64,000 bases of DNA, taken from the NCBI GenBank assembly GCA_030690265.1, contig JAUYHA010000177.1, positions 62,001-126,000 of the forward strand, in the 5' to 3' direction. Position numbers and translations under genes: made by a program. The stretch's first letter is position 1; each line of letters starts with the position of its first letter. This DNA is from Dehalococcoidales bacterium (GTDB lineage Bacteria; Chloroflexota; Dehalococcoidia; Dehalococcoidales; UBA2162). The notes below the pieces were generated by a model, which had not been told where the DNA came from, searched no databases, and worked only from the letters and a program-made list of their open reading frames with translations. This document shows positions 1 to 64,000 of this stretch, one piece after another.

Positions 1-1
1 A

Positions 2-1309
2 GCAGCCCACACTATCCTGGAAACCGTGATACACCTCCCGGCTTTTGGGCTACTTTACTTCGTCCCCAGTGCTTTATTTCTTATTCCGGTAGTGTTTGCA
101 GCGCTGACCTTTGGATTGAGAGGAGCTCTCGTCACCTCGCTGACGGCTACTGTGATTACTATTCCTAACTGGGTCTTCTTTCACGAAAGCTGGGAGACTC
201 TCGGCTGTATATCTCAGCTGTTCGTGGTCAATATTGCCGCTTATTTCATCGGGAAGCAGACTAACAAGGTAAGGGGTGCCCTGCAGCAAGCAAAAGCCGC
301 CAGAACGGCTCTGGCAATTTCTGAAACAAAATACCGCAGGTTATTTGAATCCAGTCCCAACCCTATTCTCGTCCTGGATGTAAATGGTGCTATCCAGGAT
401 GCCAATCTGGCGGCAGGTGTTCTCTTCACTAAGACGCCGGAATCTCTGAAGAGGACTGCCGCGGCTGACCTGCTCGGGACGACAAATACCCAGAAACTTC
501 TTGGTTTTTCCAGGGATAGCCAGCCCCCGGAGGCGCTGACTCTAAAGCTTAAGGATGGTCTGGAACTTTACGTAGAGCCAGCGTTTACCCAGGCCAATGA
601 TATTCAGGACAGCCTCGTTATCCAGCTCCACCTGAGGGATGTTACCGAAGAAAGAATGCGGCAGGCGGGACTTAGAGCCTACGCGGCCCATGTGCTCCAC
701 GTCCAGGAAGAGGAGCGTCAGCACATTGCCCGGGAGTTGCATGATGTAACGATTCAGCAACTGGTCTTGCTTTACCGTCAGCTGGATAGCAGCGAATCTC
801 TACCGCAATCTCTCGTCAACATGCTGAAAGGAGCCAGGGGAACAATCGAGGAAGTTATCAGGGGACTTCGAGATTTCACCAGGACTCTACGGCCTTCGAT
901 TCTGGATGATATCGGACTGGAAGCCTCTATCCGCACTCTGCTCTCAGGCTTTATGCAAAGGTCAATGATTAAAGGACGGATAAAAATAGTTGGACAACCG
1001 CGAAGATTACCACCAGATGTTGAGTTAGGGGTTTTTCGTGTTGTTCAAGAGGCATTATCTAATGTAGAACGCCATGCTCGGGCAACTCAGGTGGCTGTAA
1101 CGATAACCTTCGACAAAGATAAAGTCAGGCTGGAGGTAGTTGATAACGGGGTAGGTTTTACTGTACCATCCTCCCCGGGTGACTTTTCTGCCAGCGGTCA
1201 GCTGGGGCTCATCAGTATGCAGGAACGGGCAAAGCTGCTCAACGGTAAGCTCGAAATCCAGTCCAGCCCCAATAAGGGCACCCGGGTTATTATCTCTATT
1301 CCTGTCTGA
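2..1309 (+). CDS. NarX-type sensor histidine kinase (5' truncated)
   Basis: The reading frame is open to the left edge, so the protein begins outside the window; the first possible internal start is GTG at 26. The visible part has two hydrophobic segments (the last two of a membrane sensor module), a short coiled linker, a PAS domain (about residues 100-205 counted from the GTG), a HisKA_3 dimerisation/phosphoacceptor region with the H-box HIARELHD (His about 239), and a HATPase_c domain with N-box VVQEALSNVERHA, G-box DNGVGF and the GLISMQERA segment usual in NarX/LiaS kinases. It should autophosphorylate and pass phosphate to a NarL-type regulator; the only one in reach is at 3178. The sensed signal cannot be read from sequence. 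The next kinase starts ten bases downstream, so the two are co-transcribed. Confidence 0.9.
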   Translation, partial: AAHTILETVIHLPAFGLLYFVPSALFLIPVVFAALTFGLRGALVTSLTATVITIPNWVFFHESWETLGCISQLFVVNIAAYFIGKQTNKVRGALQQAKAARTALAISETKYRRLFESSPNPILVLDVNGAIQDANLAAGVLFTKTPESLKRTAAADLLGTTNTQKLLGFSRDSQPPEALTLKLKDGLELYVEPAFTQANDIQDSLVIQLHLRDVTEERMRQAGLRAYAAHVLHVQEEERQHIARELHDVTIQQLVLLYRQLDSSESLPQSLVNMLKGARGTIEEVIRGLRDFTRTLRPSILDDIGLEASIRTLLSGFMQRSMIKGRIKIVGQPRRLPPDVELGVFRVVQEALSNVERHARATQVAVTITFDKDKVRLEVVDNGVGFTVPSSPGDFSASGQLGLISMQERAKLLNGKLEIQSSPNKGTRVIISIPV

Positions 1310-1319
1310 GGAGACATCC

Positions 1320-3185
1320 TTGATTCATTTATCACGTATGGGACTGCTCAAGAAAACTTTTATTTTTGTTGGGGCCGGGTTTGCGGCGCTGATGGCTCTT
1401 TTAACCTTTATTTCGCTGGATACCGTCAACCAGGGTATCGAAATTGCTTCACGGGAAAAGCTTGCCGTGGCGGAAAACATTGCTTCAAACATTGATGATA
1501 TCATACTGCACCTGCATTTTGAGACAGCTTATACCGCTTCGGTCCTGGGAAATAACTGGCAGAAAGTTGACGCTGAGTCAGACAGGAGTGAGCGTCTAGT
1601 CTCCTTAAGAAACCACCTGCTACGCCATATGGCTTCGTTCCGGCAAGTAGATGCGGTAGTATTCGTAGCCCTACTGGATAGCGGAGGGAATGTTCTGCAG
1701 ATGGAGCCTGCCCCTGAGCAGGGAATAGCACAATCTGTGGCTGCTGCTCCTGCTATTCAGCAAGTCTTAGCCGGTGATGAGGAATATATTGAAGTGGAGA
1801 AGGCAATTCTAACGGGTGATAGCCCGACCCTCTCAATGGTGGTCCCTGTTAAAGACGACCAGCAATTATTACAGGGAATGATAGTTGCTGATATTCCGGT
1901 CATTCCCGGTAACTTTGATTCCCTTCTCCAGCGGTGGGGAGCAGAGCACGACTTACAGGTTATCAGTGAAACCGGCACCATCGTGGCGAGTTCTCTGCGG
2001 ATAACGAACATCGGAGAAAGTGAGCACTGGAACCTGATAGGCCACCTGGCCCAGGAGCGAGCTGCGGGGATAGGGCAACACCCTGGAGATGAGGATACCA
2101 AAGCGCATATTGTCGCCTTTGCCCCTCTGGAATCTGTGCCCTGGGGTGTGGTCCTGGAGAAATCAACAGATGAACTCCTGGAATTGCCCTGGGCTATGGG
2201 CAGAAGACTGCTCGTAGTTGGCGGAGTGGCAATACTGGTAGCTGCCGGGCTGATATGGGGGTTTACCCGGCAGCTGATTAATCCGATACGCCGCCTGGCG
2301 GCCGTAGCTGAGAGCTTCGGGACCGGTAATCTGGAAGCCAAAATCCCGCCAATGCGGCAGGATGAAATAGGCGAGCTGGCTCAAAGTCTGGAAACCATGC
2401 GTTGTCAGCTTAAGCAATCAATCGATGAAACAAAGCAGTTGAATCTGGAACTTGAGCGGCGCGTCAAAAGACGAACTGCTCAGTTAGAAGAACTCTACGA
2501 GCAACTCAGGCTGAAGGACATGGAACGCGGTGAACTTCTGGGCAAGATTATCACCGTTCAGGAAGAAGAAAGACGGCGTATTGCTCGCGAGCTACATGAT
2601 GATATCAGCCAGACCCTCACCGGCCTGGTTATGAATCTGAGAAGCATCGAGAATCTCATTGCCAGCAACCCGGATACAGCCAGGAAAGAACTGGAGTCCT
2701 TGCGACACTCTGCTCGGGGAACCGTTGACAATGTGCGCCGCCTTATTCTGGACCTGCGCCCCAGTCTGCTTGATGACCTCGGCCTGGTGCCCGCCATCAG
2801 CTGGTACCTGGAAAACTATCTGGCTCCCGCCGGTGTGGAGGCAAAGCTGGAAGTTACCGGAACGGAGGAAAGACTCCCGGCAGCCACAGAGATAGCTCTA
2901 TTCAGAGTGGTGCAGGAAGCACTTACCAATATTGTCAAACATGCCCGGGCAAAAACAGCCCTTATTTGCCTGGAATTTGCCTCCTCCGCTATTGTAGGGG
3001 ATATTAAAGACGATGGAAAAGGTTTTAGTATGAGCCAGGTACGGCGAAATGGAGACGAAGGAATAGGCTTGCTGGGTATGGCTGAGCGTATTGAGCTTAT
3101 AAAAGGCAAGATAAAAATAGAATCTGAGCCGGAAAAAGGGACCCGTATTCACTTTGAAATCCCCAGGCAGGAGAATAGTGGCTAA
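1320..3185 (+). CDS. Membrane sensor histidine kinase with extracytoplasmic sensor and HAMP domain
   Basis: About 621 residues from a TTG start at 1320, chosen because GAGGAG lies seven bases upstream; ATG 1338 is the alternative. A longer open frame from 1179 would overlap the previous gene and is not credible. Order: transmembrane helix (about 10-33), a roughly 260-residue extracytoplasmic sensor region resembling dCACHE/CHASE-type modules, second transmembrane helix (about 297-315), HAMP, coiled coil rich in Glu/Arg/Leu, HisKA_3 with H-box RIARELHDD (His about 426), and HATPase_c with RVVQEALTNIVKHA and DDGKGF. It is a NarX/LiaS-class kinase. It overlaps the response regulator start by eight bases, so kinase and regulator are translationally coupled. 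Ligand unknown. Confidence 0.93.
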   Translation: MIHLSRMGLLKKTFIFVGAGFAALMALLTFISLDTVNQGIEIASREKLAVAENIASNIDDIILHLHFETAYTASVLGNNWQKVDAESDRSERLVSLRNHLLRHMASFRQVDAVVFVALLDSGGNVLQMEPAPEQGIAQSVAAAPAIQQVLAGDEEYIEVEKAILTGDSPTLSMVVPVKDDQQLLQGMIVADIPVIPGNFDSLLQRWGAEHDLQVISETGTIVASSLRITNIGESEHWNLIGHLAQERAAGIGQHPGDEDTKAHIVAFAPLESVPWGVVLEKSTDELLELPWAMGRRLLVVGGVAILVAAGLIWGFTRQLINPIRRLAAVAESFGTGNLEAKIPPMRQDEIGELAQSLETMRCQLKQSIDETKQLNLELERRVKRRTAQLEELYEQLRLKDMERGELLGKIITVQEEERRRIARELHDDISQTLTGLVMNLRSIENLIASNPDTARKELESLRHSARGTVDNVRRLILDLRPSLLDDLGLVPAISWYLENYLAPAGVEAKLEVTGTEERLPAATEIALFRVVQEALTNIVKHARAKTALICLEFASSAIVGDIKDDGKGFSMSQVRRNGDEGIGLLGMAERIELIKGKIKIESEPEKGTRIHFEIPRQENSG

Positions 3186-3849
3186 AAAGATTCGTGTTCT
3201 GATAATTGACGACCATACTATCGTCCGCACCGGCATCCGCCTTCTCTTAAACTCACAGCCCGATATGGAAGCAATAGGAGAAGCCGAGAATGGCAATAAA
3301 GGTCTGGCACTGGCTAAGGAACTCAGACCGGATGTTATTATTATGGATATTAATATGCCGGATATGGACGGTATCACCGCCACCCGGGTAATCAAGAAAG
3401 AACTACCTGAGGCGCGGATTCTGGCGCTAACCATGCACCGGGACAGCCGCTACTTTTTCCAGATGCTGAAAGAGGGTGCCCTCGGCTATGTGCTCAAAGA
3501 TGCCGAACCTGATGAGCTGTTGGACGCTATCAGAGCTGTCAACCAGGATAAAGCCTATCTGCTCCCCGATTTAGCCCGGCGACTGCTGGATGACTATCTG
3601 GACAGACTGAAAGCGGGAGATGAGCAGGATACTTACAATGAGCTGACAACCAGGGAAAAGGAGGTGCTCAAGCTCATCGGAGAAGGACGTACCAGCCGGG
3701 AGATTGGTGAAATGCTGTTTATCAGTTTAAATACTGTGGAACGCCACCGGAGTGCCATAATGGAAAAACTCGGCATGCATAACAAAGGTCAGCTGATTAG
3801 ATTTGCCCTTAGAAAAGGACTGGTTAAGATGGATAACGCGGATAGCTAG
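3178..3849 (+). CDS. NarL/FixJ-family response regulator
   Basis: 223 residues from GTG 3178, which has GGAG five to six bases upstream and gives the canonical N-terminus KKIRVLIIDDH. The receiver domain has the acidic pair at residues 11-12, phosphoacceptor Asp57 in IIMDINMPDMDG, and the conserved Lys near residue 107 (LKDAEP). The C-terminal LuxR helix-turn-helix (ELTTREKEVLKLIGEG to RHRSAIMEKL) binds DNA. It completes a kinase-kinase-regulator cluster and is followed by an intrinsic terminator, then by the decahaem cytochrome gene. Control of that cytochrome is a reasonable guess from position only. A link with the nar operon 54 kb away is also possible because the family is NarL, but nothing here proves it. 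Confidence 0.95.
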   Translation: MAKKIRVLIIDDHTIVRTGIRLLLNSQPDMEAIGEAENGNKGLALAKELRPDVIIMDINMPDMDGITATRVIKKELPEARILALTMHRDSRYFFQMLKEGALGYVLKDAEPDELLDAIRAVNQDKAYLLPDLARRLLDDYLDRLKAGDEQDTYNELTTREKEVLKLIGEGRTSREIGEMLFISLNTVERHRSAIMEKLGMHNKGQLIRFALRKGLVKMDNADS

Positions 3850-3873
3850 GGTAGTCCCCCTCTCACTAAATAT

Positions 3874-3909
3874 AAAAGCCACCAGAAAAAATGGTGTCTT
3901 TTCTTTTTG
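3874..3909 (+). terminator. Intrinsic terminator after the response regulator
   Basis: CACCA (3880-3884) pairs with TGGTG (3892-3896). The stem is extended by AAAAG/CTTTT on either side of one mismatch, and a T-rich run follows. It separates the signalling genes from the cytochrome gene. Confidence 0.65.
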
Positions 3910-3999
3910 AAAAATGGTATATTATCCATCAGGTATTCTTCTGTACTACGAAATAAACTGATAAAGGAGAGCATCGAGTTTGGAGAGGAAGAGTCTGTC

Positions 4000-6177
4000 A
4001 TGACAAATACCAAGAAACTAACATTTATGTTGTTGTTGGGTCTCAGCCTGGGATTATTGTTGCTTTCTGCCTGTCAGGGACCGACAGGACCGACAGGACC
4101 ACAAGGACCAGAAGGCTCACCAGCGCCAATACCACCCGGTGTCGGGCTTAAGTCTACAATCACCAAGGTGGAAATTGGGGCTGACCGTAAACCGATAGTT
4201 ACTTTCACCCTCACCGATGAGAAGGGGACACCCTTGAAGATATCTGACCTCGACGGCTATCCGAGCTTTACTCTCGCCTATATTAAGGAAGACCCCACCA
4301 GCAAGCTCACCCAGTATGTGTCCTATACCGTGGGGGATGTCAAAGGCGCTTCTTATACCTTTAAGGGTGCAGAAATTCAGCCAGTTCTAGCCGAGGTAAT
4401 AGGAAGACCCGGTTTTGACCCCCGGGCCACCACCCCGGCTTTCCCCGCCGACCACCCCGCTTTCAATGACCTGGGGAACGGCACCTTTACCTATATCTTC
4501 AGTACCGTCCTTCCGGGAGACTATGACCGGAATGCCACCCACCGGGTGGGGGGGCAATTCACCAGTGGCAGCCGCGCTTTTGTGGCTAATCCCACCTTAG
4601 ATTTTGTCCCCGCCGGAGGCGCGGTGAGTTTAACCCGCCAGGTAGTGACAAAGGAATCTTGCAACCAATGTCACGACCCCTTATCGGCACATGGCGGCTC
4701 GAGACAGGACCCGGCGCTATGTGTTACCTGCCACACCTCTCAGAATATTGACCCGGAAACCGGCAATACCCCCGAGTTCAAGGTGATGGTGCATAAGATT
4801 CACCGCGGCATCAATCTGCCCAGTGTTAAGGCTGGGGAGGACTATCGGATTGTCGGCTTCCGGCAGACTGTATTTGACTTCTCGAAAGTAGTCTTCCCCC
4901 AGTTCGGTGGCTCCAGTATCGGCGATGTCCGAAACTGCATCACCTGCCATGGCGCCCCTCCGGTAGGAATGACCGCAGAGGACTACGCCAGACTGGCACC
5001 CAACGCCGATAACTATAAGAATAACCCCAGTATTGCTGCCTGCGGCGCCTGCCATGAGAATATTGATTTTGCTACCGGTAAAGCCCGCTATGGCGGGATG
5101 AGAGACCATCCCGGCGGTCCTCAGGCTAACGATAGTGCCTGTAAGTCCTGCCATACTGCTGACTCCGGGAAAGAATTCGACGCTTCAGTGGTCGGTGCCC
5201 ATACCATTCCAGCCGAGTCAAATCAGCTCAAAGGACTGGACGTAGAGATTATCCGTGTTACCGGTACGTCTCCAGGACTGCAACCCCAGGTGGTCTTCAC
5301 CATGAAAGATAAGACCGGGAAGACAGTCCTGCCAGGGGAACTGACATCGATCGCTTTCAACCTGAAGGGACCCACCACCGACTATCTGGGTCCAGCGACG
5401 ACGGAGGCTGCTGACCTCACTAAAGTGGTCAGTAACGGCGAAGGTACCTATGCCTATACCCTCGCTACCGCCATTCCATCTGACGCCACCGGCACCTGGG
5501 CCATCGGGATGGAGGTACGTCGGATGGACACTACTATTATCGGGAATGAGGGGGCACCAATAAACGTGAGTGAAAGAAGCTATAACCCGGTGGCATATAT
5601 CCCAGTCACCGACAAAATAGCTATCCCCAGACGGCAGATAGTGGCAACCGAGAAGTGTAATGTCTGCCACAAGGAGATAGCCTTCCACGGCGGCGGACGG
5701 AAGAACACCGCCGAATACTGCCAGTTCTGCCATAACCCGGCGAATGTGGATGTCCCCGACCGTGTCCCTGAGAGGTTCGGCGGTCCTTACGATGTACCTC
5801 CGCAGTCAATTAACTTCCGCCTCATGATTCACCGTATTCATACCGGCGAGGAACTGACCCGCGACTTTACCATTTACCGCACCCGGGGCGTCTATAACTT
5901 CAATGAAGTTGAATTTCCCGGCGACCTGAGAAACTGCGCCAAGTGCCACGTTGGTACCTCCTACTTGCTGCCACTACCCGAAACCAATGCTAATACCCTG
6001 GCGCCGCGCGAGTTCTATTCGCCACTGGGACCAGCCGCCTCAGCCTGTCTGGGTTGCCACGATAGCCAGTCTGCCGCGGCTCACGCCTCCACTATGACCT
6101 CAGTTTTCGGCGAAGCTTGTGCCGCCTGCCACGGTCAGGGTCGTGATTTCGCTGTGGAGAAGGTGCACCAGCGCTAG
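4000..6177 (+). CDS. Decahaem c-type cytochrome lipoprotein, OmcA/MtrC family
   Basis: 725 residues from ATG 4000; the frame extends upstream, but the signal peptide begins here and a GAGAGGAAG stretch precedes it. It starts with a lipoprotein signal ending LLLLSAC (lipidated Cys25), followed by a short collagen-like GPTGPTGPQGPEG linker. Ten CXXCH haem sites are present: CNQCH, CVTCH, CITCH, CGACH, CKSCH, CNVCH, CQFCH, CAKCH, CLGCH and CAACH. They form two groups of five (about residues 221-390 and 555-710), each preceded by a beta-rich domain. This matches the beta/pentahaem/beta/pentahaem plan of the OmcA/MtrC decahaem family that passes electrons to extracellular metals or partners. No porin gene (MtrB type) is nearby, which suits a monoderm cell surface. 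It could also be an intermediate to other cytochromes. It is monocistronic or nearly so. Confidence 0.93.
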   Translation: MTNTKKLTFMLLLGLSLGLLLLSACQGPTGPTGPQGPEGSPAPIPPGVGLKSTITKVEIGADRKPIVTFTLTDEKGTPLKISDLDGYPSFTLAYIKEDPTSKLTQYVSYTVGDVKGASYTFKGAEIQPVLAEVIGRPGFDPRATTPAFPADHPAFNDLGNGTFTYIFSTVLPGDYDRNATHRVGGQFTSGSRAFVANPTLDFVPAGGAVSLTRQVVTKESCNQCHDPLSAHGGSRQDPALCVTCHTSQNIDPETGNTPEFKVMVHKIHRGINLPSVKAGEDYRIVGFRQTVFDFSKVVFPQFGGSSIGDVRNCITCHGAPPVGMTAEDYARLAPNADNYKNNPSIAACGACHENIDFATGKARYGGMRDHPGGPQANDSACKSCHTADSGKEFDASVVGAHTIPAESNQLKGLDVEIIRVTGTSPGLQPQVVFTMKDKTGKTVLPGELTSIAFNLKGPTTDYLGPATTEAADLTKVVSNGEGTYAYTLATAIPSDATGTWAIGMEVRRMDTTIIGNEGAPINVSERSYNPVAYIPVTDKIAIPRRQIVATEKCNVCHKEIAFHGGGRKNTAEYCQFCHNPANVDVPDRVPERFGGPYDVPPQSINFRLMIHRIHTGEELTRDFTIYRTRGVYNFNEVEFPGDLRNCAKCHVGTSYLLPLPETNANTLAPREFYSPLGPAASACLGCHDSQSAAAHASTMTSVFGEACAACHGQGRDFAVEKVHQR

Positions 6178-6179
6178 GC

Positions 6180-6458
6180 AGATACCTGGGTTCCTGACAA
6201 CCCTACGTTCTAAAACTTTAACATTCTCTGTAACAGATGAAGCCGGTAATCCGGTAACCGGGTTAATGAGTCCAACGGTATCAGTAAAAAGACACGGTTC
6301 AGACAGCGTACGAAATATAGAAGCTATTGATAACGCGGACGGCAGTTGGGGAGAGGAAAGAATACAAGGTCAGTTTGCTATTCACTGACTCCTTTAACAA
6401 CTTCACCCTCGACAAGTCAGAGACCGCCTATCCTCTGGTAGCTGTGGAGGGGCATTAG
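6180..6458 (+). pseudogene. Frameshifted fragment of a secreted beta-domain protein
   Basis: Between the cytochrome stop and a strong terminator lies protein-like sequence split between two frames. Frame 2 reads TLTFSVTDEAGNPVTGL and continues to ADGSWGE near 6355. Frame 3 then reads KEYKVSLLFTDSFNN and ends at a stop at 6456-6458. One base change in length near 6350 would join them. The first part resembles the beta-domain preceding the first haem group of the cytochrome (compare VTFTLTDEKGTPL there). It may therefore be the remnant of a second cytochrome or of a carbohydrate-like domain. There is no start codon with a ribosome site. Confidence 0.5.
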
Positions 6459-6516
6459 TCAAGAAAATATATAAAGGATAATCAGCAAGTCAGGTAAAGT
6501 TACCATAGCAGGTAGG

Positions 6517-6554
6517 AAAGACCCTACTCTTCACACGAGAGTAGGGTCTTTTTT
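6517..6554 (+). terminator. Strong intrinsic terminator
   Basis: A perfect 14-base stem AAAGACCCTACTCT / AGAGTAGGGTCTTT surrounds a 7-base loop and is followed by a T run. It ends the cytochrome transcript. Confidence 0.92.
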
Positions 6555-6589
6555 GGCATTAGAGAGAAGTTGCTCCTAAAATATTGGGT

Positions 6590-6769
6590 TCATGTCCTAT
6601 CTTGGCAGTATCCACAATCCTGCTCCACGCATAAGCCATCCCCGCAGTCAGGACGACAATAGGCGAACTGGTTATGCCCTGTCTTCTGCCTATGCCAGTT
6701 CGCCCCATGCGCGGTCAATTTCATCCTGGTTGTTTCCGGGCATATCATACATTGAAACACCATTTTCAA
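6590..6769 (-). CDS. Possible Cys-rich mini-protein (59 aa)
   Basis: A short frame reads from TTG 6769, with AAGGAGGG (6779-6786) nine bases upstream, to TGA 6590-6592. The product has six later-clustered or paired Cys plus one more: FQCMICPETT near the N-terminus, then AYCRPDCGDGLCVEQDCGYC at the C-terminus. These pairs look like metal-binding knuckles, as in zinc ribbons or rubredoxin-like folds. I do not recognise the family. A second frame on the same strand, ending AWGELA, also looks protein-like over part of the region, so frame choice is not certain. It stands alone between the cytochrome terminator and the end of the nuo operon. Confidence 0.4.
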   Translation of the reverse strand: MKMVFQCMICPETTRMKLTAHGANWHRQKTGHNQFAYCRPDCGDGLCVEQDCGYCQDRT

Positions 6770-6906
6770 TGGCTGAGACCCTCCTTAATGAATATAACAT
6801 AATGGGTACAGTATAAATCTACAGTTAAGGCTTTTTTCTGTCAAGAAACACGCACAAGTATAGTATATACGTACCTGATGCAGGCATAAAACTGCGCCAG
6901 GAGGGG

Positions 6907-8367
6907 TTAGGGCGTGAACAGGTTTGCCGCTATTTCGGCGAATCTGAGCAGGAAGTTCGGGGCAACACCAAGCAATAGTACCAGAAGGCAGGAGATTGCG
7001 ATGGCGACACCCAGCGCCGTTGAAGCCGGGGCGGTTGCTTCCAGTTTTGCCTCGTTTAGCCACATCACCTTCACTACCCTCAGATAGTAGTAAGCGGATA
7101 TGACGCTATTAATTACGGCTACGATGACAAGCCAGAGTAAATTATGCTGCACCGCGGCACTGAAAAGGTAAAACTTGGCTATAAAACCGGCCGTCGGCGG
7201 TATCCCGATTAGCGATATCAAACAGAATGACAGTGCCAGTGCCAGCAGGGGAGACTTTTTCCCCATACCAGCGTAGTCTTCTATATTGTCACTGCCTGTT
7301 TTTTCGGAAAGGCCAATCACGGCGAAAAACGCTCCAAGATTGGTAGCGGTATAAGCGGCCAGGAAAAATAACACGCCGCTCTGTCCCAGAATGTCAGTCT
7401 GTGCGGCAAATCCCATGGTGGCTAATCCCAGCATAATATAGCCCGCCTGGGCGACACTGGAATAGGCCAGCATACGCTTGATATTCGGCTGGGGTATTGC
7501 CCAGATATTACCCGCCGTCATACCTATCACTGCCAGGATGCCGAAAGCCATTCCCCATTCGTTACCTAGCCACACCGGCTGGCTGAACGCAGAGTAAAAT
7601 ATCCTCAAAACAATGGCAAAGCCGGCAGATTTGCTGGCGACAGACAAATAAGCCGTCACCGGTGTCGGGGCGCCCTCATATACATCTGGCGCCCACATCA
7701 GGAAAGGGAAAGCGGTAATCTTGAAACCCAGTCCCGTGATAATCAATACAATTCCCAGCAGTAGCCCGAAACCCCCTGTGCTACCGGCGGTGATATTATT
7801 TTGAATAGCAACGGCTATCTCACCCAGTTGCGTTGTTCCGGTGAACCCATAGATAAATATCATGCCGTACAAAAATATTGCCGAGGATATGGCGCCGAGT
7901 AAGAAGTATTTTAAGGCGGACTCGGTAGACTTTTGATTCTTCAGGAAACCCACCAGCGCGTACAGGGTAAGGCTGGTCAATTCCAGGGCTACGAACAGGA
8001 AGATAAGCTCTGTTGCGGATGCCATTAACATCATACCCAGTGTGGAAATAAGTACCAGCGCCGAATATTCACCTCTGAATTGAGCGAATTTTGAGGCGTA
8101 TTTAATAGAGGCGAGAATAACCAGCCCGGCAATACTTAGAAAGAGCAATTTGAAGAATAAAGCGAAGTGGTCTACCGCCAGCATATTGTTGAAGATTACC
8201 TGGTTGCTCTTTCCCCAGTAAGAGATGGTAAAGCCTCCGGCTACTACCAGCCCGGCCAGACTGATAAGGTTAAGCCCTTTTTTATCCTTGCTGAACAGGT
8301 TGAACAGGATTACGATTATAGCTCCGGCAAGAACACTGAGTTCCGGAATAATTAATCCGAGATTCAA
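6907..8367 (-). CDS. nuoN: NADH-quinone oxidoreductase-like subunit N
   Basis: 486 residues, about 14 transmembrane helices, with the Mrp-antiporter-type core: the conserved Glu of helix 5 (LFVALELTSLTLYAL), the Lys of the broken helix 7 region, and PNIKRMLAYSSVAQAGYIMLG. It is one of the three antiporter-like proton channels of complex I. It is the last gene of the nuo operon, 41 bases after nuoM. Length is typical (E. coli NuoN 485). No clear terminator follows. Confidence 0.96.
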   Translation of the reverse strand: MNLGLIIPELSVLAGAIIVILFNLFSKDKKGLNLISLAGLVVAGGFTISYWGKSNQVIFNNMLAVDHFALFFKLLFLSIAGLVILASIKYASKFAQFRGEYSALVLISTLGMMLMASATELIFLFVALELTSLTLYALVGFLKNQKSTESALKYFLLGAISSAIFLYGMIFIYGFTGTTQLGEIAVAIQNNITAGSTGGFGLLLGIVLIITGLGFKITAFPFLMWAPDVYEGAPTPVTAYLSVASKSAGFAIVLRIFYSAFSQPVWLGNEWGMAFGILAVIGMTAGNIWAIPQPNIKRMLAYSSVAQAGYIMLGLATMGFAAQTDILGQSGVLFFLAAYTATNLGAFFAVIGLSEKTGSDNIEDYAGMGKKSPLLALALSFCLISLIGIPPTAGFIAKFYLFSAAVQHNLLWLVIVAVINSVISAYYYLRVVKVMWLNEAKLEATAPASTALGVAIAISCLLVLLLGVAPNFLLRFAEIAANLFTP

Positions 8368-8408
8368 AGATGTGCTCCTTTATTATTATGAAATCTCTTT
8401 TTTTCTCT

Positions 8409-9905
8409 TCAGCCGCCTATCAGCCTGATGATGGGTTCGGTTCCGGTTTCGATGACACGGGTCAGAATCGCAGGATACAGTCCAATCAGAAATATCAGGG
8501 CGATAAAGACTGCTGAATAAACCCTCTCCAGATTATCAGCGTCTGCCACGCCATTGAATTTGTCCTGCGGCGGGCCGTAAAAGGAGCGCTGTAACATCCA
8601 CAGGATATAGCCTGCCCCCAGTAAAATACCGAGTACCGAGATGCCGGCAAACACTCTTACAATGAGGAGGGCGGCTGGACTGGAGAAAGCCCCCAGGAAG
8701 ACCATGAATTCAGCGATAAAACCACTGGTGCTCGGGACACCCATTGCCCCCAGTCCGGCTATGGTGAATATCACGGTAATGATTGGTATCTGACGGGCTA
8801 GACCGCCCAGTTTGCTGATATCACGCTCGTGGGTATTGTGCATCACGATACCGGCGGTAGCAAACAAAAGACCGGTAATAAGCCCGTGGCTCACCATCTG
8901 CATCACCGCTCCTATCATGCTTACTTTACCCAGGGCAAAAATGCCGAGGAGGACAAAACCCATGTGGCTGATGCTGCTGTAAGCTATCAGCCGCTTGATA
9001 TCTGTCTGCTTCAAGGTGACGGCGGCACCGTAAATGATATTTACGGTAGCAAATATCACCAGCAGAGGGGCATACGCTTGGGCTGCATCCGGGAAAAAAG
9101 AGACACATATCCGTATCATCCCGTAGCCGCCCATTTTAAGAAGGGTTCCTGCCAGCACCACACTGACCGCCGTGGGGGCATCCGTATGGGCATCAGGCAA
9201 CCAGGTGTGCAGGGGAAAAACGGGCAGTTTTACCGCAAATCCGCCGAAAAGCAGGAAGAACATCAGTGCTGCCGGGATAACCGGCGCGTAAGAAGATATG
9301 CCGCTCCGGGTGATTTGTCCCATATCGAGACTGCCGGTGGTGAAATAAACAGCCAGGATACCGGCCAGCATCATGGCGCTGCCGAGTAGCGTATACAGAA
9401 CATATTTAATGGCGGAATATTCTTTTCTACCCGCTCCCCAGATGGAGATTAAGAAGTACATCGGGATAAGCTCAAGCTCCCAGAAGATGAAGAAGAGCAG
9501 CAGGTCCTGTGCGGCGAAGACACCCAGGATACTCGTTTCCAGCACCAGTAACCAGGAGAAATATTCCCGCGGTCTTAAGTCTATTTTCCACGATACCAGC
9601 ACGGAGAGGAAGCCAAGAAACGCCATCAAAACGAATAAAGGCAGGCTGATACCGTCAACCCCGACATGATAACTGGCATTTATTACCGGTATCCAGTTGA
9701 CGCTCTCTTCGAACTGCATCACTCCCGCCATGGCAGACGAACGGTCGAACCCGGCAAACACTATTAAAGCCAGGACGAGCGAGACAAAAGTGGACAGAGC
9801 TGCGATGTAGCGAATTACTTTTGCTCTGGTACCAGGTATCCAGGCAATTAACAATGCCCCAACTGCGGGGAGAAAAATAATAATTGAAAGATAATTAAGG
9901 TTCAA
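8409..9905 (-). CDS. nuoM: NADH-quinone oxidoreductase-like subunit M
   Basis: 498 residues, about 14 transmembrane helices. Antiporter-like proton channel of the membrane arm. It shows FFIFWELELIPMYFLI (essential Glu of helix 5), PVFPLHTWLPDAHTDAPTAVSVVLAG and KQTDIKRLIAYSSISHMGFV, all hallmarks of NuoM. It is spaced 21 bases from nuoL and 41 from nuoN in one transcription unit. Confidence 0.97.
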   Translation of the reverse strand: MNLNYLSIIIFLPAVGALLIAWIPGTRAKVIRYIAALSTFVSLVLALIVFAGFDRSSAMAGVMQFEESVNWIPVINASYHVGVDGISLPLFVLMAFLGFLSVLVSWKIDLRPREYFSWLLVLETSILGVFAAQDLLLFFIFWELELIPMYFLISIWGAGRKEYSAIKYVLYTLLGSAMMLAGILAVYFTTGSLDMGQITRSGISSYAPVIPAALMFFLLFGGFAVKLPVFPLHTWLPDAHTDAPTAVSVVLAGTLLKMGGYGMIRICVSFFPDAAQAYAPLLVIFATVNIIYGAAVTLKQTDIKRLIAYSSISHMGFVLLGIFALGKVSMIGAVMQMVSHGLITGLLFATAGIVMHNTHERDISKLGGLARQIPIITVIFTIAGLGAMGVPSTSGFIAEFMVFLGAFSSPAALLIVRVFAGISVLGILLGAGYILWMLQRSFYGPPQDKFNGVADADNLERVYSAVFIALIFLIGLYPAILTRVIETGTEPIIRLIGG

Positions 9906-9926
9906 TCTTTCACCCCCAAATGTTAT

Positions 9927-11912
9927 TTATCTCGGACTGAATATGAAAAAGCCCATAATCAGGGCCGCCATTCCAAGGCCAATGAATAAACCGTAAAACT
10001 GCAATTTCCCCGTCAGTACTTTACGGGTGACACTCCCGGTGACAAGGGTTATTTTCCCGGAAAGGTCTACCAGCCCATCCACCACTCTCCTGTCGAAAGT
10101 GGATAAATACTTGAAGAAATCGCGTACAATGTATCTCTGTACCAAAAGCGTGTTAACGCCACCGTCGATTATCTTACTATCAATAAAATGGCTCAAGGCA
10201 AAAAGACCGTTTAGTAAGACTTTCCTCACTATCAGGTTCTCATACAGCTCGTCAATCCAGTATTTGTGGTAGAACAGCTGATACAGCGGGGCAAACCTTT
10301 TCCCCATCGCCTCGGCTGATACCCATGAGGCACTGTACATCGCATAGGCAAGTAATATTCCCGCTCCGGCTAAGAGCAGGGAAATCCAGGGCAGAGGATG
10401 GGCGAAGATGCCGAATAGACCCTGGAGAAAGCCGTGGCTTTCTCCGTGTCCGAAGAAGGAGCTGAAACCGCCGGTAATGTTAAACCAGCCTGATGTTACT
10501 GCCAGCACCGCCAGTATCACCATCGGTATGACCATATTTGATGTCGATTCGTGCAGATGTTCCTCGCCCCGGTAGCTACCGCCGAATGTCTTGAATATCA
10601 CCCGGAACATATAGAACGCCGTCATAAAGACTGTTATCATCGCCAGGGTACCCAGTAGAGGTTGCTGCTCCAGGGCTATTGCTACAATCTCGTCCTTACT
10701 CCAGAATCCGGAAAGAGGCCAGATTCCGGCCAGGCTTAAACTACCAATCAGGAAGGTGCGGTAGGTCCAGGGCATCGCTTTACGCAGACCCCCCATTAGA
10801 TTCATATCGAATGTCTTGGTAGCGTGGTTTACACTGCCGGCACCCAGAAAGAGCAGTGCTTTGAAGAAAGCGTGATTGAACAGGTGGAAAATGCCGACAG
10901 CAACACCGCCTGTTGCCAGCCCGAGCATCATGTAGCCGAGCTGGCTGATGGTGGAATAGGCAAGCACTCTTTTAATATCGTTCTGGACCAGACCTATGGA
11001 TGCCGCAAAGATTGCCGTAACCCCGCCGACCACCGCCACCACTTGTAACGCCGTGGTGGAATGCTCAAAGAGGGGATAGGTGCGGGCAACCAGGAATACC
11101 CCCGCTGCTGCCATTGTTGCGGCATGAATCAGGGCACTGACCGGCGTCGGGCCCTCCATCGCATCCGGTAGCCATACATGCAGGGGGAACTGGGCTGATT
11201 TTCCTATGGCTCCGCTGAGAATACCGAGAGCTGCCCAGGTAAGCACCGTTCCGCCCAGAGCTCCGGCTACAGCCATCTGGAATAGTTCATTGAGGTTAAA
11301 GGTGCCGCCGTTAGCGAAGAGATATATTATTGCCAGCAAAAAGCCGAGGTCACCGAGACGGGTGACCAGGAAGGCTTTTTTCGCCGCATTGGCTGCGGCT
11401 GGCCTGTGGAACCAGAAACCAATCAGCAGGTAGGAGCACAAGCCGACCAGCTCCCAGAAGATGAACATAAGGAGCAGACTATCGGCCAGCACCAGGCCCA
11501 GCATGGCGGTTGTGAACAGAGACATGACAGCATAATAGCGGTGATAACCCGGGTCCCCGTGCATATAACCCTGGGAATATATCTGCACCATCAAGCTGAC
11601 TGTGTTGACCGCTAGCAGCATCACGCTGGTAAGAGCGTCTACCTTCAGCCCGAAGTGTATCCTCGCCGCCCCTTCTATGATTATCCAGTTGAAATCCGGG
11701 GCAGTTATTTCGTGGTGCGGCGCACCTAACACTTTTATCAATGTGACGAGAGACAATATCAGAGAGACGGATACGGCGGTGATGGTCACATAACCGGCCA
11801 GTTTTGGCTGGTTCTTGAAGAATGGTTTTAGTAAAAATGATATTACCAGGAAGGAAAGCAGCGGTGTTAAAAATATAAGCCAGATGAACTGATTCTGCAT
11901 TACTCCTACCAT
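9927..11912 (-). CDS. nuoL: NADH-quinone oxidoreductase-like subunit L
   Basis: 661 residues, the distal antiporter-like subunit with a C-terminal lateral helix. Motifs: FIFWELVGLCSYLLIGFWF (helix 5 Glu), SAQFPLHVWLPDAMEGPTPV and QNDIKRVLAYSTISQLGYM. Length is near the usual 610-660. The N-terminus could be MVGVM or MQNQF four residues in; the longer start overlaps nuoK by seven bases. Confidence 0.97.
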   Translation of the reverse strand: MVGVMQNQFIWLIFLTPLLSFLVISFLLKPFFKNQPKLAGYVTITAVSVSLILSLVTLIKVLGAPHHEITAPDFNWIIIEGAARIHFGLKVDALTSVMLLAVNTVSLMVQIYSQGYMHGDPGYHRYYAVMSLFTTAMLGLVLADSLLLMFIFWELVGLCSYLLIGFWFHRPAAANAAKKAFLVTRLGDLGFLLAIIYLFANGGTFNLNELFQMAVAGALGGTVLTWAALGILSGAIGKSAQFPLHVWLPDAMEGPTPVSALIHAATMAAAGVFLVARTYPLFEHSTTALQVVAVVGGVTAIFAASIGLVQNDIKRVLAYSTISQLGYMMLGLATGGVAVGIFHLFNHAFFKALLFLGAGSVNHATKTFDMNLMGGLRKAMPWTYRTFLIGSLSLAGIWPLSGFWSKDEIVAIALEQQPLLGTLAMITVFMTAFYMFRVIFKTFGGSYRGEEHLHESTSNMVIPMVILAVLAVTSGWFNITGGFSSFFGHGESHGFLQGLFGIFAHPLPWISLLLAGAGILLAYAMYSASWVSAEAMGKRFAPLYQLFYHKYWIDELYENLIVRKVLLNGLFALSHFIDSKIIDGGVNTLLVQRYIVRDFFKYLSTFDRRVVDGLVDLSGKITLVTGSVTRKVLTGKLQFYGLFIGLGMAALIMGFFIFSPR

Positions 11913-12214
11913 TTCATTAAGTCGACTTTATCGACGTCAATACTCTTAAAATTACGGTAGATGCCAAGTATTATCGCCAGTCCTATTGCCACTTCGGCAG
12001 CGGCAATCGCCAGGGTGAATACCACCAGCACCTGTCCGGTAAACGCTACCGGGGTAATAAACTGGGAAAAGGCGACCGCAGCGATGTTAGCCGCATTCAA
12101 CATTATTTCAATGCACATTAATATCACCACGGCGTTGTGCTTGACCAGCGCTCCGTAGAGACCCAGACAAAACAGGACAGCCGATAAGATTAAATAGTGC
12201 TCTAAACCAATCAT
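11906..12214 (-). CDS. nuoK: NADH-quinone oxidoreductase-like subunit K
   Basis: 102 residues with three transmembrane helices. The two buried Glu residues needed for proton transfer are present in VVILMCIEIMLNAANI and AIAAAEVAIGLAIIL. It shares one base with the nuoJ stop and overlaps nuoL. Confidence 0.97.
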   Translation of the reverse strand: MIGLEHYLILSAVLFCLGLYGALVKHNAVVILMCIEIMLNAANIAAVAFSQFITPVAFTGQVLVVFTLAIAAAEVAIGLAIILGIYRNFKSIDVDKVDLMKW

Positions 12215-12720
12215 CAGTCTCTTTTCACCTTTACCAGGACTATGGCGCTTATTACCGTCGCCACCAGAATTACCGGTATGAGCTGCAGGGGCAGAATGAA
12301 ACCGCCCGGCCCGAAAATCCGCTCCGCTATGGTAGCGGTAGTTGCCGTGTCTATCGGTAAATTCGGGGCGACAGTGGATACATGCCAGTCTGTGTTGATT
12401 ACGGCGTAGATTATGCCAGCCAGTGATATGGCAATTATGAATAAAGCCGGCAATTGGAACTTGTTGGATAAACTGGCATGGGTGATTTCCTGGGTTAGCA
12501 TTATTGCCAGTACTATCAGTACGCTGACGGCGCCTACATAGATGAGTATCTGGATTGCTGCCAGGAAATCGGTCTTCAGTAGAATGTATATCCCGGCTAT
12601 GGCGATAAAACAGCCTACCAGTAACATAGCGGTTCTGAAGACATTACGGACTGTTATCACACCGATGGCGGTGGCAACAGCCAGCATAGCCAGAATCCAG
12701 AAACTAAATACCTGAGCCAT
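12214..12720 (-). CDS. nuoJ: NADH-quinone oxidoreductase-like subunit J
   Basis: 168 residues with five predicted transmembrane helices, including the glycine-rich helix 3 region (IQILIYVGAVSVLIVLAIML) that contains the pi-bulge in known complex I. Part of the E-channel of the membrane arm. It lies five bases after nuoI. Confidence 0.95.
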   Translation of the reverse strand: MAQVFSFWILAMLAVATAIGVITVRNVFRTAMLLVGCFIAIAGIYILLKTDFLAAIQILIYVGAVSVLIVLAIMLTQEITHASLSNKFQLPALFIIAISLAGIIYAVINTDWHVSTVAPNLPIDTATTATIAERIFGPGGFILPLQLIPVILVATVISAIVLVKVKRD

Positions 12721-12725
12721 TTATT

Positions 12726-13211
12726 TTAATGCTTCCTGTCTATCAGCAGAGATTGCTTTTTCAATTTGGCTTCTTTTTCCGGGCTGAAATAACCGCTCGG
12801 CTCGCCTTTTTCCGACGGTACCAGGTCCTCTTCATCCAGCTTTAAGGTGTCCCTTGTGTAAGCGTATTTCTCATAGTCAGTACTCATATATAGACAGTTT
12901 ACCGGGCAGCTTTCAACACAGAGTCCGCAAAAGATGCAAAGCCCGATATCCACTTCGAATTTATCCAGGTGCAGCTTCTTGTCTTCGCCTCTCGAAGTGG
13001 TCAGGTTGATGCAGCCCACAGGACAGGCTCGCTGGCAGGCGCCACAAGCGGTACATCTTTCTATATCCAGGATAAGTTGATTTCCCCGGATGCGCCGGGA
13101 AACATCCAGTCTTTCCTCCGGATACTGGGTGGTAATGGGCTTGCGGAAAAGGTGCTTCATGGTTGTTTTCATGCCCATCAGGATTCCTTTTCCCCATCGC
13201 TCAAACTTCAA
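12726..13211 (-). CDS. nuoI: NADH-quinone oxidoreductase-like subunit I (2x[4Fe-4S])
   Basis: 161 residues. Two ferredoxin motifs, CTACGACQRACP and CIFCGLCVESCP, bind clusters N6a and N6b that carry electrons to NuoB. The N-terminal amphipathic helix anchors it to the membrane arm. Its start overlaps the nuoH stop by 11 bases. In the absence of nuoEFG in this operon, this peripheral subunit is the likely docking place for a non-NADH donor such as ferredoxin. That last point is inference. Confidence 0.97.
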   Translation of the reverse strand: MKFERWGKGILMGMKTTMKHLFRKPITTQYPEERLDVSRRIRGNQLILDIERCTACGACQRACPVGCINLTTSRGEDKKLHLDKFEVDIGLCIFCGLCVESCPVNCLYMSTDYEKYAYTRDTLKLDEEDLVPSEKGEPSGYFSPEKEAKLKKQSLLIDRKH

Positions 13212-14262
13212 CTCTTTCTCCTTCTGAGAACAAAAATTTAGACCATACTAGAACTAAAACCGCCGCAATGACGAAGTTGACGGGCACTATGAGCCAGGCC
13301 GAAACACCCGGCCAGAGCACTATTTGTGCCCCGGTGATTAACAGGTTTATACCCGCCACCGGCAGGAGGAATTTCCAGGCGAAGCTCATCACCTGGTCGA
13401 TCCGGAAACGCGGTACTGTTGCCCTTATCCAGATAATGAGCAGGAACACGGACAAAACTTTTACCAAAAACCAGAGGAAAGGAGGCAGTAAAGGCCCGTT
13501 CCAGCCGCCAAGATAGAGGGTGGTAATTATCGCTGAGACCGCCAGGACCTCGGCGTATTCCGTTAGGTAGAACAGGGCAAACTTCATACCGGAATATTCG
13601 ATGTGGAAACCGGCGACAATCTCTGACTCGGCTTCCAGCAGGTCGAACGGGGTACGGTTCACCTCGGCCAGAGCCGCCAGTAGAAAAATAACAAAACCCA
13701 GTGGTTGCAGCAATATGTAAGGGATGTTTTGCGCTTTCACGATACTGACCATGGATAAACTGTCGGCGAGCAATAAGACACTGATAATGGCCAGTGACAT
13801 AGGAATTTCATAGCTCACCACCTGGGCTATCATGCGCATGGTACTGATAAGAGAATATTTGTTGTTACAGCTCCAGCCCGCCATTATGATGCCGATGACA
13901 CTGACAGAGCTTACCGCCACGATATAAAGAATACCTATGTTCAAATCAACCAGAGAAGCTCCTTCCTGAAATGGTATCACGGCAAAAATCATTATTGTCG
14001 GGATAAAGGCGACTACCGGAGCCAGCAGATGAAGTATTTTGTCGGCGTTGGCAGGAACAATATCTTCTTTGAGTAAGACTTTAACCGCGTCAGCTATCGG
14101 CTGCATCAGCCCGAAGGGTCCGGCTCTATTAGGCCCTATTCTAATCTGGAACCGTCCCAGTAACCGTCTCTCGATATAAATGAATCCCATCACCCCGGTA
14201 AGCACGAAGGCGAAGATGATAACTATAAAAAGTATGAGATGTCCCCAGAAGGTATCAAGCAT
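13201..14262 (-). CDS. nuoH: NADH-quinone oxidoreductase-like subunit H
   Basis: 353 residues, eight to nine transmembrane helices. It forms the quinone chamber. Conserved segments GFIYIERRLLGRFQIRIGPNRAGPFG (shown in part), LAEVNRTPFDLLEAESEIVAG and RATVPRFRIDQVM are present. Its start overlaps the nuoD stop by one base. Confidence 0.97.
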   Translation of the reverse strand: MLDTFWGHLILFIVIIFAFVLTGVMGFIYIERRLLGRFQIRIGPNRAGPFGLMQPIADAVKVLLKEDIVPANADKILHLLAPVVAFIPTIMIFAVIPFQEGASLVDLNIGILYIVAVSSVSVIGIIMAGWSCNNKYSLISTMRMIAQVVSYEIPMSLAIISVLLLADSLSMVSIVKAQNIPYILLQPLGFVIFLLAALAEVNRTPFDLLEAESEIVAGFHIEYSGMKFALFYLTEYAEVLAVSAIITTLYLGGWNGPLLPPFLWFLVKVLSVFLLIIWIRATVPRFRIDQVMSFAWKFLLPVAGINLLITGAQIVLWPGVSAWLIVPVNFVIAAVLVLVWSKFLFSEGERVEV

Positions 14263-15368
14263 TATCTGTCTACCTCTCCCATACAGATGTCTATGCTCCC
14301 GAAGATAACCATGGCGTCAGCTATCTTTACGCCGATTAACAAATCACGGAGGACGGTAAGGTTGATGAAGGAGGGTGCCCTCACGTGGAGACGGTAGGGC
14401 TTGTTCGAATTGTCAGATACCAGGTAAAAGCCCAGCTCGCCCTTTGGACCCTCAATATGTCCGTAGGCATCCCCATTTTCAGGTCGCAAGTTCATCGGAA
14501 CACGGGTCTGGATTTCTCCCTCTGCGGGCAGCTGCTTGATAGCCTGCCTGACGATGCGGACGCTCTGGCGCATCTCTGCTATTCTCACCCGGTAACGGTC
14601 GTAAATATCTCCTACGGAGCCAACCGGCACATCAAAATCGAACCGGTCATAAACGGAATACGGGTCGGCTTTACGGATATCCCATTTCACCCCGCTGGCT
14701 CTAAGTACCGGACCAGCAACGGAATTACTGATTGCCGCTTCTCTGGTTAAGATGCCTATATTTTTGGTACGAGCCAGCAGTATCTCGTTTATAGCCAGCA
14801 GCTGGTCGTATTCATCTATGAAGCCGGGCAGGCTGTCAATCAATTTTTGCAGGGCCGGTATAAATTCTTCGGGAAGGTCCTGGCTCAACCCACCGATACG
14901 CATATAGTTATAAGTGAGCCTTTGTCCGCATACCATTTCAAAAAGGTCAAGGATTTTTTCTCTTTCTCTGAACATATAGAGCAAGGGGGTCATAAAGGCA
15001 CCCATGTCATTCAACAAAAACCCGACTGCCATCAGATGACTGGCAATCCGCATCAACTCAGCCATGATTACACGGATATATTCGGCTTTCTCCGGGACTT
15101 CTATGCCGGCCAGTTTTTCTACCGCCATGACATAGGCTTGATTATTAGCCATAGAAGCCAGATAGTCCAGCCGGTCGGTAAGGACAATGTTTTGTGTATA
15201 GGTCAGGCCTTCCGCCAGTTTCTCAATACCGCGGTGCAAATAACCGAAAACAGGCTCAACTTCCTGAATGACTTCACCATCCAGAGTAAAGCACATTCTG
15301 AACACTCCGTGAGTACTGGGGTGCTGGGGACCTATGTTTACCACGAATGGCTCAGTCTGGTAAGTCAT
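14262..15368 (-). CDS. nuoD: NADH-quinone oxidoreductase-like subunit D
   Basis: 368 residues, the 49-kDa subunit related to [NiFe]-hydrogenase large subunits. [12 protein letters not shown] carries the quinone-contact His region, and [25 protein letters not shown] follows. The hydrogenase Ni-binding Cys pairs are absent, as in complex I. The start overlaps the nuoC stop by four bases. NuoC and NuoD are separate genes, not fused as in E. coli. Confidence 0.97.
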
Positions 15369-15811
15369 TCTTGCTTGAAATCCTTCCTCAAGGGGTACCC
15401 GATAAAATCATCCCAGAGGACTATCCGTTTCAAGTTGGGATGATTTTCAAATCTGATTCCCATCAGGTCAAATATTTCCCTTTCCTGTAAGTCGGCGCCT
15501 TTCCATATTCCGACCAGCGATGGCACCGTGGGGTTTTCCCGGTCATTACAGGGCACTTTTAATGTCAGGCTGAGGTTGTTTTTCAAAGAGACCAGGTTAT
15601 AGACTACTAAAAAGTGCTCGGGGTAATCAACTGCCGTGACCCAGTTCAGGTAATCGAAATCCATTTCTGGGGAGTTTTTTAAATAAGAAGCAACTGCTGA
15701 TAATGATTCCGGCTTAACAACAATATCGTTATCGCTTGATTCAATAACACATCCTGGAGCTTCTTTCTCCAGGCTTTCAGCTACTTGCTTTGTTGAGGCT
15801 GGCTTTGTCAT
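15365..15811 (-). CDS. nuoC: NADH-quinone oxidoreductase-like subunit C
   Basis: 148 residues, the 30-kDa subunit. The family signature sits near the C-terminus ([20 protein letters not shown] and [14 protein letters not shown]). It overlaps nuoB by 35 bases, longer than usual in this operon; NuoB's divergent C-terminal tail accounts for the overlap. Confidence 0.95.
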
Positions 15812-16406
15812 TTTTGGCGATACTCTGTTTCTGTATCTTTTCGTATAGCTTCTGTATTCCGTTCAGCAAAGCTTCGGGTCTTGGAGGGCAGCCGGGTATG
15901 TAGACATCAACCGGAACTATACGGTTTACACCCGGCACAACGCTGTAGGAACGATGAAAAACGCCGCCGCTGATGGCGCAGGAGCCCATAGCTATTACCC
16001 ACTTTGGCTCCGCCATCTGTGAGTAAATCCTCTTGACCACCGGTGCCATTTTCCAGGTTAAGGTCCCGGCCACAATCATTAAATCAGCCTGCCGCGGTGA
16101 AGGCCTGAATACTTCCATGCCAAAACGGGAAATATCAAAACGCGATGCTGCCGTGGCAATCATTTCAAAAGAGCAGCAAGCTAACCCGAAAGTGATCGGC
16201 CATAAAGAAGCTCGGCGGGCCCAGTTAATCATCGAATCTACCGTAGTTAACAATATGTTACGGTGAATATCCTCATCCAGCCAGTTATCCGGGTCGCTGA
16301 TGGGCTCAATACATGTTTTTCTGAGTAGCTCGATATCGGTGCTTTCGCTCTTATTTTGCTCTGAGCCGGAAATCATTTCAGAACTGTCTATGTTATCTAC
16401 TCCCAT
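15777..16406 (-). CDS. nuoB: NADH-quinone oxidoreductase-like subunit B
   Basis: 209 residues. It holds the terminal [4Fe-4S] cluster N2; the ligands are the tandem Cys in GLACCSFEM, the Cys in MGSCAISGG and the Cys in [10 protein letters not shown]. An N-terminal extension of about 45 acidic residues precedes the core and is not part of the family consensus. It overlaps nuoA by ten bases. Confidence 0.97.
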
Positions 16407-16768
16407 TCAAAAGCCTTATTCTTCCAGGCATAAATGTAACCCACCACCACGATTGAGATAAAGAGAAGTATGGTTACCAGGGCGGGAGCTCCTAGCTGTC
16501 TTAATCTAATTGCCCACGGGTAGAGAAAGGCAACCATAACATCCATGGTGAGAAATATCAGTGCGTAGAAATAATAGCGGAAGTTAAACTGTATCCAGGT
16601 CTTTCCTAAAGTCTCCATCCCGCATTCATAGGTGCTGGTTTTTAGAGCATCGGGTTTGTGGGGGACAATGCGGAATTTCCTCAGAATAACGGGTAACCCA
16701 ATTGTTATTGCCACGAAGAGTATGGCACATATCAACAATATAGCTATATAGCTATAATCAGTCCACAA
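16397..16768 (-). CDS. nuoA: NADH-quinone oxidoreductase-like subunit A
   Basis: 123 residues with three transmembrane helices and the conserved [20 protein letters not shown] loop followed by [16 protein letters not shown]. The start is TTG 16768, preceded by GAAGGGA; no ATG or GTG fits before the first helix. First gene of the nuo operon. Confidence 0.95.
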
Positions 16769-16825
16769 ACCAGTTCCCTTCTTTAATCTTACGGTCTTAT
16801 GTTACCTCATATTCGTATTGGATGC

Positions 16826-16938
16826 AAATGCCGGGGAGACATTTTACTCCTTGTTGTAATATAAACCGTAATTATACGCGCAAAATACCGGCGAAACCTT
16901 CTACTCCTTGGTTACAATATAAACCGTAATTATACGTG
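16826..16938. repeat. 57-bp tandem duplication in the nuo upstream region
   Basis: Two imperfect head-to-tail copies, about 16826-16880 and 16883-16938, share blocks such as TACTCCTTG and AATATAAACCGTAATTATACG (19 to 20 bases identical). On the minus strand each copy contains a TATAAT hexamer and an AAGGAG sequence. The copies lie 58-170 bases before nuoA and so probably contain the operon promoter in duplicate. Confidence 0.75.
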
Positions 16939-17020
16939 GTCATTCGTCGTGAGCCCTTCGCTCAGGGCAGGCGCTGAGCCTGCCCTGTACCTGATACGGG
17001 GGCAACCGGCCTCGTTAGTA

Positions 17021-18196
17021 CTAAGCGGCCGGGGCTTTATAAAGGTCCTCAGGTATGGAGAGTTTAATACCATCCTTAGCTATCATTCTCTGGTATTCAT
17101 CTCGGATGAAAGGGTCTTCTTCGTAGTAAGGAATGGAGTGACCGGCAGTGCCCTCTCCGCCGTCTCCGGTAGAGATATTGCCGATGGTTTGCCCCATAGA
17201 CATTTCTCTAAAAGTATCGGTGCCGCAGCCAAAGTGCTGGTGCCACCAGTTACCGCCACCGGGAGCCGCCGAGACAATGCCGCCGGCGACATAGTCCATG
17301 CGCTCCACCAGATGCCCTTTGCCTGCTTCCCAGGGACGTTTGCCCACTTCTACGGGCCAGTTATAGGTGTAGCCTTTACCCTTCAAACAGAAGATGATTT
17401 TCCCGCCGGAGTGATAGTGGGCTACGGAATAGCGCCCGACGGCGTATTCAGCGATGTGATTACCTCTGAAATAAGTGTTACCTGCCATGTGGGCCTCTAT
17501 ACGTCTGTGACCGGCCCCGCGGTAGTTAGCCAGCGGTAAATAGCAGCGGTTGAGGTCCGGGATAAGGTTGCTCCGAACAGCAGCCAGCCCGCTCTCTGTT
17601 GCCACAAGCTCATCCGAGGGCTTGAAGTAATCTTCGTTCTCGTTAAACCGCTCTGTAAATTCAAAAGGGTTCTCAAACATGAAGCGCCGGTTCGGGAAAG
17701 CTTCCATCAGCGGGGTGGCCGTGGTGAAGACTATCACCAGTGCCGGGCTGGAAGTGGCATTGACCAAGCGGTGATTCACATTAAGGGGAATGGAGAACCT
17801 GCTCCAGGGCTGCCACTCAAAGGATTGCTTCTTCGAGCTTCCTTCCCGCCAGGCTTCGGTGCTGCCCCGCCCTTCAATAACGACAAAGACCTCTTCATAG
17901 ATGTGCCGCTCCGGGTTCAGTACCCCGCCGGCCGGCACCTCAAGCAGGTAAATCCCCCAGAATCCCGCCTGCCCATCAAGTTCAATAAAAGCGCCCTGTC
18001 CCCCCAGCCGTTTCCACGACCCCAGGGTCAGGTTCCGGCAATCAGAGAAACCGCGCCCTTTATAAACCGGGATATTTTCCTCCTGTATAAATACCTCGTA
18101 GGGAGAGGGCAGGTGCTTGCGGTTTCCTCTGGCCAGTTCCAGCGTATCCTTTGTCGGCTCGTGATATTCTGAGTATTCCTCACGATGTAGAGTCAT
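17021..18196 (-). CDS. Bicupin-domain protein, function unknown
   Basis: 391 residues with two cupin barrels. Cupin 1 (about 75-165) has ERHIYEEVFVVIEGRG and a later His in VNHRLVNA. Cupin 2 (about 245-345) has VAHYHSGGKIIFCLKGKG and NWWHQHFG. The His/Glu residues could bind Fe, Mn or Ni. Gentisate-dioxygenase-like and oxalate-decarboxylase-like proteins share this layout, but the motif spacing does not let me name a substrate. There is no signal peptide. It is transcribed alone from a recognisable promoter at 18347-18376 and reads in the same direction as nuo, with about 250 bases between them. Confidence 0.8.
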   Translation of the reverse strand: MTLHREEYSEYHEPTKDTLELARGNRKHLPSPYEVFIQEENIPVYKGRGFSDCRNLTLGSWKRLGGQGAFIELDGQAGFWGIYLLEVPAGGVLNPERHIYEEVFVVIEGRGSTEAWREGSSKKQSFEWQPWSRFSIPLNVNHRLVNATSSPALVIVFTTATPLMEAFPNRRFMFENPFEFTERFNENEDYFKPSDELVATESGLAAVRSNLIPDLNRCYLPLANYRGAGHRRIEAHMAGNTYFRGNHIAEYAVGRYSVAHYHSGGKIIFCLKGKGYTYNWPVEVGKRPWEAGKGHLVERMDYVAGGIVSAAPGGGNWWHQHFGCGTDTFREMSMGQTIGNISTGDGGEGTAGHSIPYYEEDPFIRDEYQRMIAKDGIKLSIPEDLYKAPAA

Positions 18197-18346
18197 AATT
18201 TCTCCTTTCCTTCACAGGTAGAATTTTTTCCACTTCAGGATTGTCCTGAAAGCTTATCGATCGGTTTTTGATATTACCAGCTTCAGTAACCCCAGGCTCC
18301 TCTTCAGCTCCCGGTCAATCCAGCCCGTGGTATTGGTGTGGTTTTA

Positions 18347-18376
18347 AATATAACTATATTAATTTCTCTTTGTCAA
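18347..18376 (-). promoter_or_regulatory. Sigma70-type promoter of the bicupin gene
   Basis: On the minus strand, TTGACA (18371-18376), an 18-base spacer and TATATT (18347-18352). The leader to the ATG is about 145 bases. The 311-base gap 18197-18507 otherwise holds that leader and the short frame at 18464. Confidence 0.7.
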
Positions 18377-18463
18377 GAGATGGGTTGGCAGGGTTTCATT
18401 TGCTTATGGTGGATAAAAATTTAGCCTGTCAAAAGCAGGTGTAAAAGAGGACAGGAGGCAGTA

Positions 18464-18595
18464 ATGAGGCAATACATTGAGAGTACTAAAAATGATAGAA
18501 TAGTGGCATGGGATTATGGGGAAAAGCTATCTATCAATTTACATTATTTACTTTCAAGCCACTGCGCCATGCCGAGTCAATATGGGGACGGATAA
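18464..18595 (+). other. Short upstream ORF with strong ribosome site (43 codons)
   Basis: AGGAGG lies five bases before ATG 18464, a better initiation site than that of the longer gene at 18508, whose first 88 bases it overlaps in another frame. The peptide (starts MRQYIESTKNDRIVAW) is not recognised. It may be a leader peptide coupled to the next gene, or the true N-terminus if a base is missing. Confidence 0.3.
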
Positions 18596-19170
18596 AAATG
18601 CTTTTAATGTGGCTAGTGATACTCGGCGTAATTACTACAATAGGTTTAGGTATTTTTTATGAATCAATTAGATGGCTACTCACAATAGTTGCTCCATCAT
18701 TATTTGCGCTTTTGGTGTTCTGTGCGGGTGTGCGTCTACAATACCGTTTATTGCATGCTCAGTTTTATTTGAAGATTTGGGATATTTCTTATAAGAGACT
18801 AACGGATATTAAAGAACCATTCAAGGGTTCAACAAGCTTCTGTTTAACGATATCCAACCAACAAAATAAGGCAAGGGGAATTTCTAGATTTGTCCTAGAG
18901 ATAGAATTTGAGGATGGTAGGAAAAAAGAGCTTAAACCGGTTGACATTGACGATAAAACAGAAATTGAAACAACTTTATATTTACAACCTAATGACCCTA
19001 AAACTATGCGACTTAATTTTGTTTATGACGAATTGCCAATACAGGGAAGTGAGAGACTATATGTGTTTGATGATATGGGAGCCTATCAGTCTGTTCCAAT
19101 CAATGTTTCTACTATGATTGAGATGGCTAAGAAATCAGAGTCTCGTAGCGGAGAGTATAAGATTGAATAA
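18508..19170 (+). CDS. Membrane-anchored protein of unknown function
   Basis: 220 residues, family not recognised. Two adjacent hydrophobic helices lie at about residues 33-52 and 58-78. A soluble C-terminal domain of beta character follows (SFCLTISNQQNKARGISRFV, EIEFEDGRKKELK), resembling the small cytoplasmic beta domains attached to membrane hairpins. Codon use is more AT-rich than in the neighbours, which hints at acquired DNA. No strong ribosome site precedes ATG 18508, while a well-placed one serves an overlapping short frame at 18464. Genes on both sides are unrelated. Confidence 0.6.
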   Translation: MGLWGKAIYQFTLFTFKPLRHAESIWGRIKMLLMWLVILGVITTIGLGIFYESIRWLLTIVAPSLFALLVFCAGVRLQYRLLHAQFYLKIWDISYKRLTDIKEPFKGSTSFCLTISNQQNKARGISRFVLEIEFEDGRKKELKPVDIDDKTEIETTLYLQPNDPKTMRLNFVYDELPIQGSERLYVFDDMGAYQSVPINVSTMIEMAKKSESRSGEYKIE

Positions 19171-19255
19171 GTCTATGGATAAAATTAGCCACAAAGAGGA
19201 CATATGTCAAACTATCCACCTAAAGCAAACAGAACCGTTGGCAGGTTAAGTTACC

Positions 19256-19284
19256 TTGACAGGGTTGGGGGGAGATGTTAAACT
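19256..19284 (+). promoter_or_regulatory. Promoter of cobO
   Basis: TTGACA (19256-19261), 17-base spacer, TAAACT (19279-19284), about 70 bases before the cobO start. No cobalamin riboswitch could be recognised in the leader. Confidence 0.7.
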
Positions 19285-19354
19285 GGCTTCAGTATACTCT
19301 ATCATCCGGGTTCTTTGTCTGACCCGTATAATCGCCGGTTTTTTATGGTGAGAT

Positions 19355-19939
19355 TTGTTGGCTGAAATATTATTAACGGATAGTTCTCCATTGACGGCTG
19401 GCTCTCCGCCCAAATCTCTGGAGCGGGGACTGGTTCAGATTTTTACCGGAGATGGCAAGGGCAAGACCTCAGCAGCTGTAGGTGCCGTGGTGCGGGCTTT
19501 AGGTCAGGGACTGAGGGTTTGCGTTGTTGTCTTTATGAAGGGGAACCGCCCCTCCGGAGAATGGATTTTCCTCTCCAGGATACCTCAAGTAAAGATAGCC
19601 AGATTTGGCTTGGGTATCTTGACTACCCGGTCTAATGCTAAACCGGAAGAAAAGGAGCAGGCAAAACAAGCTCTGGCAGCTGCTCGGGAGGCAATGCTTA
19701 GCGGCAACTATGACCTGGTAGTGCTGGATGAAGTAAATATAGCCACAGGCCGGCAGCTAGTCGAGCTGGATGAGGTAGTGAAACTTATTCAGGATAAACC
19801 CCCCGGAGTCGAGCTTATCCTTACCGGGCGTAAGGCTGACAGTCAGCTGATTCAGCTGGCTGACCTGGTCACCGAGTGCTTGAAAGTTAAGCACCCCTAT
19901 GATGAAGGAATCAAAGCTCGACGGGGGATTGAGTATTAA
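19355..19939 (+). CDS. cobO: Cob(I)alamin adenosyltransferase (CobO/BtuR family)
   Basis: 194 residues; converts cob(I)alamin or corrinoid precursors and ATP to the adenosyl form in the cytoplasm. The P-loop is GDGKGKTSAA, followed by the family segments VVFMKGNR and LVVLDEVNIA, and LTGRKAD near the C-terminus. The start is TTG at 19355 or 19358, with GGTGAG just upstream. It lies 20 kb from the corrin-ring operon, so adenosylation is separately controlled. The fbp gene follows after 20 bases, so the two may be co-transcribed. Confidence 0.95.
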   Translation: MLAEILLTDSSPLTAGSPPKSLERGLVQIFTGDGKGKTSAAVGAVVRALGQGLRVCVVVFMKGNRPSGEWIFLSRIPQVKIARFGLGILTTRSNAKPEEKEQAKQALAAAREAMLSGNYDLVVLDEVNIATGRQLVELDEVVKLIQDKPPGVELILTGRKADSQLIQLADLVTECLKVKHPYDEGIKARRGIEY

Positions 19940-19959
19940 ATAAAAAGCGTGGAGGACTG

Positions 19960-21057
19960 ATGAAAATTACTCTTAGTGTTATTAAAGCAGATGTTGGTGG
20001 CTATGTTGGTCACTCTGATTGCCATCCGCAGCTACTGACCAGGGCTGATGAGTATCTGGCAAAAGCATTGGGAGATGGCTTATTGATTGATTATCACGTG
20101 ACCAAGTGCGGGGATGACCTGCAGCTAATTATGACCCACCAGCAGGGTGAAGACTCTAAAGAAGTTCATAAGTTAGCCTGGGATACCTTTGTTGGCTGTA
20201 CCGAGGTTGCCAAGCAGTTGAAACTCCACGGCGCCGGGCAGGATTTGCTGGCGGATGCCTTCTCCAGCAATGTCAGGGGGATGGGGCCCGGAGTGAGCGA
20301 AATGGAGTTTGAAGAGCGGGGCTCCGAAGCGGTAATTGTTTTTATGGCCGATAAGACTTCAGCCGGAGCCTGGAATTTGCCCTTGTATAAGATTTTTGCC
20401 GACCCCTTTAATACCATTGGCCTGGTGATTGCGGAAAATATGCACCAGGGTTTTCTCTTTGAAGTGCACGACATTAAAGATGCCAAGAAGATAACCTTTA
20501 AGGCACCTGAGGAGATTTATGACTTGCTGGTCTTCATCGGAGCTCCTTCCCGCTACATGGTAAAGGCAGTCTACCATCGGGAAACCGGTAATATCGCTGC
20601 GGCATCCTCTACGCAGCGCCTATCATTAATCGCCGGCCGCTATGTGGGTAAAGATGACCCGGTATGTATTGTCCGCTCCCAGGGTGAGTTTCCAGCCGTA
20701 GGAGAGGTGCTGGAACCCTTCAGCCTTCCCTTTCTGGTGGCGGGCTGGATGCGTGGTTCCCACCTGGGTCCTCTTATGCCCGTAGCTATGGCAGATAGCA
20801 CACCGGCCCGCTTTGACGGCCCCCCCAGGGTGATGGCGTTTGGCTTCCAGCTTTCTGGAGGCAAGCTGGTAGGGCCCCGGGATATGTTTGCCGATAAGTC
20901 TTTTGATAACGCTCGCCAGCAGGCTAATGATGTGGCTGATTACCTGCGCGCTCACGGGCCATTTGAACCCCACCGCTTGCCTCTGGAAGAGATGGAGTAT
21001 ACTACTATGCCTCAAGTGATGAAAAAGCTGGAGGCAAAATTTACTCCTCTCGGCTGA
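19960..21057 (+). CDS. fbp: Bifunctional fructose-1,6-bisphosphate aldolase/phosphatase (type V)
   Basis: 365 residues, close to the 365-400 usual for the archaeal-type FBPA enzyme. The N-terminus KITLSVIKADVGGYVGHSDCHPQ has the metal-binding Asp and His, GDDLQLIMTHQQG supplies further metal ligands, and YTTMPQVMKKLE near the end is typical. It condenses DHAP and GAP and dephosphorylates FBP in one active site, committing carbon to gluconeogenesis. Its presence suits an autotroph or acetate user, and the family is common in archaea and deep-branching bacteria. Start ATG 19960 has GGAGG upstream. Confidence 0.95.
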   Translation: MKITLSVIKADVGGYVGHSDCHPQLLTRADEYLAKALGDGLLIDYHVTKCGDDLQLIMTHQQGEDSKEVHKLAWDTFVGCTEVAKQLKLHGAGQDLLADAFSSNVRGMGPGVSEMEFEERGSEAVIVFMADKTSAGAWNLPLYKIFADPFNTIGLVIAENMHQGFLFEVHDIKDAKKITFKAPEEIYDLLVFIGAPSRYMVKAVYHRETGNIAAASSTQRLSLIAGRYVGKDDPVCIVRSQGEFPAVGEVLEPFSLPFLVAGWMRGSHLGPLMPVAMADSTPARFDGPPRVMAFGFQLSGGKLVGPRDMFADKSFDNARQQANDVADYLRAHGPFEPHRLPLEEMEYTTMPQVMKKLEAKFTPLG

Positions 21058-21060
21058 CCG

Positions 21061-21360
21061 GAGTTTTGTATCAAATGTCATTCTGAGGAGTCCTTCCGGG
21101 GAGGGACGACGAAGAATCTGGGCATGGAACTAGAGGAGAACAAGCGAATCCTCACCACCCCAAGACCCTTCGCGAAGTTTACCCTGAACTCGTTCCGGCT
21201 TGCCTCGACTCGTTCCGATATGTCAGAGTGAACAAGCTCGGAGCAGGTTATCGTCTTCAGACCGAGTTCAGACTTCAGGCCGAGCCTTCAGTCCGAGGAC
21301 CGAGGTCAGAGTGAACGGAGTGAACGTGCTCAGGGTGACCGTGAAGGATTACTGACCGGA
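21061..21360. repeat. Non-coding dispersed-repeat-like region
   Basis: The 393-base gap between fbp and the next gene opens with GTCATTCTGAGGAG and contains CGACGAAGAATCTG, CCGAGTTCAGACTTCAGGCC and repeated GAGTGAACGG-type words. It has the look of the interspersed intergenic repeats that also appear near 27.6 and 39.6 kb, though it is not a full copy. No gene is visible. Confidence 0.45.
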
Positions 21361-21386
21361 AACGGGGCTTCCACGTTGCTCACCTC

Positions 21387-21416
21387 TTGACTTTTACCCA
21401 TCCGAAGGGGTATTAT
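21387..21416 (+). promoter_or_regulatory. Promoter of the GYD-domain gene
   Basis: TTGACT (21387-21392), 18-base spacer, TATTAT (21411-21416). GAGGAGG precedes the ATG at 21451. It may also drive rdgB and dnaN. Confidence 0.65.
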
Positions 21417-21450
21417 TCCATTAAGGTAACGCTTAAAGAGGAGGTGTTAA

Positions 21451-21738
21451 ATGGCAGTCTATCTTATGCTTACCACTTTAACTGACGAAGGAAGAAAAAC
21501 CGTAAAGGCTAACCCGGAGCGAATTAAAGAGGTCAATAAGGAAGTCGAGGAGATGGGAGGTAAAATACTTACCCAGTATGCTGTTCTCGGCGACTACGAC
21601 TTTGTCAACATTATAGAAGCCGCGGGTAATACCACCATCGCTAAAATAGCTCTGGAGCTGAGTTCGAGGGGCACTCTCCAGACGACGACTATGGCGGCAA
21701 TACCTATTGACGACCTTATCGCCTCCTGGCAAAGGTAA
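21451..21738 (+). CDS. GYD-domain protein
   Basis: 95 residues covering one GYD domain, named for the Gly-Tyr-Asp in AVLGDYDFVNI. The fold is a small ferredoxin-like alpha/beta dimer. The N-terminus VYLMLTTLTDEGRKTVKANP and the C-terminal TTTMAAIP are usual. Biochemical role is unknown for the family. It precedes rdgB by 19 bases and shares its promoter. Confidence 0.9.
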   Translation: MAVYLMLTTLTDEGRKTVKANPERIKEVNKEVEEMGGKILTQYAVLGDYDFVNIIEAAGNTTIAKIALELSSRGTLQTTTMAAIPIDDLIASWQR

Positions 21739-21757
21739 CCGGCTCTTTTGCGGCTCT

Positions 21758-22366
21758 ATGGGCTATCTTCTTCTGGCGACCAACAATCAGGCTAAGGTTC
21801 GGGAGTACCGGAGTCTCCTTGAAAATATTCCTTTTGAGCTGGTCACCCTGGCTGAACGGGGGATTACCACCGTAGTTGAGGAGACAGGCGATAGCTTGGA
21901 AGAAAACGCCAGGTTAAAGGCGGTGCTTTTAGCTGGTGAAAGTCAGTTACTGTCTCTGGCTGATGATTCGGGGCTGGAAGTAGATGCCCTGGGTGGGGAG
22001 CCGGGCAGGTTATCAGCCCGTTACGCCGGGGAAGGAGCCTCCGACAGGGATAGAATTAGCTACCTGCTGAAGCGCCTGGAAAAGGTGCCCTGGGATATAC
22101 GCTCGGCCCGTTTCCGTTGTGTTATTGCTCTGGCAATGCCGGGTGGAGAGGTAAACCTGTGCTCCGGAGAATGCCGGGGGTTTATCACCTTTGAGCCGAA
22201 AGGGGGAGGCGGGTTTGGTTATGACCCGGTCTTTTATCTTCCTGAACTGGGTAAAACAATGGCTGAGTTGTCCCTGGAAGAGAAGAACAGGGTTAGCCAC
22301 CGGGGGCAGGCAGCCAGAAAAGCACGTCAGTTGCTGGAGAAAATGGCTCTTAATTTACCGGCTTGA
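21758..22366 (+). CDS. rdgB: XTP/dITP diphosphatase (non-canonical purine NTPase)
   Basis: 202 residues of the HAM1/RdgB family, which hydrolyses dITP, XTP and related deaminated nucleotides to the monophosphates. Motifs: LLLATNNQAKVREYRSLL at the start, SLADDSGLEVDALGG (metal and base pocket), GEGASDRDR and GFGYDPVFYLPELGKTMAEL. ATG 21758 was chosen over an upstream in-frame start because it gives the standard N-terminus. It lies between a GYD gene and dnaN in the same direction. Confidence 0.96.
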   Translation: MGYLLLATNNQAKVREYRSLLENIPFELVTLAERGITTVVEETGDSLEENARLKAVLLAGESQLLSLADDSGLEVDALGGEPGRLSARYAGEGASDRDRISYLLKRLEKVPWDIRSARFRCVIALAMPGGEVNLCSGECRGFITFEPKGGGGFGYDPVFYLPELGKTMAELSLEEKNRVSHRGQAARKARQLLEKMALNLPA

Positions 22367-22417
22367 AGGTAGCGGCTCTTTAATTTATACTCTATGGAAA
22401 TCTTTGGAGGGTAAGCT

Positions 22418-23551
22418 ATGAAATTATCCTGTCTTCAGGAGAACCTTAATCGGGCACTTGGTGTGGTCGGCAGGGCCGTAGCAGCGAGAACAACCCTGCC
22501 GATAACTAATAATGTCCTCCTGGCTACTGACCAGTCTCGCCTCAAGCTTGTTGCCACCAACCTTGAAATGGCGATTGTTTACTGGATTGGGGCTGAGGTG
22601 GAAGAGGAAGGAGCCATTACCGTCCCGGCCCGTCTTCTTTCCGAGTTCGTTGGCTCTTTACCTAATGATAAGATTGCTTTTAGTCTTGCCTCCGGGCCCA
22701 AGACCCTGGGGTTAAAATGTGCCCGGTTTGAGGCACGAATTAGCGGTATCGATGCCAAGGATTTCCCGCCTATACCCGCCGTTGATGAAGGTATAGTCAC
22801 CAAAATTGAGGTAGAAGCCCTGCGGCAGGGAATTAACCAGGTTGCTTTTGCCGCCGCTGCAGAGGAATCACGCCCGGTGCTTACCGGTGTTGACGCCCAG
22901 TTTGATGGTGACCAGCTGACCCTGGCAGCGGCTGATGGCTTCCGCCTGGCAGTATATAAGCTGCCTCTGGCCGCTCCGGTCAACCAGAAGAGCGAGGTTA
23001 TTATTCCGGCACGGACTCTGGTTGAGCTGAACCGGCTGATGGGGGATGATGAGGAAGCGGTAGACATAACAGTAAACCCGAATAAAAGCCAGGCTCTCTT
23101 CCGCTTGAAGAATACGGAACTCGTCTCACAGCTTGTCCAGGGGACTTTCCCTCAATATAACCAGCTTATCCCTCAGAGCTACAATAGCCGGGTGGAAATT
23201 GATGTGGCTGAGTTCCTGAGGGCAACCAGAACAGCTTCCATCTTTGCCCGTGATGGCAGCGGCATTGTCCGTCTGGAGGTGGCATCCGGCAGTGAGCTGA
23301 CACCCGGCAGGATGAAAATCTCTGCCCGCTCCGAGGAAGTGGGTGATGATATGGGTGAGATTGATGCCGTTGTTGAAGGCGGGGAAGCGAAGATTGCATT
23401 TAACGGCAAATATCTCATTGATGTGCTTGGCGTCCTTCGTGAAACCCGGGTGGCTCTGGAGACAACCAACCCCTCAAGCCCCGGCGTCCTCCGCCCCGTT
23501 GGGGCAGACAACTACACCCACGTCGTCATGCCGATGTTTGTTCAATGGTGA
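22418..23551 (+). CDS. dnaN: DNA polymerase III sliding clamp (beta subunit)
   Basis: 377 residues; three repeated clamp domains of about 120-125 residues. The N-terminus MKLSCLQENLNRALGVVGRAVA and the C-terminal VVMPMF tail typical of clamps are present. GGAGGG precedes the ATG. Unlike the common arrangement, dnaA, recF and gyrB are not next to it, so this is not a recognisable replication origin. Confidence 0.96.
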   Translation: MKLSCLQENLNRALGVVGRAVAARTTLPITNNVLLATDQSRLKLVATNLEMAIVYWIGAEVEEEGAITVPARLLSEFVGSLPNDKIAFSLASGPKTLGLKCARFEARISGIDAKDFPPIPAVDEGIVTKIEVEALRQGINQVAFAAAAEESRPVLTGVDAQFDGDQLTLAAADGFRLAVYKLPLAAPVNQKSEVIIPARTLVELNRLMGDDEEAVDITVNPNKSQALFRLKNTELVSQLVQGTFPQYNQLIPQSYNSRVEIDVAEFLRATRTASIFARDGSGIVRLEVASGSELTPGRMKISARSEEVGDDMGEIDAVVEGGEAKIAFNGKYLIDVLGVLRETRVALETTNPSSPGVLRPVGADNYTHVVMPMFVQW

Positions 23552-23612
23552 AATCAGTCGAAGCTAAGTTTCACTCTACATGTAAAATCTTGGCTGAGCG
23601 TAGCTGAAGCTA

Positions 23613-23792
23613 CTACCGTACGTTTATCTTAGGATGAACGTAACATTCTAACTTAGACTTGCTGTGTCTGTAGGCTTGTGCCTGCACGATTTTACGGCAG
23701 AAAGACTCATCGCCGGTGTCTCCCGAAAACAGCCGGCACCCTCGCCCTTCTTCTTCCACCTGCCGCACCGTCTCACGGGCGTCGTTTTCCAT
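23613..23792 (-). pseudogene. Remnant of a short-chain dehydrogenase gene
   Basis: In the 316-base gap after dnaN a minus-strand frame from ATG 23792 reads DARETVRQVEEEG, then LFSGDTGDESFCRKIV. This is the segment after beta-strand 2 of glucose-dehydrogenase-like SDR proteins (the usual text is D-A-x-E-T-V-x-x-V-E-x-E-G-R then GD-x-GDE-x-F-C). The nucleotide-binding TGxxxGIG motif, the NNA segment and the YxxxK active site are all missing, and sequence on either side no longer matches. Only about 45 codons of recognisable gene remain. Confidence 0.6.
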
Positions 23793-23867
23793 AAATCAAA
23801 ACAAAGAAATCCTGCCTCTGATTCCACTAGCATTCTCAGGGATAGTTGTTAAATTTAGGACGTCTTT

Positions 23868-24038
23868 TTACCAATGCCTGTGAGCAAACACGCGATATAA
23901 TAGACTGATAACTAAAAGCGCCAGGAATACCCAGAACAGGATGAGTGCGATGTCCGTGGCTGCGGCTACGATGCCCCCAAAACCGAAGATTGCAGTCACA
24001 ATGGCAATTATCAAGAAAAGAACAATTAAGCCAACCAT
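23868..24038 (-). CDS. DUF1328-type small membrane protein
   Basis: 56 residues from ATG 24038, preceded by AAGGAGGG at proper spacing; an upstream ATG in frame lacks a site. Two hydrophobic helices ([21 protein letters not shown] and [20 protein letters not shown], each within 21 residues) with the GFGGIA-like turn are typical of DUF1328/YtjA proteins. These are often induced by envelope or osmotic stress; their mechanism is unknown. Confidence 0.85.
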
Positions 24039-24306
24039 CTTTTCCCTCCTTTTTGTTTTTTCCTTCAATCCCCGTTCAGCAGCAAGACTGTTATTTCATA
24101 TTAGTTTCACAACTGGCATCTTAAAATACGGACTTTCACATATCTTTCATAGAGCATTGGCTATAAATAAATAAAGATATGCTGAATAGCTTTGATAAGG
24201 AATGCTAAATAGCGGTAGGTATGTCGAAATTAGAAAATTAAGTAAACGTTACATTTTACAGAGAATTTTTCCCCTAACCAGACTGCTGAAATAGTCATTT
24301 TGAACC

Positions 24307-24357
24307 CCCTAAATCCCCCAGTCTTGGGGGATTTAGGGTCTGGGGGACACCCCCAGA
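24307..24357. repeat. Double perfect hairpin repeat
   Basis: CCCTAAATCCCCCA (24307-24320) pairs perfectly with TGGGGGATTTAGGG (24325-24338). Immediately after, TCTGGGGG (24339-24346) pairs with CCCCCAGA (24350-24357). It lies in the 412-base gap 24039-24450, which otherwise is AT-rich and shows no gene. It could act as a bidirectional terminator, but there is no T run; it looks more like an interspersed palindromic repeat. Confidence 0.7.
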
Positions 24358-24450
24358 CCCCCGAAAGGATGTATCCTTTACCTCTTTTTCGGCAATCTCC
24401 TAACGCTTTGAATTGGGACGGCTGGGCGCAGAACATCTAACTAAGCTCTA

Positions 24451-25191
24451 TCATTCACATAAGGCAAAACCACTTTCTATATTAGCCAGCAACTGGTCGG
24501 TAAGAATGGCCAGCAGAGCAGCCGGCAATGCCCCCTCGATGATAAAAGCAAGGTTATTCCGTACCAGCCCGGCGATAATGGGTGAGCCCAATCCTCCGGC
24601 GCCGATAACCGCACCTATCATTGCTGTCCCTATGTTGATGATGACCGATATACGCACCCCGGCCAGAATAACCTGGGCTGATAGCGGCAGTTCTACCCTA
24701 AACAATGCCTGCAGCCGGCTCATGCCCATGCCGTAGGCAGCATCAAGAAGATGTGGAGGTACCGCACGCAGACCGGCAATGGTATTGCGGACGACGGGAA
24801 GAAGGCCGTAGAGGAAAAGGGCAACAATGGTGGGCATCAGGCCAAAACCCAGAGCAGGCACCGCCAGAGCCAGAACAGCCACAGGTGGAAAGGTCTGGCC
24901 AAGAGAGGTAATATCGGTGATGAGCGGTAAGAAGTCCCGGCCGCCGGGGCGGGTGACCCATATTCCCAGCGGAATACCGATGACAATGGTTATGCCGCTG
25001 GAGATGGCGACCAGCTGAACATGCTCCCAGACAAGAACCAGCAGGCTGGCACGCGGGTGTATCACTGTTGTCTCTGTGGGAAAAAGGAAACGCAGGCCTG
25101 CCTCCCACCAACCGGTGTTGGCGATGAGCACCAGAAAAGTTGCCAGCCCCACGGCGAAAAAGCTCCAACGTTTTGCCTGTCCACCGCTCAT
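24451..25191 (-). CDS. yehW: Osmoprotectant ABC transporter permease (YehW/OpuCB type)
   Basis: 246 residues, about six transmembrane helices, with the BPD_transp_1 EAA-type loop GAGGLGSPIIAGL near residues 190-205. It forms half of the membrane pore for glycine-betaine-like solutes. It is the last of four genes in the same order as E. coli osmF-yehY-yehX-yehW, three bases after the ATPase gene. AAGGATA precedes the ATG. Confidence 0.88.
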   Translation of the reverse strand: MSGGQAKRWSFFAVGLATFLVLIANTGWWEAGLRFLFPTETTVIHPRASLLVLVWEHVQLVAISSGITIVIGIPLGIWVTRPGGRDFLPLITDITSLGQTFPPVAVLALAVPALGFGLMPTIVALFLYGLLPVVRNTIAGLRAVPPHLLDAAYGMGMSRLQALFRVELPLSAQVILAGVRISVIINIGTAMIGAVIGAGGLGSPIIAGLVRNNLAFIIEGALPAALLAILTDQLLANIESGFALCE

Positions 25192-25194
25192 TGT

Positions 25195-26292
25195 CTATCC
25201 TTCCCCTTCGGTCGTTGCTGCCTCGATATCTCCCAGTGCCACTTCGCCAATGAGTCGCTGCCCGTCATCAACAATAGGAATATGCTTGAAGCCAAGCCCC
25301 AGCATCCGTGACAGGGCTTCTCTGAGAGTGGCTCTGTCTGAGAGGGCGATTTCACTGGCTTCGCCCTCATCCATAGCTTCTTTGATAGAAGCGGAATGAG
25401 CTAAAGTGTTTCCATCAACCCAGCCGATGAGCCGCCGGTCATCGTCCTCTACCCAGAGCCAGCGATAACCTTGGGTAGAGGCTATCGCCTCTTTTACCGG
25501 CAGGTTGACATTCACGGTAATCGCCGGCGTGATAAAGTCCTTAATACTGACACGAGAAAGACGCTTGAGAGCCCGGTCAGCACCAACAAAATCACGGACA
25601 AACTTATTTGCCGGTCTGGCAAGGATTACCTCCGGGGTGTCATATTGTACCAGCCTGCCCGACTCCATAATAGCAATCCGGTCAGCCAGACGGATAGCCT
25701 CGTCGAGGTCATGTGTTACCAGGACGATGGTTTTTTTGACTTTCTGTTGAATCTGGATGAACTGTGCCTGCAGTCTTTCCCGGGTCAGCGGGTCGACGGC
25801 GCCAAAAGGTTCATCCATAAGCATGATGGGCGGGTCAGCAGCCAGGGCACGGGCTACCCCGATGCGCTGCGCCTCTCCGCCGGAGAGTTGAGCCGGGTGT
25901 TTCCTGGCATACTCGGCTGGATTAAGGCCCACCAGCTCCAGTAGTTCTTCGACACGCCGGGCAATACGGCTTTTCTCCCAGTGGAGGAGCCGCGGTACCA
26001 CAGCGATATTATCGGACACAGTCATATGCGGGAACAGGCCGACGCTTTGAATGGCGTAGCCGATTGACAGCCGCAGTTTGTCCGCCTCAATGCTGGCTGT
26101 GTTCTGGCCGTTGATAAAAATATGCCCGGCCGTCGGCTCGATGAGACGGTTTATCATCCGCAACGTGGTCGTCTTCCCGCAGCCTGAAGGCCCGATGAGT
26201 ACACACACTTCTCCCTCGCCAATTTCCAGGGAAAGCCCGTTTACGGCAATTGTTTCTCCATAGCGCTTGGTTACCTGCTCCAGACGTATCAC
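25195..26292 (-). CDS. yehX: Osmoprotectant ABC transporter ATPase with CBS domains
   Basis: 365 residues. Walker A GPSGCGKTT, signature LSGGEAQRIGVARAL, Walker B IMLMDEPFGAVDP, switch His in LVTHDLDEAI. The C-terminal 115 residues form two CBS motifs (DFITPAITVNVN and DRATLREALSRMLGLGFKHI). In OpuA/OpuC systems such CBS pairs sense ionic strength or cyclic dinucleotides, so the same control is likely here. Start GTG 26292 overlaps the yehY stop by four bases. Confidence 0.93.
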   Translation of the reverse strand: MIRLEQVTKRYGETIAVNGLSLEIGEGEVCVLIGPSGCGKTTTLRMINRLIEPTAGHIFINGQNTASIEADKLRLSIGYAIQSVGLFPHMTVSDNIAVVPRLLHWEKSRIARRVEELLELVGLNPAEYARKHPAQLSGGEAQRIGVARALAADPPIMLMDEPFGAVDPLTRERLQAQFIQIQQKVKKTIVLVTHDLDEAIRLADRIAIMESGRLVQYDTPEVILARPANKFVRDFVGADRALKRLSRVSIKDFITPAITVNVNLPVKEAIASTQGYRWLWVEDDDRRLIGWVDGNTLAHSASIKEAMDEGEASEIALSDRATLREALSRMLGLGFKHIPIVDDGQRLIGEVALGDIEAATTEGEG

Positions 26293-27491
26293 CGGCTTTC
26301 TACCCCCAGTCCTTTGGGCGTGCCCAGTCTTACAACAGTGCGCATTACGGCATCTACCAGCAGTGCCAGTATGATGACGGGTATGGCGCCGAGGATAATC
26401 AGGTCCGGAGCCGCCTGCCCGATTCCCCGGAAAACAAACCAGCCCAGCCCTCCAGCACCGATAATGGCCGCTACCGTAGTAAGTCCTACTGCCTGGATGG
26501 AGGCTGTCCGGACACCTTCCAAAACCAGAGGGGCGGCCAGGGGTACCTCCACTCTACGGAACACCTGCCAGCGAGTCATTCCCATACCCCGTCCGGCATC
26601 TATGGCTGCCGGGTCTACCTGGCGTATACCCACGTAGGTATTTCTCACCACCGGCAGCAGTGAATAAATGGTCAGGGCGATGATGGCCGGCGCCACGCCG
26701 ACACCCCTGATACCGATGTCCCGCAATACGGGGAAGGCGAAAGACAGCGCCGAGAGCGGTGCTATCAACAGCCCGAAAAGTGCCAGGCTGGGTATGGTCT
26801 GCATAATGTTGGTGGTAAAGAACACTGGCCTCTCGGCGTGCTTGTTCCGTGTTGCCCAGATGCCGAGAGGAATGCCAATTGCTGCGGCCGCAGTGACGCT
26901 GATGGCAAACAAGCGTATGTGCTGCAGCAGCTCCTGTATGAAGCGCTGCTGATAACCGCTTAGCTCCTCCATGACGGAGATATTGTTCATCCACCCGATG
27001 GAAAGAAGAAAGACGAGAAACGCCAGGCCGCTCCAGGAGACAAGATTTTGCCAGGTACGCTGGTCATCCAGTTGCCGGCGGGCGGCAAATATCACGGCGT
27101 ATGCCCCGGCTATGGTAACCCAGAAGCCGGCACCAGGCGAAACTCTGGCTGCTGGTGGCTCTCCTTCGAGGAGGTGGCTGCTGGCCAGCCCGACCAGCAC
27201 GAAGGTAAGGGCAAGTATGGCATCAGCGCTGACACCCAGCCCGACTCCCCGCCACCTTCTTAATTTGACCAGGCTCAGGGTAAGGCAGAGCAGCCATAAT
27301 CCGGCTATAGCGGCAGCCCCGGCTGCATCGAAGCTCTTCCATAGACTCAAGGCAGCACCAGCTGCCAGGCGGTTTGGCTTTATTGTCAGCCAGCCAAGCA
27401 GCAACGAAGATAGACCGATAATGGAGCCAGTAAGGGCGACACGGTCAGGGCTAATTAGCCGGCGCCACCTTTTTATCAACCTGGTTGCCAT
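26289..27491 (-). CDS. yehY: Osmoprotectant ABC transporter permease with extra N-terminal helices (YehY type)
   Basis: 400 residues, close to YehY (385). The first half carries several additional transmembrane helices not needed for transport in OpuC-like permeases. The second half is a BPD_transp_1 permease with GIPLGIWATRNKHAERP and GAGGLGWFVFRGI. It pairs with the shorter permease at 24451. A dispersed palindromic repeat separates it from the upstream binding-protein gene, which might change the ratio of binding protein to membrane parts. Confidence 0.88.
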   Translation of the reverse strand: MATRLIKRWRRLISPDRVALTGSIIGLSSLLLGWLTIKPNRLAAGAALSLWKSFDAAGAAAIAGLWLLCLTLSLVKLRRWRGVGLGVSADAILALTFVLVGLASSHLLEGEPPAARVSPGAGFWVTIAGAYAVIFAARRQLDDQRTWQNLVSWSGLAFLVFLLSIGWMNNISVMEELSGYQQRFIQELLQHIRLFAISVTAAAAIGIPLGIWATRNKHAERPVFFTTNIMQTIPSLALFGLLIAPLSALSFAFPVLRDIGIRGVGVAPAIIALTIYSLLPVVRNTYVGIRQVDPAAIDAGRGMGMTRWQVFRRVEVPLAAPLVLEGVRTASIQAVGLTTVAAIIGAGGLGWFVFRGIGQAAPDLIILGAIPVIILALLVDAVMRTVVRLGTPKGLGVESR

Positions 27492-27527
27492 TACTTCAAA
27501 GATATTCCATGTACTTTTAAATTAACC

Positions 27528-27658
27528 GCCACAAAGGATGACATTGGTTTCCTAACCGTGTCATTCCGGCCTTCCCGGGAAGGCCGGAATCCAGGTGGGG
27601 TGAGGTAACTAGATTCCGGGTGGAGTTTATCCCGTACCTGATACGGGGCCGGAATGAC
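27528..27658 (-). repeat. Palindromic dispersed repeat, copy 1
   Basis: About 130 bases shared with 39561-39687: CCACAAAGGATG at one end, TTTCCTAACCG, TCATTCCG, GGAGTTTATCCCGTACCTG and CCGGAATGAC at the other. TCATTCCGG and CCGGAATGA are inverted terminal words. No coding capacity. It sits within the osmF-yehY intergenic space. Confidence 0.8.
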
Positions 27659-27666
27659 AGCTTCTT

Positions 27667-28608
27667 CTATTTTAGGAGGAACCCTTTCTGGGTCAAGTAA
27701 TCCCTGGCTACATCAGTCGCATTCTGCCCCTCAACGGTAATCCTGCCATTCAGTGTCTGGAGGGTACCCAGGTCGAGGCTCTCGAAGACTGGAGCCAATA
27801 TAGTACCTATCTCAGGATACCTGTCATAGACTTCACCCCGGATAATCGGCGCTGGTTCATAAACCGGCTGAACACCCTTCGGGTCGGAAAGCACCACCAG
27901 GTTAAAGGCGCTGAGCGAACCATCGGTGCCGTAAGCCATAGCGGCATTGACGTTGCCCGTACCTTCGGCGGCAGCTTTCTCCGTCTGCGCCGTGTCCCCG
28001 CTGGATACTGTCAGCAACTGCGACTGCTCGAGTGTGAAGCCGTAAGCCTGTTGAAACGCCGGCAGTGCCGCCGGGCTGGTGACAAACTCCTCGGAGCCAA
28101 TCAGCTTAATATAGCCGCCTCCGTTGACATAGGCAGCGAAATCATCCAGAGAGGCGAGGTTCTCTTCTCCCGCCAGGGTTTTGGGTATGGCGATTGCCCA
28201 GGTGTTGTTGGCTGGCGCCGGGGTGAGCCAGACGATGTTGTTCCGGGCTTTATCAAGCTCTTTTACCCTCTCATACCCCTGCTGTGCGTTTTTCCAGATA
28301 GGTGAGTCGGCTTCGTCAAAAAAGAAAGCTCCGTTACCGGTATACTCCGGATACATATCAATCTCGCCGCTGATAATCGCCTCACGCACTACCGAAGTGG
28401 GACCGAACTGAGATTTATCAACAACCTCAAACCCGTTGTCATTCAGCACAAGAATAATCATCTGCGATAGCAGCGCTCCCTCCGTATCAATCTTTGACCC
28501 CACGGTGATAGGACCTTTACCAGCCGTTGTTCCTCCGACGGTGCAGGCGGAAGCCACGATAGCCAGCGTAACCAGTACTATTACAAGCAGACCCACAAGC
28601 TTTTTCAT
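27667..28608 (-). CDS. osmF: Osmoprotectant substrate-binding lipoprotein (OsmF/OpuCC family)
   Basis: 313 residues. Lipoprotein signal ends VASAC (Cys22). The mature part is an OpuAC-type binding domain: ITVGSKIDTEGALLSQM, then GEIDMYPEYTGNG, the ligand-side segment typical of glycine betaine/choline binders. It captures solute outside the membrane and delivers it to the permeases. GGGAGG precedes the ATG. First gene of the transporter operon. Confidence 0.93.
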   Translation of the reverse strand: MKKLVGLLVIVLVTLAIVASACTVGGTTAGKGPITVGSKIDTEGALLSQMIILVLNDNGFEVVDKSQFGPTSVVREAIISGEIDMYPEYTGNGAFFFDEADSPIWKNAQQGYERVKELDKARNNIVWLTPAPANNTWAIAIPKTLAGEENLASLDDFAAYVNGGGYIKLIGSEEFVTSPAALPAFQQAYGFTLEQSQLLTVSSGDTAQTEKAAAEGTGNVNAAMAYGTDGSLSAFNLVVLSDPKGVQPVYEPAPIIRGEVYDRYPEIGTILAPVFESLDLGTLQTLNGRITVEGQNATDVARDYLTQKGFLLK

Positions 28609-28626
28609 CTTTTCCTCCCTTATCTC

Positions 28627-29397
28627 TCAGGACCACTGCGTATTTGGTTTCTCCTGTTGCTCATCATCCACATAAAGCGCATCCACATGTTCATTGAAAA
28701 AAGCTATCCTTCCGGCAATCTTAGTCGCCTCCAACATTGGATATGGATAATACCAGGCTATATCCCGGGCAACCCTGTTGTCAACTCTAACCGAATAGTA
28801 TTGTGCCTTGCCTTTGTAGGCACAGCCGGTCACCTTATCGCTATTCTCAAGCAAATCCATACGTACATCTAGCCTGGGAAAGTAATACCTGGTGGGAAGC
28901 CCCGTTTCGAAAAGGAGCATCGGATGGTGCGAATCGGCTATCGTTTCGCCCAGTACTACTACTTGCACGTGTCTGGTGCTTTCCAGAATGTCAATCCGCT
29001 TGTGAGGGTCATGCGGGTGGACACGGACTTCCTCACCTTCCTCAAACCAGGCGTCCATCTTGTCCCAGTCAAAGGTGACATAGGTGCTCAGGTCGAGTGA
29101 TTCGGACACCGGTTGAGGATAGGTCCAGGCAGCGTTCAGGGCAACGTGTTCTCCAGCCCTCACTGTCCAGAAAGAGGCTTCCCCGAGAAGCCGGGTCTGT
29201 TCACGGTGCTCGGTCGGCTCCAGCAGGTTCATTCTGACATCTTCCCGCGGGAAGTAATAATAGGGCGGACCACCGGGGAGCAGGAGGCAGGCACGCTTGC
29301 TGTCGGCGATGAACTTGCCTCCGAACAGCACCCGCACCCACTTGGGACTAGGTTCAAATGCAATTTGTGTCTGACTCCCAGCCAATATCATCTCCAT
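28627..29397 (-). CDS. Tandem DUF427 protein
   Basis: 256 residues from ATG 29397, chosen because GGAG lies eight bases upstream; a GTG nine bases earlier is too close to the site. Two DUF427 domains, about 15-105 and 125-235. Each contains VRV..GG/GETIADS, a YYFPR(E/L)DVRM(N/D)LLE segment and W.YP(Q/Y)P, the conserved core of the family. Biochemical function unknown; the domain is a small beta barrel. It lies 18 bases before osmF but has its own ribosome site, so it may be the first gene of that transcript. Confidence 0.88.
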   Translation of the reverse strand: MEMILAGSQTQIAFEPSPKWVRVLFGGKFIADSKRACLLLPGGPPYYYFPREDVRMNLLEPTEHREQTRLLGEASFWTVRAGEHVALNAAWTYPQPVSESLDLSTYVTFDWDKMDAWFEEGEEVRVHPHDPHKRIDILESTRHVQVVVLGETIADSHHPMLLFETGLPTRYYFPRLDVRMDLLENSDKVTGCAYKGKAQYYSVRVDNRVARDIAWYYPYPMLEATKIAGRIAFFNEHVDALYVDDEQQEKPNTQWS

Positions 29398-29461
29398 CTG
29401 TCCCACTCCTTTTTCAACAATTGGTATATTTACCGCTTGCTTTATTCCGACAAAACAGGGA

Positions 29462-29486
29462 GTGGCTGTCTTGAGGAGACAGCCAC
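29462..29486 (-). terminator. Hairpin between the small membrane protein and DUF427 gene
   Basis: Ten-base perfect stem GTGGCTGTCT / AGACAGCCAC with a five-base loop. The downstream minus-strand sequence has only a short T run, so termination may be partial. Confidence 0.5.
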
Positions 29487-29508
29487 CGAGCGTCCAGAGC
29501 GCCAGCTA

Positions 29509-29889
29509 TTACATCATTTCCTTACGCACCGTCATTATCAGCCCGCTGATTAGCATCAACAAAGCAATAGCAACCATCCCGGGATTCCAGGTCATGTTTC
29601 CGGTCATTACTCCGCTTGCCATTCCCATAGGCGGTCTCATTGCCGCCATCCATCCTTGATTCAGCAGCATCAGGACGGAATAAACAACCATTGCTATACC
29701 GTTGCCCCCTCCTAACCGGCCTGCCAGCGGCGTTAACAGAATTACCCCATGTATCAAAACAACAAGCCCCAGCACGAGCATAAGCCACGCCGGAGTGTCC
29801 ATGGTCATACCGGTGGTGGTAGAGAGGTAAAGGGAATAGCCGCCGGAAACAATTGCTATGCTGCCGCCGTATAAGCGCATAGTTGACAT
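29509..29889 (-). CDS. Small four-helix membrane protein, function unknown
   Basis: 126 residues from ATG 29889, with GGGAGG upstream. Four hydrophobic helices (about 6-25, 36-57, 64-84, 103-120) joined by short loops; the third loop is rich in Met (AAMRPPMGMASGVMTGNMTW), which could bind copper or simply be flexible. No recognised family. Neighbours are stress proteins and transport genes. Confidence 0.65.
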   Translation of the reverse strand: MSTMRLYGGSIAIVSGGYSLYLSTTTGMTMDTPAWLMLVLGLVVLIHGVILLTPLAGRLGGGNGIAMVVYSVLMLLNQGWMAAMRPPMGMASGVMTGNMTWNPGMVAIALLMLISGLIMTVRKEMM

Positions 29890-30057
29890 ACTGCGCCGTC
29901 CTCCCAACTGAGCTCTCTCTCAGTTTTAAACCGGTCAATCGCCTGCAAGGCTCCTTGCACTTTCTGATTGAGACATCGACTGTTGATGACGCGTATAAGG
30001 TCGGCCAAATTCTCGTCCGTCAAACGGAAGCCAGCTGCCGTTAAAGAAACACAGCTT

Positions 30058-31020
30058 TTAAATATGTGATGTTGTCAACCCCTTACTGTTTTCCTGGTGC
30101 TGGATGGTCTCTTTTGTGACCGGTGGTCTTACCAGCAGGAGCGGGCAACAACCCTCATATAGAACTCTTTCTGCGACGCTTCCGATAACCCACCGGGCAA
30201 TGCCGGAGCGTCCGTGCGTTGACATAGCCACCACATCAGCCTGCATTGTGGTGGAGAGTTCAATAATCTCCTCGGCTGCGCTCCCAAACCGCACCTGAGA
30301 CTCCACTTTCACTCCTTTCTGCTTCAATCGAACTGACACCCCATCAAGATAGTCTTTAGCAAAAGCCTTGTCTGATTCTATCTTGTCTTGCCGGTAGTAA
30401 ATATACTCATATCCTTCTCCTGCGGGATTGATGCCATGATGGCCCAGCGGCAGTACCTGAAGAAGGATAACATCAGCTTCAAGTCTGGAGGCCAGTTCCT
30501 CTATATAGGGAATTACCGCTTCACTCTCTTTTGAACCATCCAGCGGAACGAGTGCCCTGTCAAGCGCGCCTTTCTCGCGCATGTCAGAGCGGGCATCCCT
30601 GGCCCTGATAAGCCACACCGGCTGCTTTGAAACTCTCATAACCCTTTCCGCAACACTGCCCATAGGCCAGCGTTTTATACCGGACTGGCCATGGGTTGCC
30701 ATAATAATCAAGCCAGCATCTATTTTCTCTGAGTAGTCGATTATCTCCTCGGCAGGCTCTCCCGCAAGCATCTTTGCTTCTACCTTGATTCCCTTCTTCC
30801 TTTCTGGCTCAGCAACATATCTTTCAGCCAGCTGCCGGGTGATTTGAGCCATATGTGCCAGGTAAGTATTGTACAGGCGGTCGGGGGCATAATGCAATGG
30901 TCCAGCAACATGTATCAGGGTAACATTGGAACCCAATCTGCCGCTTAGCTCTTCAGCGTAAGGTAAGGCTACCTCGGCCAGTTCCGACCCATCCAGAGGG
31001 ACAAGTATTTCATCGTACAT
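30058..31020 (-). CDS. Universal stress protein, two UspA domains
   Basis: 320 residues. Two tandem UspA folds, starting YDEILVPLDGSELAEVALPY and DRALVPLDGSKESEAVIPY. Each ends with the ATP-binding motif G-x2-G-x9-G-(S/T): ATHGQSGIKRWPMGSVAERV and STHGRSGIARWVIGSVAERV. Both nucleotide sites therefore look intact. Cytoplasmic. AGGAGG precedes the ATG. Hsp20 lies just upstream in the same direction, so both may respond to the same stress. Confidence 0.95.
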   Translation of the reverse strand: MYDEILVPLDGSELAEVALPYAEELSGRLGSNVTLIHVAGPLHYAPDRLYNTYLAHMAQITRQLAERYVAEPERKKGIKVEAKMLAGEPAEEIIDYSEKIDAGLIIMATHGQSGIKRWPMGSVAERVMRVSKQPVWLIRARDARSDMREKGALDRALVPLDGSKESEAVIPYIEELASRLEADVILLQVLPLGHHGINPAGEGYEYIYYRQDKIESDKAFAKDYLDGVSVRLKQKGVKVESQVRFGSAAEEIIELSTTMQADVVAMSTHGRSGIARWVIGSVAERVLYEGCCPLLLVRPPVTKETIQHQENSKGLTTSHI

Positions 31021-31100
31021 TTCTCTACCTCCTTTTTGACCTGATGTCTTGTTCCTGAATCACGGTTGGCATCCAAGGGAGCGGAGCCATTGGTACATCA

Positions 31101-31583
31101 TTAGGCTGCCTTTGTCGCCCTTTTCCTGGCTGACACGGTAACCTTTTTTGGCTTAACCTCAGCGAGTTTAGGTAGGCTGACTTCAAGCACCCCATCTTCG
31201 TAGTTAGCTTCAATCTTGCTGGGGTCCACATCTGAAGGTAGCCCGATAGAGCGGTGGAAGCTGCCGTAAGAGCGCTCGCAGCGGTAGTAGTCCTCATCTT
31301 TCACTTCACTTTCGGTTTTCCTTTCGCCTTTGATGTTCAGCGTGTCACCGACTACCGATACGTCAATATCTTCCTCTTTCATCCCCGGCAGTTCCGCCTT
31401 GACGATGAACTTGTCGTCCTTCTCGAAGATGTCCACAGCCGGCATCCAAGCCTTCTCACCACCATCGGGCTTCCAGATTGGTCGCCCAAAAAAATCCTCC
31501 ATTTGCCGTTGCCAATCTTCAAGTTCTCTAAAAGGTCTCCAGGTGGTAAGGCCCCACCTGGGTCTCCATCTCTCTAGAACCAT
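31101..31583 (-). CDS. Small heat-shock protein (Hsp20/alpha-crystallin)
   Basis: 160 residues from ATG 31583, with AGGAGG at good spacing; an upstream in-frame extension lacks these features. The alpha-crystallin domain spans about 48-140, with PAVDIFEKDDKFIVKAELPG and the C-terminal GVLEVSLPK hallmark. It is an ATP-independent holdase that keeps unfolded proteins soluble. No CIRCE element (TTAGCACTC inverted repeat) is present upstream. Confidence 0.95.
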   Translation of the reverse strand: MVLERWRPRWGLTTWRPFRELEDWQRQMEDFFGRPIWKPDGGEKAWMPAVDIFEKDDKFIVKAELPGMKEEDIDVSVVGDTLNIKGERKTESEVKDEDYYRCERSYGSFHRSIGLPSDVDPSKIEANYEDGVLEVSLPKLAEVKPKKVTVSARKRATKAA

Positions 31584-31735
31584 AGGTTCCTCCTTTCCTG
31601 GTGTATTTTCCTCAGGGTTTACAGTTAACATCCCGGCTCCGCTCCCTGTCCCGGCGGGATAATTTCCCATCGCAATATGACAGACTAATTCTAGATATTT
31701 ATCAATTGAAAAGTTATAAAATTGGGAGAGAAATA

Positions 31736-31784
31736 GTTACAAAACTATTACATCTAAAGGGTAAAATATTACAAAATTGTGACA
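31736..31784 (+). promoter_or_regulatory. Four TTACA-type boxes in helical register (PhoP/PhoB-like site)
   Basis: GTTACA (31736), ATTACA (31747), ATTACA (31768) and GTGACA (31779). The steps are 11, 21 and 11 bases, so all boxes face one side of the helix. Direct TTnACA-N5-TTnACA repeats are the pattern bound by PhoP/PhoB-family winged-helix regulators. The last box coincides with the -35 position of the promoter listed next. Confidence 0.5.
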
Positions 31785-31807
31785 CTTTTGGAAAAATCTG
31801 GTAAACT
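31779..31807 (+). promoter_or_regulatory. Candidate promoter of the C39-like protease gene
   Basis: GTGACA (31779-31784), 17-base spacer, TAAACT (31802-31807; the same -10 as at cobO). The last TTACA-type box is the -35 hexamer, the usual arrangement of a class II activated promoter. Confidence 0.5.
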
Positions 31808-31854
31808 TAATCAGAAGTTTGTGGGTCATAAGTCGTTAACGGAGGTTTTTCGCC

Positions 31855-32571
31855 ATAGGGTCAATTCGTAGTCATTGTAGAGAGCTTTTTCTCTCGAAAA
31901 AGACGAGATGCGCCTGTTTGTGCGCGGTTTTCGTTGTTCTGCTTGGGACCATTGCGTCGAATAATTACAACACTTCCAGCCAGTACCCTGCTACGGCTGA
32001 ATCAACCGGAGAGAGGGTTGCATCGGTAAAGGAATTACTCCCTGTTTCCAGTAAGCAGCTTACAGTGCCCTATGTGGAACAGGGGAACACAAATTGGTGT
32101 TTCGAGGCATCTCTTAGTATGGTATTACGATACTACGGGATAGATGTTACTGCGGCCAGTATCGCCGCAGACATTGGGGAATCAGAGGATGATGGCATCA
32201 GTTTTCTGGATATGTTCCTGGGCCCTGTTGACTCCTATCTATTAAGATGGCCTGAATTCCAGGCCCAGCACCGTCTGGGGAACTGGGGTTTCGCGCGGTA
32301 CGCAGATACTATCCATAAAGGTATCCCGGTAGTGGTATCTACCTTTGGCTTCCCCGGTCACACGCTGGTGGTCGTTGGATATTCCGAAGAATCGGAAGGC
32401 CGCTATCTGTATGTACATGACCCGAGTGGTTTCTATTCTAAGCTGCGGTGGGGTGACAACGGCGTCAGGTACGTAAAGGTTAACTGGTCTCTCTTTTCCC
32501 AGAGTAACTGGACGCAGCTAACCTTGTCACCTGTTCACTCTCCTCGCCAGAATTCAACTAACCACGAGTAG
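31855..32571 (+). CDS. Secreted C39-like cysteine peptidase
   Basis: About 238 residues if started at ATA 31855, which has GGAGG nine bases upstream and supplies the basic residues (SKKTR) before the hydrophobic signal sequence. The first standard start is TTG 31918, which would remove them. The body is a peptidase_C39_2/papain-like domain: catalytic Cys in GNTNWCFEASLSMVLRYYG, His in FPGHTLVVVGY, Asp in YVHDPSG. It probably acts outside the membrane on peptides or as a processing enzyme. Export is inferred from the signal only. Transcribed towards a cupredoxin lipoprotein gene on the other strand. Confidence 0.75.
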   Translation: MGSIRSHCRELFLSKKTRCACLCAVFVVLLGTIASNNYNTSSQYPATAESTGERVASVKELLPVSSKQLTVPYVEQGNTNWCFEASLSMVLRYYGIDVTAASIAADIGESEDDGISFLDMFLGPVDSYLLRWPEFQAQHRLGNWGFARYADTIHKGIPVVVSTFGFPGHTLVVVGYSEESEGRYLYVHDPSGFYSKLRWGDNGVRYVKVNWSLFSQSNWTQLTLSPVHSPRQNSTNHE

Positions 32572-32589
32572 TGAAACCACCGGGAGTTT

Positions 32590-32622
32590 ATGGTCGGTGA
32601 AGAAAAGCTCCGCACCGACCAT
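32590..32622. terminator. Bidirectional hairpin between convergent genes
   Basis: ATGGTCGGTG (32590-32599) pairs with CACCGACCAT (32613-32622) around a 13-base loop, midway between the protease gene (+) and the cupredoxin gene (-). T-rich sequence follows on the plus side after about ten bases. Confidence 0.6.
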
Positions 32623-32653
32623 ACATAGTTTTGACAGTCAAGTTGTTTTTCTT

Positions 32654-34495
32654 CTATTCCACTATGAAATCTCCCGTTATAAACGTTGGATGAGTATCAC
32701 ACCGGAAAAAGTAGGTACCTGGAGTTAATGGTGCCGTAAACTCGTAAGTTATGGTGTTCGGCCCGTTAATGACCTGCCCTACGAATATCTCCTCCACGCC
32801 TGAGGATGTCATGTAAACGGCAAAATTGTGGGGTATGCCGTCATCCTGATTATCAAAATTGATGGTTACCTCAGCTCCTGCCTGGACGGTGATTGTGCTC
32901 AAGTTGAAATCCAGGTTGACGGCGACAAGGTCAATGGTACCGCCCGCTGCTTCGCCGCCTTCAGAGGCCGCAGTGGCTACCGGGCAGTTTACCAGGATAT
33001 CGGTCTCCGTTATATCATAACCGGAGGCTGTGACATTGTCGGCTGATGTGAATGTATTGGCTACGTAATCCTCAGGCACTGTTACAAGATTAACTCTCCA
33101 GAAAGCCGAATACCCTTCGTCTCCGGGCAGGACATCGATGATATTCTGCTGCCCATCAACGAACTGAGGATTTCCCTCGGAATCCATGCCGGTAATCAGT
33201 GCATAGATTGGAGCAGCGGAATCAGGATTTTCCCCGAAATCAAAGTAGTAGACTGCCTCACCTTTATACCAGCCCTGGACCAAATCCTCGCCTGTCTCGA
33301 GGACAGAGTTAGCCGGTACAATGGGACAGTTGACCAGAATATCGGTCGCAGCAATCTCAAAGTTTTCGGCCATGAGCTCGCTGACGGAACGGATTGAGTC
33401 CGCTTCATAGTCTTCAGGCACTGTTACCAGATTGACCTGCCAGAGGTCGCTATATCCGTCGTCACCAGGGATGACATCAACGATGTTGTGCTGACCTTCA
33501 ACAAATTGAGGATTGCCTTCGCTGTCCATACCACTGATAAGAGCGTATATCGGTGCAGTTAGCACTCTGTCATCGACCAGCGTGGTATTCGCTCCGAAAT
33601 CATAGTATTGTACCTGGCTCCCCCGGTACCAGCCAGAAACCAGAGAATAAAGATTTTCCTCAACAGTAACGTCAGCAGTATCAGTCACCGGAGGGTCGAG
33701 AGGGGTGTGGTCATTGTTCACCAGTTGAACACCGGCGGTATGATTTCCCGAGCTAACCCCTTTCCAGGTGTAAGTAGTATTGGCAGAAACGACATAGGTG
33801 CCTGGCTCTGAGACAGCCGGCTCGCCAGGCGTGGTTGGGATTTCCGTATCAAGGTAGAAATGAAGGTGTCCTTCTCCTGAAACTGCCGGGTCACTAAGAT
33901 TATCCGCCAGATTGAAATTTGACACCGTAGCAGTGACTTCAATCTGGTCTCCGGAAACCGACGTAGATATTGTGACATCAGGGGTTGTGACGTTTTCGGT
34001 GACGGGTGGTTCTTCAGTGACGGGTGGTTCTTCAATGACGGATGGTTCTCCAGATACTACAGTGACAGTGACTTCATCCGTAACGGGCGGCTCAAGCGGG
34101 GTGTGGTCACTGTTCACAAGCTGAATCGAAAAGGTGTGTATGCCGGCCGTGACGCCGGTCCATGTATAAGACATCGCCGTGGTAGCGGCATAGGTGCCTG
34201 ATTCGGTGACCGCCGGTTCTCCCGGTGTGGTGGGTGGGTCAACATCCATATAATAATGGATGTGGCCTTCGCCGGATAGCGCCGATTCCCCTAGCTTATC
34301 AACAACGTCAAAGTTGGCAACGTCAACGCTGACAGTAACGTCACCCTCATCAATCTCAGCCCCATCCGATGGTGAAGATATGGTGATAGTCGGCTCTGTT
34401 GTTGGAGCTGCCGTACAGGCGAACAACCCCATCAGACTGACAAGTAATATGGCAGTCGCCATCAGTTGGTTCATTCTTATCAATCTCTTCTTCAT
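32654..34495 (-). CDS. Multidomain lipoprotein with C-terminal cupredoxin
   Basis: 613 residues from ATG 34495 (AAGGAGG upstream). Lipoprotein signal ends GLFAC. Domains: two copies of a roughly 110-residue module with GEGH(I/L)H(Y/F)Y.D and the ending NDHTPL(E/D)PPVTD, resembling DUF4399. Then come two copies of a roughly 105-residue module with PIYALI(S/T)GMDSEGNPQFV and DILVNCP. Last is a cupredoxin of about 95 residues. Its copper ligands are His in PHNFAVY and Cys and His in FRCDTHP. The residue four after that His, usually the axial Met, is Ile (HPTFITG). It is surface-anchored and could be a high-potential electron carrier or copper binder. Acidic, Thr-rich linkers join the modules. 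Confidence 0.85.
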   Translation of the reverse strand: MKKRLIRMNQLMATAILLVSLMGLFACTAAPTTEPTITISSPSDGAEIDEGDVTVSVDVANFDVVDKLGESALSGEGHIHYYMDVDPPTTPGEPAVTESGTYAATTAMSYTWTGVTAGIHTFSIQLVNSDHTPLEPPVTDEVTVTVVSGEPSVIEEPPVTEEPPVTENVTTPDVTISTSVSGDQIEVTATVSNFNLADNLSDPAVSGEGHLHFYLDTEIPTTPGEPAVSEPGTYVVSANTTYTWKGVSSGNHTAGVQLVNNDHTPLDPPVTDTADVTVEENLYSLVSGWYRGSQVQYYDFGANTTLVDDRVLTAPIYALISGMDSEGNPQFVEGQHNIVDVIPGDDGYSDLWQVNLVTVPEDYEADSIRSVSELMAENFEIAATDILVNCPIVPANSVLETGEDLVQGWYKGEAVYYFDFGENPDSAAPIYALITGMDSEGNPQFVDGQQNIIDVLPGDEGYSAFWRVNLVTVPEDYVANTFTSADNVTASGYDITETDILVNCPVATAASEGGEAAGGTIDLVAVNLDFNLSTITVQAGAEVTINFDNQDDGIPHNFAVYMTSSGVEEIFVGQVINGPNTITYEFTAPLTPGTYFFRCDTHPTFITGDFIVE

Positions 34496-34668
34496 TCTTT
34501 CTTTCCCTCCTTGGTAATTCCAAAATTTCAAACGGCCCCCTCGGATACAGATATTCATTTCATCATTTCATTCCTCCTTTTGTAATTCTTCAGGGAGCCG
34601 GCGGGGTCTCGTTTTTATTCATTGTGACACCTTGAGTATCAAATAGTCATAAAATGCGGCGTGGAAAT

Positions 34669-34685
34669 GTTGCAAAACTATCACA
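34669..34685 (+). promoter_or_regulatory. Second TTACA-type box pair
   Basis: GTTGCA (34669-34674), five bases AAACT, ATCACA (34680-34685). The segment GTTGCAAAACTATCACAT differs from the one at 31736 at only two positions. It lies upstream of the cupredoxin gene but points away from it, so its role is less clear. Confidence 0.35.
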
Positions 34686-34724
34686 TTTGTTTGTCGACAG
34701 CTGCAATCTCACTTCCGTCCGCAA

Positions 34725-37061
34725 TCAGGTGTCCGAGACCAGGCGGCTAAGGGCTGATTTATCCTTTTCCTCCCTCTTTCCCTTTCCTTTTCCGCTGCCT
34801 CCTCCTTCCTTCTTCTCATCGCCTTCTTTCGAATCGGCTGGAGATACCTCTGCTGACTTCTCATCAGAAGGAATGACAGATTCATCAGGAGGACTGGAAG
34901 GGGTTACTGCGACGGTGCTAACGTTAACAATCCCACCTCCACCTGCCTGAACTCTGATACTTTTCAATCTAGTCTGAGCGGCCAGGGTCAAGGCCGGGTC
35001 ATCAGACAGTTCAATAGCCCTTTCATAATCGGCGATTGCCAGATTCGTCCTGCGCGAAGACAGGTAAATATTACCTCGGGCGATATAGTACCATCCATTG
35101 AGAGGACTTATTTCAATCGCCCTGTTGATTTCAATCAGAGCCTGGTCATATTGTTCCTTGTCGCTGTAGATTGAAGCCCAGCTGAAAAAGGCCGCTGAGT
35201 TCAGCGGGTCAATCTGGATGGCAGCATCCAGGTCATCCAGAGCCAGGGTGAGTTGGTTTTTACTCCGGTAAGCGCCACTCCGTCTGATATACGCCCAGAC
35301 ATTGGAGCTGTTTATTTCTATAACCCTGGTCAAATCGGCTATCGCCCGGTCATATTCCTTCAATTCAAGGTAGACCGCAGCCCTGCCGTAGTATCCTGAC
35401 TCACTCTCAGGTTTAAGCTGTATTGTTTTGTCGAAGTCGGCTAGTGCCGGTTGTAGCGCCCCGGCAGAAATATAAGCGTACCCCCTGACAATGTATGTTG
35501 AAGGCTCTTCAGGGTTCAGCTTAATCGCTCTGGTAAAGTCCGCAATAGCATCTCTGTACAGTTTCTGCCCGACGCGTATCCTGCCCCGGGCGATATACAG
35601 CCTGGCTTCTTCAGGACTCAAAGCAAAGGCTTTTTCTATAGCCTTCAACGCCAGGTCATATTTTTGTAAATCAATATAGATTGTGGTCGTATCGTAATAG
35701 GCATCGGAGCTGGCGGGGTCAAGCTGAACGGCGGTATCCAGGTCAGCGAGGGCCAGGACAGTCGAACCTATAGCCTGATAGGCGCTGCTGCGCCTGAGAT
35801 ACGCCGAAACATTTTGATTATTTAGCTCTATTACCCTGGTCAAATCGGCTATCGCCCAGTTATATTCCTTCAACTCAAGATATGCTACAGCCCTGCCGTA
35901 GTATCCTGACTCACTCTCAGGTTCAAGCTGTATTGATTTGCTGAAGTCGGCGACAGCCAGGTCAGGCGTTCTTCCAGATATATAGGCGTAGCCGCGGGCG
36001 TTTAAAGCGGTCGCATTCTCAGGGTCAAGCCGGAGGGCGGTATCCAGGTCGGACAGGGCAAGGGCAAACTGGGCTCGGTTTCGGTAAGCGCTGCTTCGTC
36101 TTATATACGCCTCGACATTGGAGCTGTTTATTTCTATAACCCTGGTCAAATCGGCTATCGCCCAGTCATATTCCTTCAACTCAAGATATGCTACAGCCCT
36201 GCCGTAGTATCCTGACTCACTCTCAGGTTTAAGCTGTATTGTTTTGTCGAAGTCAGCGACCGCTAGCTCCGGCGCTCCGCTGGAAATATAAGCGTAACCC
36301 CTGCTGTAGTATATTGCAGCCTCCGCAGGGTTTAGTTCGATTGCCCTGGAGAAGTCTGTAATTGCTTTATCGTATTGTTTCTGCCTGATGTAAACCTGGC
36401 CCCTGAGATAAGTAATCTCCCCGTCTTTGGGCTCAAGTTCAATAATGCGGCTATAATCAGAGATTGCCCGTTCAGTCAACCCCTCAGCCAGATAGAGGTC
36501 ACCCCTGCTCCTGTAAAATGAGCCATTGGCAGGTTCCAATCCGATGGCTCCGGTAAAATCGCTTATTGCCTTATCATATTCTTTTTGTTCAACATATATT
36601 GAAGCTCGGGTAGAATATAGAGAGGCATCAGACAGCCCCAGTTCGATAGCCTTACTGAAGTCAGCGAGAGCCTTTTCCCGCTCGTTACTCATCAGAAAAG
36701 CCAGCCCGCGGTTGTAATAGGCCGGTGCACTTTCCGGGTCCAGCTCAATGGCTTTACTCAGGTCATCTGTCGCCTGTTCGGGCCGCCACATTTTGAGATA
36801 AGCCATTCCGCGGCCGTAATAAGCTCTGAATGACCCGGGGTCGTAACGGATGGCTTGCGTGTAATCAGAGACGGCATAGCTGTAATATTTATCCTGGTAA
36901 TGTTCATCGCCAATTGAGATGTAATCCGCGGCAAGTCCGTTACAACCGATTGCCGCAAACGCAAGTATTAAAACCATGCCCGAAATAAACAGGTTCAGGC
37001 TGTTCTTTGTGAAAAAGAGCCGCCATTGTAAAAAGAATACGCGCCTCAACCTACTTGCCAT
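34725..37061 (-). CDS. Membrane- or surface-anchored TPR protein with about 19 repeats
   Basis: 778 residues. One hydrophobic N-terminal segment (LFISGMVLILAFAAIGC) may be a lipoprotein signal with Cys40 or a membrane anchor. Residues about 50-710 are a run of 34-residue TPRs, with typical W/Y-x2-LG/A-Y and P-x4-AY.. positions (for example DKAITDFSRAIELNPAEAAIYYSRG split between repeats). A charged Lys/Glu/Gly tail ends the protein. It should form a superhelical scaffold for protein contacts. Some repeats are nearly identical in DNA, showing recent internal duplication. No partner is evident; the cupredoxin lipoprotein lies downstream on the same strand. Confidence 0.88.
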   Translation of the reverse strand: MASRLRRVFFLQWRLFFTKNSLNLFISGMVLILAFAAIGCNGLAADYISIGDEHYQDKYYSYAVSDYTQAIRYDPGSFRAYYGRGMAYLKMWRPEQATDDLSKAIELDPESAPAYYNRGLAFLMSNEREKALADFSKAIELGLSDASLYSTRASIYVEQKEYDKAISDFTGAIGLEPANGSFYRSRGDLYLAEGLTERAISDYSRIIELEPKDGEITYLRGQVYIRQKQYDKAITDFSRAIELNPAEAAIYYSRGYAYISSGAPELAVADFDKTIQLKPESESGYYGRAVAYLELKEYDWAIADLTRVIEINSSNVEAYIRRSSAYRNRAQFALALSDLDTALRLDPENATALNARGYAYISGRTPDLAVADFSKSIQLEPESESGYYGRAVAYLELKEYNWAIADLTRVIELNNQNVSAYLRRSSAYQAIGSTVLALADLDTAVQLDPASSDAYYDTTTIYIDLQKYDLALKAIEKAFALSPEEARLYIARGRIRVGQKLYRDAIADFTRAIKLNPEEPSTYIVRGYAYISAGALQPALADFDKTIQLKPESESGYYGRAAVYLELKEYDRAIADLTRVIEINSSNVWAYIRRSGAYRSKNQLTLALDDLDAAIQIDPLNSAAFFSWASIYSDKEQYDQALIEINRAIEISPLNGWYYIARGNIYLSSRRTNLAIADYERAIELSDDPALTLAAQTRLKSIRVQAGGGGIVNVSTVAVTPSSPPDESVIPSDEKSAEVSPADSKEGDEKKEGGGSGKGKGKREEKDKSALSRLVSDT

Positions 37062-37385
37062 CCTGCTGCCTTCTCCCTGGCAGGTTGAATAAAAACGCTA
37101 AAGAGCGCTAATTAGAGTGCCCCCGTAAACGAATGCGATGCCCCCAGAATATGACACATTTTTTACTGTATTCTGTTTATAGAAAGAGGCAATATTATTT
37201 TCCTTACCTATCCTTCCGATTTTGGAATGTCACCGGCAACAATGACAGTGAGGAACTCTTGGGCGACCGGAGCCGCCGGCAAGCAAGATATTCCTATGGT
37301 TTATGGAATTCTGTTATAATTCCAGATAACAAGGCACGGGAGCTAAACGGGGAAATCAAGAGTATAGGATGTGTTTTGATTCATC
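37062..37385. other. Intergenic region, divergent promoters expected
   Basis: 324 bases between the TPR gene (-) and the hydrolase gene (+). I see no gene, no strong hairpin and no confident promoter hexamers. Confidence 0.5.
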
Positions 37386-38186
37386 ATGGTAAAACATGAC
37401 TGGTATCAAAATCCGAACAGGGCTCAAACAATAGTAATGATTCACGGTATGATGGCCGGGGGATGGTGCTGGGAAGGATACAAGGATTTCTTTGAAGAAA
37501 AGGGGCATCGTTGTGTTATTCCCAGTCTGCGGTTCCACAATACGCCTCCGGATGAATCCCCTGATTCACGTCTCGGGACACTCAGTTTGACCGATTACGT
37601 TAAAGACCTGGAAGAAGAGATTAGCAGATTGGACGAATTACCCGTCATTATCGGACACTCGTTGGGGGGGCTTCTTGCGCAAATCATTGGCAGTCATGGG
37701 CTAGCTAAAGCACTAGTCCTCCTGACCCCCGCATCTCCCCGTGGAATTCTAGCTCTGAGACCATCGGTTGTAAGGACATTTTGGAGTGCTCAGATGAAAT
37801 ATGGGTTCTGGAAGAAGCCGTTCCGCCTGACTTTCAAAGAGATGACCTACTCAATTCTGCAGTTAATGCCGGCCGAAGAGCAGAAGAAAATCTATGACAA
37901 ACTGGTCTTCGAATCCGGAAGAGTAGTGAGCGAAATCGGATACTGGTTCTTCGACCCTAAAGGCGCAGCCGAAGTAGATGAAGCAAAGGTAAAGTGCCCC
38001 GTACTTGTTGTCGGGGCTACTCAAGACAAGGCGACGCCTGTTTCGGTGGTCAGAAAAGTGGCTAAGAAATACGGCGCGGTGTCGAGCTACAGGGAGTTTG
38101 CCGGACATTCGCATTGGATTATCGGCGAGCCTGGCTGGCAGGAGATAGCCGAGTATATCTTCTATTGGTTAAATCAAGTATTATGA
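37386..38186 (+). CDS. Alpha/beta-hydrolase
   Basis: 266 residues. Oxyanion segment IHGMMAGGWCW, nucleophile elbow GHSLGG (Ser about 93), acid Asp in VGATQDKATPV, His in FAGHSHWIIGEPGW. All three catalytic residues are present. The cap is small and helical. Substrate not predictable; esterase or lactonase activity is most likely. The 3' end overlaps the end of the convergent cbiA gene by 13 bases. Confidence 0.9.
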   Translation: MVKHDWYQNPNRAQTIVMIHGMMAGGWCWEGYKDFFEEKGHRCVIPSLRFHNTPPDESPDSRLGTLSLTDYVKDLEEEISRLDELPVIIGHSLGGLLAQIIGSHGLAKALVLLTPASPRGILALRPSVVRTFWSAQMKYGFWKKPFRLTFKEMTYSILQLMPAEEQKKIYDKLVFESGRVVSEIGYWFFDPKGAAEVDEAKVKCPVLVVGATQDKATPVSVVRKVAKKYGAVSSYREFAGHSHWIIGEPGWQEIAEYIFYWLNQVL

Positions 38187-39550
38187 ATTCTGCTATGAAA
38201 ACGGTAGCAGCAGTCTACCAGCCTCGGGGCCATCGAGGGTAAAGCGCCGAGATGAAAATGGATATAAGAAGCCAGCAAATTACCCTGCTTATAACCCTCG
38301 AGGCACCCGCCTCTATCCGTAATGCGATAGGCATTCGGCGTGCCGGTGTCTCCGTGTAACACCGACCAGTGGAATTCATGCCCGCGGGCAATTTCTCCCC
38401 GGCGCAGGACCGGTCCATCGGCCAGAGCCTGTACGGTACGGTAACCGAGGCTGAGACGGGGCTTATCAATCCGGGTGGAAAGCGGCAAGGCGCCTATCAT
38501 CGAATGCTCTTTCCCTTCCAGGTCCTGAATACTTTTACCCAGATACATCAGTCCGCCGCACTCCGCATAAACGGGCATCCCTCGTTTAGCCGCCTCTTTA
38601 ATTGAATCCTTCATAGCCGTGTTGGCGGCCAGTTGCTCAGCGTAAATCTCGGGGAAACCGCCTCCGATGTAAATACCGGAGACCCCTTCCGGCAGACCGG
38701 GGTCCTCAAGGGGGCTGAATGGAATTATTTCAGCCCCCCGGGCTTCCAGCAGGTCAAGGCTGTCCTGATAGTAAAAACTGAAGGCTTTGTCCCTGGCGAC
38801 AGCGATACTTACCGCAGGCGTCTCTTTGACCTGCGGAAACAGCTCTGGTTTTGTTTCCGGGGGCTTTACCTGTTCTGATATACGGAGTATCTCCGGTATG
38901 TCTATGGTAGTCTCGCACTGAGCAATGAGACGCTCCAGGAACTCCTGGTTTGCCGGTCCTTCCACGGCAGGAATCAGGCCCAGATGTCTCTCAGGAAGCA
39001 CCAGGTCATCCCGACGGGGCAGATACCCTGCTACCTTGACTCCCGTGTAATATTCTATCGCTTCCCGGCAGAAATTGAGATGGGTTTCGCTGCCGATGCC
39101 GTTGAGGATTACACCTGCAAGATTGAGCCCGGGGTCAAAGACTTTATAGCCTTCAACAACCGCCGCTATACTTCGTGCCCCCTTGCGGCAATCCACCACC
39201 AGAAGCACCGGGGCGCCGAGCAGCTTGGCTAGTTCAGCCGTGCTGGCTTCTTCACTTTGTGAGGAACGTCCGTCGTAAAGTCCCATCACTCCCTCGATGA
39301 CGGCAATGTCCTTACCCCTCATAGCTCTGGTGAACAGCTCCGCAACGGCGCTGTGGGACAGCATCCAGGTATCCAGATTGCGAGAAATAACCCCCGTCGC
39401 CCAGGTATGGTAGGTGGGGTCGATGTAGTCCGGGCCGGTCTTGAACGGCTGGACTTTCAGCTTTCTTCGTGACAAAGCCCCCATTAGTGCGGTGGCTATT
39501 GTGGTCTTGCCAACACCGCTAACTGTACCGCCAATGACAATCGCTTTCAT
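38174..39550 (-). CDS. cbiA: Cobyrinic acid a,c-diamide synthase (CbiA/CobB)
   Basis: 458 residues. N-terminal ATP-binding dethiobiotin-synthetase-like domain with GGTVSGVGKTTIATALMG and the DYIDPTYH segment. C-terminal type-1 glutaminase domain with nucleophile Cys in YAECGGLMYLGKS and a late His in ARGHEFHWS. It amidates side chains a and c of cob(II)yrinate using glutamine. Last gene of the corrin operon, separated from cbiGH by a dispersed repeat. Confidence 0.96.
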   Translation of the reverse strand: MKAIVIGGTVSGVGKTTIATALMGALSRRKLKVQPFKTGPDYIDPTYHTWATGVISRNLDTWMLSHSAVAELFTRAMRGKDIAVIEGVMGLYDGRSSQSEEASTAELAKLLGAPVLLVVDCRKGARSIAAVVEGYKVFDPGLNLAGVILNGIGSETHLNFCREAIEYYTGVKVAGYLPRRDDLVLPERHLGLIPAVEGPANQEFLERLIAQCETTIDIPEILRISEQVKPPETKPELFPQVKETPAVSIAVARDKAFSFYYQDSLDLLEARGAEIIPFSPLEDPGLPEGVSGIYIGGGFPEIYAEQLAANTAMKDSIKEAAKRGMPVYAECGGLMYLGKSIQDLEGKEHSMIGALPLSTRIDKPRLSLGYRTVQALADGPVLRRGEIARGHEFHWSVLHGDTGTPNAYRITDRGGCLEGYKQGNLLASYIHFHLGALPSMAPRLVDCCYRFHSRIHNT

Positions 39551-39560
39551 TGATTTATCA

Positions 39561-39687
39561 CCACAAAGGATGAAAACATTTGATTTCCTAACCGTCTCAT
39601 TCCGTACTTGATACGGAATCCAGATAGGGTGAAGTGGCTGGATTCCGGCTGGAGTTTATCCCGTACCTGATACGGGGCCGGAATGAC
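39561..39687 (-). repeat. Palindromic dispersed repeat, copy 2
   Basis: Counterpart of 27528-27658 in the same orientation, here between cbiGH and cbiA. It contains an extra inner palindrome TCCGTACTTGATACGGA. Ends CCGGAATGAC as in copy 1. Confidence 0.8.
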
Positions 39688-39699
39688 ATTTTAGCAATT

Positions 39700-41571
39700 T
39701 TAGGAATGACTCCCCAGGCTGTATTTAGTCTGGTAACCGCGAGGCGTTACCATCCAGCCTGCGGCGGTGAAAGTAGCCGGATTCCCGATGATTACGATGG
39801 TATTCATGCCTATTTCGTGGTCAAGCATGTTTTCGATTGTTGTTATAATGACCTCCTGGTTTTCCCGGTAGGCATTGGTAACGATACCCACAGGTGTTGA
39901 AGGCAAGCGGTGCTCAAGGAAAATATCCCTCGCCTCAGTCAGCTGCTTTCGGCGCTTTTTGCTCCGCGGATTATAAAGGATAGTTACAAAATCACCTTCA
40001 GCAGCCATCTTTAATCGTTTAATTATGGACTGCCAGGAGACCAGATAATCGCTGAGACTGATAGTAGCGAAATCGACCGTTATCGGGGAACCGAGCAGAG
40101 CGGCAGCCGCCACCAGAGAGGTTACGCCGGGGAGAACTTCCACGTCCGGCCCTTCACCGGGCCTTTCTGCCAGCATCTCTCCGACCAGTCCCGCCATCCC
40201 GTAAATGCCGGAATCACCGCTGGAAACAAAAGCCACTTTTTTACCCCGGCAGGCAAGGTCTATCGCCATTTTTGCCCGCTCCACTTCGGCTCCCATTCCG
40301 GTGGAGATGACCTCTTTGTTACGCAGAAATGGCTCGAGCAGCTTGATATAAGTGGTATAACCCACTACAACTTCGCTCTGCTCGATGACTTCCCTGGCTC
40401 TAAAGGTCATTTGCTCGGGAGAACCAGGACCGAGACCGACCAGGAACAGCTTACCCCTCTTCTTTTCCTGTTTGTCAGGCACGGATGCCACTGCCACGGT
40501 TACCGCGCCTCCGAAGCTCCGCTTGGGAGCAATGAGTAAAGTATTCCCGCTGCTGAGTATCGCCGCTGATTCACATACTGCCGGCGTTCCCACATATTTC
40601 TCCACTATCTCGGAAGGAGGTGAAGGAAATTCGGTCCGGTTCAGAGCTTCTTTATCAAAATATTCTAGCGGCAGGCGGAATTTCCGGGTGAACTCAAGCA
40701 GTCCTTTCTCGTCTTTCTTGAGGTCGATAGTAGCTATATTTCTGATGCTTTTGAGAGCAATTTTATGCTCATCAAAAACGCTTTTGACCGCTCCCTCTAT
40801 CAACGAAGCATTGGTGCCCCGGTTGCAGCCTATTCCAACCACCAGATTTTTCGGCCGATAGACAACGGTGTTGCGGGGCAAAAGAGAGAAGCCCCTTTCA
40901 GTTAGAACTTGATTCGTAATTATCAAGGCTGCCTGTGGACTGGATTCGTTCAAAGCCTCGATGCTGCCGAAAACGGAGACATTATCGGGCAAGGGTTTCC
41001 CTTCCGGCCACCAGTTTTTTTCTCCGGCATCCTGGTAAACGCCGACTGGCTCTCCGTTGACCACTGCGGCGCTGACCGCGGTAACATTAGAGCTATCTTC
41101 GATTTCCCAGCCGAACTCATTGCCAAGCAGGTCAACCGCCATCGTCCCGGCGGCATCGGAAGCTGTAGTAATGACCGGCCGGGCGCCGATGGAGACGGCT
41201 ACCTTCTCGGCCAGCCTGTTGGCGCCTCCCTGATGTCCGGAGAGCAGGCTCACCGCAAAGGTGCCTGAATCATCAACGGCCACCACCGCCGGGTCCTGGC
41301 GCTTATCTTTCAATTCGTCAGCCAGAGAGCGGACGGCAATACCCGCCGCCATAATAAGCACCAGCTGGCGGTATCGATGGAAGGTATCTTTAATTACTTC
41401 TTTCACCGGTGAGGAGTAAGGAAATTCGTTGGCGGTTGCAATGTTTGACCATTTCTCCGGCAGATAAAGCTGGCTGTCGGGAAGCAGCAGTTTAAGGCGG
41501 CGTCCCACTTCCGCTCCCCGCCTGCTGATGGCTATTATAGCTGTCTGTTCTCGATTATTTTCTGTATCCAT
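39700..41571 (-). CDS. cbiGH: Fused cobalt-precorrin-5A hydrolase (CbiG) and precorrin-3B C17-methyltransferase (CbiH)
   Basis: 623 residues, two enzymes in one chain. Residues about 1-345 are CbiG (ADELKDKRQDPAVVAVDDSG, SLLSGHQGGANRLAEKVA and the C-terminal VVGIGCNRGT domain), which opens the delta-lactone and releases acetaldehyde. Residues about 370-610 are an SAM-dependent CbiH (LFLVGLGPGSPEQMTFRARE, VSSGDSGIYGMAG, ILYNPRSKKR) that methylates C17 during ring contraction. The two steps are close in the anaerobic pathway. Start overlaps the cbiF stop region by 17 bases. Confidence 0.95.
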   Translation of the reverse strand: MDTENNREQTAIIAISRRGAEVGRRLKLLLPDSQLYLPEKWSNIATANEFPYSSPVKEVIKDTFHRYRQLVLIMAAGIAVRSLADELKDKRQDPAVVAVDDSGTFAVSLLSGHQGGANRLAEKVAVSIGARPVITTASDAAGTMAVDLLGNEFGWEIEDSSNVTAVSAAVVNGEPVGVYQDAGEKNWWPEGKPLPDNVSVFGSIEALNESSPQAALIITNQVLTERGFSLLPRNTVVYRPKNLVVGIGCNRGTNASLIEGAVKSVFDEHKIALKSIRNIATIDLKKDEKGLLEFTRKFRLPLEYFDKEALNRTEFPSPPSEIVEKYVGTPAVCESAAILSSGNTLLIAPKRSFGGAVTVAVASVPDKQEKKRGKLFLVGLGPGSPEQMTFRAREVIEQSEVVVGYTTYIKLLEPFLRNKEVISTGMGAEVERAKMAIDLACRGKKVAFVSSGDSGIYGMAGLVGEMLAERPGEGPDVEVLPGVTSLVAAAALLGSPITVDFATISLSDYLVSWQSIIKRLKMAAEGDFVTILYNPRSKKRRKQLTEARDIFLEHRLPSTPVGIVTNAYRENQEVIITTIENMLDHEIGMNTIVIIGNPATFTAAGWMVTPRGYQTKYSLGSHS

Positions 41572-42316
41572 GTTTGAAACTTTTGTCGTAGAGTTTTGAA
41601 CGCCGGTTTTCTGCCCTTGAATTCAAAAACTCGCCCACTAATATGATAGCCTGCCGGGTAATTCCAGCCGCTCTGACCTGCTCTGCCAGACTATCCAGAT
41701 TAGCCACAAGTATTGTTTCATCCTCCCAGCTTGCCCGGCAGACCACGGCCGCCGGGGTGTCAGGCGGATAACCGCCGGCCAGAAGCTCGGCAACTACCTT
41801 ATCTATCATAGAAGCGCTCAGGAAAATCGCCAGCGTTGACCGGTGGACTGCCAGCTTGCTTAAAGCCTCACCCTCCGGGACGGGAGTTATCCCTTCCATC
41901 CGGGTAATAATGACCGTCTGAGTAAGCTCCGGAATGGTAAGCCCGGTCTTCAGTGCCGCCGCCGCGGCAAAGAGGGAGCTGACGCCGGGCACAATCTCAT
42001 ATTCGATGCTCTGTTCATCCAGAAGCGCCATCTGCTCCTGAGTGGCTCCGAAAATACTTGGGTCGCCGCTGTGCAGCCTGGCTACTTTCTTATTCTCCCT
42101 GACGGCACTGAGAATAATGTCAGTAATCTCCTCCAGCGATAGTGGGGAGGAGCGGTGAATCTCGGCTCCCTCCCGGGCATACCGGCACAGTTCGGGGCTT
42201 ATGAGCGAATCGGCGTAGATGATGACATCCGCTCCCTCGATTATTTTCTTCGCACGGAGGGTAATCAGGTCGGGTGCCCCCGGCCCGGCGCCGATAAAAT
42301 AGACCTTAGCCGCCAT
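41555..42316 (-). CDS. cbiF: Precorrin-4 C11-methyltransferase
   Basis: 253 residues of the tetrapyrrole-methylase family: VYFIGAGPGAPDLITLRA (SAM site start), RLHSGDPSIFGATQEQM, VVPGVSSLFAAAAALKTGLTIPELTQT (shown in pieces). This set matches CobM/CbiF. It overlaps cbiL by 11 bases and cbiGH by 17. Confidence 0.95.
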   Translation of the reverse strand: MAAKVYFIGAGPGAPDLITLRAKKIIEGADVIIYADSLISPELCRYAREGAEIHRSSPLSLEEITDIILSAVRENKKVARLHSGDPSIFGATQEQMALLDEQSIEYEIVPGVSSLFAAAAALKTGLTIPELTQTVIITRMEGITPVPEGEALSKLAVHRSTLAIFLSASMIDKVVAELLAGGYPPDTPAAVVCRASWEDETILVANLDSLAEQVRAAGITRQAIILVGEFLNSRAENRRSKLYDKSFKHGYRK

Positions 42317-43046
42317 TCTGCTTCTTCATAATCAGTAAAGAAAGGTAGTCCAGCTTTTCCCCTTTCAACTCCCTGATATTGCGGACAATCCTTTCCTCTT
42401 CGGTGGTGCATCTGCTGATATAGATGCACTTTTCCGCCAGCCCTGCCTCTTCCAGAATATCAAGGAGATGTCCGAATACGGAATTCACTTTCAAAAAGAC
42501 CACCGTGTCAAAGTTTTCCAGCGTCTGGCGAATAACTCTATCTTCACAATGCCCCGATAGAATGGCGATTTTTTCCTCGTTTACAGCCAGGGGAAAGCCG
42601 GCTTGAGCCGCTGAAGCGTTGATTGATGAGACTCCGGGAACAACGGTAATCTCTATCTCGGGATGTGTTTCCCGTAATGTCTCCAGAACATGAATCGCTG
42701 TCCCGAACAGGTACGGGTCGCCTTCATTTACGAAGGCGCAGTCCTGTCCCTGGCTCAAACTCTCCCGGATGGTTTCCGCTGCCTTCTCCCAATGCTCAAC
42801 TAATTTTGCTTTATCCCTCACCATCGGGAAAATCAAACTGATTATCTTCTGCTCAGACCCCTTGCAGAGTCCGTCAATGATACTGCGGGCATAGCTCGGC
42901 GTAGATTCATCTCTCTGGGGGACAAAAATAACCGGCACCCGGCTCAAAATCTTGCAAGCCTTCAGCGTTATCAGCTCCGGGTCACCAGGTCCGACACCCA
43001 CGATGTACAGTCTATCCGCTGTTTTCTCTTTGATTTTTTCAGACAT
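42306..43046 (-). CDS. cbiL: Precorrin-2 C20-methyltransferase
   Basis: 246 residues of the tetrapyrrole-methylase family with LYIVGVGPGDPELITLKA, IFVPQRDES, NEGDPYLFGT and VPGVSSINASAAQAGFPLA. The REDVILPQ-like region and length fit CobI/CbiL. Shares one base with the cbiET stop. Confidence 0.94.
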   Translation of the reverse strand: MSEKIKEKTADRLYIVGVGPGDPELITLKACKILSRVPVIFVPQRDESTPSYARSIIDGLCKGSEQKIISLIFPMVRDKAKLVEHWEKAAETIRESLSQGQDCAFVNEGDPYLFGTAIHVLETLRETHPEIEITVVPGVSSINASAAQAGFPLAVNEEKIAILSGHCEDRVIRQTLENFDTVVFLKVNSVFGHLLDILEEAGLAEKCIYISRCTTEEERIVRNIRELKGEKLDYLSLLIMKKQNGG

Positions 43047-44275
43047 TATCCCTCCATCTCCCGCCTGCCGGTAATAATAAATACCGGGTTGAGCGCTTCA
43101 AGACGCGTCAGGTCAAGTATACCCTTACTGCGAGCTGCATTGACCAGCGTCACCTCAAAATTAAACTCGTTCTTCTTCAGGTTATCGATCGCCCTTTGCA
43201 GCGTCTCGAAAGTCGCCGCGTTAACCACGATACGGCCGCCTGGTTTCAGGCGCTGGCAACAAATCCGCAGAATTTCATCAATCTTCCCGCCGCTGCCGCC
43301 GATGAAGACGGCGTCCGGGGCGGGTAGTTCCTCGAGCCTGTCCGGAGCCGCAGCCTGAATCACGCTGACATTATCACATCCGAAATGCTGAATATTTTCC
43401 TCAATTACAGCAGCGAAGCCGGCACTCTTCTCGATGGCAAAAACGCTGCCCTTTCCGGCAAGGAGGGAAGCTTCGATGGCAACTGCCCCTGAGCCGGCGC
43501 CGATATCCCAGACGATGCTTTCTTCCTTAAGCGCCAGCTTTGCCAGACTTACCGCCCGCACCTCCAGCTTGGTAATCAGGTGTCCATCAGTCGGCTGTTT
43601 GAATTCGTCATCAGCAATACCCATCACCGGATGTGGGGCAGTGTTCTTTGCCTCCCTCATCAGGATGACGACATTCAGCGGAGAAAACCCGGCTTCATTG
43701 AGACCCTCCAGACTGGTCTCAATGATTCTCTCTTTAGTGGTACCGATGTCCTCACAAACATAGGCCCGGCAGTTCTCGATATTGTGCCGCAGAAGGAGTT
43801 GGGCAATCTGCGCCGGGGTATTTTTATCATCGGTAAAAATGCCAATCTTACGGCTGGAACGCACCAGGCTAACTATATCTTCAATCGGGCGTGAGTGGAC
43901 GCTGACCAGAGCGGCATCGTCCCAGCTTTCCCCGATGCGGGCAAAAGCCAGCTGCATCGAGCTTACATTCGGCACAATCTCAAAACTGTCTTTGCCCAGC
44001 TTTCCGGTCAGGTATCCGGCGATTCCATAAAAACCGGGGTCGCCTGATGCCAGAACAACCATCTTTCTCTCCCCCAGGTTCGTTCTTATCAGACTGACTA
44101 TTTCAGCCAGGTTATTTCCGATTTGCACCTTTTCAGCGGCGGATGAAGGGAACATAGCCAGCAAACGCCTCCCCCCAAACAGAATTTCCGCCTCCATTAT
44201 CCTCTGACAGATAGACGGAGAAAGGCTGGAGACGCCTTCAGGCGATATTCCGGCAACCAGCACTTTATCCTGCAA
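43046..44275 (-). CDS. cbiET: Fused precorrin-6Y C5,15-methyltransferase/decarboxylase (CbiE-CbiT)
   Basis: 409 residues. CbiE part about 1-205 (VLASGDPGFYGIAGYL, VPNVSSMQLAFARIGESWDD), CbiT part about 215-400, a Rossmann SAM methyltransferase with VWDIGAGSGAVAIEASLL and FIGGSGGKIDEIL. The same fusion is CobL of the aerobic pathway. It methylates C5 and C15 and removes the C12 acetate carboxyl. Start overlaps the cbiD stop by 11 bases. Confidence 0.95.
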   Translation of the reverse strand: MQDKVLVAGISPEGVSSLSPSICQRIMEAEILFGGRRLLAMFPSSAAEKVQIGNNLAEIVSLIRTNLGERKMVVLASGDPGFYGIAGYLTGKLGKDSFEIVPNVSSMQLAFARIGESWDDAALVSVHSRPIEDIVSLVRSSRKIGIFTDDKNTPAQIAQLLLRHNIENCRAYVCEDIGTTKERIIETSLEGLNEAGFSPLNVVILMREAKNTAPHPVMGIADDEFKQPTDGHLITKLEVRAVSLAKLALKEESIVWDIGAGSGAVAIEASLLAGKGSVFAIEKSAGFAAVIEENIQHFGCDNVSVIQAAAPDRLEELPAPDAVFIGGSGGKIDEILRICCQRLKPGGRIVVNAATFETLQRAIDNLKKNEFNFEVTLVNAARSKGILDLTRLEALNPVFIITGRREMEG

Positions 44276-45422
44276 TTTTAGCCCTCCCCAGTATTGTACC
44301 GTTGGGGTCTGTCATAATGCACTCCGTATTCAGCTTGCCGGCAACGTGCTCCCGGCATTTCACACTCGCCAGGCGGCAAAGCTCGTCACAAAATCTTTCC
44401 ATATATTCAGGCGGCATCATTTTACGAAAGTGGTTGGCGGTAATCGCTTTCTCCAGGACTTTCATCGTTTCCTGCGGTGTTTCACACTCCTCTGCCACTT
44501 TGACCATAGACCCGATGTCTACCAGGGAATCGCTAACATTGGTGTACATATGCCCGTTAGCCAGCTTGCTTATTTTTCCTATCATTCCCCAGACAATCAC
44601 GTCTGTCAGTCCCAGCCTGGCACATTCTTTAAGGGAAAAGCCGATAAAATCACCCGCTTGAATATAGCTCTCTTCCGGCAGTTTCAACTCTGCCTGAGCA
44701 AATTTCTCGCTTCGTCTTCCCGTGGTAAGCACGGCAGTATTCAGACCGCAGGCTGCCGCAACTTTTAACCCTTGAGAAATGCAGGCAGTGTAAGCGCTGA
44801 TGGAGTAAGGAATAACGATGCCGCTGGTGCCCAGGATTGAAATGCCGCCGATGATGCCCAGGCGGGAGTTTAACGTTCTTCTGGCCAGTTTTTTACCTTC
44901 GGGCACCGAGATTACCACCTGTAATCCCCGGCCGTTCATTCTACCTTCGGCGGAGCTGATAACAGCGCTGGCAATCATCCGCTTTGGCATCGGATTTATT
45001 GCCGGAGAACCGACAGGCACTTCCAGCCCCGGCTTGGTAACCGTACCCACTCCCTCTCCTCCGCAGATTTCCAGTCCGGATGCCTCCTTCAAACGCACCG
45101 TGGCAAATATTTCAGCGCCGTCGGTTATGTCCGGGTCATCCCCTGCATCCTTGATTACCGAGCAGGTTGCCCGCTCCGGGTCAAAAGAGCAGTCCTTTAT
45201 CTGAAAATCCGCCTGCTTTCCCCCGGGCAGTTCGATTCTAACCTGCTCAACTCTGCACTGTTCCAGCAAAGAAATGGTGGCAGCCTTTGCCGCTGCCGCA
45301 GCACAGGCACCGGTAGTGTACCCGTATCTTAAAGATTGATTTTTCTGCTTTCCAGGCATCGTACAACAGCTCATCAGAGACGGCATACCCTTATCAAATC
45401 CACGCCGTCCATCGATTACCAA
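44265..45422 (-). CDS. cbiD: Cobalt-precorrin-5B C1-methyltransferase
   Basis: Up to 385 residues from TTG 45422; ATG 45386, 45374 or 45359 are alternatives, and none has a convincing ribosome site. The homologous core starts at about residue 30 (LRYGYTTGACAAAAAKAA). GTVTKPGLEVPVGSPAINP and LGTSGIVIPYS are CbiD hallmarks. The enzyme is specific to the oxygen-independent route, so it defines the pathway as anaerobic. Follows cbtA closely. Confidence 0.94.
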   Translation of the reverse strand: MVIDGRRGFDKGMPSLMSCCTMPGKQKNQSLRYGYTTGACAAAAAKAATISLLEQCRVEQVRIELPGGKQADFQIKDCSFDPERATCSVIKDAGDDPDITDGAEIFATVRLKEASGLEICGGEGVGTVTKPGLEVPVGSPAINPMPKRMIASAVISSAEGRMNGRGLQVVISVPEGKKLARRTLNSRLGIIGGISILGTSGIVIPYSISAYTACISQGLKVAAACGLNTAVLTTGRRSEKFAQAELKLPEESYIQAGDFIGFSLKECARLGLTDVIVWGMIGKISKLANGHMYTNVSDSLVDIGSMVKVAEECETPQETMKVLEKAITANHFRKMMPPEYMERFCDELCRLASVKCREHVAGKLNTECIMTDPNGTILGRAKIAG

Positions 45423-45438
45423 AGTCTTATAAAATGGG

Positions 45439-46146
45439 TTAAACTGCTTTTCTCAGCATTTCCTGCGGAGCAATTCTCTTCAATAAAATAGCCGAAACCC
45501 CGCCCAGAACCAGCCAGAAGAGTGCATGCCCGGAGAGAGAAAGAATGCGGAAGTTCCGGATAAGGTCAGACGGAACGGAACTGGCTTCAGAGGTATCCGG
45601 CATCAGGATAAAGAGCAGGATAACCAGAACTCCGTATAGCCCGGCCGTTATTCCCAGACGCCATTGAGCGGATAGTATATCTCCCCAGCGGCGTCCTATC
45701 AGCCAGTGAGTGATTCCAGCCGTCAACACCGCCAGAGCTGAAAAAGCGATAAAACTAATCTGTGCCATTTGCCGGAAATACATGGTATCAGGGTTTCCCA
45801 CACCGGGAGGATTAGCCGGATATTTCAAAAAGGGCAGAAGAGCGACCGCCCAGAATAATATTCCGGCAAGAATGACCGCCCTGGTATTAAGCCCGCGGCC
45901 GGGCAAACGGCGGTTTAGAGCGAATAAAACCAGTGCAAAGACGGCACCTATTGCCAGACCGTAAAGACCGCTGCCTATAATTAGCATACCTCTTTGGGCG
46001 GCACGGGATACAACCTCGCTACCCTCTTCCGTCTCCAGGGCTATCGCCTGGTCTATAATCGGTTCGGTAAAAAAGAAATGAAACAGCCCCATTGCCAGAC
46101 CAGCCACCAGTCCGGCGACAAGAGCCGCCTTTAGTGCTGAACTCAT
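45439..46146 (-). CDS. cbtA: Predicted cobalt transporter subunit CbtA
   Basis: 235 residues, about five to six transmembrane helices. GLFHFFFTEPIIDQAI and the second-half HWLIGRRW are typical of CbtA. It pairs with CbtB. It supplies cobalt for the chelatase domain of CbiXC. Confidence 0.9.
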   Translation of the reverse strand: MSSALKAALVAGLVAGLAMGLFHFFFTEPIIDQAIALETEEGSEVVSRAAQRGMLIIGSGLYGLAIGAVFALVLFALNRRLPGRGLNTRAVILAGILFWAVALLPFLKYPANPPGVGNPDTMYFRQMAQISFIAFSALAVLTAGITHWLIGRRWGDILSAQWRLGITAGLYGVLVILLFILMPDTSEASSVPSDLIRNFRILSLSGHALFWLVLGGVSAILLKRIAPQEMLRKAV

Positions 46147-46198
46147 ATTGCGCCTCCCGAGAAATTGGTTGCAATATTCTTTGCAGATAATTATTTAT

Positions 46199-46411
46199 CT
46201 AGTGGCAGGCAAAGCCGGCGGCATGGCGCACATCGTGGAACAGTTCGTGAAGATAGTTCATCTGGTAAGCGGCTTGTCCCGTGAAAAGGCTAAGAGTTTG
46301 ACCCTGGTCCAGCCCGATCAGAAACAGTCCGGCGAAGGCCACCAGCAGAATAGCCCAGTATTTCAGGGGGATGAGAACAAGAGTATCTTTTGCTATTGCT
46401 ATCGAATTCAT
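46199..46411 (-). CDS. cbtB: Predicted cobalt transporter subunit CbtB
   Basis: 70 residues, one transmembrane helix (YWAILLVAFAGLFLIGLDQG) and a His-rich tail (MNYLHELFHDVRHAAGFACH) that would hold the metal. This is the CbtB signature. It lies between cbiXC and cbtA; the cbtB-cbtA pair is commonly under B12 control. Confidence 0.92.
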   Translation of the reverse strand: MNSIAIAKDTLVLIPLKYWAILLVAFAGLFLIGLDQGQTLSLFTGQAAYQMNYLHELFHDVRHAAGFACH

Positions 46412-46422
46412 TGCTTTCCTCC

Positions 46423-47481
46423 TTATTGATTTTGGTTAATGACTACCTGACTCGCTGATTTTCTCTGTTTGTCGTAAATACCGATAAGAGCGTTAACCGT
46501 TGTGGCTGCCAGAGCGCTGCCGCCGCGTGTTCCTTCGATTGTGATATAAGGGACTGAGCGTGAGACAAGTTCAGCTTTCGATTCAGCTGCCCGAACGAAG
46601 CCGACCGGCATTCCGATTACCAGTGCAGGCTCAATGCCCCCGTTATCTACCATATCCAGCAGGGCAAACAGGGCGGTAGGTGCATTCCCGATAGCAATAA
46701 TGGCACCGTTCAGCTTTGTTCCCAGGTCGTAAATCGCCTGAGCCGTCCGCGTGACTTTCCCTTCTCTTTTAGAGCTCGCCACGTCAAGCGAGCAAATAAC
46801 CGGGCAACCACAGGTGTCAAGAAATCTGCGGCTGATACCGCTCGCCACCATCCTGACATCGGTAAAAATGGGACTGCCCCGGTCAATAGCTGCCACAGCG
46901 CTTGATATTGCCGACGGGCTGAATTTAACCAGGCGGGCTATCTGGACATCTCCACAGGTATGCACAATGCGCTTTACAACAGTCAATTCTTCCGGTGACA
47001 GTGCCGGTAAAGGAGGCAAAATTTGCCTGATAATCTCCATACTCAGCGGTTCGATTTCTTCGGGCCGCAGGGATGGCCGTGACTTCAGAGCAATATCGGG
47101 GCAAATCCGGGTAATGCGCCTGGCCATCAGTTCGACAAAAGATTCATCCAGCCCGAGGTTATCAGCCAGAGCAAAGCTCACCTCCGGATGAATAGCATTG
47201 AGTCTGGTGATAATCTCCGGAATACCTTCCATAACATGCCTGCCAGGAAAAAGAAAATACGGGGCGATGGTAATATTATTTACCCCTTTCTCTATTAAAG
47301 ATTCGGCGGCCTCTTCAAGGTCGGGATGGTTAAACTGCATTGCCCCACCGACAATCTCCACATCTGGCGATAGCAGAACCTTTAATCCTCTGGAGATTCT
47401 TTCCAGAGCATCATTCACTGCCTGAGCGCCGAGCTCACCGCGGCTCCCGTGAGCTAAGACAATAACCCCATTTCGTTCCAT
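46423..47481 (-). CDS. cbiXC: Fused sirohydrochlorin cobaltochelatase (CbiX) and precorrin-8X methylmutase (CbiC)
   Basis: 352 residues. CbiX part about 1-125: GVIVLAHGSRGELG carries the metal-binding His, NITIAPYFLFPGRHVMEGIP has the second. CbiC part about 145-345: VHTCGDVQIARLVKFSP, FTDVRMVASGI and IGMPVGFVRAAESKAEL, with the catalytic His in IVHTCGD. One chain therefore joins the first cobalt insertion and the last ring step. First gene of the operon. No ribosome site; a TATATT lies five bases from the ATG, so the mRNA may be leaderless. Confidence 0.95.
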   Translation of the reverse strand: MERNGVIVLAHGSRGELGAQAVNDALERISRGLKVLLSPDVEIVGGAMQFNHPDLEEAAESLIEKGVNNITIAPYFLFPGRHVMEGIPEIITRLNAIHPEVSFALADNLGLDESFVELMARRITRICPDIALKSRPSLRPEEIEPLSMEIIRQILPPLPALSPEELTVVKRIVHTCGDVQIARLVKFSPSAISSAVAAIDRGSPIFTDVRMVASGISRRFLDTCGCPVICSLDVASSKREGKVTRTAQAIYDLGTKLNGAIIAIGNAPTALFALLDMVDNGGIEPALVIGMPVGFVRAAESKAELVSRSVPYITIEGTRGGSALAATTVNALIGIYDKQRKSASQVVINQNQ

Positions 47482-47482
47482 A

Positions 47483-47516
47483 TCAAATATACTTGAGAAA
47501 AAACAAATATAGTTGA
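47483..47516 (-). promoter_or_regulatory. Twin palindromic operator at the corrin operon start
   Basis: TCAAATATACTTGA (47483-47496) and ACAAATATAGTTGA (47503-47516), each nearly self-complementary, 20 bases apart. As a whole, TATCAAATATACTTG and CAAATATAGTTGATA also form a 13-of-15 inverted repeat. They cover the -10 region of cbiXC and end two bases from its ATG. The upstream winged-helix gene product is the obvious candidate to bind here. Confidence 0.55.
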
Positions 47517-47657
47517 TATTATAGGTGGTAAAAACACAGGTGTCAATAGCTAAGTGTGAAAGGGTTGCTTAATAATTGCTCAAAAAATCTTATATATTGC
47601 TTAGGGACTGTGTCCCTCGCAATGACATTGGTAACGCTCTCAAATGAAACAAGAAAA

Positions 47658-48452
47658 TCAGCGGGACAGGGATATATCTATAACTTGATATGCCACGCTT
47701 TCGTCCTGCATCCTCTTACTCAAACCGGGCATGGCATCAGCCGAACAGACAATCAGGAAAGGCAGACCACAATGGGATGCTTCGATGGCAGCTTCTGCTA
47801 CGCCATAAAAATATTGCGGGTCGATACCCAGGCGCCGCAAAGCAATAAGGGCTTCAATACCTATGGCGCCAATCTGGGCGCGGTTGAATTGCTCCACATA
47901 AAATTGCAATTCCTTTAAATCGGCCTGTTTCGAGCCGCCCTTATCAATACCGGGAACCTGCAAGATAGTGACACTTCCTCTGGGATTGTCTATCAGTCCT
48001 TCGATATTGGTAATATCAACATCATCGCCCTGTTTTGCCGCGGATACTGCAATGCCCCTGGCGCCAGTTTCTGTATTGGGAGTGGCGAATAGCAAGCCAT
48101 CTTTCATTCTCAATCCAACCGTCTGACCCTCGGACAGGTCAGATTCGGCTACTGCCGCACAAACGGTGATGTTGGTTACTGCCCTGGCGGCAATAGAAAT
48201 GTACTCGTTCAGCTCTCTGAGTTGCTTCAAAACCCAGTTGACCCCTCCGGCGCTGACCCGATAACCGGAACGGTCGGTAACAATCAGCATCCCGTCTTCC
48301 TGCAGCTGCCGGAAATATTCGGATACCGCTTGAGGCGTGATTCCCAGCTTTCGGGCAATGCTCCTCTGGAGCACGTTGGGCCCGGAAGCGGCAACCTCCA
48401 CCAGTATCTGGAAACGGCTGGCAGAACTTTTGCTCTGCAATATCTCAATCAT
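47658..48452 (-). CDS. Winged-helix regulator of the corrin operon (DUF7839-like)
   Basis: 264 residues. N-terminal winged helix-turn-helix (about 12-65: NVLQRSIARKLGITPQAVSEYFRQL) and a larger C-terminal effector-like domain (about 75-260) with GLRMKDGLLFATPNTETGARG and PGIDKGGSKQADLKEL. The architecture is known from archaea and some anaerobic bacteria, where such genes neighbour cobalamin genes. It is probably a repressor of the cbi operon; a corrin or cobalt effector is inference. Directly upstream of cbiXC, with the operator between them. Confidence 0.75.
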   Translation of the reverse strand: MIEILQSKSSASRFQILVEVAASGPNVLQRSIARKLGITPQAVSEYFRQLQEDGMLIVTDRSGYRVSAGGVNWVLKQLRELNEYISIAARAVTNITVCAAVAESDLSEGQTVGLRMKDGLLFATPNTETGARGIAVSAAKQGDDVDITNIEGLIDNPRGSVTILQVPGIDKGGSKQADLKELQFYVEQFNRAQIGAIGIEALIALRRLGIDPQYFYGVAEAAIEASHCGLPFLIVCSADAMPGLSKRMQDESVAYQVIDISLSR

Positions 48453-48540
48453 TTTTTATCCGTGATTCAATGAGGTAACTTGACTGAAAACAATTATTAC
48501 ATAAATCCGCTTAAATGAGAAATAGGTTTGCTCTCTCTAT

Positions 48541-48664
48541 CCGGCTCAGGGCCCGGAAAAGGCTTTCCCGCAGCCCTGGGTGCGTTGTCCTTTTCATCAG
48601 GATTGGGTGGGGTTTCTAGTTGATACACGCCACACCGGGCTCCGAGACGCAGGTTGACAGCCAG
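48541..48664 (-). ncRNA. Candidate structured leader RNA
   Basis: Closed multi-branch fold on the minus strand: CTGGCT/AGCCGG (48659-48664 with 48541-48546), TGCGT/ACGCA (48647-48651 with 48581-48585) enclosing two hairpins (GGTG/CACC at 48606-48609 and 48633-48636; TCCT/AGGA at 48588-48591 and 48599-48602), and a long hairpin AGGGC/GCCCT (48548-48552 and 48573-48577) with inner GGAAA/TTTCC. The closing stem holds a G.U pair on the minus strand but a C.A mismatch on the plus strand, favouring minus transcription towards the regulator. I could not match it to a known riboswitch; only GAGCCGGATA recalls the B12 box. Confidence 0.35.
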
Positions 48665-48757
48665 TTACCGTCATCGTATTATTTATGACAAAAGTAGGCG
48701 GGCAGGATACCTCATTGCTGATTGAAGCTTTCTCTACCCCCCAAAAAAGGAATAGAC

Positions 48758-49636
48758 ATGATAAGTTTTGAGTATTATGCACCCCGTTCATTAGAGGAAG
48801 CTCTTTCCTTGCTTGACAGATGGAGAGGGGAAGCGAAGGTACTGGCAGGAGGAACGGACCTGACAGTACAAATGAAAGACGGGCGTATCCATCCCAATGT
48901 ACTCATCGATGCCAAGAATGTTCCCGAGCTAAACCGTCTGGAATGGAGCGATAGCCGGGTTCTTCATATCGGAGCTGCCGTACCCCTTAGCAAGGTAGTT
49001 GACTTCCCTCCGGTTGTGGAAAGATTCGGTATCCTGCACCAGGCTTGTTCGCTCATCGGCTCAATACAGATAAGAAACCGGGGGACGGTAGGCGGCAACA
49101 TCTGTAATGCCGCCCCATCCGCCGATGCGGCACCTCCCCTTCTCTGCCTGGAAGCCCAGGCGGTTGTGGCTCACTCTGGCGGGACCCGTATCGTACCGCT
49201 GGAAAGCTTTTTTCAAGGGCCAGGCCAAACTGCTCTTGCCAGTAACGAGCTTCTGGTAGAAATTGAGGTTTCTCTGCCGCCGGCTCTTTCGGCAGGATGC
49301 TATCTCCGGCACACCCCCAGAGAAGAGATGGATATCGCCGTGGCCGGCGTGGCTTCTTTTTTAGTTTTAACTCCCGAAGGGGACTGGTGCCAGGGGGCAA
49401 GAATTGCCCTGGGCGCGGTGGCTCCAACGCCGATAAGGGTACCCCAGGTCGAGGCTTTCCTGGTCGGCAAAACCCTGAGCGAGGGCATAATTGCCGAAGC
49501 AGCCGAACAAGCGGCGGCGGCGGCTAGCCCTATCTCTGACTTGCGAGCTTCAGCTGAATATCGCCGAGAGCTGGTGAAAGTTCTAACCCGAAGGACTATC
49601 CAGAAAGCCCGGGAGGCTCTAGGCTCTAAAGTTTAA
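48758..49636 (+). CDS. Molybdenum hydroxylase FAD subunit (CoxM/XdhB type)
   Basis: 292 residues from ATG 48758 (AAAGGAATAG upstream; an earlier in-frame start lies in non-coding sequence). FAD-binding motifs AGGTDLTVQMK and RNRGTVGGNICNAAPSADA are intact, followed by the CO_deh_flav_C domain. It accepts electrons from the 2Fe-2S subunit. First of five genes on this strand. Confidence 0.93.
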   Translation: MISFEYYAPRSLEEALSLLDRWRGEAKVLAGGTDLTVQMKDGRIHPNVLIDAKNVPELNRLEWSDSRVLHIGAAVPLSKVVDFPPVVERFGILHQACSLIGSIQIRNRGTVGGNICNAAPSADAAPPLLCLEAQAVVAHSGGTRIVPLESFFQGPGQTALASNELLVEIEVSLPPALSAGCYLRHTPREEMDIAVAGVASFLVLTPEGDWCQGARIALGAVAPTPIRVPQVEAFLVGKTLSEGIIAEAAEQAAAAASPISDLRASAEYRRELVKVLTRRTIQKAREALGSKV

Positions 49637-49666
49637 TTAAGAGTTTAATTATAGGAAGTAAATGCA

Positions 49667-50128
49667 ATGGGAAAAGTTATAAGACTCACGATAAACGGGC
49701 AAGAACAGGAAATTACGGTGGAACCGCGACAGACCCTTCTTGAGACCATCCGTGACGGCTTTGGCTTAACCGGGGCTAAAGAGGGGTGTGGCAATGGCAA
49801 CTGCGGAAGCTGCACCGTTTTGCTTGATGGGAGAGCGGTTAACTCCTGCCTGGTCTTCGCCGTCGAAGCCGACGGACGAGACATTACGACCATAGAGGGA
49901 TTACGTCAGGGAGAGGAGCTTCATCCTCTTCAGCAGGCTTTCCTGGCCGAAGGCGCGGCGCAGTGCGGCTTCTGTACTCCCGGAGTTATCCTTGCGGCTA
50001 AGGCTTTCCTGGATTCCAATCCCAAACCCACCGAAGCTCAGGTGAGGCAGGCGATTGCCGGTAACCTGTGCCGCTGCACTGGTTATGACAAAATCGTGCG
50101 GGCTGTTTTGAGAGCGGCCGCCGCTTGA
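49667..50128 (+). CDS. Molybdenum hydroxylase [2Fe-2S] subunit (CoxS/XdhC-small type)
   Basis: 153 residues. Plant-type cluster ligands GCGNGNCGSCTVLLDG and the second cluster GFCTPGVI...CRCTGYDKIV (in two parts). Standard length and order. 30 bases after the FAD subunit, 13 before the large subunit. Confidence 0.96.
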   Translation: MGKVIRLTINGQEQEITVEPRQTLLETIRDGFGLTGAKEGCGNGNCGSCTVLLDGRAVNSCLVFAVEADGRDITTIEGLRQGEELHPLQQAFLAEGAAQCGFCTPGVILAAKAFLDSNPKPTEAQVRQAIAGNLCRCTGYDKIVRAVLRAAAA

Positions 50129-50141
50129 AAGGGAGGCATTT

Positions 50142-52388
50142 ATGTCTGAATATGCTGTTTTAGGCAAGCGTCTGCCTCGACCAGATGCCCTGGACAAGGT
50201 GACGGGGAGGGCTGTTTTCAGCGCTGATGTTACCCTTCCCGGCATGCTCCACGGTGCGGTGCTGCGCAGCCCCTACGCCCACGCCCGGGTTCATCGCCTG
50301 GATGTATCCAGGGCGAAAGCATTGGAAGGGGTGATAGCCGTTATCACAGCGGCTGACGTGCCCGGACAGAAGAATGAAAAAAGGCAGTATTCTCCGTCAA
50401 CCCCCAACCTGGTAAGGGACAGGGCATTTTTCGCCGGGCAGCCGGTGGCCGCGGTAGCCGCGATAAATCCCCATATCGCTGAAGAAGCCCTGGGGCTGAT
50501 TGAAGTTGATTACGAAGAGTTGCCGCCGCTTTTAGATGCTTTAGAGGCGATGAAAACGGACGCTACGCCAATTCACCCCGGTCTTTATACGAATGTTACC
50601 GACACCAGCAGAAAGGACCAGGTGATGTCGCCGAGCAACATCGCCTGGCATTTGACCTGGGGGCGCGGCGATGTCGCCGCCGGTTTTAAAGAAGCGGATA
50701 TTGTCCTGGAGAATACCTTCCGCACCCAAACGGTCCATCAGGGCTATCTCGAACCCCGGGCGGCGGTGGCTAGTGTCGACCTTAAAGGCAAAGTAACCAT
50801 ATGGACTGACAATCAGGGAATCTTCAGCGCCAGGGAACTGTGTGCCCGCTTCCTTGACCTTCCCCTAACCCGGGTAAAGGTGATGCCCGTGGAGGTCGGT
50901 GGAGCGTTTGGTGGCAAGTCAGGTCAACAGCTGTCTCCTATTTGTGCTCTGCTCGCCTTGAAAACCGGCCGCCCGGTGAAGATGGTGATGCCCAGGAAGG
51001 ATGTGTTTACCGCTACCGTCCCGGCACCGGCAACGTCGATTACCATTAAGGCAGGGGTGACCAGAGAGGGGCGCCTTACGGCGGTGTCGGCTACCCTGGT
51101 CTATGACAATGGCGCCTTTCCCTCAGAACAGCCGAAGCCTTTCATGGGTGGGACGGCGTTTAATCCTTACCGTATCCCTCATCTGAAAGTCGAGGGCTAT
51201 GATGTGGTTACCAATAAGGCACCCTCCGGGTCCTACCGGGCTCCGTCAGCCCCCCAGGCGGCATTCGCGATGGAATCCCAAATGGATTTGCTGGCGCGAG
51301 CTCTAGGGATGGACCCTTTAGAGCTCCGGTTGAGGAATGTCGCTGTGGAGGGCGACCCTATGCCTCACGGAGCTCCTTTTGCCAAGATTGGTTTCAGGGA
51401 AACGCTGGAGAAAATGAGGCAATATCTGGCGCTGCGGGGTAGCTTGAAGGGGGAGAATCAGGGGAGAGGTGTCGCCTGTGGTTACTGGGGTGGGGGTGGA
51501 GGTACTTTTGTCGCCAATGTCAACCTGAATGCCGACGGGTCGGTAGTTCTGGTCGTCGGTAACACTGACCTTACCGGATGCCGCACCAGCTTCGCCCAGA
51601 TGGTTGCCGAGGAATTTGGCATCCCGTTTGAAAAGGTAATCGTGGTGGCTGGGGATACCGATACCGTTCCCTTTGCCGACAACTCAACGGGGAGCCGGCA
51701 AACCCGTCAAATGGGGACCGCCGTCTCCCGTGCCTGTGCCGATGCCAAAGAACAGCTAATGCGACAGGCAGCTGCTCAACTGGGCGCCGAGCCGCCTGAT
51801 TTGGAGTTCGCTGGCGGCGGCATCCGGATAAAAAATATGCCGGAGAAGTTTGTCTCTTTGGACGACTTAGCCCGGCAGAGCCTGAGTTCCGCCGGGGATG
51901 GACCGATAACGGGCCGGGGTGCAGTGACACGAACCCGACCGGGGAATGCCTTCGCGGTACAGGCAGCGGAAGTGGAGGTAGACAAAGAGACGGGGAAGGT
52001 TAAAGTAATCTCCTACGTGGCAGCTCAAGATGTTGGTTTAGCCATTAACCCGACTCTGGTGGAAGGTCAAATACAGGGCGCTGTCGCTCAAGGTATTGGC
52101 TGGGCTTTGACTGAGGACTACATTTTCCGTGATGGGACGATGCAGAACGCCAACCTGCTAGACTATCGCCTACCCACTGCGGCTGACCTGCCTTCAATCG
52201 AGACAGTGCTGGTGGAGGTGACTTCTGACACCGGACCCTATGGTCTGCGCCCGGTGGGAGAGCCTCCCATCGTTCCTTCCCTGGCGGCTGTCGCCAATGC
52301 CATTCACAGCGCCGCCGGGGTGAGACTGAAGGAGCTGCCAATGACTCCGGAAGCAATCTTGAGGGCGCTGCAAGCTCAAGAAAAGTAG
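50142..52388 (+). CDS. Molybdenum hydroxylase molybdopterin subunit (CoxL/XdhA type)
   Basis: 748 residues. N-terminal Ald_Xan_dh_C a/b hammerhead (RPDALDKVTGRAVFSADV), then the molybdopterin domains with VGGAFGGKSGQ, and the catalytic Glu in LRPVGEPPIVPSLAAVANA. The active-site loop is APSGSYRAPSAPQ, not the AYxCSFR of form I CO dehydrogenase, so CO oxidation is unlikely. Purine or other heterocycle or aldehyde oxidation is more probable. Cytosine-dinucleotide cofactor is expected because mocA is in the operon. Confidence 0.94.
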   Translation: MSEYAVLGKRLPRPDALDKVTGRAVFSADVTLPGMLHGAVLRSPYAHARVHRLDVSRAKALEGVIAVITAADVPGQKNEKRQYSPSTPNLVRDRAFFAGQPVAAVAAINPHIAEEALGLIEVDYEELPPLLDALEAMKTDATPIHPGLYTNVTDTSRKDQVMSPSNIAWHLTWGRGDVAAGFKEADIVLENTFRTQTVHQGYLEPRAAVASVDLKGKVTIWTDNQGIFSARELCARFLDLPLTRVKVMPVEVGGAFGGKSGQQLSPICALLALKTGRPVKMVMPRKDVFTATVPAPATSITIKAGVTREGRLTAVSATLVYDNGAFPSEQPKPFMGGTAFNPYRIPHLKVEGYDVVTNKAPSGSYRAPSAPQAAFAMESQMDLLARALGMDPLELRLRNVAVEGDPMPHGAPFAKIGFRETLEKMRQYLALRGSLKGENQGRGVACGYWGGGGGTFVANVNLNADGSVVLVVGNTDLTGCRTSFAQMVAEEFGIPFEKVIVVAGDTDTVPFADNSTGSRQTRQMGTAVSRACADAKEQLMRQAAAQLGAEPPDLEFAGGGIRIKNMPEKFVSLDDLARQSLSSAGDGPITGRGAVTRTRPGNAFAVQAAEVEVDKETGKVKVISYVAAQDVGLAINPTLVEGQIQGAVAQGIGWALTEDYIFRDGTMQNANLLDYRLPTAADLPSIETVLVEVTSDTGPYGLRPVGEPPIVPSLAAVANAIHSAAGVRLKELPMTPEAILRALQAQEK

Positions 52389-52395
52389 AGGGGGA

Positions 52396-53505
52396 ATGAC
52401 CAGCCATAAAGAGACCTTCTTAGAGATGCTCCGGCTCTGTCAGGAGGGCCGGGCCTTTGTCTTAGCCACGGTGGTGAAGACAATCGGCTCTACCCCCCGG
52501 AAACCAGGAGCCAAGCTGCTAATACGCTCGGACGGTACTACCCAGGATACCCTGGGTGGAGGTTGTGTCGAGGCTGAGGTCTGGCAGGAGGCAATGCTCG
52601 CCATGGGCACAGGAAAGTCGACAGTTCGAGAATTCCAGCTCAGCGATGACCTGGCGGCTGAGTCGGGTCTGGTTTGCGGGGGCACCATGGAAATACTCAT
52701 CGATGCGGTTACGGGCAAGGAAAGTCTGCTCCCTGTAATTCAGAAGGTGCTCAGTGCCCTGGATGGGGGTGGCAAAGTAGCCCTGGCTACTGTCATTCAG
52801 ACATCGGAAAGCTCAATACTGATAGGCGACAAAATTCTGTACGAAGCCAACGGCAATGCCGTGCTGAATCGGGCCGGCGTCGAATCTCGGGATGACCTGG
52901 TCAGGGAGGTAGCCTTACATACTCCCTTAATTCGTGAAACCGGGCTGGTATCCGTCGGCGGTACTGAACTGTTTGTCGAGGTATTTCAATCCCTGGACAC
53001 CATTCTCATCGTTGGAGCCGGGCATATTGCCAAAGCCCTCGGCTCCATAGCTAAATTGCTCGGCTTTAGAGTGGTGGTCGTCGATGACCGGGAAGAATTC
53101 GCCAACCGCCAGCGCTTCCCCGAGGCCGATGAGGTCATCGCCGCCCCGATTGTGCCAGCAGTCAGAGAATTCCCCATCTCCGATGGCACCTTTGTCGTCG
53201 TCGCCACACGCGGTCACCAGTTGGATTACGAAGTCTTGCGGCAGGTAGTGGAATCTCCGGCGGCCTATGTGGGCATGGTCAGCAGCCGGCGAAAGGTGGT
53301 TTTGTTCTATCAACAACTGGTCGCCGCAGGGTTATCGCCGGAGAAGGTTCGCCGAATTCATGCCCCTGCAGGACTCAATCTGGGTGCCATTACGCCCGAA
53401 GAAATCGCTTTCAGCATCATGGCAGAAATCACCATGGAAAAACTGGGCGGTGACGGCCAGCCCCTCAAATTTACCCCCAATACCTTGCTCCAGAGTGAGA
53501 AATGA
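52396..53505 (+). CDS. xdhC: XdhC/CoxI-family maturation protein
   Basis: 369 residues. N-terminal XdhC_CoxI domain (TIGSTPRKPGAKLLI, LGGGCVEAEV) and a C-terminal Rossmann domain (LIVGAGHIAKALGSIAKLLG, TRGHQLDYEVL). In characterised systems it binds the molybdenum cofactor, helps its sulfuration and inserts it into the hydroxylase. Start ATG-like at 52396; four bases overlap with mocA at the end. Confidence 0.92.
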   Translation: MTSHKETFLEMLRLCQEGRAFVLATVVKTIGSTPRKPGAKLLIRSDGTTQDTLGGGCVEAEVWQEAMLAMGTGKSTVREFQLSDDLAAESGLVCGGTMEILIDAVTGKESLLPVIQKVLSALDGGGKVALATVIQTSESSILIGDKILYEANGNAVLNRAGVESRDDLVREVALHTPLIRETGLVSVGGTELFVEVFQSLDTILIVGAGHIAKALGSIAKLLGFRVVVVDDREEFANRQRFPEADEVIAAPIVPAVREFPISDGTFVVVATRGHQLDYEVLRQVVESPAAYVGMVSSRRKVVLFYQQLVAAGLSPEKVRRIHAPAGLNLGAITPEEIAFSIMAEITMEKLGGDGQPLKFTPNTLLQSEK

Positions 53506-54110
53506 GCGTCTCGGCTGTCCTGCTCGCCGCCGGCCAGTCTACCCGCATGGGTCAAAACAAAGCCCTTCTGGCCTGGAAAGGGCAAACCATGCTGGAATAT
53601 CACCTCGACCAATTGAGGCAAACCAGCATCGAAAAGACGGTTGTCGTGCTCGGTTTTGAAGCGGAGAGACTGCAGCCGCTAGTGGCAGAAACAGCGAAAG
53701 CCTCAGTGATAATCAACGCTGATTACCTCTCAGGTAGATGCAGTTCAATTAAGGCTGGAATAAGAGTACTCCCTCCTCAGAGTGACTCGGTGCTAATACT
53801 GGCCATTGACCAGCCCCGGCCGTATTATCTGTTAGAGGCACTGATAAAATATCACCAGAAACGGCGTCACTTGATTACCATGCCTGTCTACCAGGGTAGA
53901 CGCGGCCATCCCACTCTCTTTGCTCGCTCGCTTTTTGCGGAGCTGCTTGAAATCTCGGAGGAGACGGCCGGCCTGCTCCAGGTTGTGCGCCGCCACCAAA
54001 AAAAGGTGGCCGAGCTGCCCGTGCCCTCCCCAATTGTGCTTATCGACCTGAATGATAGGAGCGATTATGAAAAAGCTCTATCCCTGCCCGATATACGGTT
54101 GACCGGCTGA
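53502..54110 (+). CDS. mocA: Molybdenum cofactor cytidylyltransferase-like protein
   Basis: 202 residues of the NTP_transf_3 family: LLAAGQSTRMGQNKALLAW (GxSxRMGxxK motif), ILAIDQPRP, and YQGRRGHPTLFARSLF. It would transfer CMP from CTP to molybdopterin. MobA (GMP transfer) is similar; context with xdhC and a hydroxylase favours MocA. Coupled to xdhC by a four-base overlap. Confidence 0.85.
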   Translation: MSVSAVLLAAGQSTRMGQNKALLAWKGQTMLEYHLDQLRQTSIEKTVVVLGFEAERLQPLVAETAKASVIINADYLSGRCSSIKAGIRVLPPQSDSVLILAIDQPRPYYLLEALIKYHQKRRHLITMPVYQGRRGHPTLFARSLFAELLEISEETAGLLQVVRRHQKKVAELPVPSPIVLIDLNDRSDYEKALSLPDIRLTG

Positions 54111-54180
54111 CGGTCGCCCCTTCAAGTAAAGTAATAATCTGACGTTTCGTTATATCGAAGAACTCTCCAGCAGTGGATGG

Positions 54181-54759
54181 TTAATCGGCTCTCTGTCCAA
54201 TAAGTTCGACTAGCAAGCTCACAATGTCGGCTACATCTCTCGGGTCAAACTGCGGTGCTCCTGTATCAGATAATTGAGCCGATATCGTAACCAGTACCTC
54301 CCCACCATTCTTGAGTGACGCTGCTCTTTGCCCGGTGTTACGAACTACTACCTTGGGGATTTCACTAGACTTGTAACCCTCTGCCAGTATGACATCGACC
54401 TTCCCCCCAATCGTTTCCCTTATCTGGTCAAGAGAGAGTTCATCATCCAGGCGCTCAATAAAGGCAAAGCGGTCAGAGGAGGACAGAACAACTATGTCAC
54501 TCCCGGCCCGGGCTAAGCGCCAGGTGTCCTTGCCTGGGTGGTCGATATCGCAGCCGTGAGGAGTATGCTTAACCGTAGCTACCCGATAGCCCAAAATTTT
54601 TAGCTCTGCCACTACTTTTTCCAGGAGTGTCGTTTTACCGGAATTAGAGTTGCCAATAAACGATACGATAGGCGTAACTATCGCGTTATCACTAATGGAT
54701 TGAGCCGCTTTCTCCTGTACCGCTGTTGTTTTCTCTGATACAGAAATCATTTTGTTCAT
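54181..54759 (-). CDS. mobB: Molybdopterin-guanine dinucleotide biosynthesis protein B
   Basis: 192 residues. Walker A GNSNSGKTTLLEKVVAEL and the family HTPHGCDIDHPGKDTWRLARAG, which is typical of MobB. N-terminal roughly 30 residues are an extension. It probably supports bis-MGD supply to NarG. Thirteen bases after the molybdate transporter gene; last gene of the nar-linked unit, facing the mocA end. Confidence 0.92.
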   Translation of the reverse strand: MNKMISVSEKTTAVQEKAAQSISDNAIVTPIVSFIGNSNSGKTTLLEKVVAELKILGYRVATVKHTPHGCDIDHPGKDTWRLARAGSDIVVLSSSDRFAFIERLDDELSLDQIRETIGGKVDVILAEGYKSSEIPKVVVRNTGQRAASLKNGGEVLVTISAQLSDTGAPQFDPRDVADIVSLLVELIGQRAD

Positions 54760-54772
54760 TGTCCCGTCTTAT

Positions 54773-56044
54773 CTATGCGGTGATTTTTACCTCTGGAGAC
54801 CTTCCCTTTATCCTCGACTTGCTTGAATTTATGATGTGATTAATGATAATGCCAGCTCCGAAACCGTAGGCCAGATTACCCGTGGTCAAGCTGATAATAG
54901 ACACGGTAGCTATTACCGCTACGCCGCTGCTGGTCCTGACATCACGCACCAGGGCAGCATGGTAGACTCCGACTATGAATAATAGGACTCCCAGCACCGA
55001 GAGCGGTATCAGTGAGAAGACGCTAGCCGCGCCCTGGCCGAAAAAAAGCCCGACTATGAGCAGGATGGTACCCATCATTATCGCGGCACCCCCGGTCCTG
55101 GCTCCCAATCTGTAGTGTGCGGTAAGTCCCCCGGAACCGTGGCACATCGGCATAGCAGAAAGAAGCCCGGCTATGATATTGGCAATGCCCATTGAAGCGG
55201 TCAGCGCTCTGGGGGTGGCTTTTGCCGCCTTTTCTCCGAAATAGACCTGGGCGGTGTCCTGCGTGCCAACCACGGCATTACCAAGTGTAAGTGGTAGTTG
55301 AGGTAGCACCAGGACGGTTAAAGCTACCCATAAATCTGTGGCATTGGGCAAGGATAGTGATGGCGGGACGGGATTGAGCTGCAACAGCCCGGATGTCGGA
55401 TACAGGACCACCCCTGAAACCACTCCAAAGGCTAGCAAAGCCAGAGGAGGCGAAAAACGCTGGTTTTTCTTGAAAAGAATGATTTTAGAAAATAGAAAGA
55501 CCGCCAGTGATAACAGAGCAAGCAATATCCCGGTTCCCGTTGATGCGATATCGACAGACGGAGTAGCGCTTGAAATAAATGTCTGCCCGCCAAAAACAAA
55601 TTCCAACCCTTTCCGGAAAAGCATCAAACCTATACTCAGTTGAATCCCTCGGACAACTGTCCTGGGGAAAAATTTGACGATGCGGCTTATCAGATTGGTC
55701 ATGGAGAAGAATGCCAGAATAAGGCCCATTATCAGTCCCGCCGCCCCGATGACGGTGGCTGACAGTCCCATTGAGATAGCTATGGCGGATACTGCTTTCA
55801 GCGGCTGTACCGGCATAGGAAGCCGGTAATAAAGTCCCGAAGTAATGTAGAATAATCCAGTTACCATCAGGACGGAGGTCGGGTTCAGCCCGTTAACCAG
55901 AATAAGAGCCACCATCAGCGGCAGCAGCGTGCCCAGGTCAGCCAGCGCCCCGCCGAACTCCTGGATATTAAATCTGAAGGTAGCAAGTCTTATTCTGGTA
56001 TTTGCCGTTTGAGCGAAATTATCAATTGTTTCTTGATACATCAT
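54773..56044 (-). CDS. Putative molybdate transporter, MOT1/SulP-related
   Basis: 423 residues from ATG 56044, which overlaps the upstream stop as ATGA; an open frame further upstream is within the neighbouring gene and not credible. About 11-12 transmembrane helices. EFGGALADLGTLLPLMVAL, LPMPVQPLKAVSAIAIS and MCHGSGGLTAHYRLGARTGG are the two conserved segments of MOT1-type proteins. Molybdate uptake fits its place between nar genes and mobB. Confidence 0.85.
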   Translation of the reverse strand: MMYQETIDNFAQTANTRIRLATFRFNIQEFGGALADLGTLLPLMVALILVNGLNPTSVLMVTGLFYITSGLYYRLPMPVQPLKAVSAIAISMGLSATVIGAAGLIMGLILAFFSMTNLISRIVKFFPRTVVRGIQLSIGLMLFRKGLEFVFGGQTFISSATPSVDIASTGTGILLALLSLAVFLFSKIILFKKNQRFSPPLALLAFGVVSGVVLYPTSGLLQLNPVPPSLSLPNATDLWVALTVLVLPQLPLTLGNAVVGTQDTAQVYFGEKAAKATPRALTASMGIANIIAGLLSAMPMCHGSGGLTAHYRLGARTGGAAIMMGTILLIVGLFFGQGAASVFSLIPLSVLGVLLFIVGVYHAALVRDVRTSSGVAVIATVSIISLTTGNLAYGFGAGIIINHIINSSKSRIKGRSPEVKITA

Positions 56045-57108
56045 TTTGTTCCCGATAAAAAGGCAGGGCTCAGGGTGGTTACCAAACGGCGAGTTAACCC
56101 CAAGAAAGTAGCTAACCAGGCAACTAACGCTATGTAGATAAAGTAGTTTGGTATTGAAAAGAGGAAGTCTAGTTCCAGAGCTTTCGCCAGTTGAAAAGTA
56201 CAAGCTGTATACATACCCAGTGGGAAGACCATCCCCCAGTACTGGGGATTGTATTTGATGGGAAAGCGTTTATAGATATGGAGCCAGTAGCCAAAGATAA
56301 AAAGTAGCGGAATCCACCATGTCCCGATTGCCCAGAAGAAGAGGGTAAATCCCTGTAGAAACGGGAGCAGGCTATTCAGCAAAGTCCATTGCTGCGCGTT
56401 AAGCATCAGCGTGGCTCCTGCCAGGGTGGTAATAGCTACCGCTCCCATATTAATCCAGTATGGTGGAGTTATTGCTTCCGGAGCCACTCTGAAAAAAGTG
56501 AAGCGATAAAAAATCAACGAGATTACTAGAATGTAGAGCATCCCGCCCAGCAGGTACATTGTCAGAGTAAAGAAGAGTAAGGCCTGGCTTCCGTTGGCAA
56601 ACATCCCGTTGAGTAGTGTGCCCAGGATGGATATGGACTGGGTGGCAACAATGGCAATCAGCCAGGCGCCGTTGATTCCGTTTTCCAGTGGAGGTTTTTC
56701 CTCACGCAGCATAACCGCTCCGAAAAAGGAATACATTATCACTGGCCAGAGAATGAGCCCGACAATCCAGAGAACCATGGCCAGGGTATTACTGACTCCC
56801 AGGATAATGAACTGGCTACCCAGTACACAGGTGCCGGCAATTATGGTGAAGAAGCCGGGGCCACGTACATGACTGGTAAGGTCTGACTTCAATTGGGGGA
56901 AATAACGAGCCAAACGGAAAATAGTCAGAATCCAGAGTACCAGGTAAGCAAATATATTTAGCCAAAAAAGAGACCAGGCAACGGGTTCCATTCCCAGTAA
57001 ATGGGAGGCAATCGAGACGATACCGGTTGCCATCACCAGGGCAAAATAAGCCGGATTCAGGTCACGGACTCCCGCTCCTAGAATATTGCCCAGTTTCTCT
57101 CTTGCCAT
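56041..57108 (-). CDS. TDT/SLAC1-family anion channel or exporter
   Basis: 355 residues, ten predicted transmembrane helices; N-terminal LNPAYFALVMATGIVSIASH is typical of TehA/Mae1/SLAC1 relatives. Plant SLAC1/SLAH members conduct nitrate and chloride; bacterial TehA conducts anions. No NarK-type nitrate/nitrite transporter is in the operon, so this protein may carry nitrate in or nitrite out. That is inference from position. 107 bases after narI; overlaps the molybdate transporter start by four bases. Confidence 0.8.
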   Translation of the reverse strand: MAREKLGNILGAGVRDLNPAYFALVMATGIVSIASHLLGMEPVAWSLFWLNIFAYLVLWILTIFRLARYFPQLKSDLTSHVRGPGFFTIIAGTCVLGSQFIILGVSNTLAMVLWIVGLILWPVIMYSFFGAVMLREEKPPLENGINGAWLIAIVATQSISILGTLLNGMFANGSQALLFFTLTMYLLGGMLYILVISLIFYRFTFFRVAPEAITPPYWINMGAVAITTLAGATLMLNAQQWTLLNSLLPFLQGFTLFFWAIGTWWIPLLFIFGYWLHIYKRFPIKYNPQYWGMVFPLGMYTACTFQLAKALELDFLFSIPNYFIYIALVAWLATFLGLTRRLVTTLSPAFLSGTK

Positions 57109-57215
57109 ATTTGTCCTGACAAATTGCCAGATTTGTTCGGTGGTATCTTAGCTAACACACTTACCTTGGAATGTGTTTTGCCCCTTGCCAAATATCAGAT
57201 GAGCAAGGACAGGTC

Positions 57216-57896
57216 TTACTGCTGCCGGGCTTTACGGCGTTGCCACATTACCAGTTGATACGGCCGCCAGAGGTAAGCCAGCGGTACGGAGAGCATATGC
57301 ACCAGCCTGGTAAAAGGGAAAACAGCCAGAATAACGAAGGCGTTGATGGCGTGAATCTTAACCAGCAGCGGCATCGAAGTCATGTAGTCTACCATCGGAC
57401 TGAGTCTTACCAGCGACCAGAAATAGGGTGTGGCAGACTGAACATACCAGCCGGAACCCCAGCGGTAAAATATGGCGGTACCAATACCGGTAAGCACGGA
57501 TAGAAGCAGCAGCAGGAGCAGCACTAAATCCATACGGGAAGTCACTGCCCGGATACGTGGGTCTGCGCCCCTGCGTACCAGGAGGAAGATGAGTCCGGTC
57601 AGTACCAGCAATCCAAGAGCCAGGGCGGTCCCTTCCAGAATGTAGAGTCTGAGAGGGACGCTGTTAAAAACTCTAATCCGTTCGGGGAACAGTACTCCTA
57701 CCAGGTGACCGAGCAAAATAATAATTATCCCGTAGTGCCAGGGCACCGAACCCCAGAACAGGCGGCGGTTTTCCAGAAACTGCGATGAAACGCTGGAGTA
57801 GCTGAACTGGTTGGTGGTGTACCGCCATATCAAACCTGTCACCGCTGCCACCAGCGCCATATAGGGGAAAATGGCAAAAAAGAAGGTATCAATCAT
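57216..57896 (-). CDS. narI: Respiratory nitrate reductase gamma subunit (cytochrome b)
   Basis: 226 residues with five transmembrane helices. Haem b ligand His residues are in WHYGIIIILLGHLVGVLFP and KIHAINAFVILAVFPFTRLVHMLSV, giving four His for two haems. It oxidises quinol near the outer face and passes electrons to NarH. Start overlaps narJ by four bases. Confidence 0.96.
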   Translation of the reverse strand: MIDTFFFAIFPYMALVAAVTGLIWRYTTNQFSYSSVSSQFLENRRLFWGSVPWHYGIIIILLGHLVGVLFPERIRVFNSVPLRLYILEGTALALGLLVLTGLIFLLVRRGADPRIRAVTSRMDLVLLLLLLLSVLTGIGTAIFYRWGSGWYVQSATPYFWSLVRLSPMVDYMTSMPLLVKIHAINAFVILAVFPFTRLVHMLSVPLAYLWRPYQLVMWQRRKARQQ

Positions 57897-58447
57897 GAGG
57901 CAACTCCTCCCGTTTTATCCAGGCTCCGGCCCATCCGCTTGAGAAACAGCTTTAATGAACTAATAATTGTTCCATAACCTTCTCTATCTTTTTTGAAGGC
58001 TTCTTCCAGCTTCTCCAGGGCAGGCAGGAGTGCCTCCTGGATAAGCGGACTGACGAACTCCGGCTCGCTGGCGATGCTTAAAAACCTCAGCAGGATGCAG
58101 AGATGGTCAGGTAGCTCGCCATCACTGGAAAACTGGTGAGACTGATAAGCCTCCTGCAGTCTCACCAGAAAAGTGCTCCGCTTGGGGGTTTCACCAAAAA
58201 TGTGATATCCGACATAGAGTGTCTGCGCCGGGACAATGTCAAATGTCCGGGTATAAAGCTCTTCAAGCCTGCCGGTATCCTGAGCTTGAGCAAACTTCAG
58301 GAACGATTGCATCGGCCTGGCGCTTTCAGGACAAACACCATTCAGCTCGCTGATACACCGGGTAAGTGCTTCCAGAGTCGAACCGTCAGGGTATTCCAGG
58401 ACATCAGCAAAGAGCCGGCACAGTTGTCTGGTGTCTTCAGCAAACAT
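57893..58447 (-). CDS. narJ: Nitrate reductase assembly chaperone
   Basis: 184 residues, all-helical TorD/NarJ family, with FADVLEYPD near the start and PTQTLYVGYHIFGE-type text at about residue 75 (here PAQTLYVGYHIFGE). It binds apo-NarG during cofactor insertion. It shares one base with narH. Confidence 0.93.
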   Translation of the reverse strand: MFAEDTRQLCRLFADVLEYPDGSTLEALTRCISELNGVCPESARPMQSFLKFAQAQDTGRLEELYTRTFDIVPAQTLYVGYHIFGETPKRSTFLVRLQEAYQSHQFSSDGELPDHLCILLRFLSIASEPEFVSPLIQEALLPALEKLEEAFKKDREGYGTIISSLKLFLKRMGRSLDKTGGVAS

Positions 58448-59943
58448 CAGGGTCCTCTCCTCGGTGGTATGTTCAACCCAAAGCCAACCTGGTTCCTGTG
58501 AGCAAGCGGGTCCTGCATAAACTGCTCGATTGACTCTTCACGGTGGTAGGGTGGAAGCACAAATCGGTCACTGAACCGGGGTAGAGCCGTCAAGCGGGCA
58601 ATTTGTTCGGCAGTTTCAGCAGAACAACCTGCTTCACTCATAAGCGCCTCTGCCTGTTTCAGGTCAATATTTCCTACTGATTTTGCCTGCTGGTAGTTTC
58701 TCACTGCCCATAGCTTTCGTAAGGCAGATTTGATGATTTCCTCGTTGCCGGCTGAGAAAAGCCGAGCCATATACTTAATCGGCACCCGGCTGTTCCCAAT
58801 GTTAGCGAAGAAATCACCGCTAGCCAGGTCGTAATTACCTTCTCTATTTGAGGCTATAACGGGTAGTAGTGGCGGTACATAGAAGAGCATCGGCAGGGTG
58901 CGGAACTCGGCATGCAAGGGCAGAGCCAGCTCCCACTCTTTAACGAACTTGTAGATTGGGGATTTCTGCGCCGCTTTAATCCAGTCGTCACCGATACCGC
59001 TCTTCCTGGCGTCTGAGACTACTGCGGGGTCATTGGGGTCGAGGATAATACGGCGCTGAGCGGCAACAAGTTCGGACTCGGGAGAAGAACTGGCAATCTC
59101 CTCGATTCGGTCAGCGTCATAGAGAAGGACTCCTATGTATCGTATCCTGCCAACACAGCTATGGAAACAGGCCGGTGCCTGCCCGGTCTCGATACGGGGG
59201 TAGCAGAGAATGCATTTCTCGGCTTTGCCGGTTGCCCAGTTATAATAAGTCTTCTTGTAAGGGCAGCCGCTGACGCAAAAGCGCCAGCCCCGGCATTTCT
59301 CCTGGCTTACCAGGACAACGCCGTCTTCGCCGCGTTTGTAGATAGCGCCGCTGGGACAGACAGCTAAACACCCCGGATTAAGGCAGTGGTTGCAGATGCG
59401 GGGTATATAGAAAAAGACCATCTGCTCGATGCGGAAGAGGGCGGTTCTTTCCTCTTCAGTTAGTTCATTAAGGTTAATATCATTCCGGGCATAAATTGAT
59501 GAACCGCTAAGGTCATCGTCCCAGTTGGGGCCAGCCTCGATTTCAACGTGCCTGCCAGTGACTTTGGAGATGGCTCTGGCTGTGGGTGGCGCCTCTCCCG
59601 GAGGAGCGTTAAAGAGATGTTCATACTGGTAAGTCCAGGGTTCGTAGTAATCATCCATTATGGGCAGGTAAGGGTTGTAGAAGAGGTTGGTCAGTATTCC
59701 CAGACGTCTGCCCAGTCTTGGTTTTAAGGAATTGCCTTTTAGTTCCCAGCCGCCCCGGTATTTCTCCTGGTCTTCCCAGAGGGTGGGATAGCCGGTCCCC
59801 GGCTTGGTCTCGACATTATTCCACCACATATATTCCGTGCCTTCACGGGAAGTCCACAGGTTATTACAGGCCAGGCTGCAGGTGTGACAGCCGATACACT
59901 TATCCAGATGAAACACTGAGGATACTTGAGCGCGGACATCCAT
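58447..59943 (-). CDS. narH: Respiratory nitrate reductase beta subunit
   Basis: 498 residues. Four cluster motifs: CIGCHTCSLACNNLW, CNHCLNPGCLAVCPSGAIYK, CRGWRFCVSGCPYKK, in which Trp replaces a Cys and gives a [3Fe-4S] cluster as in E. coli NarH, and CILCYPRIETGQAPACFHSC. Electrons pass from NarI to NarG. GAAGGAG precedes the ATG. Confidence 0.97.
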   Translation of the reverse strand: MDVRAQVSSVFHLDKCIGCHTCSLACNNLWTSREGTEYMWWNNVETKPGTGYPTLWEDQEKYRGGWELKGNSLKPRLGRRLGILTNLFYNPYLPIMDDYYEPWTYQYEHLFNAPPGEAPPTARAISKVTGRHVEIEAGPNWDDDLSGSSIYARNDINLNELTEEERTALFRIEQMVFFYIPRICNHCLNPGCLAVCPSGAIYKRGEDGVVLVSQEKCRGWRFCVSGCPYKKTYYNWATGKAEKCILCYPRIETGQAPACFHSCVGRIRYIGVLLYDADRIEEIASSSPESELVAAQRRIILDPNDPAVVSDARKSGIGDDWIKAAQKSPIYKFVKEWELALPLHAEFRTLPMLFYVPPLLPVIASNREGNYDLASGDFFANIGNSRVPIKYMARLFSAGNEEIIKSALRKLWAVRNYQQAKSVGNIDLKQAEALMSEAGCSAETAEQIARLTALPRFSDRFVLPPYHREESIEQFMQDPLAHRNQVGFGLNIPPRRGP

Positions 59944-59958
59944 ATCGTTACTCTCCTT

Positions 59959-62900
59959 CTACCAGGCCGGTTTCCCTTCCAGTTTCCTTACCAGTATATA
60001 GGTATCGCGGTTTACTCCGGTTGGCCCCCAGTAGTTAAAAGCATAGGTGAACTGGGCATAGCCGCCAGCCATTAAAACCGGTTTCAGACGCACCCTGGTG
60101 AGACTGTTATGGCCTCCAGCCCGCTGGTTACCTCTCAAAGGAGATTTGGGGACGGAAATTGTCCGCTCCGGGGAATGGTAGAGCAGGCAGGTACCCCGGG
60201 GTATCCGGGCGCTGATTACCGCCCTGGTGACCACCACCCCGTGGTCGTTATAGACCTCTACCCAGTCGTTATCTTTTACCCCAATCTCGGCGGCGTCCTC
60301 CTCGTTAATCCAGAAAGGTTCGATGCCGCGAGATAAAGTCAGCATCAGTTCATTATCAAAGTAGGTGGAGTGAATATGCCACTTACCGTGTGGAGTGAGA
60401 TAGTTCAGCATGATACTTTTAGCCTCAGGCTGGGTGCGGCTGAAATCACCGTACACCCTGGGGTCAGGATTAAGTTTATAAGCAGGCAAGTTTTCACCGA
60501 AGGCAAGATAAAGCTCATGGTCGTGGTAGAACTGCTGACGGCCGGTCAGTGTCCGCCAGGGCACCAGACGTTCGGTATTGATGCAAAATGGTGAATAAGT
60601 GCGGCCATCATTGATAATGCCTGACCAGCACGGGCTGGTGAGCAGCCGGACAGGCTGCTGCTGAATATTCATAAAGTTAGTCTGGACGCCACGAGTCTTC
60701 TCTGCCAGGTCTGCCAGAGGCAGACCTACTTTCTTCTCCTCTTCCTGAAAAGCTCTGTAGGCGGCTTCGCCGTTGGTTTCCGGAGCAAGTTTGAGAATGA
60801 TGTTAGCGGCATCCTTTACTTCAGCCAGCGAAGGATATTCTTTGCCGTCCCATTGTTCGGTTTTTTGTTCCTGAAGCAACCGGTCGTAGAAATCTTCAAT
60901 GCCCCAGCGCACTCCGTGGGCACCGATGCCGTTCTGCCGTGCCAGAGGGCCGAAGGAAATAAAGCGATTATAAAGATTAGCGTAGTCCCTGGTTACGATT
61001 CTCAGGTGGGGCATAGTCTTGCCGGGAACGGGTTCGCATTCGCCTTTAGCCCAGTCCTTAATCTCCGGCTGGGCAATCTCGTCGGCGCTGTCATGAGCCA
61101 GAGGAGAACAGACGACCTCTTTAACGGGTTCGGGGAAGTGGGCTGGAGCCAGTTCACTTACCTTTTCAGCGATGGACTTGAAGATGTCCCAGTCACTCTT
61201 TGATTCCCAGCAGGGCGGCACTGCCGCCGAGAGGGGGTGCATATAGGTATGCAGGTCGGTGGAGTTGAGGTCGTCTTTTTCATACCAGGTGGCGGTGGGT
61301 AAGACAATATCGGAATAAAGGGCAGAGGTGTCCATGCGGAAGTTGATGTCCACCACCAGGTCCATCTTTCCTGTCGGGGCATTGTCCCGCCATTCAACCT
61401 CGGTTACCTCGCCTCTGGCAAGCTCATCGGCATTAACATTGGAATCTGCACCGAGGAAATGACGCAGAAAGTACTCATGTCCTTTAGCGCTCGACAGTAT
61501 AGCGTTGCCCCTCCAGATGAGCCACAGGCGAGGCCAGTTTTCCGGAGCATCGGGGTCTTCCACGGCGAAACGCAGTTTCTTATCTTTAATCTGCCCTACA
61601 ACCCATTTGATAATATCTTCATCACTCTCAGCGCCGTCTTTCCTGGCGTCCTCCACGAGAGTGAACGGGTTACGATTGAACTGAGGATAAAAGGGCAGCC
61701 AGCCCATACGGACGGCTTTAACCTGCATATCCATAGTATGCCCGCTGGTTAAAGAGCTGTCACCCGGGGGAGGCTGGTAGCGGGTAAAGCTGCCTTCGTA
61801 ACGCCACTGGTCAGTGTGCGTGTAATAGTAAGACGGAGCGTTCTGGAGTCGCGGTGGAGCCTGCCAGTCGGTAGCGAAAGCAATCGAAGACCAGGGGGCG
61901 ACTGCCGCCAGCTTCTCCTGTCCAACATAGTGAGCCAGCCCGCCGCCGTTGCGGCCAATACAGCCGGTTAGCATTAAGCCGGTAATGGCGGCGCGGTAAA
62001 TCAAATTGTTATGGTACCAGTGGTTGATGCCGGCACCGATAATTACGGTACATTTGCCTTCTGTCTTTTCCGCCGTGCCGGCGAACTCCCGGGCAAACTT
62101 CACCACCGTATTGCGGTCGATGCCGGTATATTTTTCCTGCCAGGCCGGTGAGTAAGCCTTTTCATCGTCATAGTTTTCGGGGTAATCGCCTTCTAACCCG
62201 CGCCCAACGCCGAACCGTGCCATTATCAGGTCGAATACAGTGGCCACCGGGACTTTACCTCTTGCCGTCTCTATGTATTTGATGGGGACACCCCGCAGTG
62301 GGACTGTCCCTTCGTTAAAGTCAGTAAACTCAACCCGGGCTATTTCATCATTATCGCCAACAAAAGAAAGGACCGGGTCAAGCTCGGTATTGTCCAGTCC
62401 CTCTTTCATTTCCAGGTTCCATTTACCCACATCCTCTTTTGCCCAGCGGTCGCCGATAGACCCCCGGGGCATTCGCGGCTCTCTGGATTTGCTGTCATAG
62501 ACCAGGAATTTCCAGTCGCCGTTTTCAACACTGCTGTAGCGGGAAAGTGAATTAGCCCGCAGGAACCTGCCAGCCTTATAACTTTCCCCGTTTTTTTCCA
62601 GGACTACCAGGAAAGGGTTATCGGTGTATCGCTTGAGGTAATCAGTAAAGTAGGGCACCTGCCGGTCCACATAAAACTCTTTCAAAATAACATGGTTCAC
62701 CGCCATCCAGAAGGCGCCGTCCTGCCCGGCATTTACCGGTACCCACCAGTCGGCGTATTTGGCTACCTGGCTGAAATCCGGAGAGAGAACGGTGAATTTG
62801 GCTCCGTCATACCTGCCTTCCGAGATAAAATGGACATCCGGGGTCCGGGTCATATTCAGATTCGACCCCATAGCGACAACATATTTGGCATTGTACCAGT

Positions 62901-63576
62901 CGATACTTTCCTGAACATCGGTCTGCTCCCCCCATATTTCCGGAGAGGCTGGCGGCAAATCGCAGTACCAGTCGTAAAAGCTAAGGTTAACACCTCCGAA
63001 AAGCTGGAGGAGGCGGGAACCTCCGCCGTAGCTCAGGTACGACATTGCTGGAATAGGGGAGAAGCCGGCAATACGGTCAGAGCCGTACTTTTTTGCCGTG
63101 TAGAGCATTGATGCGGCTACGATTTCCCGGGCGTCATCCCAGGAACAACGACGGAAACCGCCCTTGCCGCGGGCTTTCTGGTAGCTGGAGCGTACCGCTT
63201 CGTTTTCGACCACCGATGCCCAGGCTTCAACGGGGTCGCTGTGCTGTTGTTTAGCCTCTTTCCAGGCATCTGCCAGCGCTCCTCTGATATAGGGGTATTT
63301 TACTCTGAGGGGGCTGTAGATATACCAGGAGAATGATATGCCCCTCTGGCAGCCCCGCGGCTCGTAGGGGGGCAGGTTGCAGTCGAAGTCCGGGTAGTCC
63401 ACCGCCTGCGTTTCCCAGGTGATAATACCGTTCTTGACATAAACCTGCCAGGAGCAGCCCCCGGTGCAGTTGACGCCGTGGGTGCTGCGGATGACCTTAT
63501 CATACTCCCAGCGGTTACGGTAAAAATCTTCCCACTGGCGCCGCTGAGGGCTGACAATATCCTGAATCCAGCTCAT
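59959..63576 (-). CDS. narG: Respiratory nitrate reductase alpha subunit (Mo-bis-MGD)
   Basis: 1205 residues. The N-terminus binds the FS0 cluster ([20 protein letters not shown] with His and Cys ligands, then RGCQRG). The Mo ligand Asp lies in [20 protein letters not shown], almost identical to E. coli Nar[21 protein letters not shown] and the C-terminal molydopterin-binding domain ([21 protein letters not shown], in two parts) are intact. No twin-arginine signal is present, so nitrate is reduced in the cytoplasm. AAGGAGG precedes the ATG, and the start overlaps the upstream gene by four bases. Confidence 0.98.
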
Positions 63577-64000
63577 CTCGAGCCTCCTTTAACCAGGAGC
63601 TGGCGGACTCCGGAAAGCCGCCCTCTCCAGATAAGTTGCAATATTCCCGCGATAACCAGAAAGCCGGCAATTCCAATCACGATGAAACCCACAGGAGATG
63701 AAGTTGACGGCTCCTGTCGGGCATCGCTGATTTCCCTTAAAAAGGCAACCAGGTGAGCAATCTCGTCATCGGTCAGGGGCTTCCCGGAGTAGGCTTCCTT
63801 CATTATCGGGAAGGGCACCGGTTTTAACACGGAAGTGAGCCCCGCTTCACCGAAAGTCGAGTAAGCTGCGGTAAGGTCTTTGCCCATGCTGCCACCGCCC
63901 AGGGCGGCAATCCCGTTAACATTATGACAGCTGATGCAGGCTGCTCCTCCATTCCGCAAAGCGATATTCCCGGTGAAGATATCGCGACCCATTCCGGTAT
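63573..64000 (-). CDS. c-type cytochrome domain protein linked to nar (5' truncated)
   Basis: The frame is open at the window edge, so the N-terminus is missing; ATG 63992 is only the first Met visible. One haem site CISCH (residues about 19-23 from that Met), a Met ligand in [18 protein letters not shown], and a C-terminal membrane helix ([22 protein letters not shown]). It is anchored outside the cytoplasmic membrane and overlaps narG by four bases. In other nitrate reducers a cytochrome c of this kind (NarC-like) opens the nar operon and assists electron flow or assembly. Confidence 0.85.

Follow-up and report, generated by a model that had tools for sequence, protein, structure and literature searches.

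The most probable role of a 613-amino acid protein encoded in the window, the whole stretch of 64,000 nucleotides analysed here, is that of a type 1 copper electron carrier tethered to the cell surface, with a high potential set by an isoleucine (Ile606) in its C-terminal cupredoxin domain. The three equatorial ligands of a type 1 (blue) copper protein, His, Cys and His, are all present (His556, Cys599 and His602), while the axial Met expected of an auracyanin is absent; its place is taken by Ile606, as a preliminary description of this DNA had noted. Met occupies the axial column in all 107 of the other unique readable domains among the matches listed, where Ile is found in the window only, and Ile606 is therefore considered to be more than chance. 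The type of protein and both kinds of repeat, as Pfam domains, were known already; the axial Ile and the insertion of a DUF7482 pair occur in the window only, among the domains and proteins compared.

Gene structure and genomic context

The host MAG of the window (G000:C102:62001-126000) comprises 2.44 Mb in 196 contigs and is 91.7% complete, with 7.3% contamination. The top hit with a name in the genome scan comes from a Dehalococcoidia MAG (L003), which makes an uncultured member of this class the likely host. The gene and its features are located as follows:

32654..34495, minus strand: gene for the 613-aa putative lipoprotein, with signal peptide, two DUF4399, two DUF7482 and a cupredoxin (open reading frame, Pfam and Shine-Dalgarno)
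34415..34495, minus strand: signal peptide up to Cys27, with lipobox-like GLFAC, residues 1-27 (by eye; helix 3-23 in the model)
34052..34402, minus strand: DUF4399 module 1, residues 32-148, Ig/FnIII-like, with GHIHYY and DHTPL histidines (Pfam, phmmer, model)
33653..33991, minus strand: DUF4399 module 2, residues 169-281 (Pfam, phmmer)
33311..33652, minus strand: DUF7482 module 1, residues 282-395 (Pfam, phmmer)
32972..33310, minus strand: DUF7482 module 2, residues 396-508 (Pfam, phmmer)
32657..32965, minus strand: cupredoxin domain, residues 511-613 (Pfam, profile search, model, fold match)
32828..32830, minus strand: His556, putative first copper ligand (alignment; His in 109/109 other domains)
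32699..32701, minus strand: Cys599, putative copper ligand (alignment)
32690..32692, minus strand: His602, putative copper ligand (alignment)
32678..32680, minus strand: Ile606, codon ATA, axial position, four residues after the last His (alignment; Met in the readable column of the relatives)

A Shine-Dalgarno sequence (AGGAGG) occurs just 5' of the start ATG. The N-terminal hydrophobic stretch ends, by eye, at Cys27, suggesting that the protein is a lipoprotein, in line with the export predicted in the preliminary description; at -2 it has Phe, where another residue is commoner in lipoboxes. No redox gene adjoins the lipoprotein gene among the window genes scanned with Pfam, the neighbours coding for an OpuAC transporter, a Usp protein, a C39-like peptidase and a TPR protein, with small heat-shock-like and cobalamin genes further identified by eye. 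The gene next upstream (window positions 34725-37061) codes for a 778-aa TPR-repeat protein whose N-terminus appears hydrophobic by eye. A promoter and terminator scan gave results close to chance.

Domain organisation and predicted fold

Pfam assigns two stretches of the 613 residues to DUF4399 (PF14347; 5.2e-11, 43.2 bits against a cut-off of 28), two to DUF7482 (PF24298; 3.2e-10, 40.6 bits against a cut-off of 27.5), where the best match spans only profile positions 49-111 of 257, and residues 513-612 to Cupredoxin_1 (PF13473; 4.1e-10, 40.1 bits against a cut-off of 27). The four repeated modules of two kinds anticipated from the sequence are thus two DUF4399 modules with 53% identity to each other and two DUF7482 modules with 60%. 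Only one cupredoxin stretch lies above the cut-off; a multicopper oxidase or laccase would need further cupredoxin domains and a trinuclear site.

The full-length structural model, predicted from a three-row alignment (window, L003 and L004), has a mean pLDDT of 60.5 and is of low quality except in the cupredoxin and DUF4399 regions, with block means of 63-88 for residues 521-613 and of 31-55 for the DUF7482 part. The best match of modelled residues 517-613 is auracyanin A (2aan; Z 13.3, rmsd 1.8, 96 aligned, 31% identity), followed by other auracyanins, EfeO, Cupredoxin_1 domains and rusticyanin, which is consistent with the cupredoxin identity proposed earlier. The list of fold matches also contains two engineered axial mutants, rusticyanin M148L (1gy2; Z 11.0, rmsd 2.3, 97 aligned) and Ssl1 M295I (6y4a; Z 10.3, rmsd 1.9, 90 aligned).

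A single DUF4399 module is modelled with a pLDDT of 83.5 as an FnIII/Ig-like sandwich, its nearest folds being the FnIII-like modules of CbhA (Z 10.5, rmsd 1.9, 84 aligned) and chicken sulfite oxidase (Z 9.2, rmsd 2.9, 94 aligned), although a fold shared with known modules shows no function. Across 28 DUF4399 modules the histidines are well kept (GH in 28/28, the second H of GHxH in 27/28, HTF in 26/28 and DHTPL in 26/28), hinting at a putative metal or docking site. A relationship of DUF4399 to CopC was considered and rejected: Foldseek placed apo-CopC only at rank 48 (E 8.7e-3), after domains of the FnIII-like and sulfite oxidase kinds, and CopC was absent from the best 50 matches of a closer structural comparison. 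The literature search returned no paper on DUF7482, and none of the papers naming DUF4399 treats its function, as judged by title.

Related architectures and other cupredoxins

One to three copies of DUF4399 followed by the same cupredoxin are found in L003 (a Dehalococcoidia MAG), L004 (a Methanosaeta MAG, an archaeon), L006, L007, L039, L044, L053 and the second G199 paralogue. Among the 60 further stretches of the class set described below, only the flanks of L080 (through L215) enter this tally of fusions. The seven DUF4399-cupredoxin proteins from L003 to L053 all bear the axial Met, in contrast to the Ile of the window protein, and a phmmer scan found DUF7482 in none of them, whereas the window protein has two such modules. 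The order DUF4399-DUF4399-DUF7482-DUF7482-cupredoxin occurs in the window only, among the proteins compared. The preliminary description had found this architecture unfamiliar and suggested looking for it in other genomes; the DUF4399-cupredoxin part recurs and both repeats are named Pfam domains, so that only the insertion of the DUF7482 pair stands apart.

DUF7482 pairs like that of the window occur as separate proteins in other families of the class. The tandem DUF7482 proteins L139-L144 have two modules with 52-62% identity to the window pair, and by eye the L139-L143 frames are without cupredoxin or DUF4399, unlike the window protein. A DUF7482 match at 1e-5 is counted for 12 of the 393 class genomes, the window's own included; the window's genome was not reported by the looser DUF7482 genome search at 1e-5.

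Neighbouring DUF4399x3-cupredoxin proteins of 589 and 595 aa are encoded in G199:C233 (L215 and L080). One of the pair has a full site (CDVHPAM), while the 595-aa paralogue has CDVYPTM, with Tyr for the second His.

Other cupredoxins with departures at or near the axial position were observed by eye. The genome of the window encodes a 516-aa protein (L213 9993-11543, G000:C109) with two cupredoxin-like parts, the first ending in CPLHPEIIGK, in which Ile takes the place expected for the Met of CxxHPxM, and the second in CTVHPYMKG; the contig could be contamination. The same contig encodes a 156-aa cupredoxin (L213 6650-7123; PF13473, 49.7 bits) whose C-terminal end, CTLGDHEARGAKGK, has Ala where G-M-K-G has Met; a gene resembling that of cytochrome bd subunit I is located nearby. 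Two further proteins of this contig (L213 383-1582 and 2985-4172) combine a PCP_red domain (proto-chlorophyllide reductase tail) with a radical SAM protein in one case and with a universal stress protein in the other. Amicyanin-like domains with Gln for Met, e.g. CAFHDGQSG, are present in L186, L197, L200, L207 and L211 (G001, G006, G035); these recall stellacyanin, and most of them belong to long frames that contain another such copy.

The predicted copper site and its axial isoleucine

A search profile built from 11 cupredoxin domains was run against overlapping sets of 156 order, 393 class and 281 phylum genomes and matched 19 of the 156 at 1e-10, 74 of the 393 at 1e-12 and 29 of the 281 at 1e-15. 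The class set consists of the listed loci and 60 further stretches, the weaker tail of matches lying outside it. In the first alignment, 124 matches were reduced to 110 unique domains by removal of identical sequences; 107 of these have His-Cys-His-Met, the window has Ile, L080 has Tyr for the second His and a gap at the axial column, and one ends at a contig edge. A wider alignment of 177 matches, from which sequences contained in another were removed, comprises 147 unique rows, with His-Cys-His-Met in 138, Ile again in the window only, and truncation, a changed second His or a different cupredoxin type (e.g. L158, L178, L186) in the remaining eight. The motif CDxHPxxIxG was matched seven times in the 393 class genomes, once in the window and six times in short or unrelated frames; none of these six is a cupredoxin, and their scores with the cupredoxin profile do not exceed 4.9 bits. 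In viral contigs, 46 stretches fit a search pattern and none was confirmed.

The nearest relative of the window domain among the matches listed, L033, shows 66% identity over 93 positions. Of the 16 columns conserved to at least 80% in the other domains the window keeps 15, the axial Met being the sole departure, so that the cupredoxin does not look decayed and Ile606 stands as an isolated substitution in a domain that is normal elsewhere. Decay of the domain is thus not favoured.

Weak points of the case are that it comes from one MAG and that ATA is a single transition from ATG. Taken with the otherwise invariant Met column, they would fit a strain variant or a consensus error of one assembly, in a species that normally has Met and an ordinary auracyanin-like carrier; no second genome of the genus occurs among the relatives listed. 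Against this stand the intact frame and the retention of all other strongly conserved columns. Furthermore, ATA makes up 179 of the 663 Ile codons in 20 genes, so that the codon itself is not odd, and a variant or an error is considered unlikely.

Ile606 could also mark an early step in the loss or repurposing of the copper site, whose new use could be to store copper, to hold a different metal or to serve as a structural domain. The 595-aa G199 paralogue, with its three DUF4399 modules and Tyr for the second His, suggests that proteins of the DUF4399-cupredoxin kind can alter their copper sites, and L233 has Thr for the same His. The window protein, however, keeps the three strong ligands along with the conserved columns, and such a course is judged to be quite unlikely here. 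That another group, be it Met562, a backbone oxygen or water, takes the axial place and leaves the potential unraised is highly improbable: the domain contains no Met other than M562, six residues past His556; in this column 97 of the 109 relatives have T, D, E, R, Q, K or N, the polar and variable pattern of a surface position; and from the sequence no Met near the site, the arrangement that the preliminary description had itself raised, appears to be placed as an axial ligand.

Redox effect of the axial residue and proposed function

A rise in potential with a hydrophobic axial residue, to which the preliminary description had appealed, is reported for several other proteins. Replacement of azurin Met121 by Leu, Ile or Val raises the potential by 100-140 mV (PMC12071310), rusticyanin M148L has a potential of 798 mV against 667 mV, i.e. 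+131 mV (PMC11881046), and the reverse change L499M in the B. aclada laccase lowers it by 140 mV (PMC4220974). A natural axial Leu raises the potential in ceruloplasmin (PMC4059628). Replacement of the axial residue by Ala or Phe in the T. thermophilus laccase gives only +50-60 mV, and its non-coordinating variants have a smaller Cu2+ population (PMC6487685). Three-domain laccases have a conserved Ile too, but it lies across the copper plane from the axial residue (PMC4220974), a different position from that of Ile606. A literature search, with most subscription journals outside its coverage, returned no title on a natural single-domain cupredoxin with axial Ile and no paper on M295I in the context of axial residues and type 1 copper.

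By analogy with these cases, the auracyanin-like domain would hold copper in plane by His556, Cys599 and His602, while Ile606 would stand where the weak axial Met ligand is otherwise found and would not itself coordinate the metal. This is proposed to favour Cu(I) and to set the potential roughly 100 mV above that of the Met-bearing relatives, and a hydrophobic axial residue should likewise make the protein a stronger electron acceptor. The four N-terminal modules may form a stalk keeping the copper domain off the membrane. Partner docking or further metal binding may be the part of the DUF4399 modules, in which the histidines are conserved.

Electrons would probably pass to or from a terminal oxidase chain. 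In L032, L035 and L069 the cupredoxin clade is fused to COX2, the cytochrome c oxidase subunit II of these loci carrying an extra C-terminal cupredoxin that is perhaps a built-in electron donor domain, and in L048 it is fused to a PQQ propeller. In L065 the cupredoxin is joined to a cytochrome domain of weak score (27.7 bits, cut-off 27). The genome of the window itself encodes COX1 (464 bits) and, beside it, a CoxII frame in which a CuA motif is recognised by eye. The COX2 and PQQ fusions of the clade, together with the COX1 and CoxII genes, make electron transfer with the oxidase chain the best guess for the role of the protein, although none of the neighbouring genes scanned links it to a partner. 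Taken as a whole, a membrane-anchored extracellular type 1 copper carrier with a potential raised by Ile606, a stalk of modules and a role in passing oxidase-chain electrons is regarded as a reasonably probable explanation.

A bolder extension, considered improbable, is that the protein is a natural counterpart of the engineers' replacement, a blue copper domain tuned to high potential in a DUF4399-cupredoxin lineage with a changing copper site (Ile here, Tyr in G199), and that the DUF4399 histidines (GHxH, HTF, DHTPL) provide extra metal sites, giving a multi-metal surface electron relay. Most of what is known about axial tuning of blue copper comes from mutagenesis. A naturally occurring Ile in a clade whose axial Met is otherwise invariant offers a ready pair, Ile606 and Ile606Met, with which to ask whether evolution turns the same knob, and the potential of the Ile606 protein would reveal the working potential of the electron chain in these uncultured bacteria.

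Comparison with known systems

The C-terminal fold and the His-Cys-His ligands are common to the window protein and auracyanin, the blue copper carrier of Chloroflexus and Roseiflexus, whose hosts belong to the same phylum as the window genome if the placement of the latter by its relatives (L003, Dehalococcoidia) holds. Auracyanin is not known to contain DUF4399 or DUF7482 modules. The axial ligand of auracyanin is Met (PMC3150298), in contrast to Ile606 of the window protein. A hydrophobic axial residue is shared with azurin in which Met121 is replaced by Ile, Leu or Val, with rusticyanin M148L, with Ssl1 M295I and with the fungal laccases. These are, however, either laboratory mutants or, as in the fungal laccases, domains belonging to multicopper oxidases that also have a trinuclear site, whereas the window protein carries its isoleucine in a natural single copper domain.
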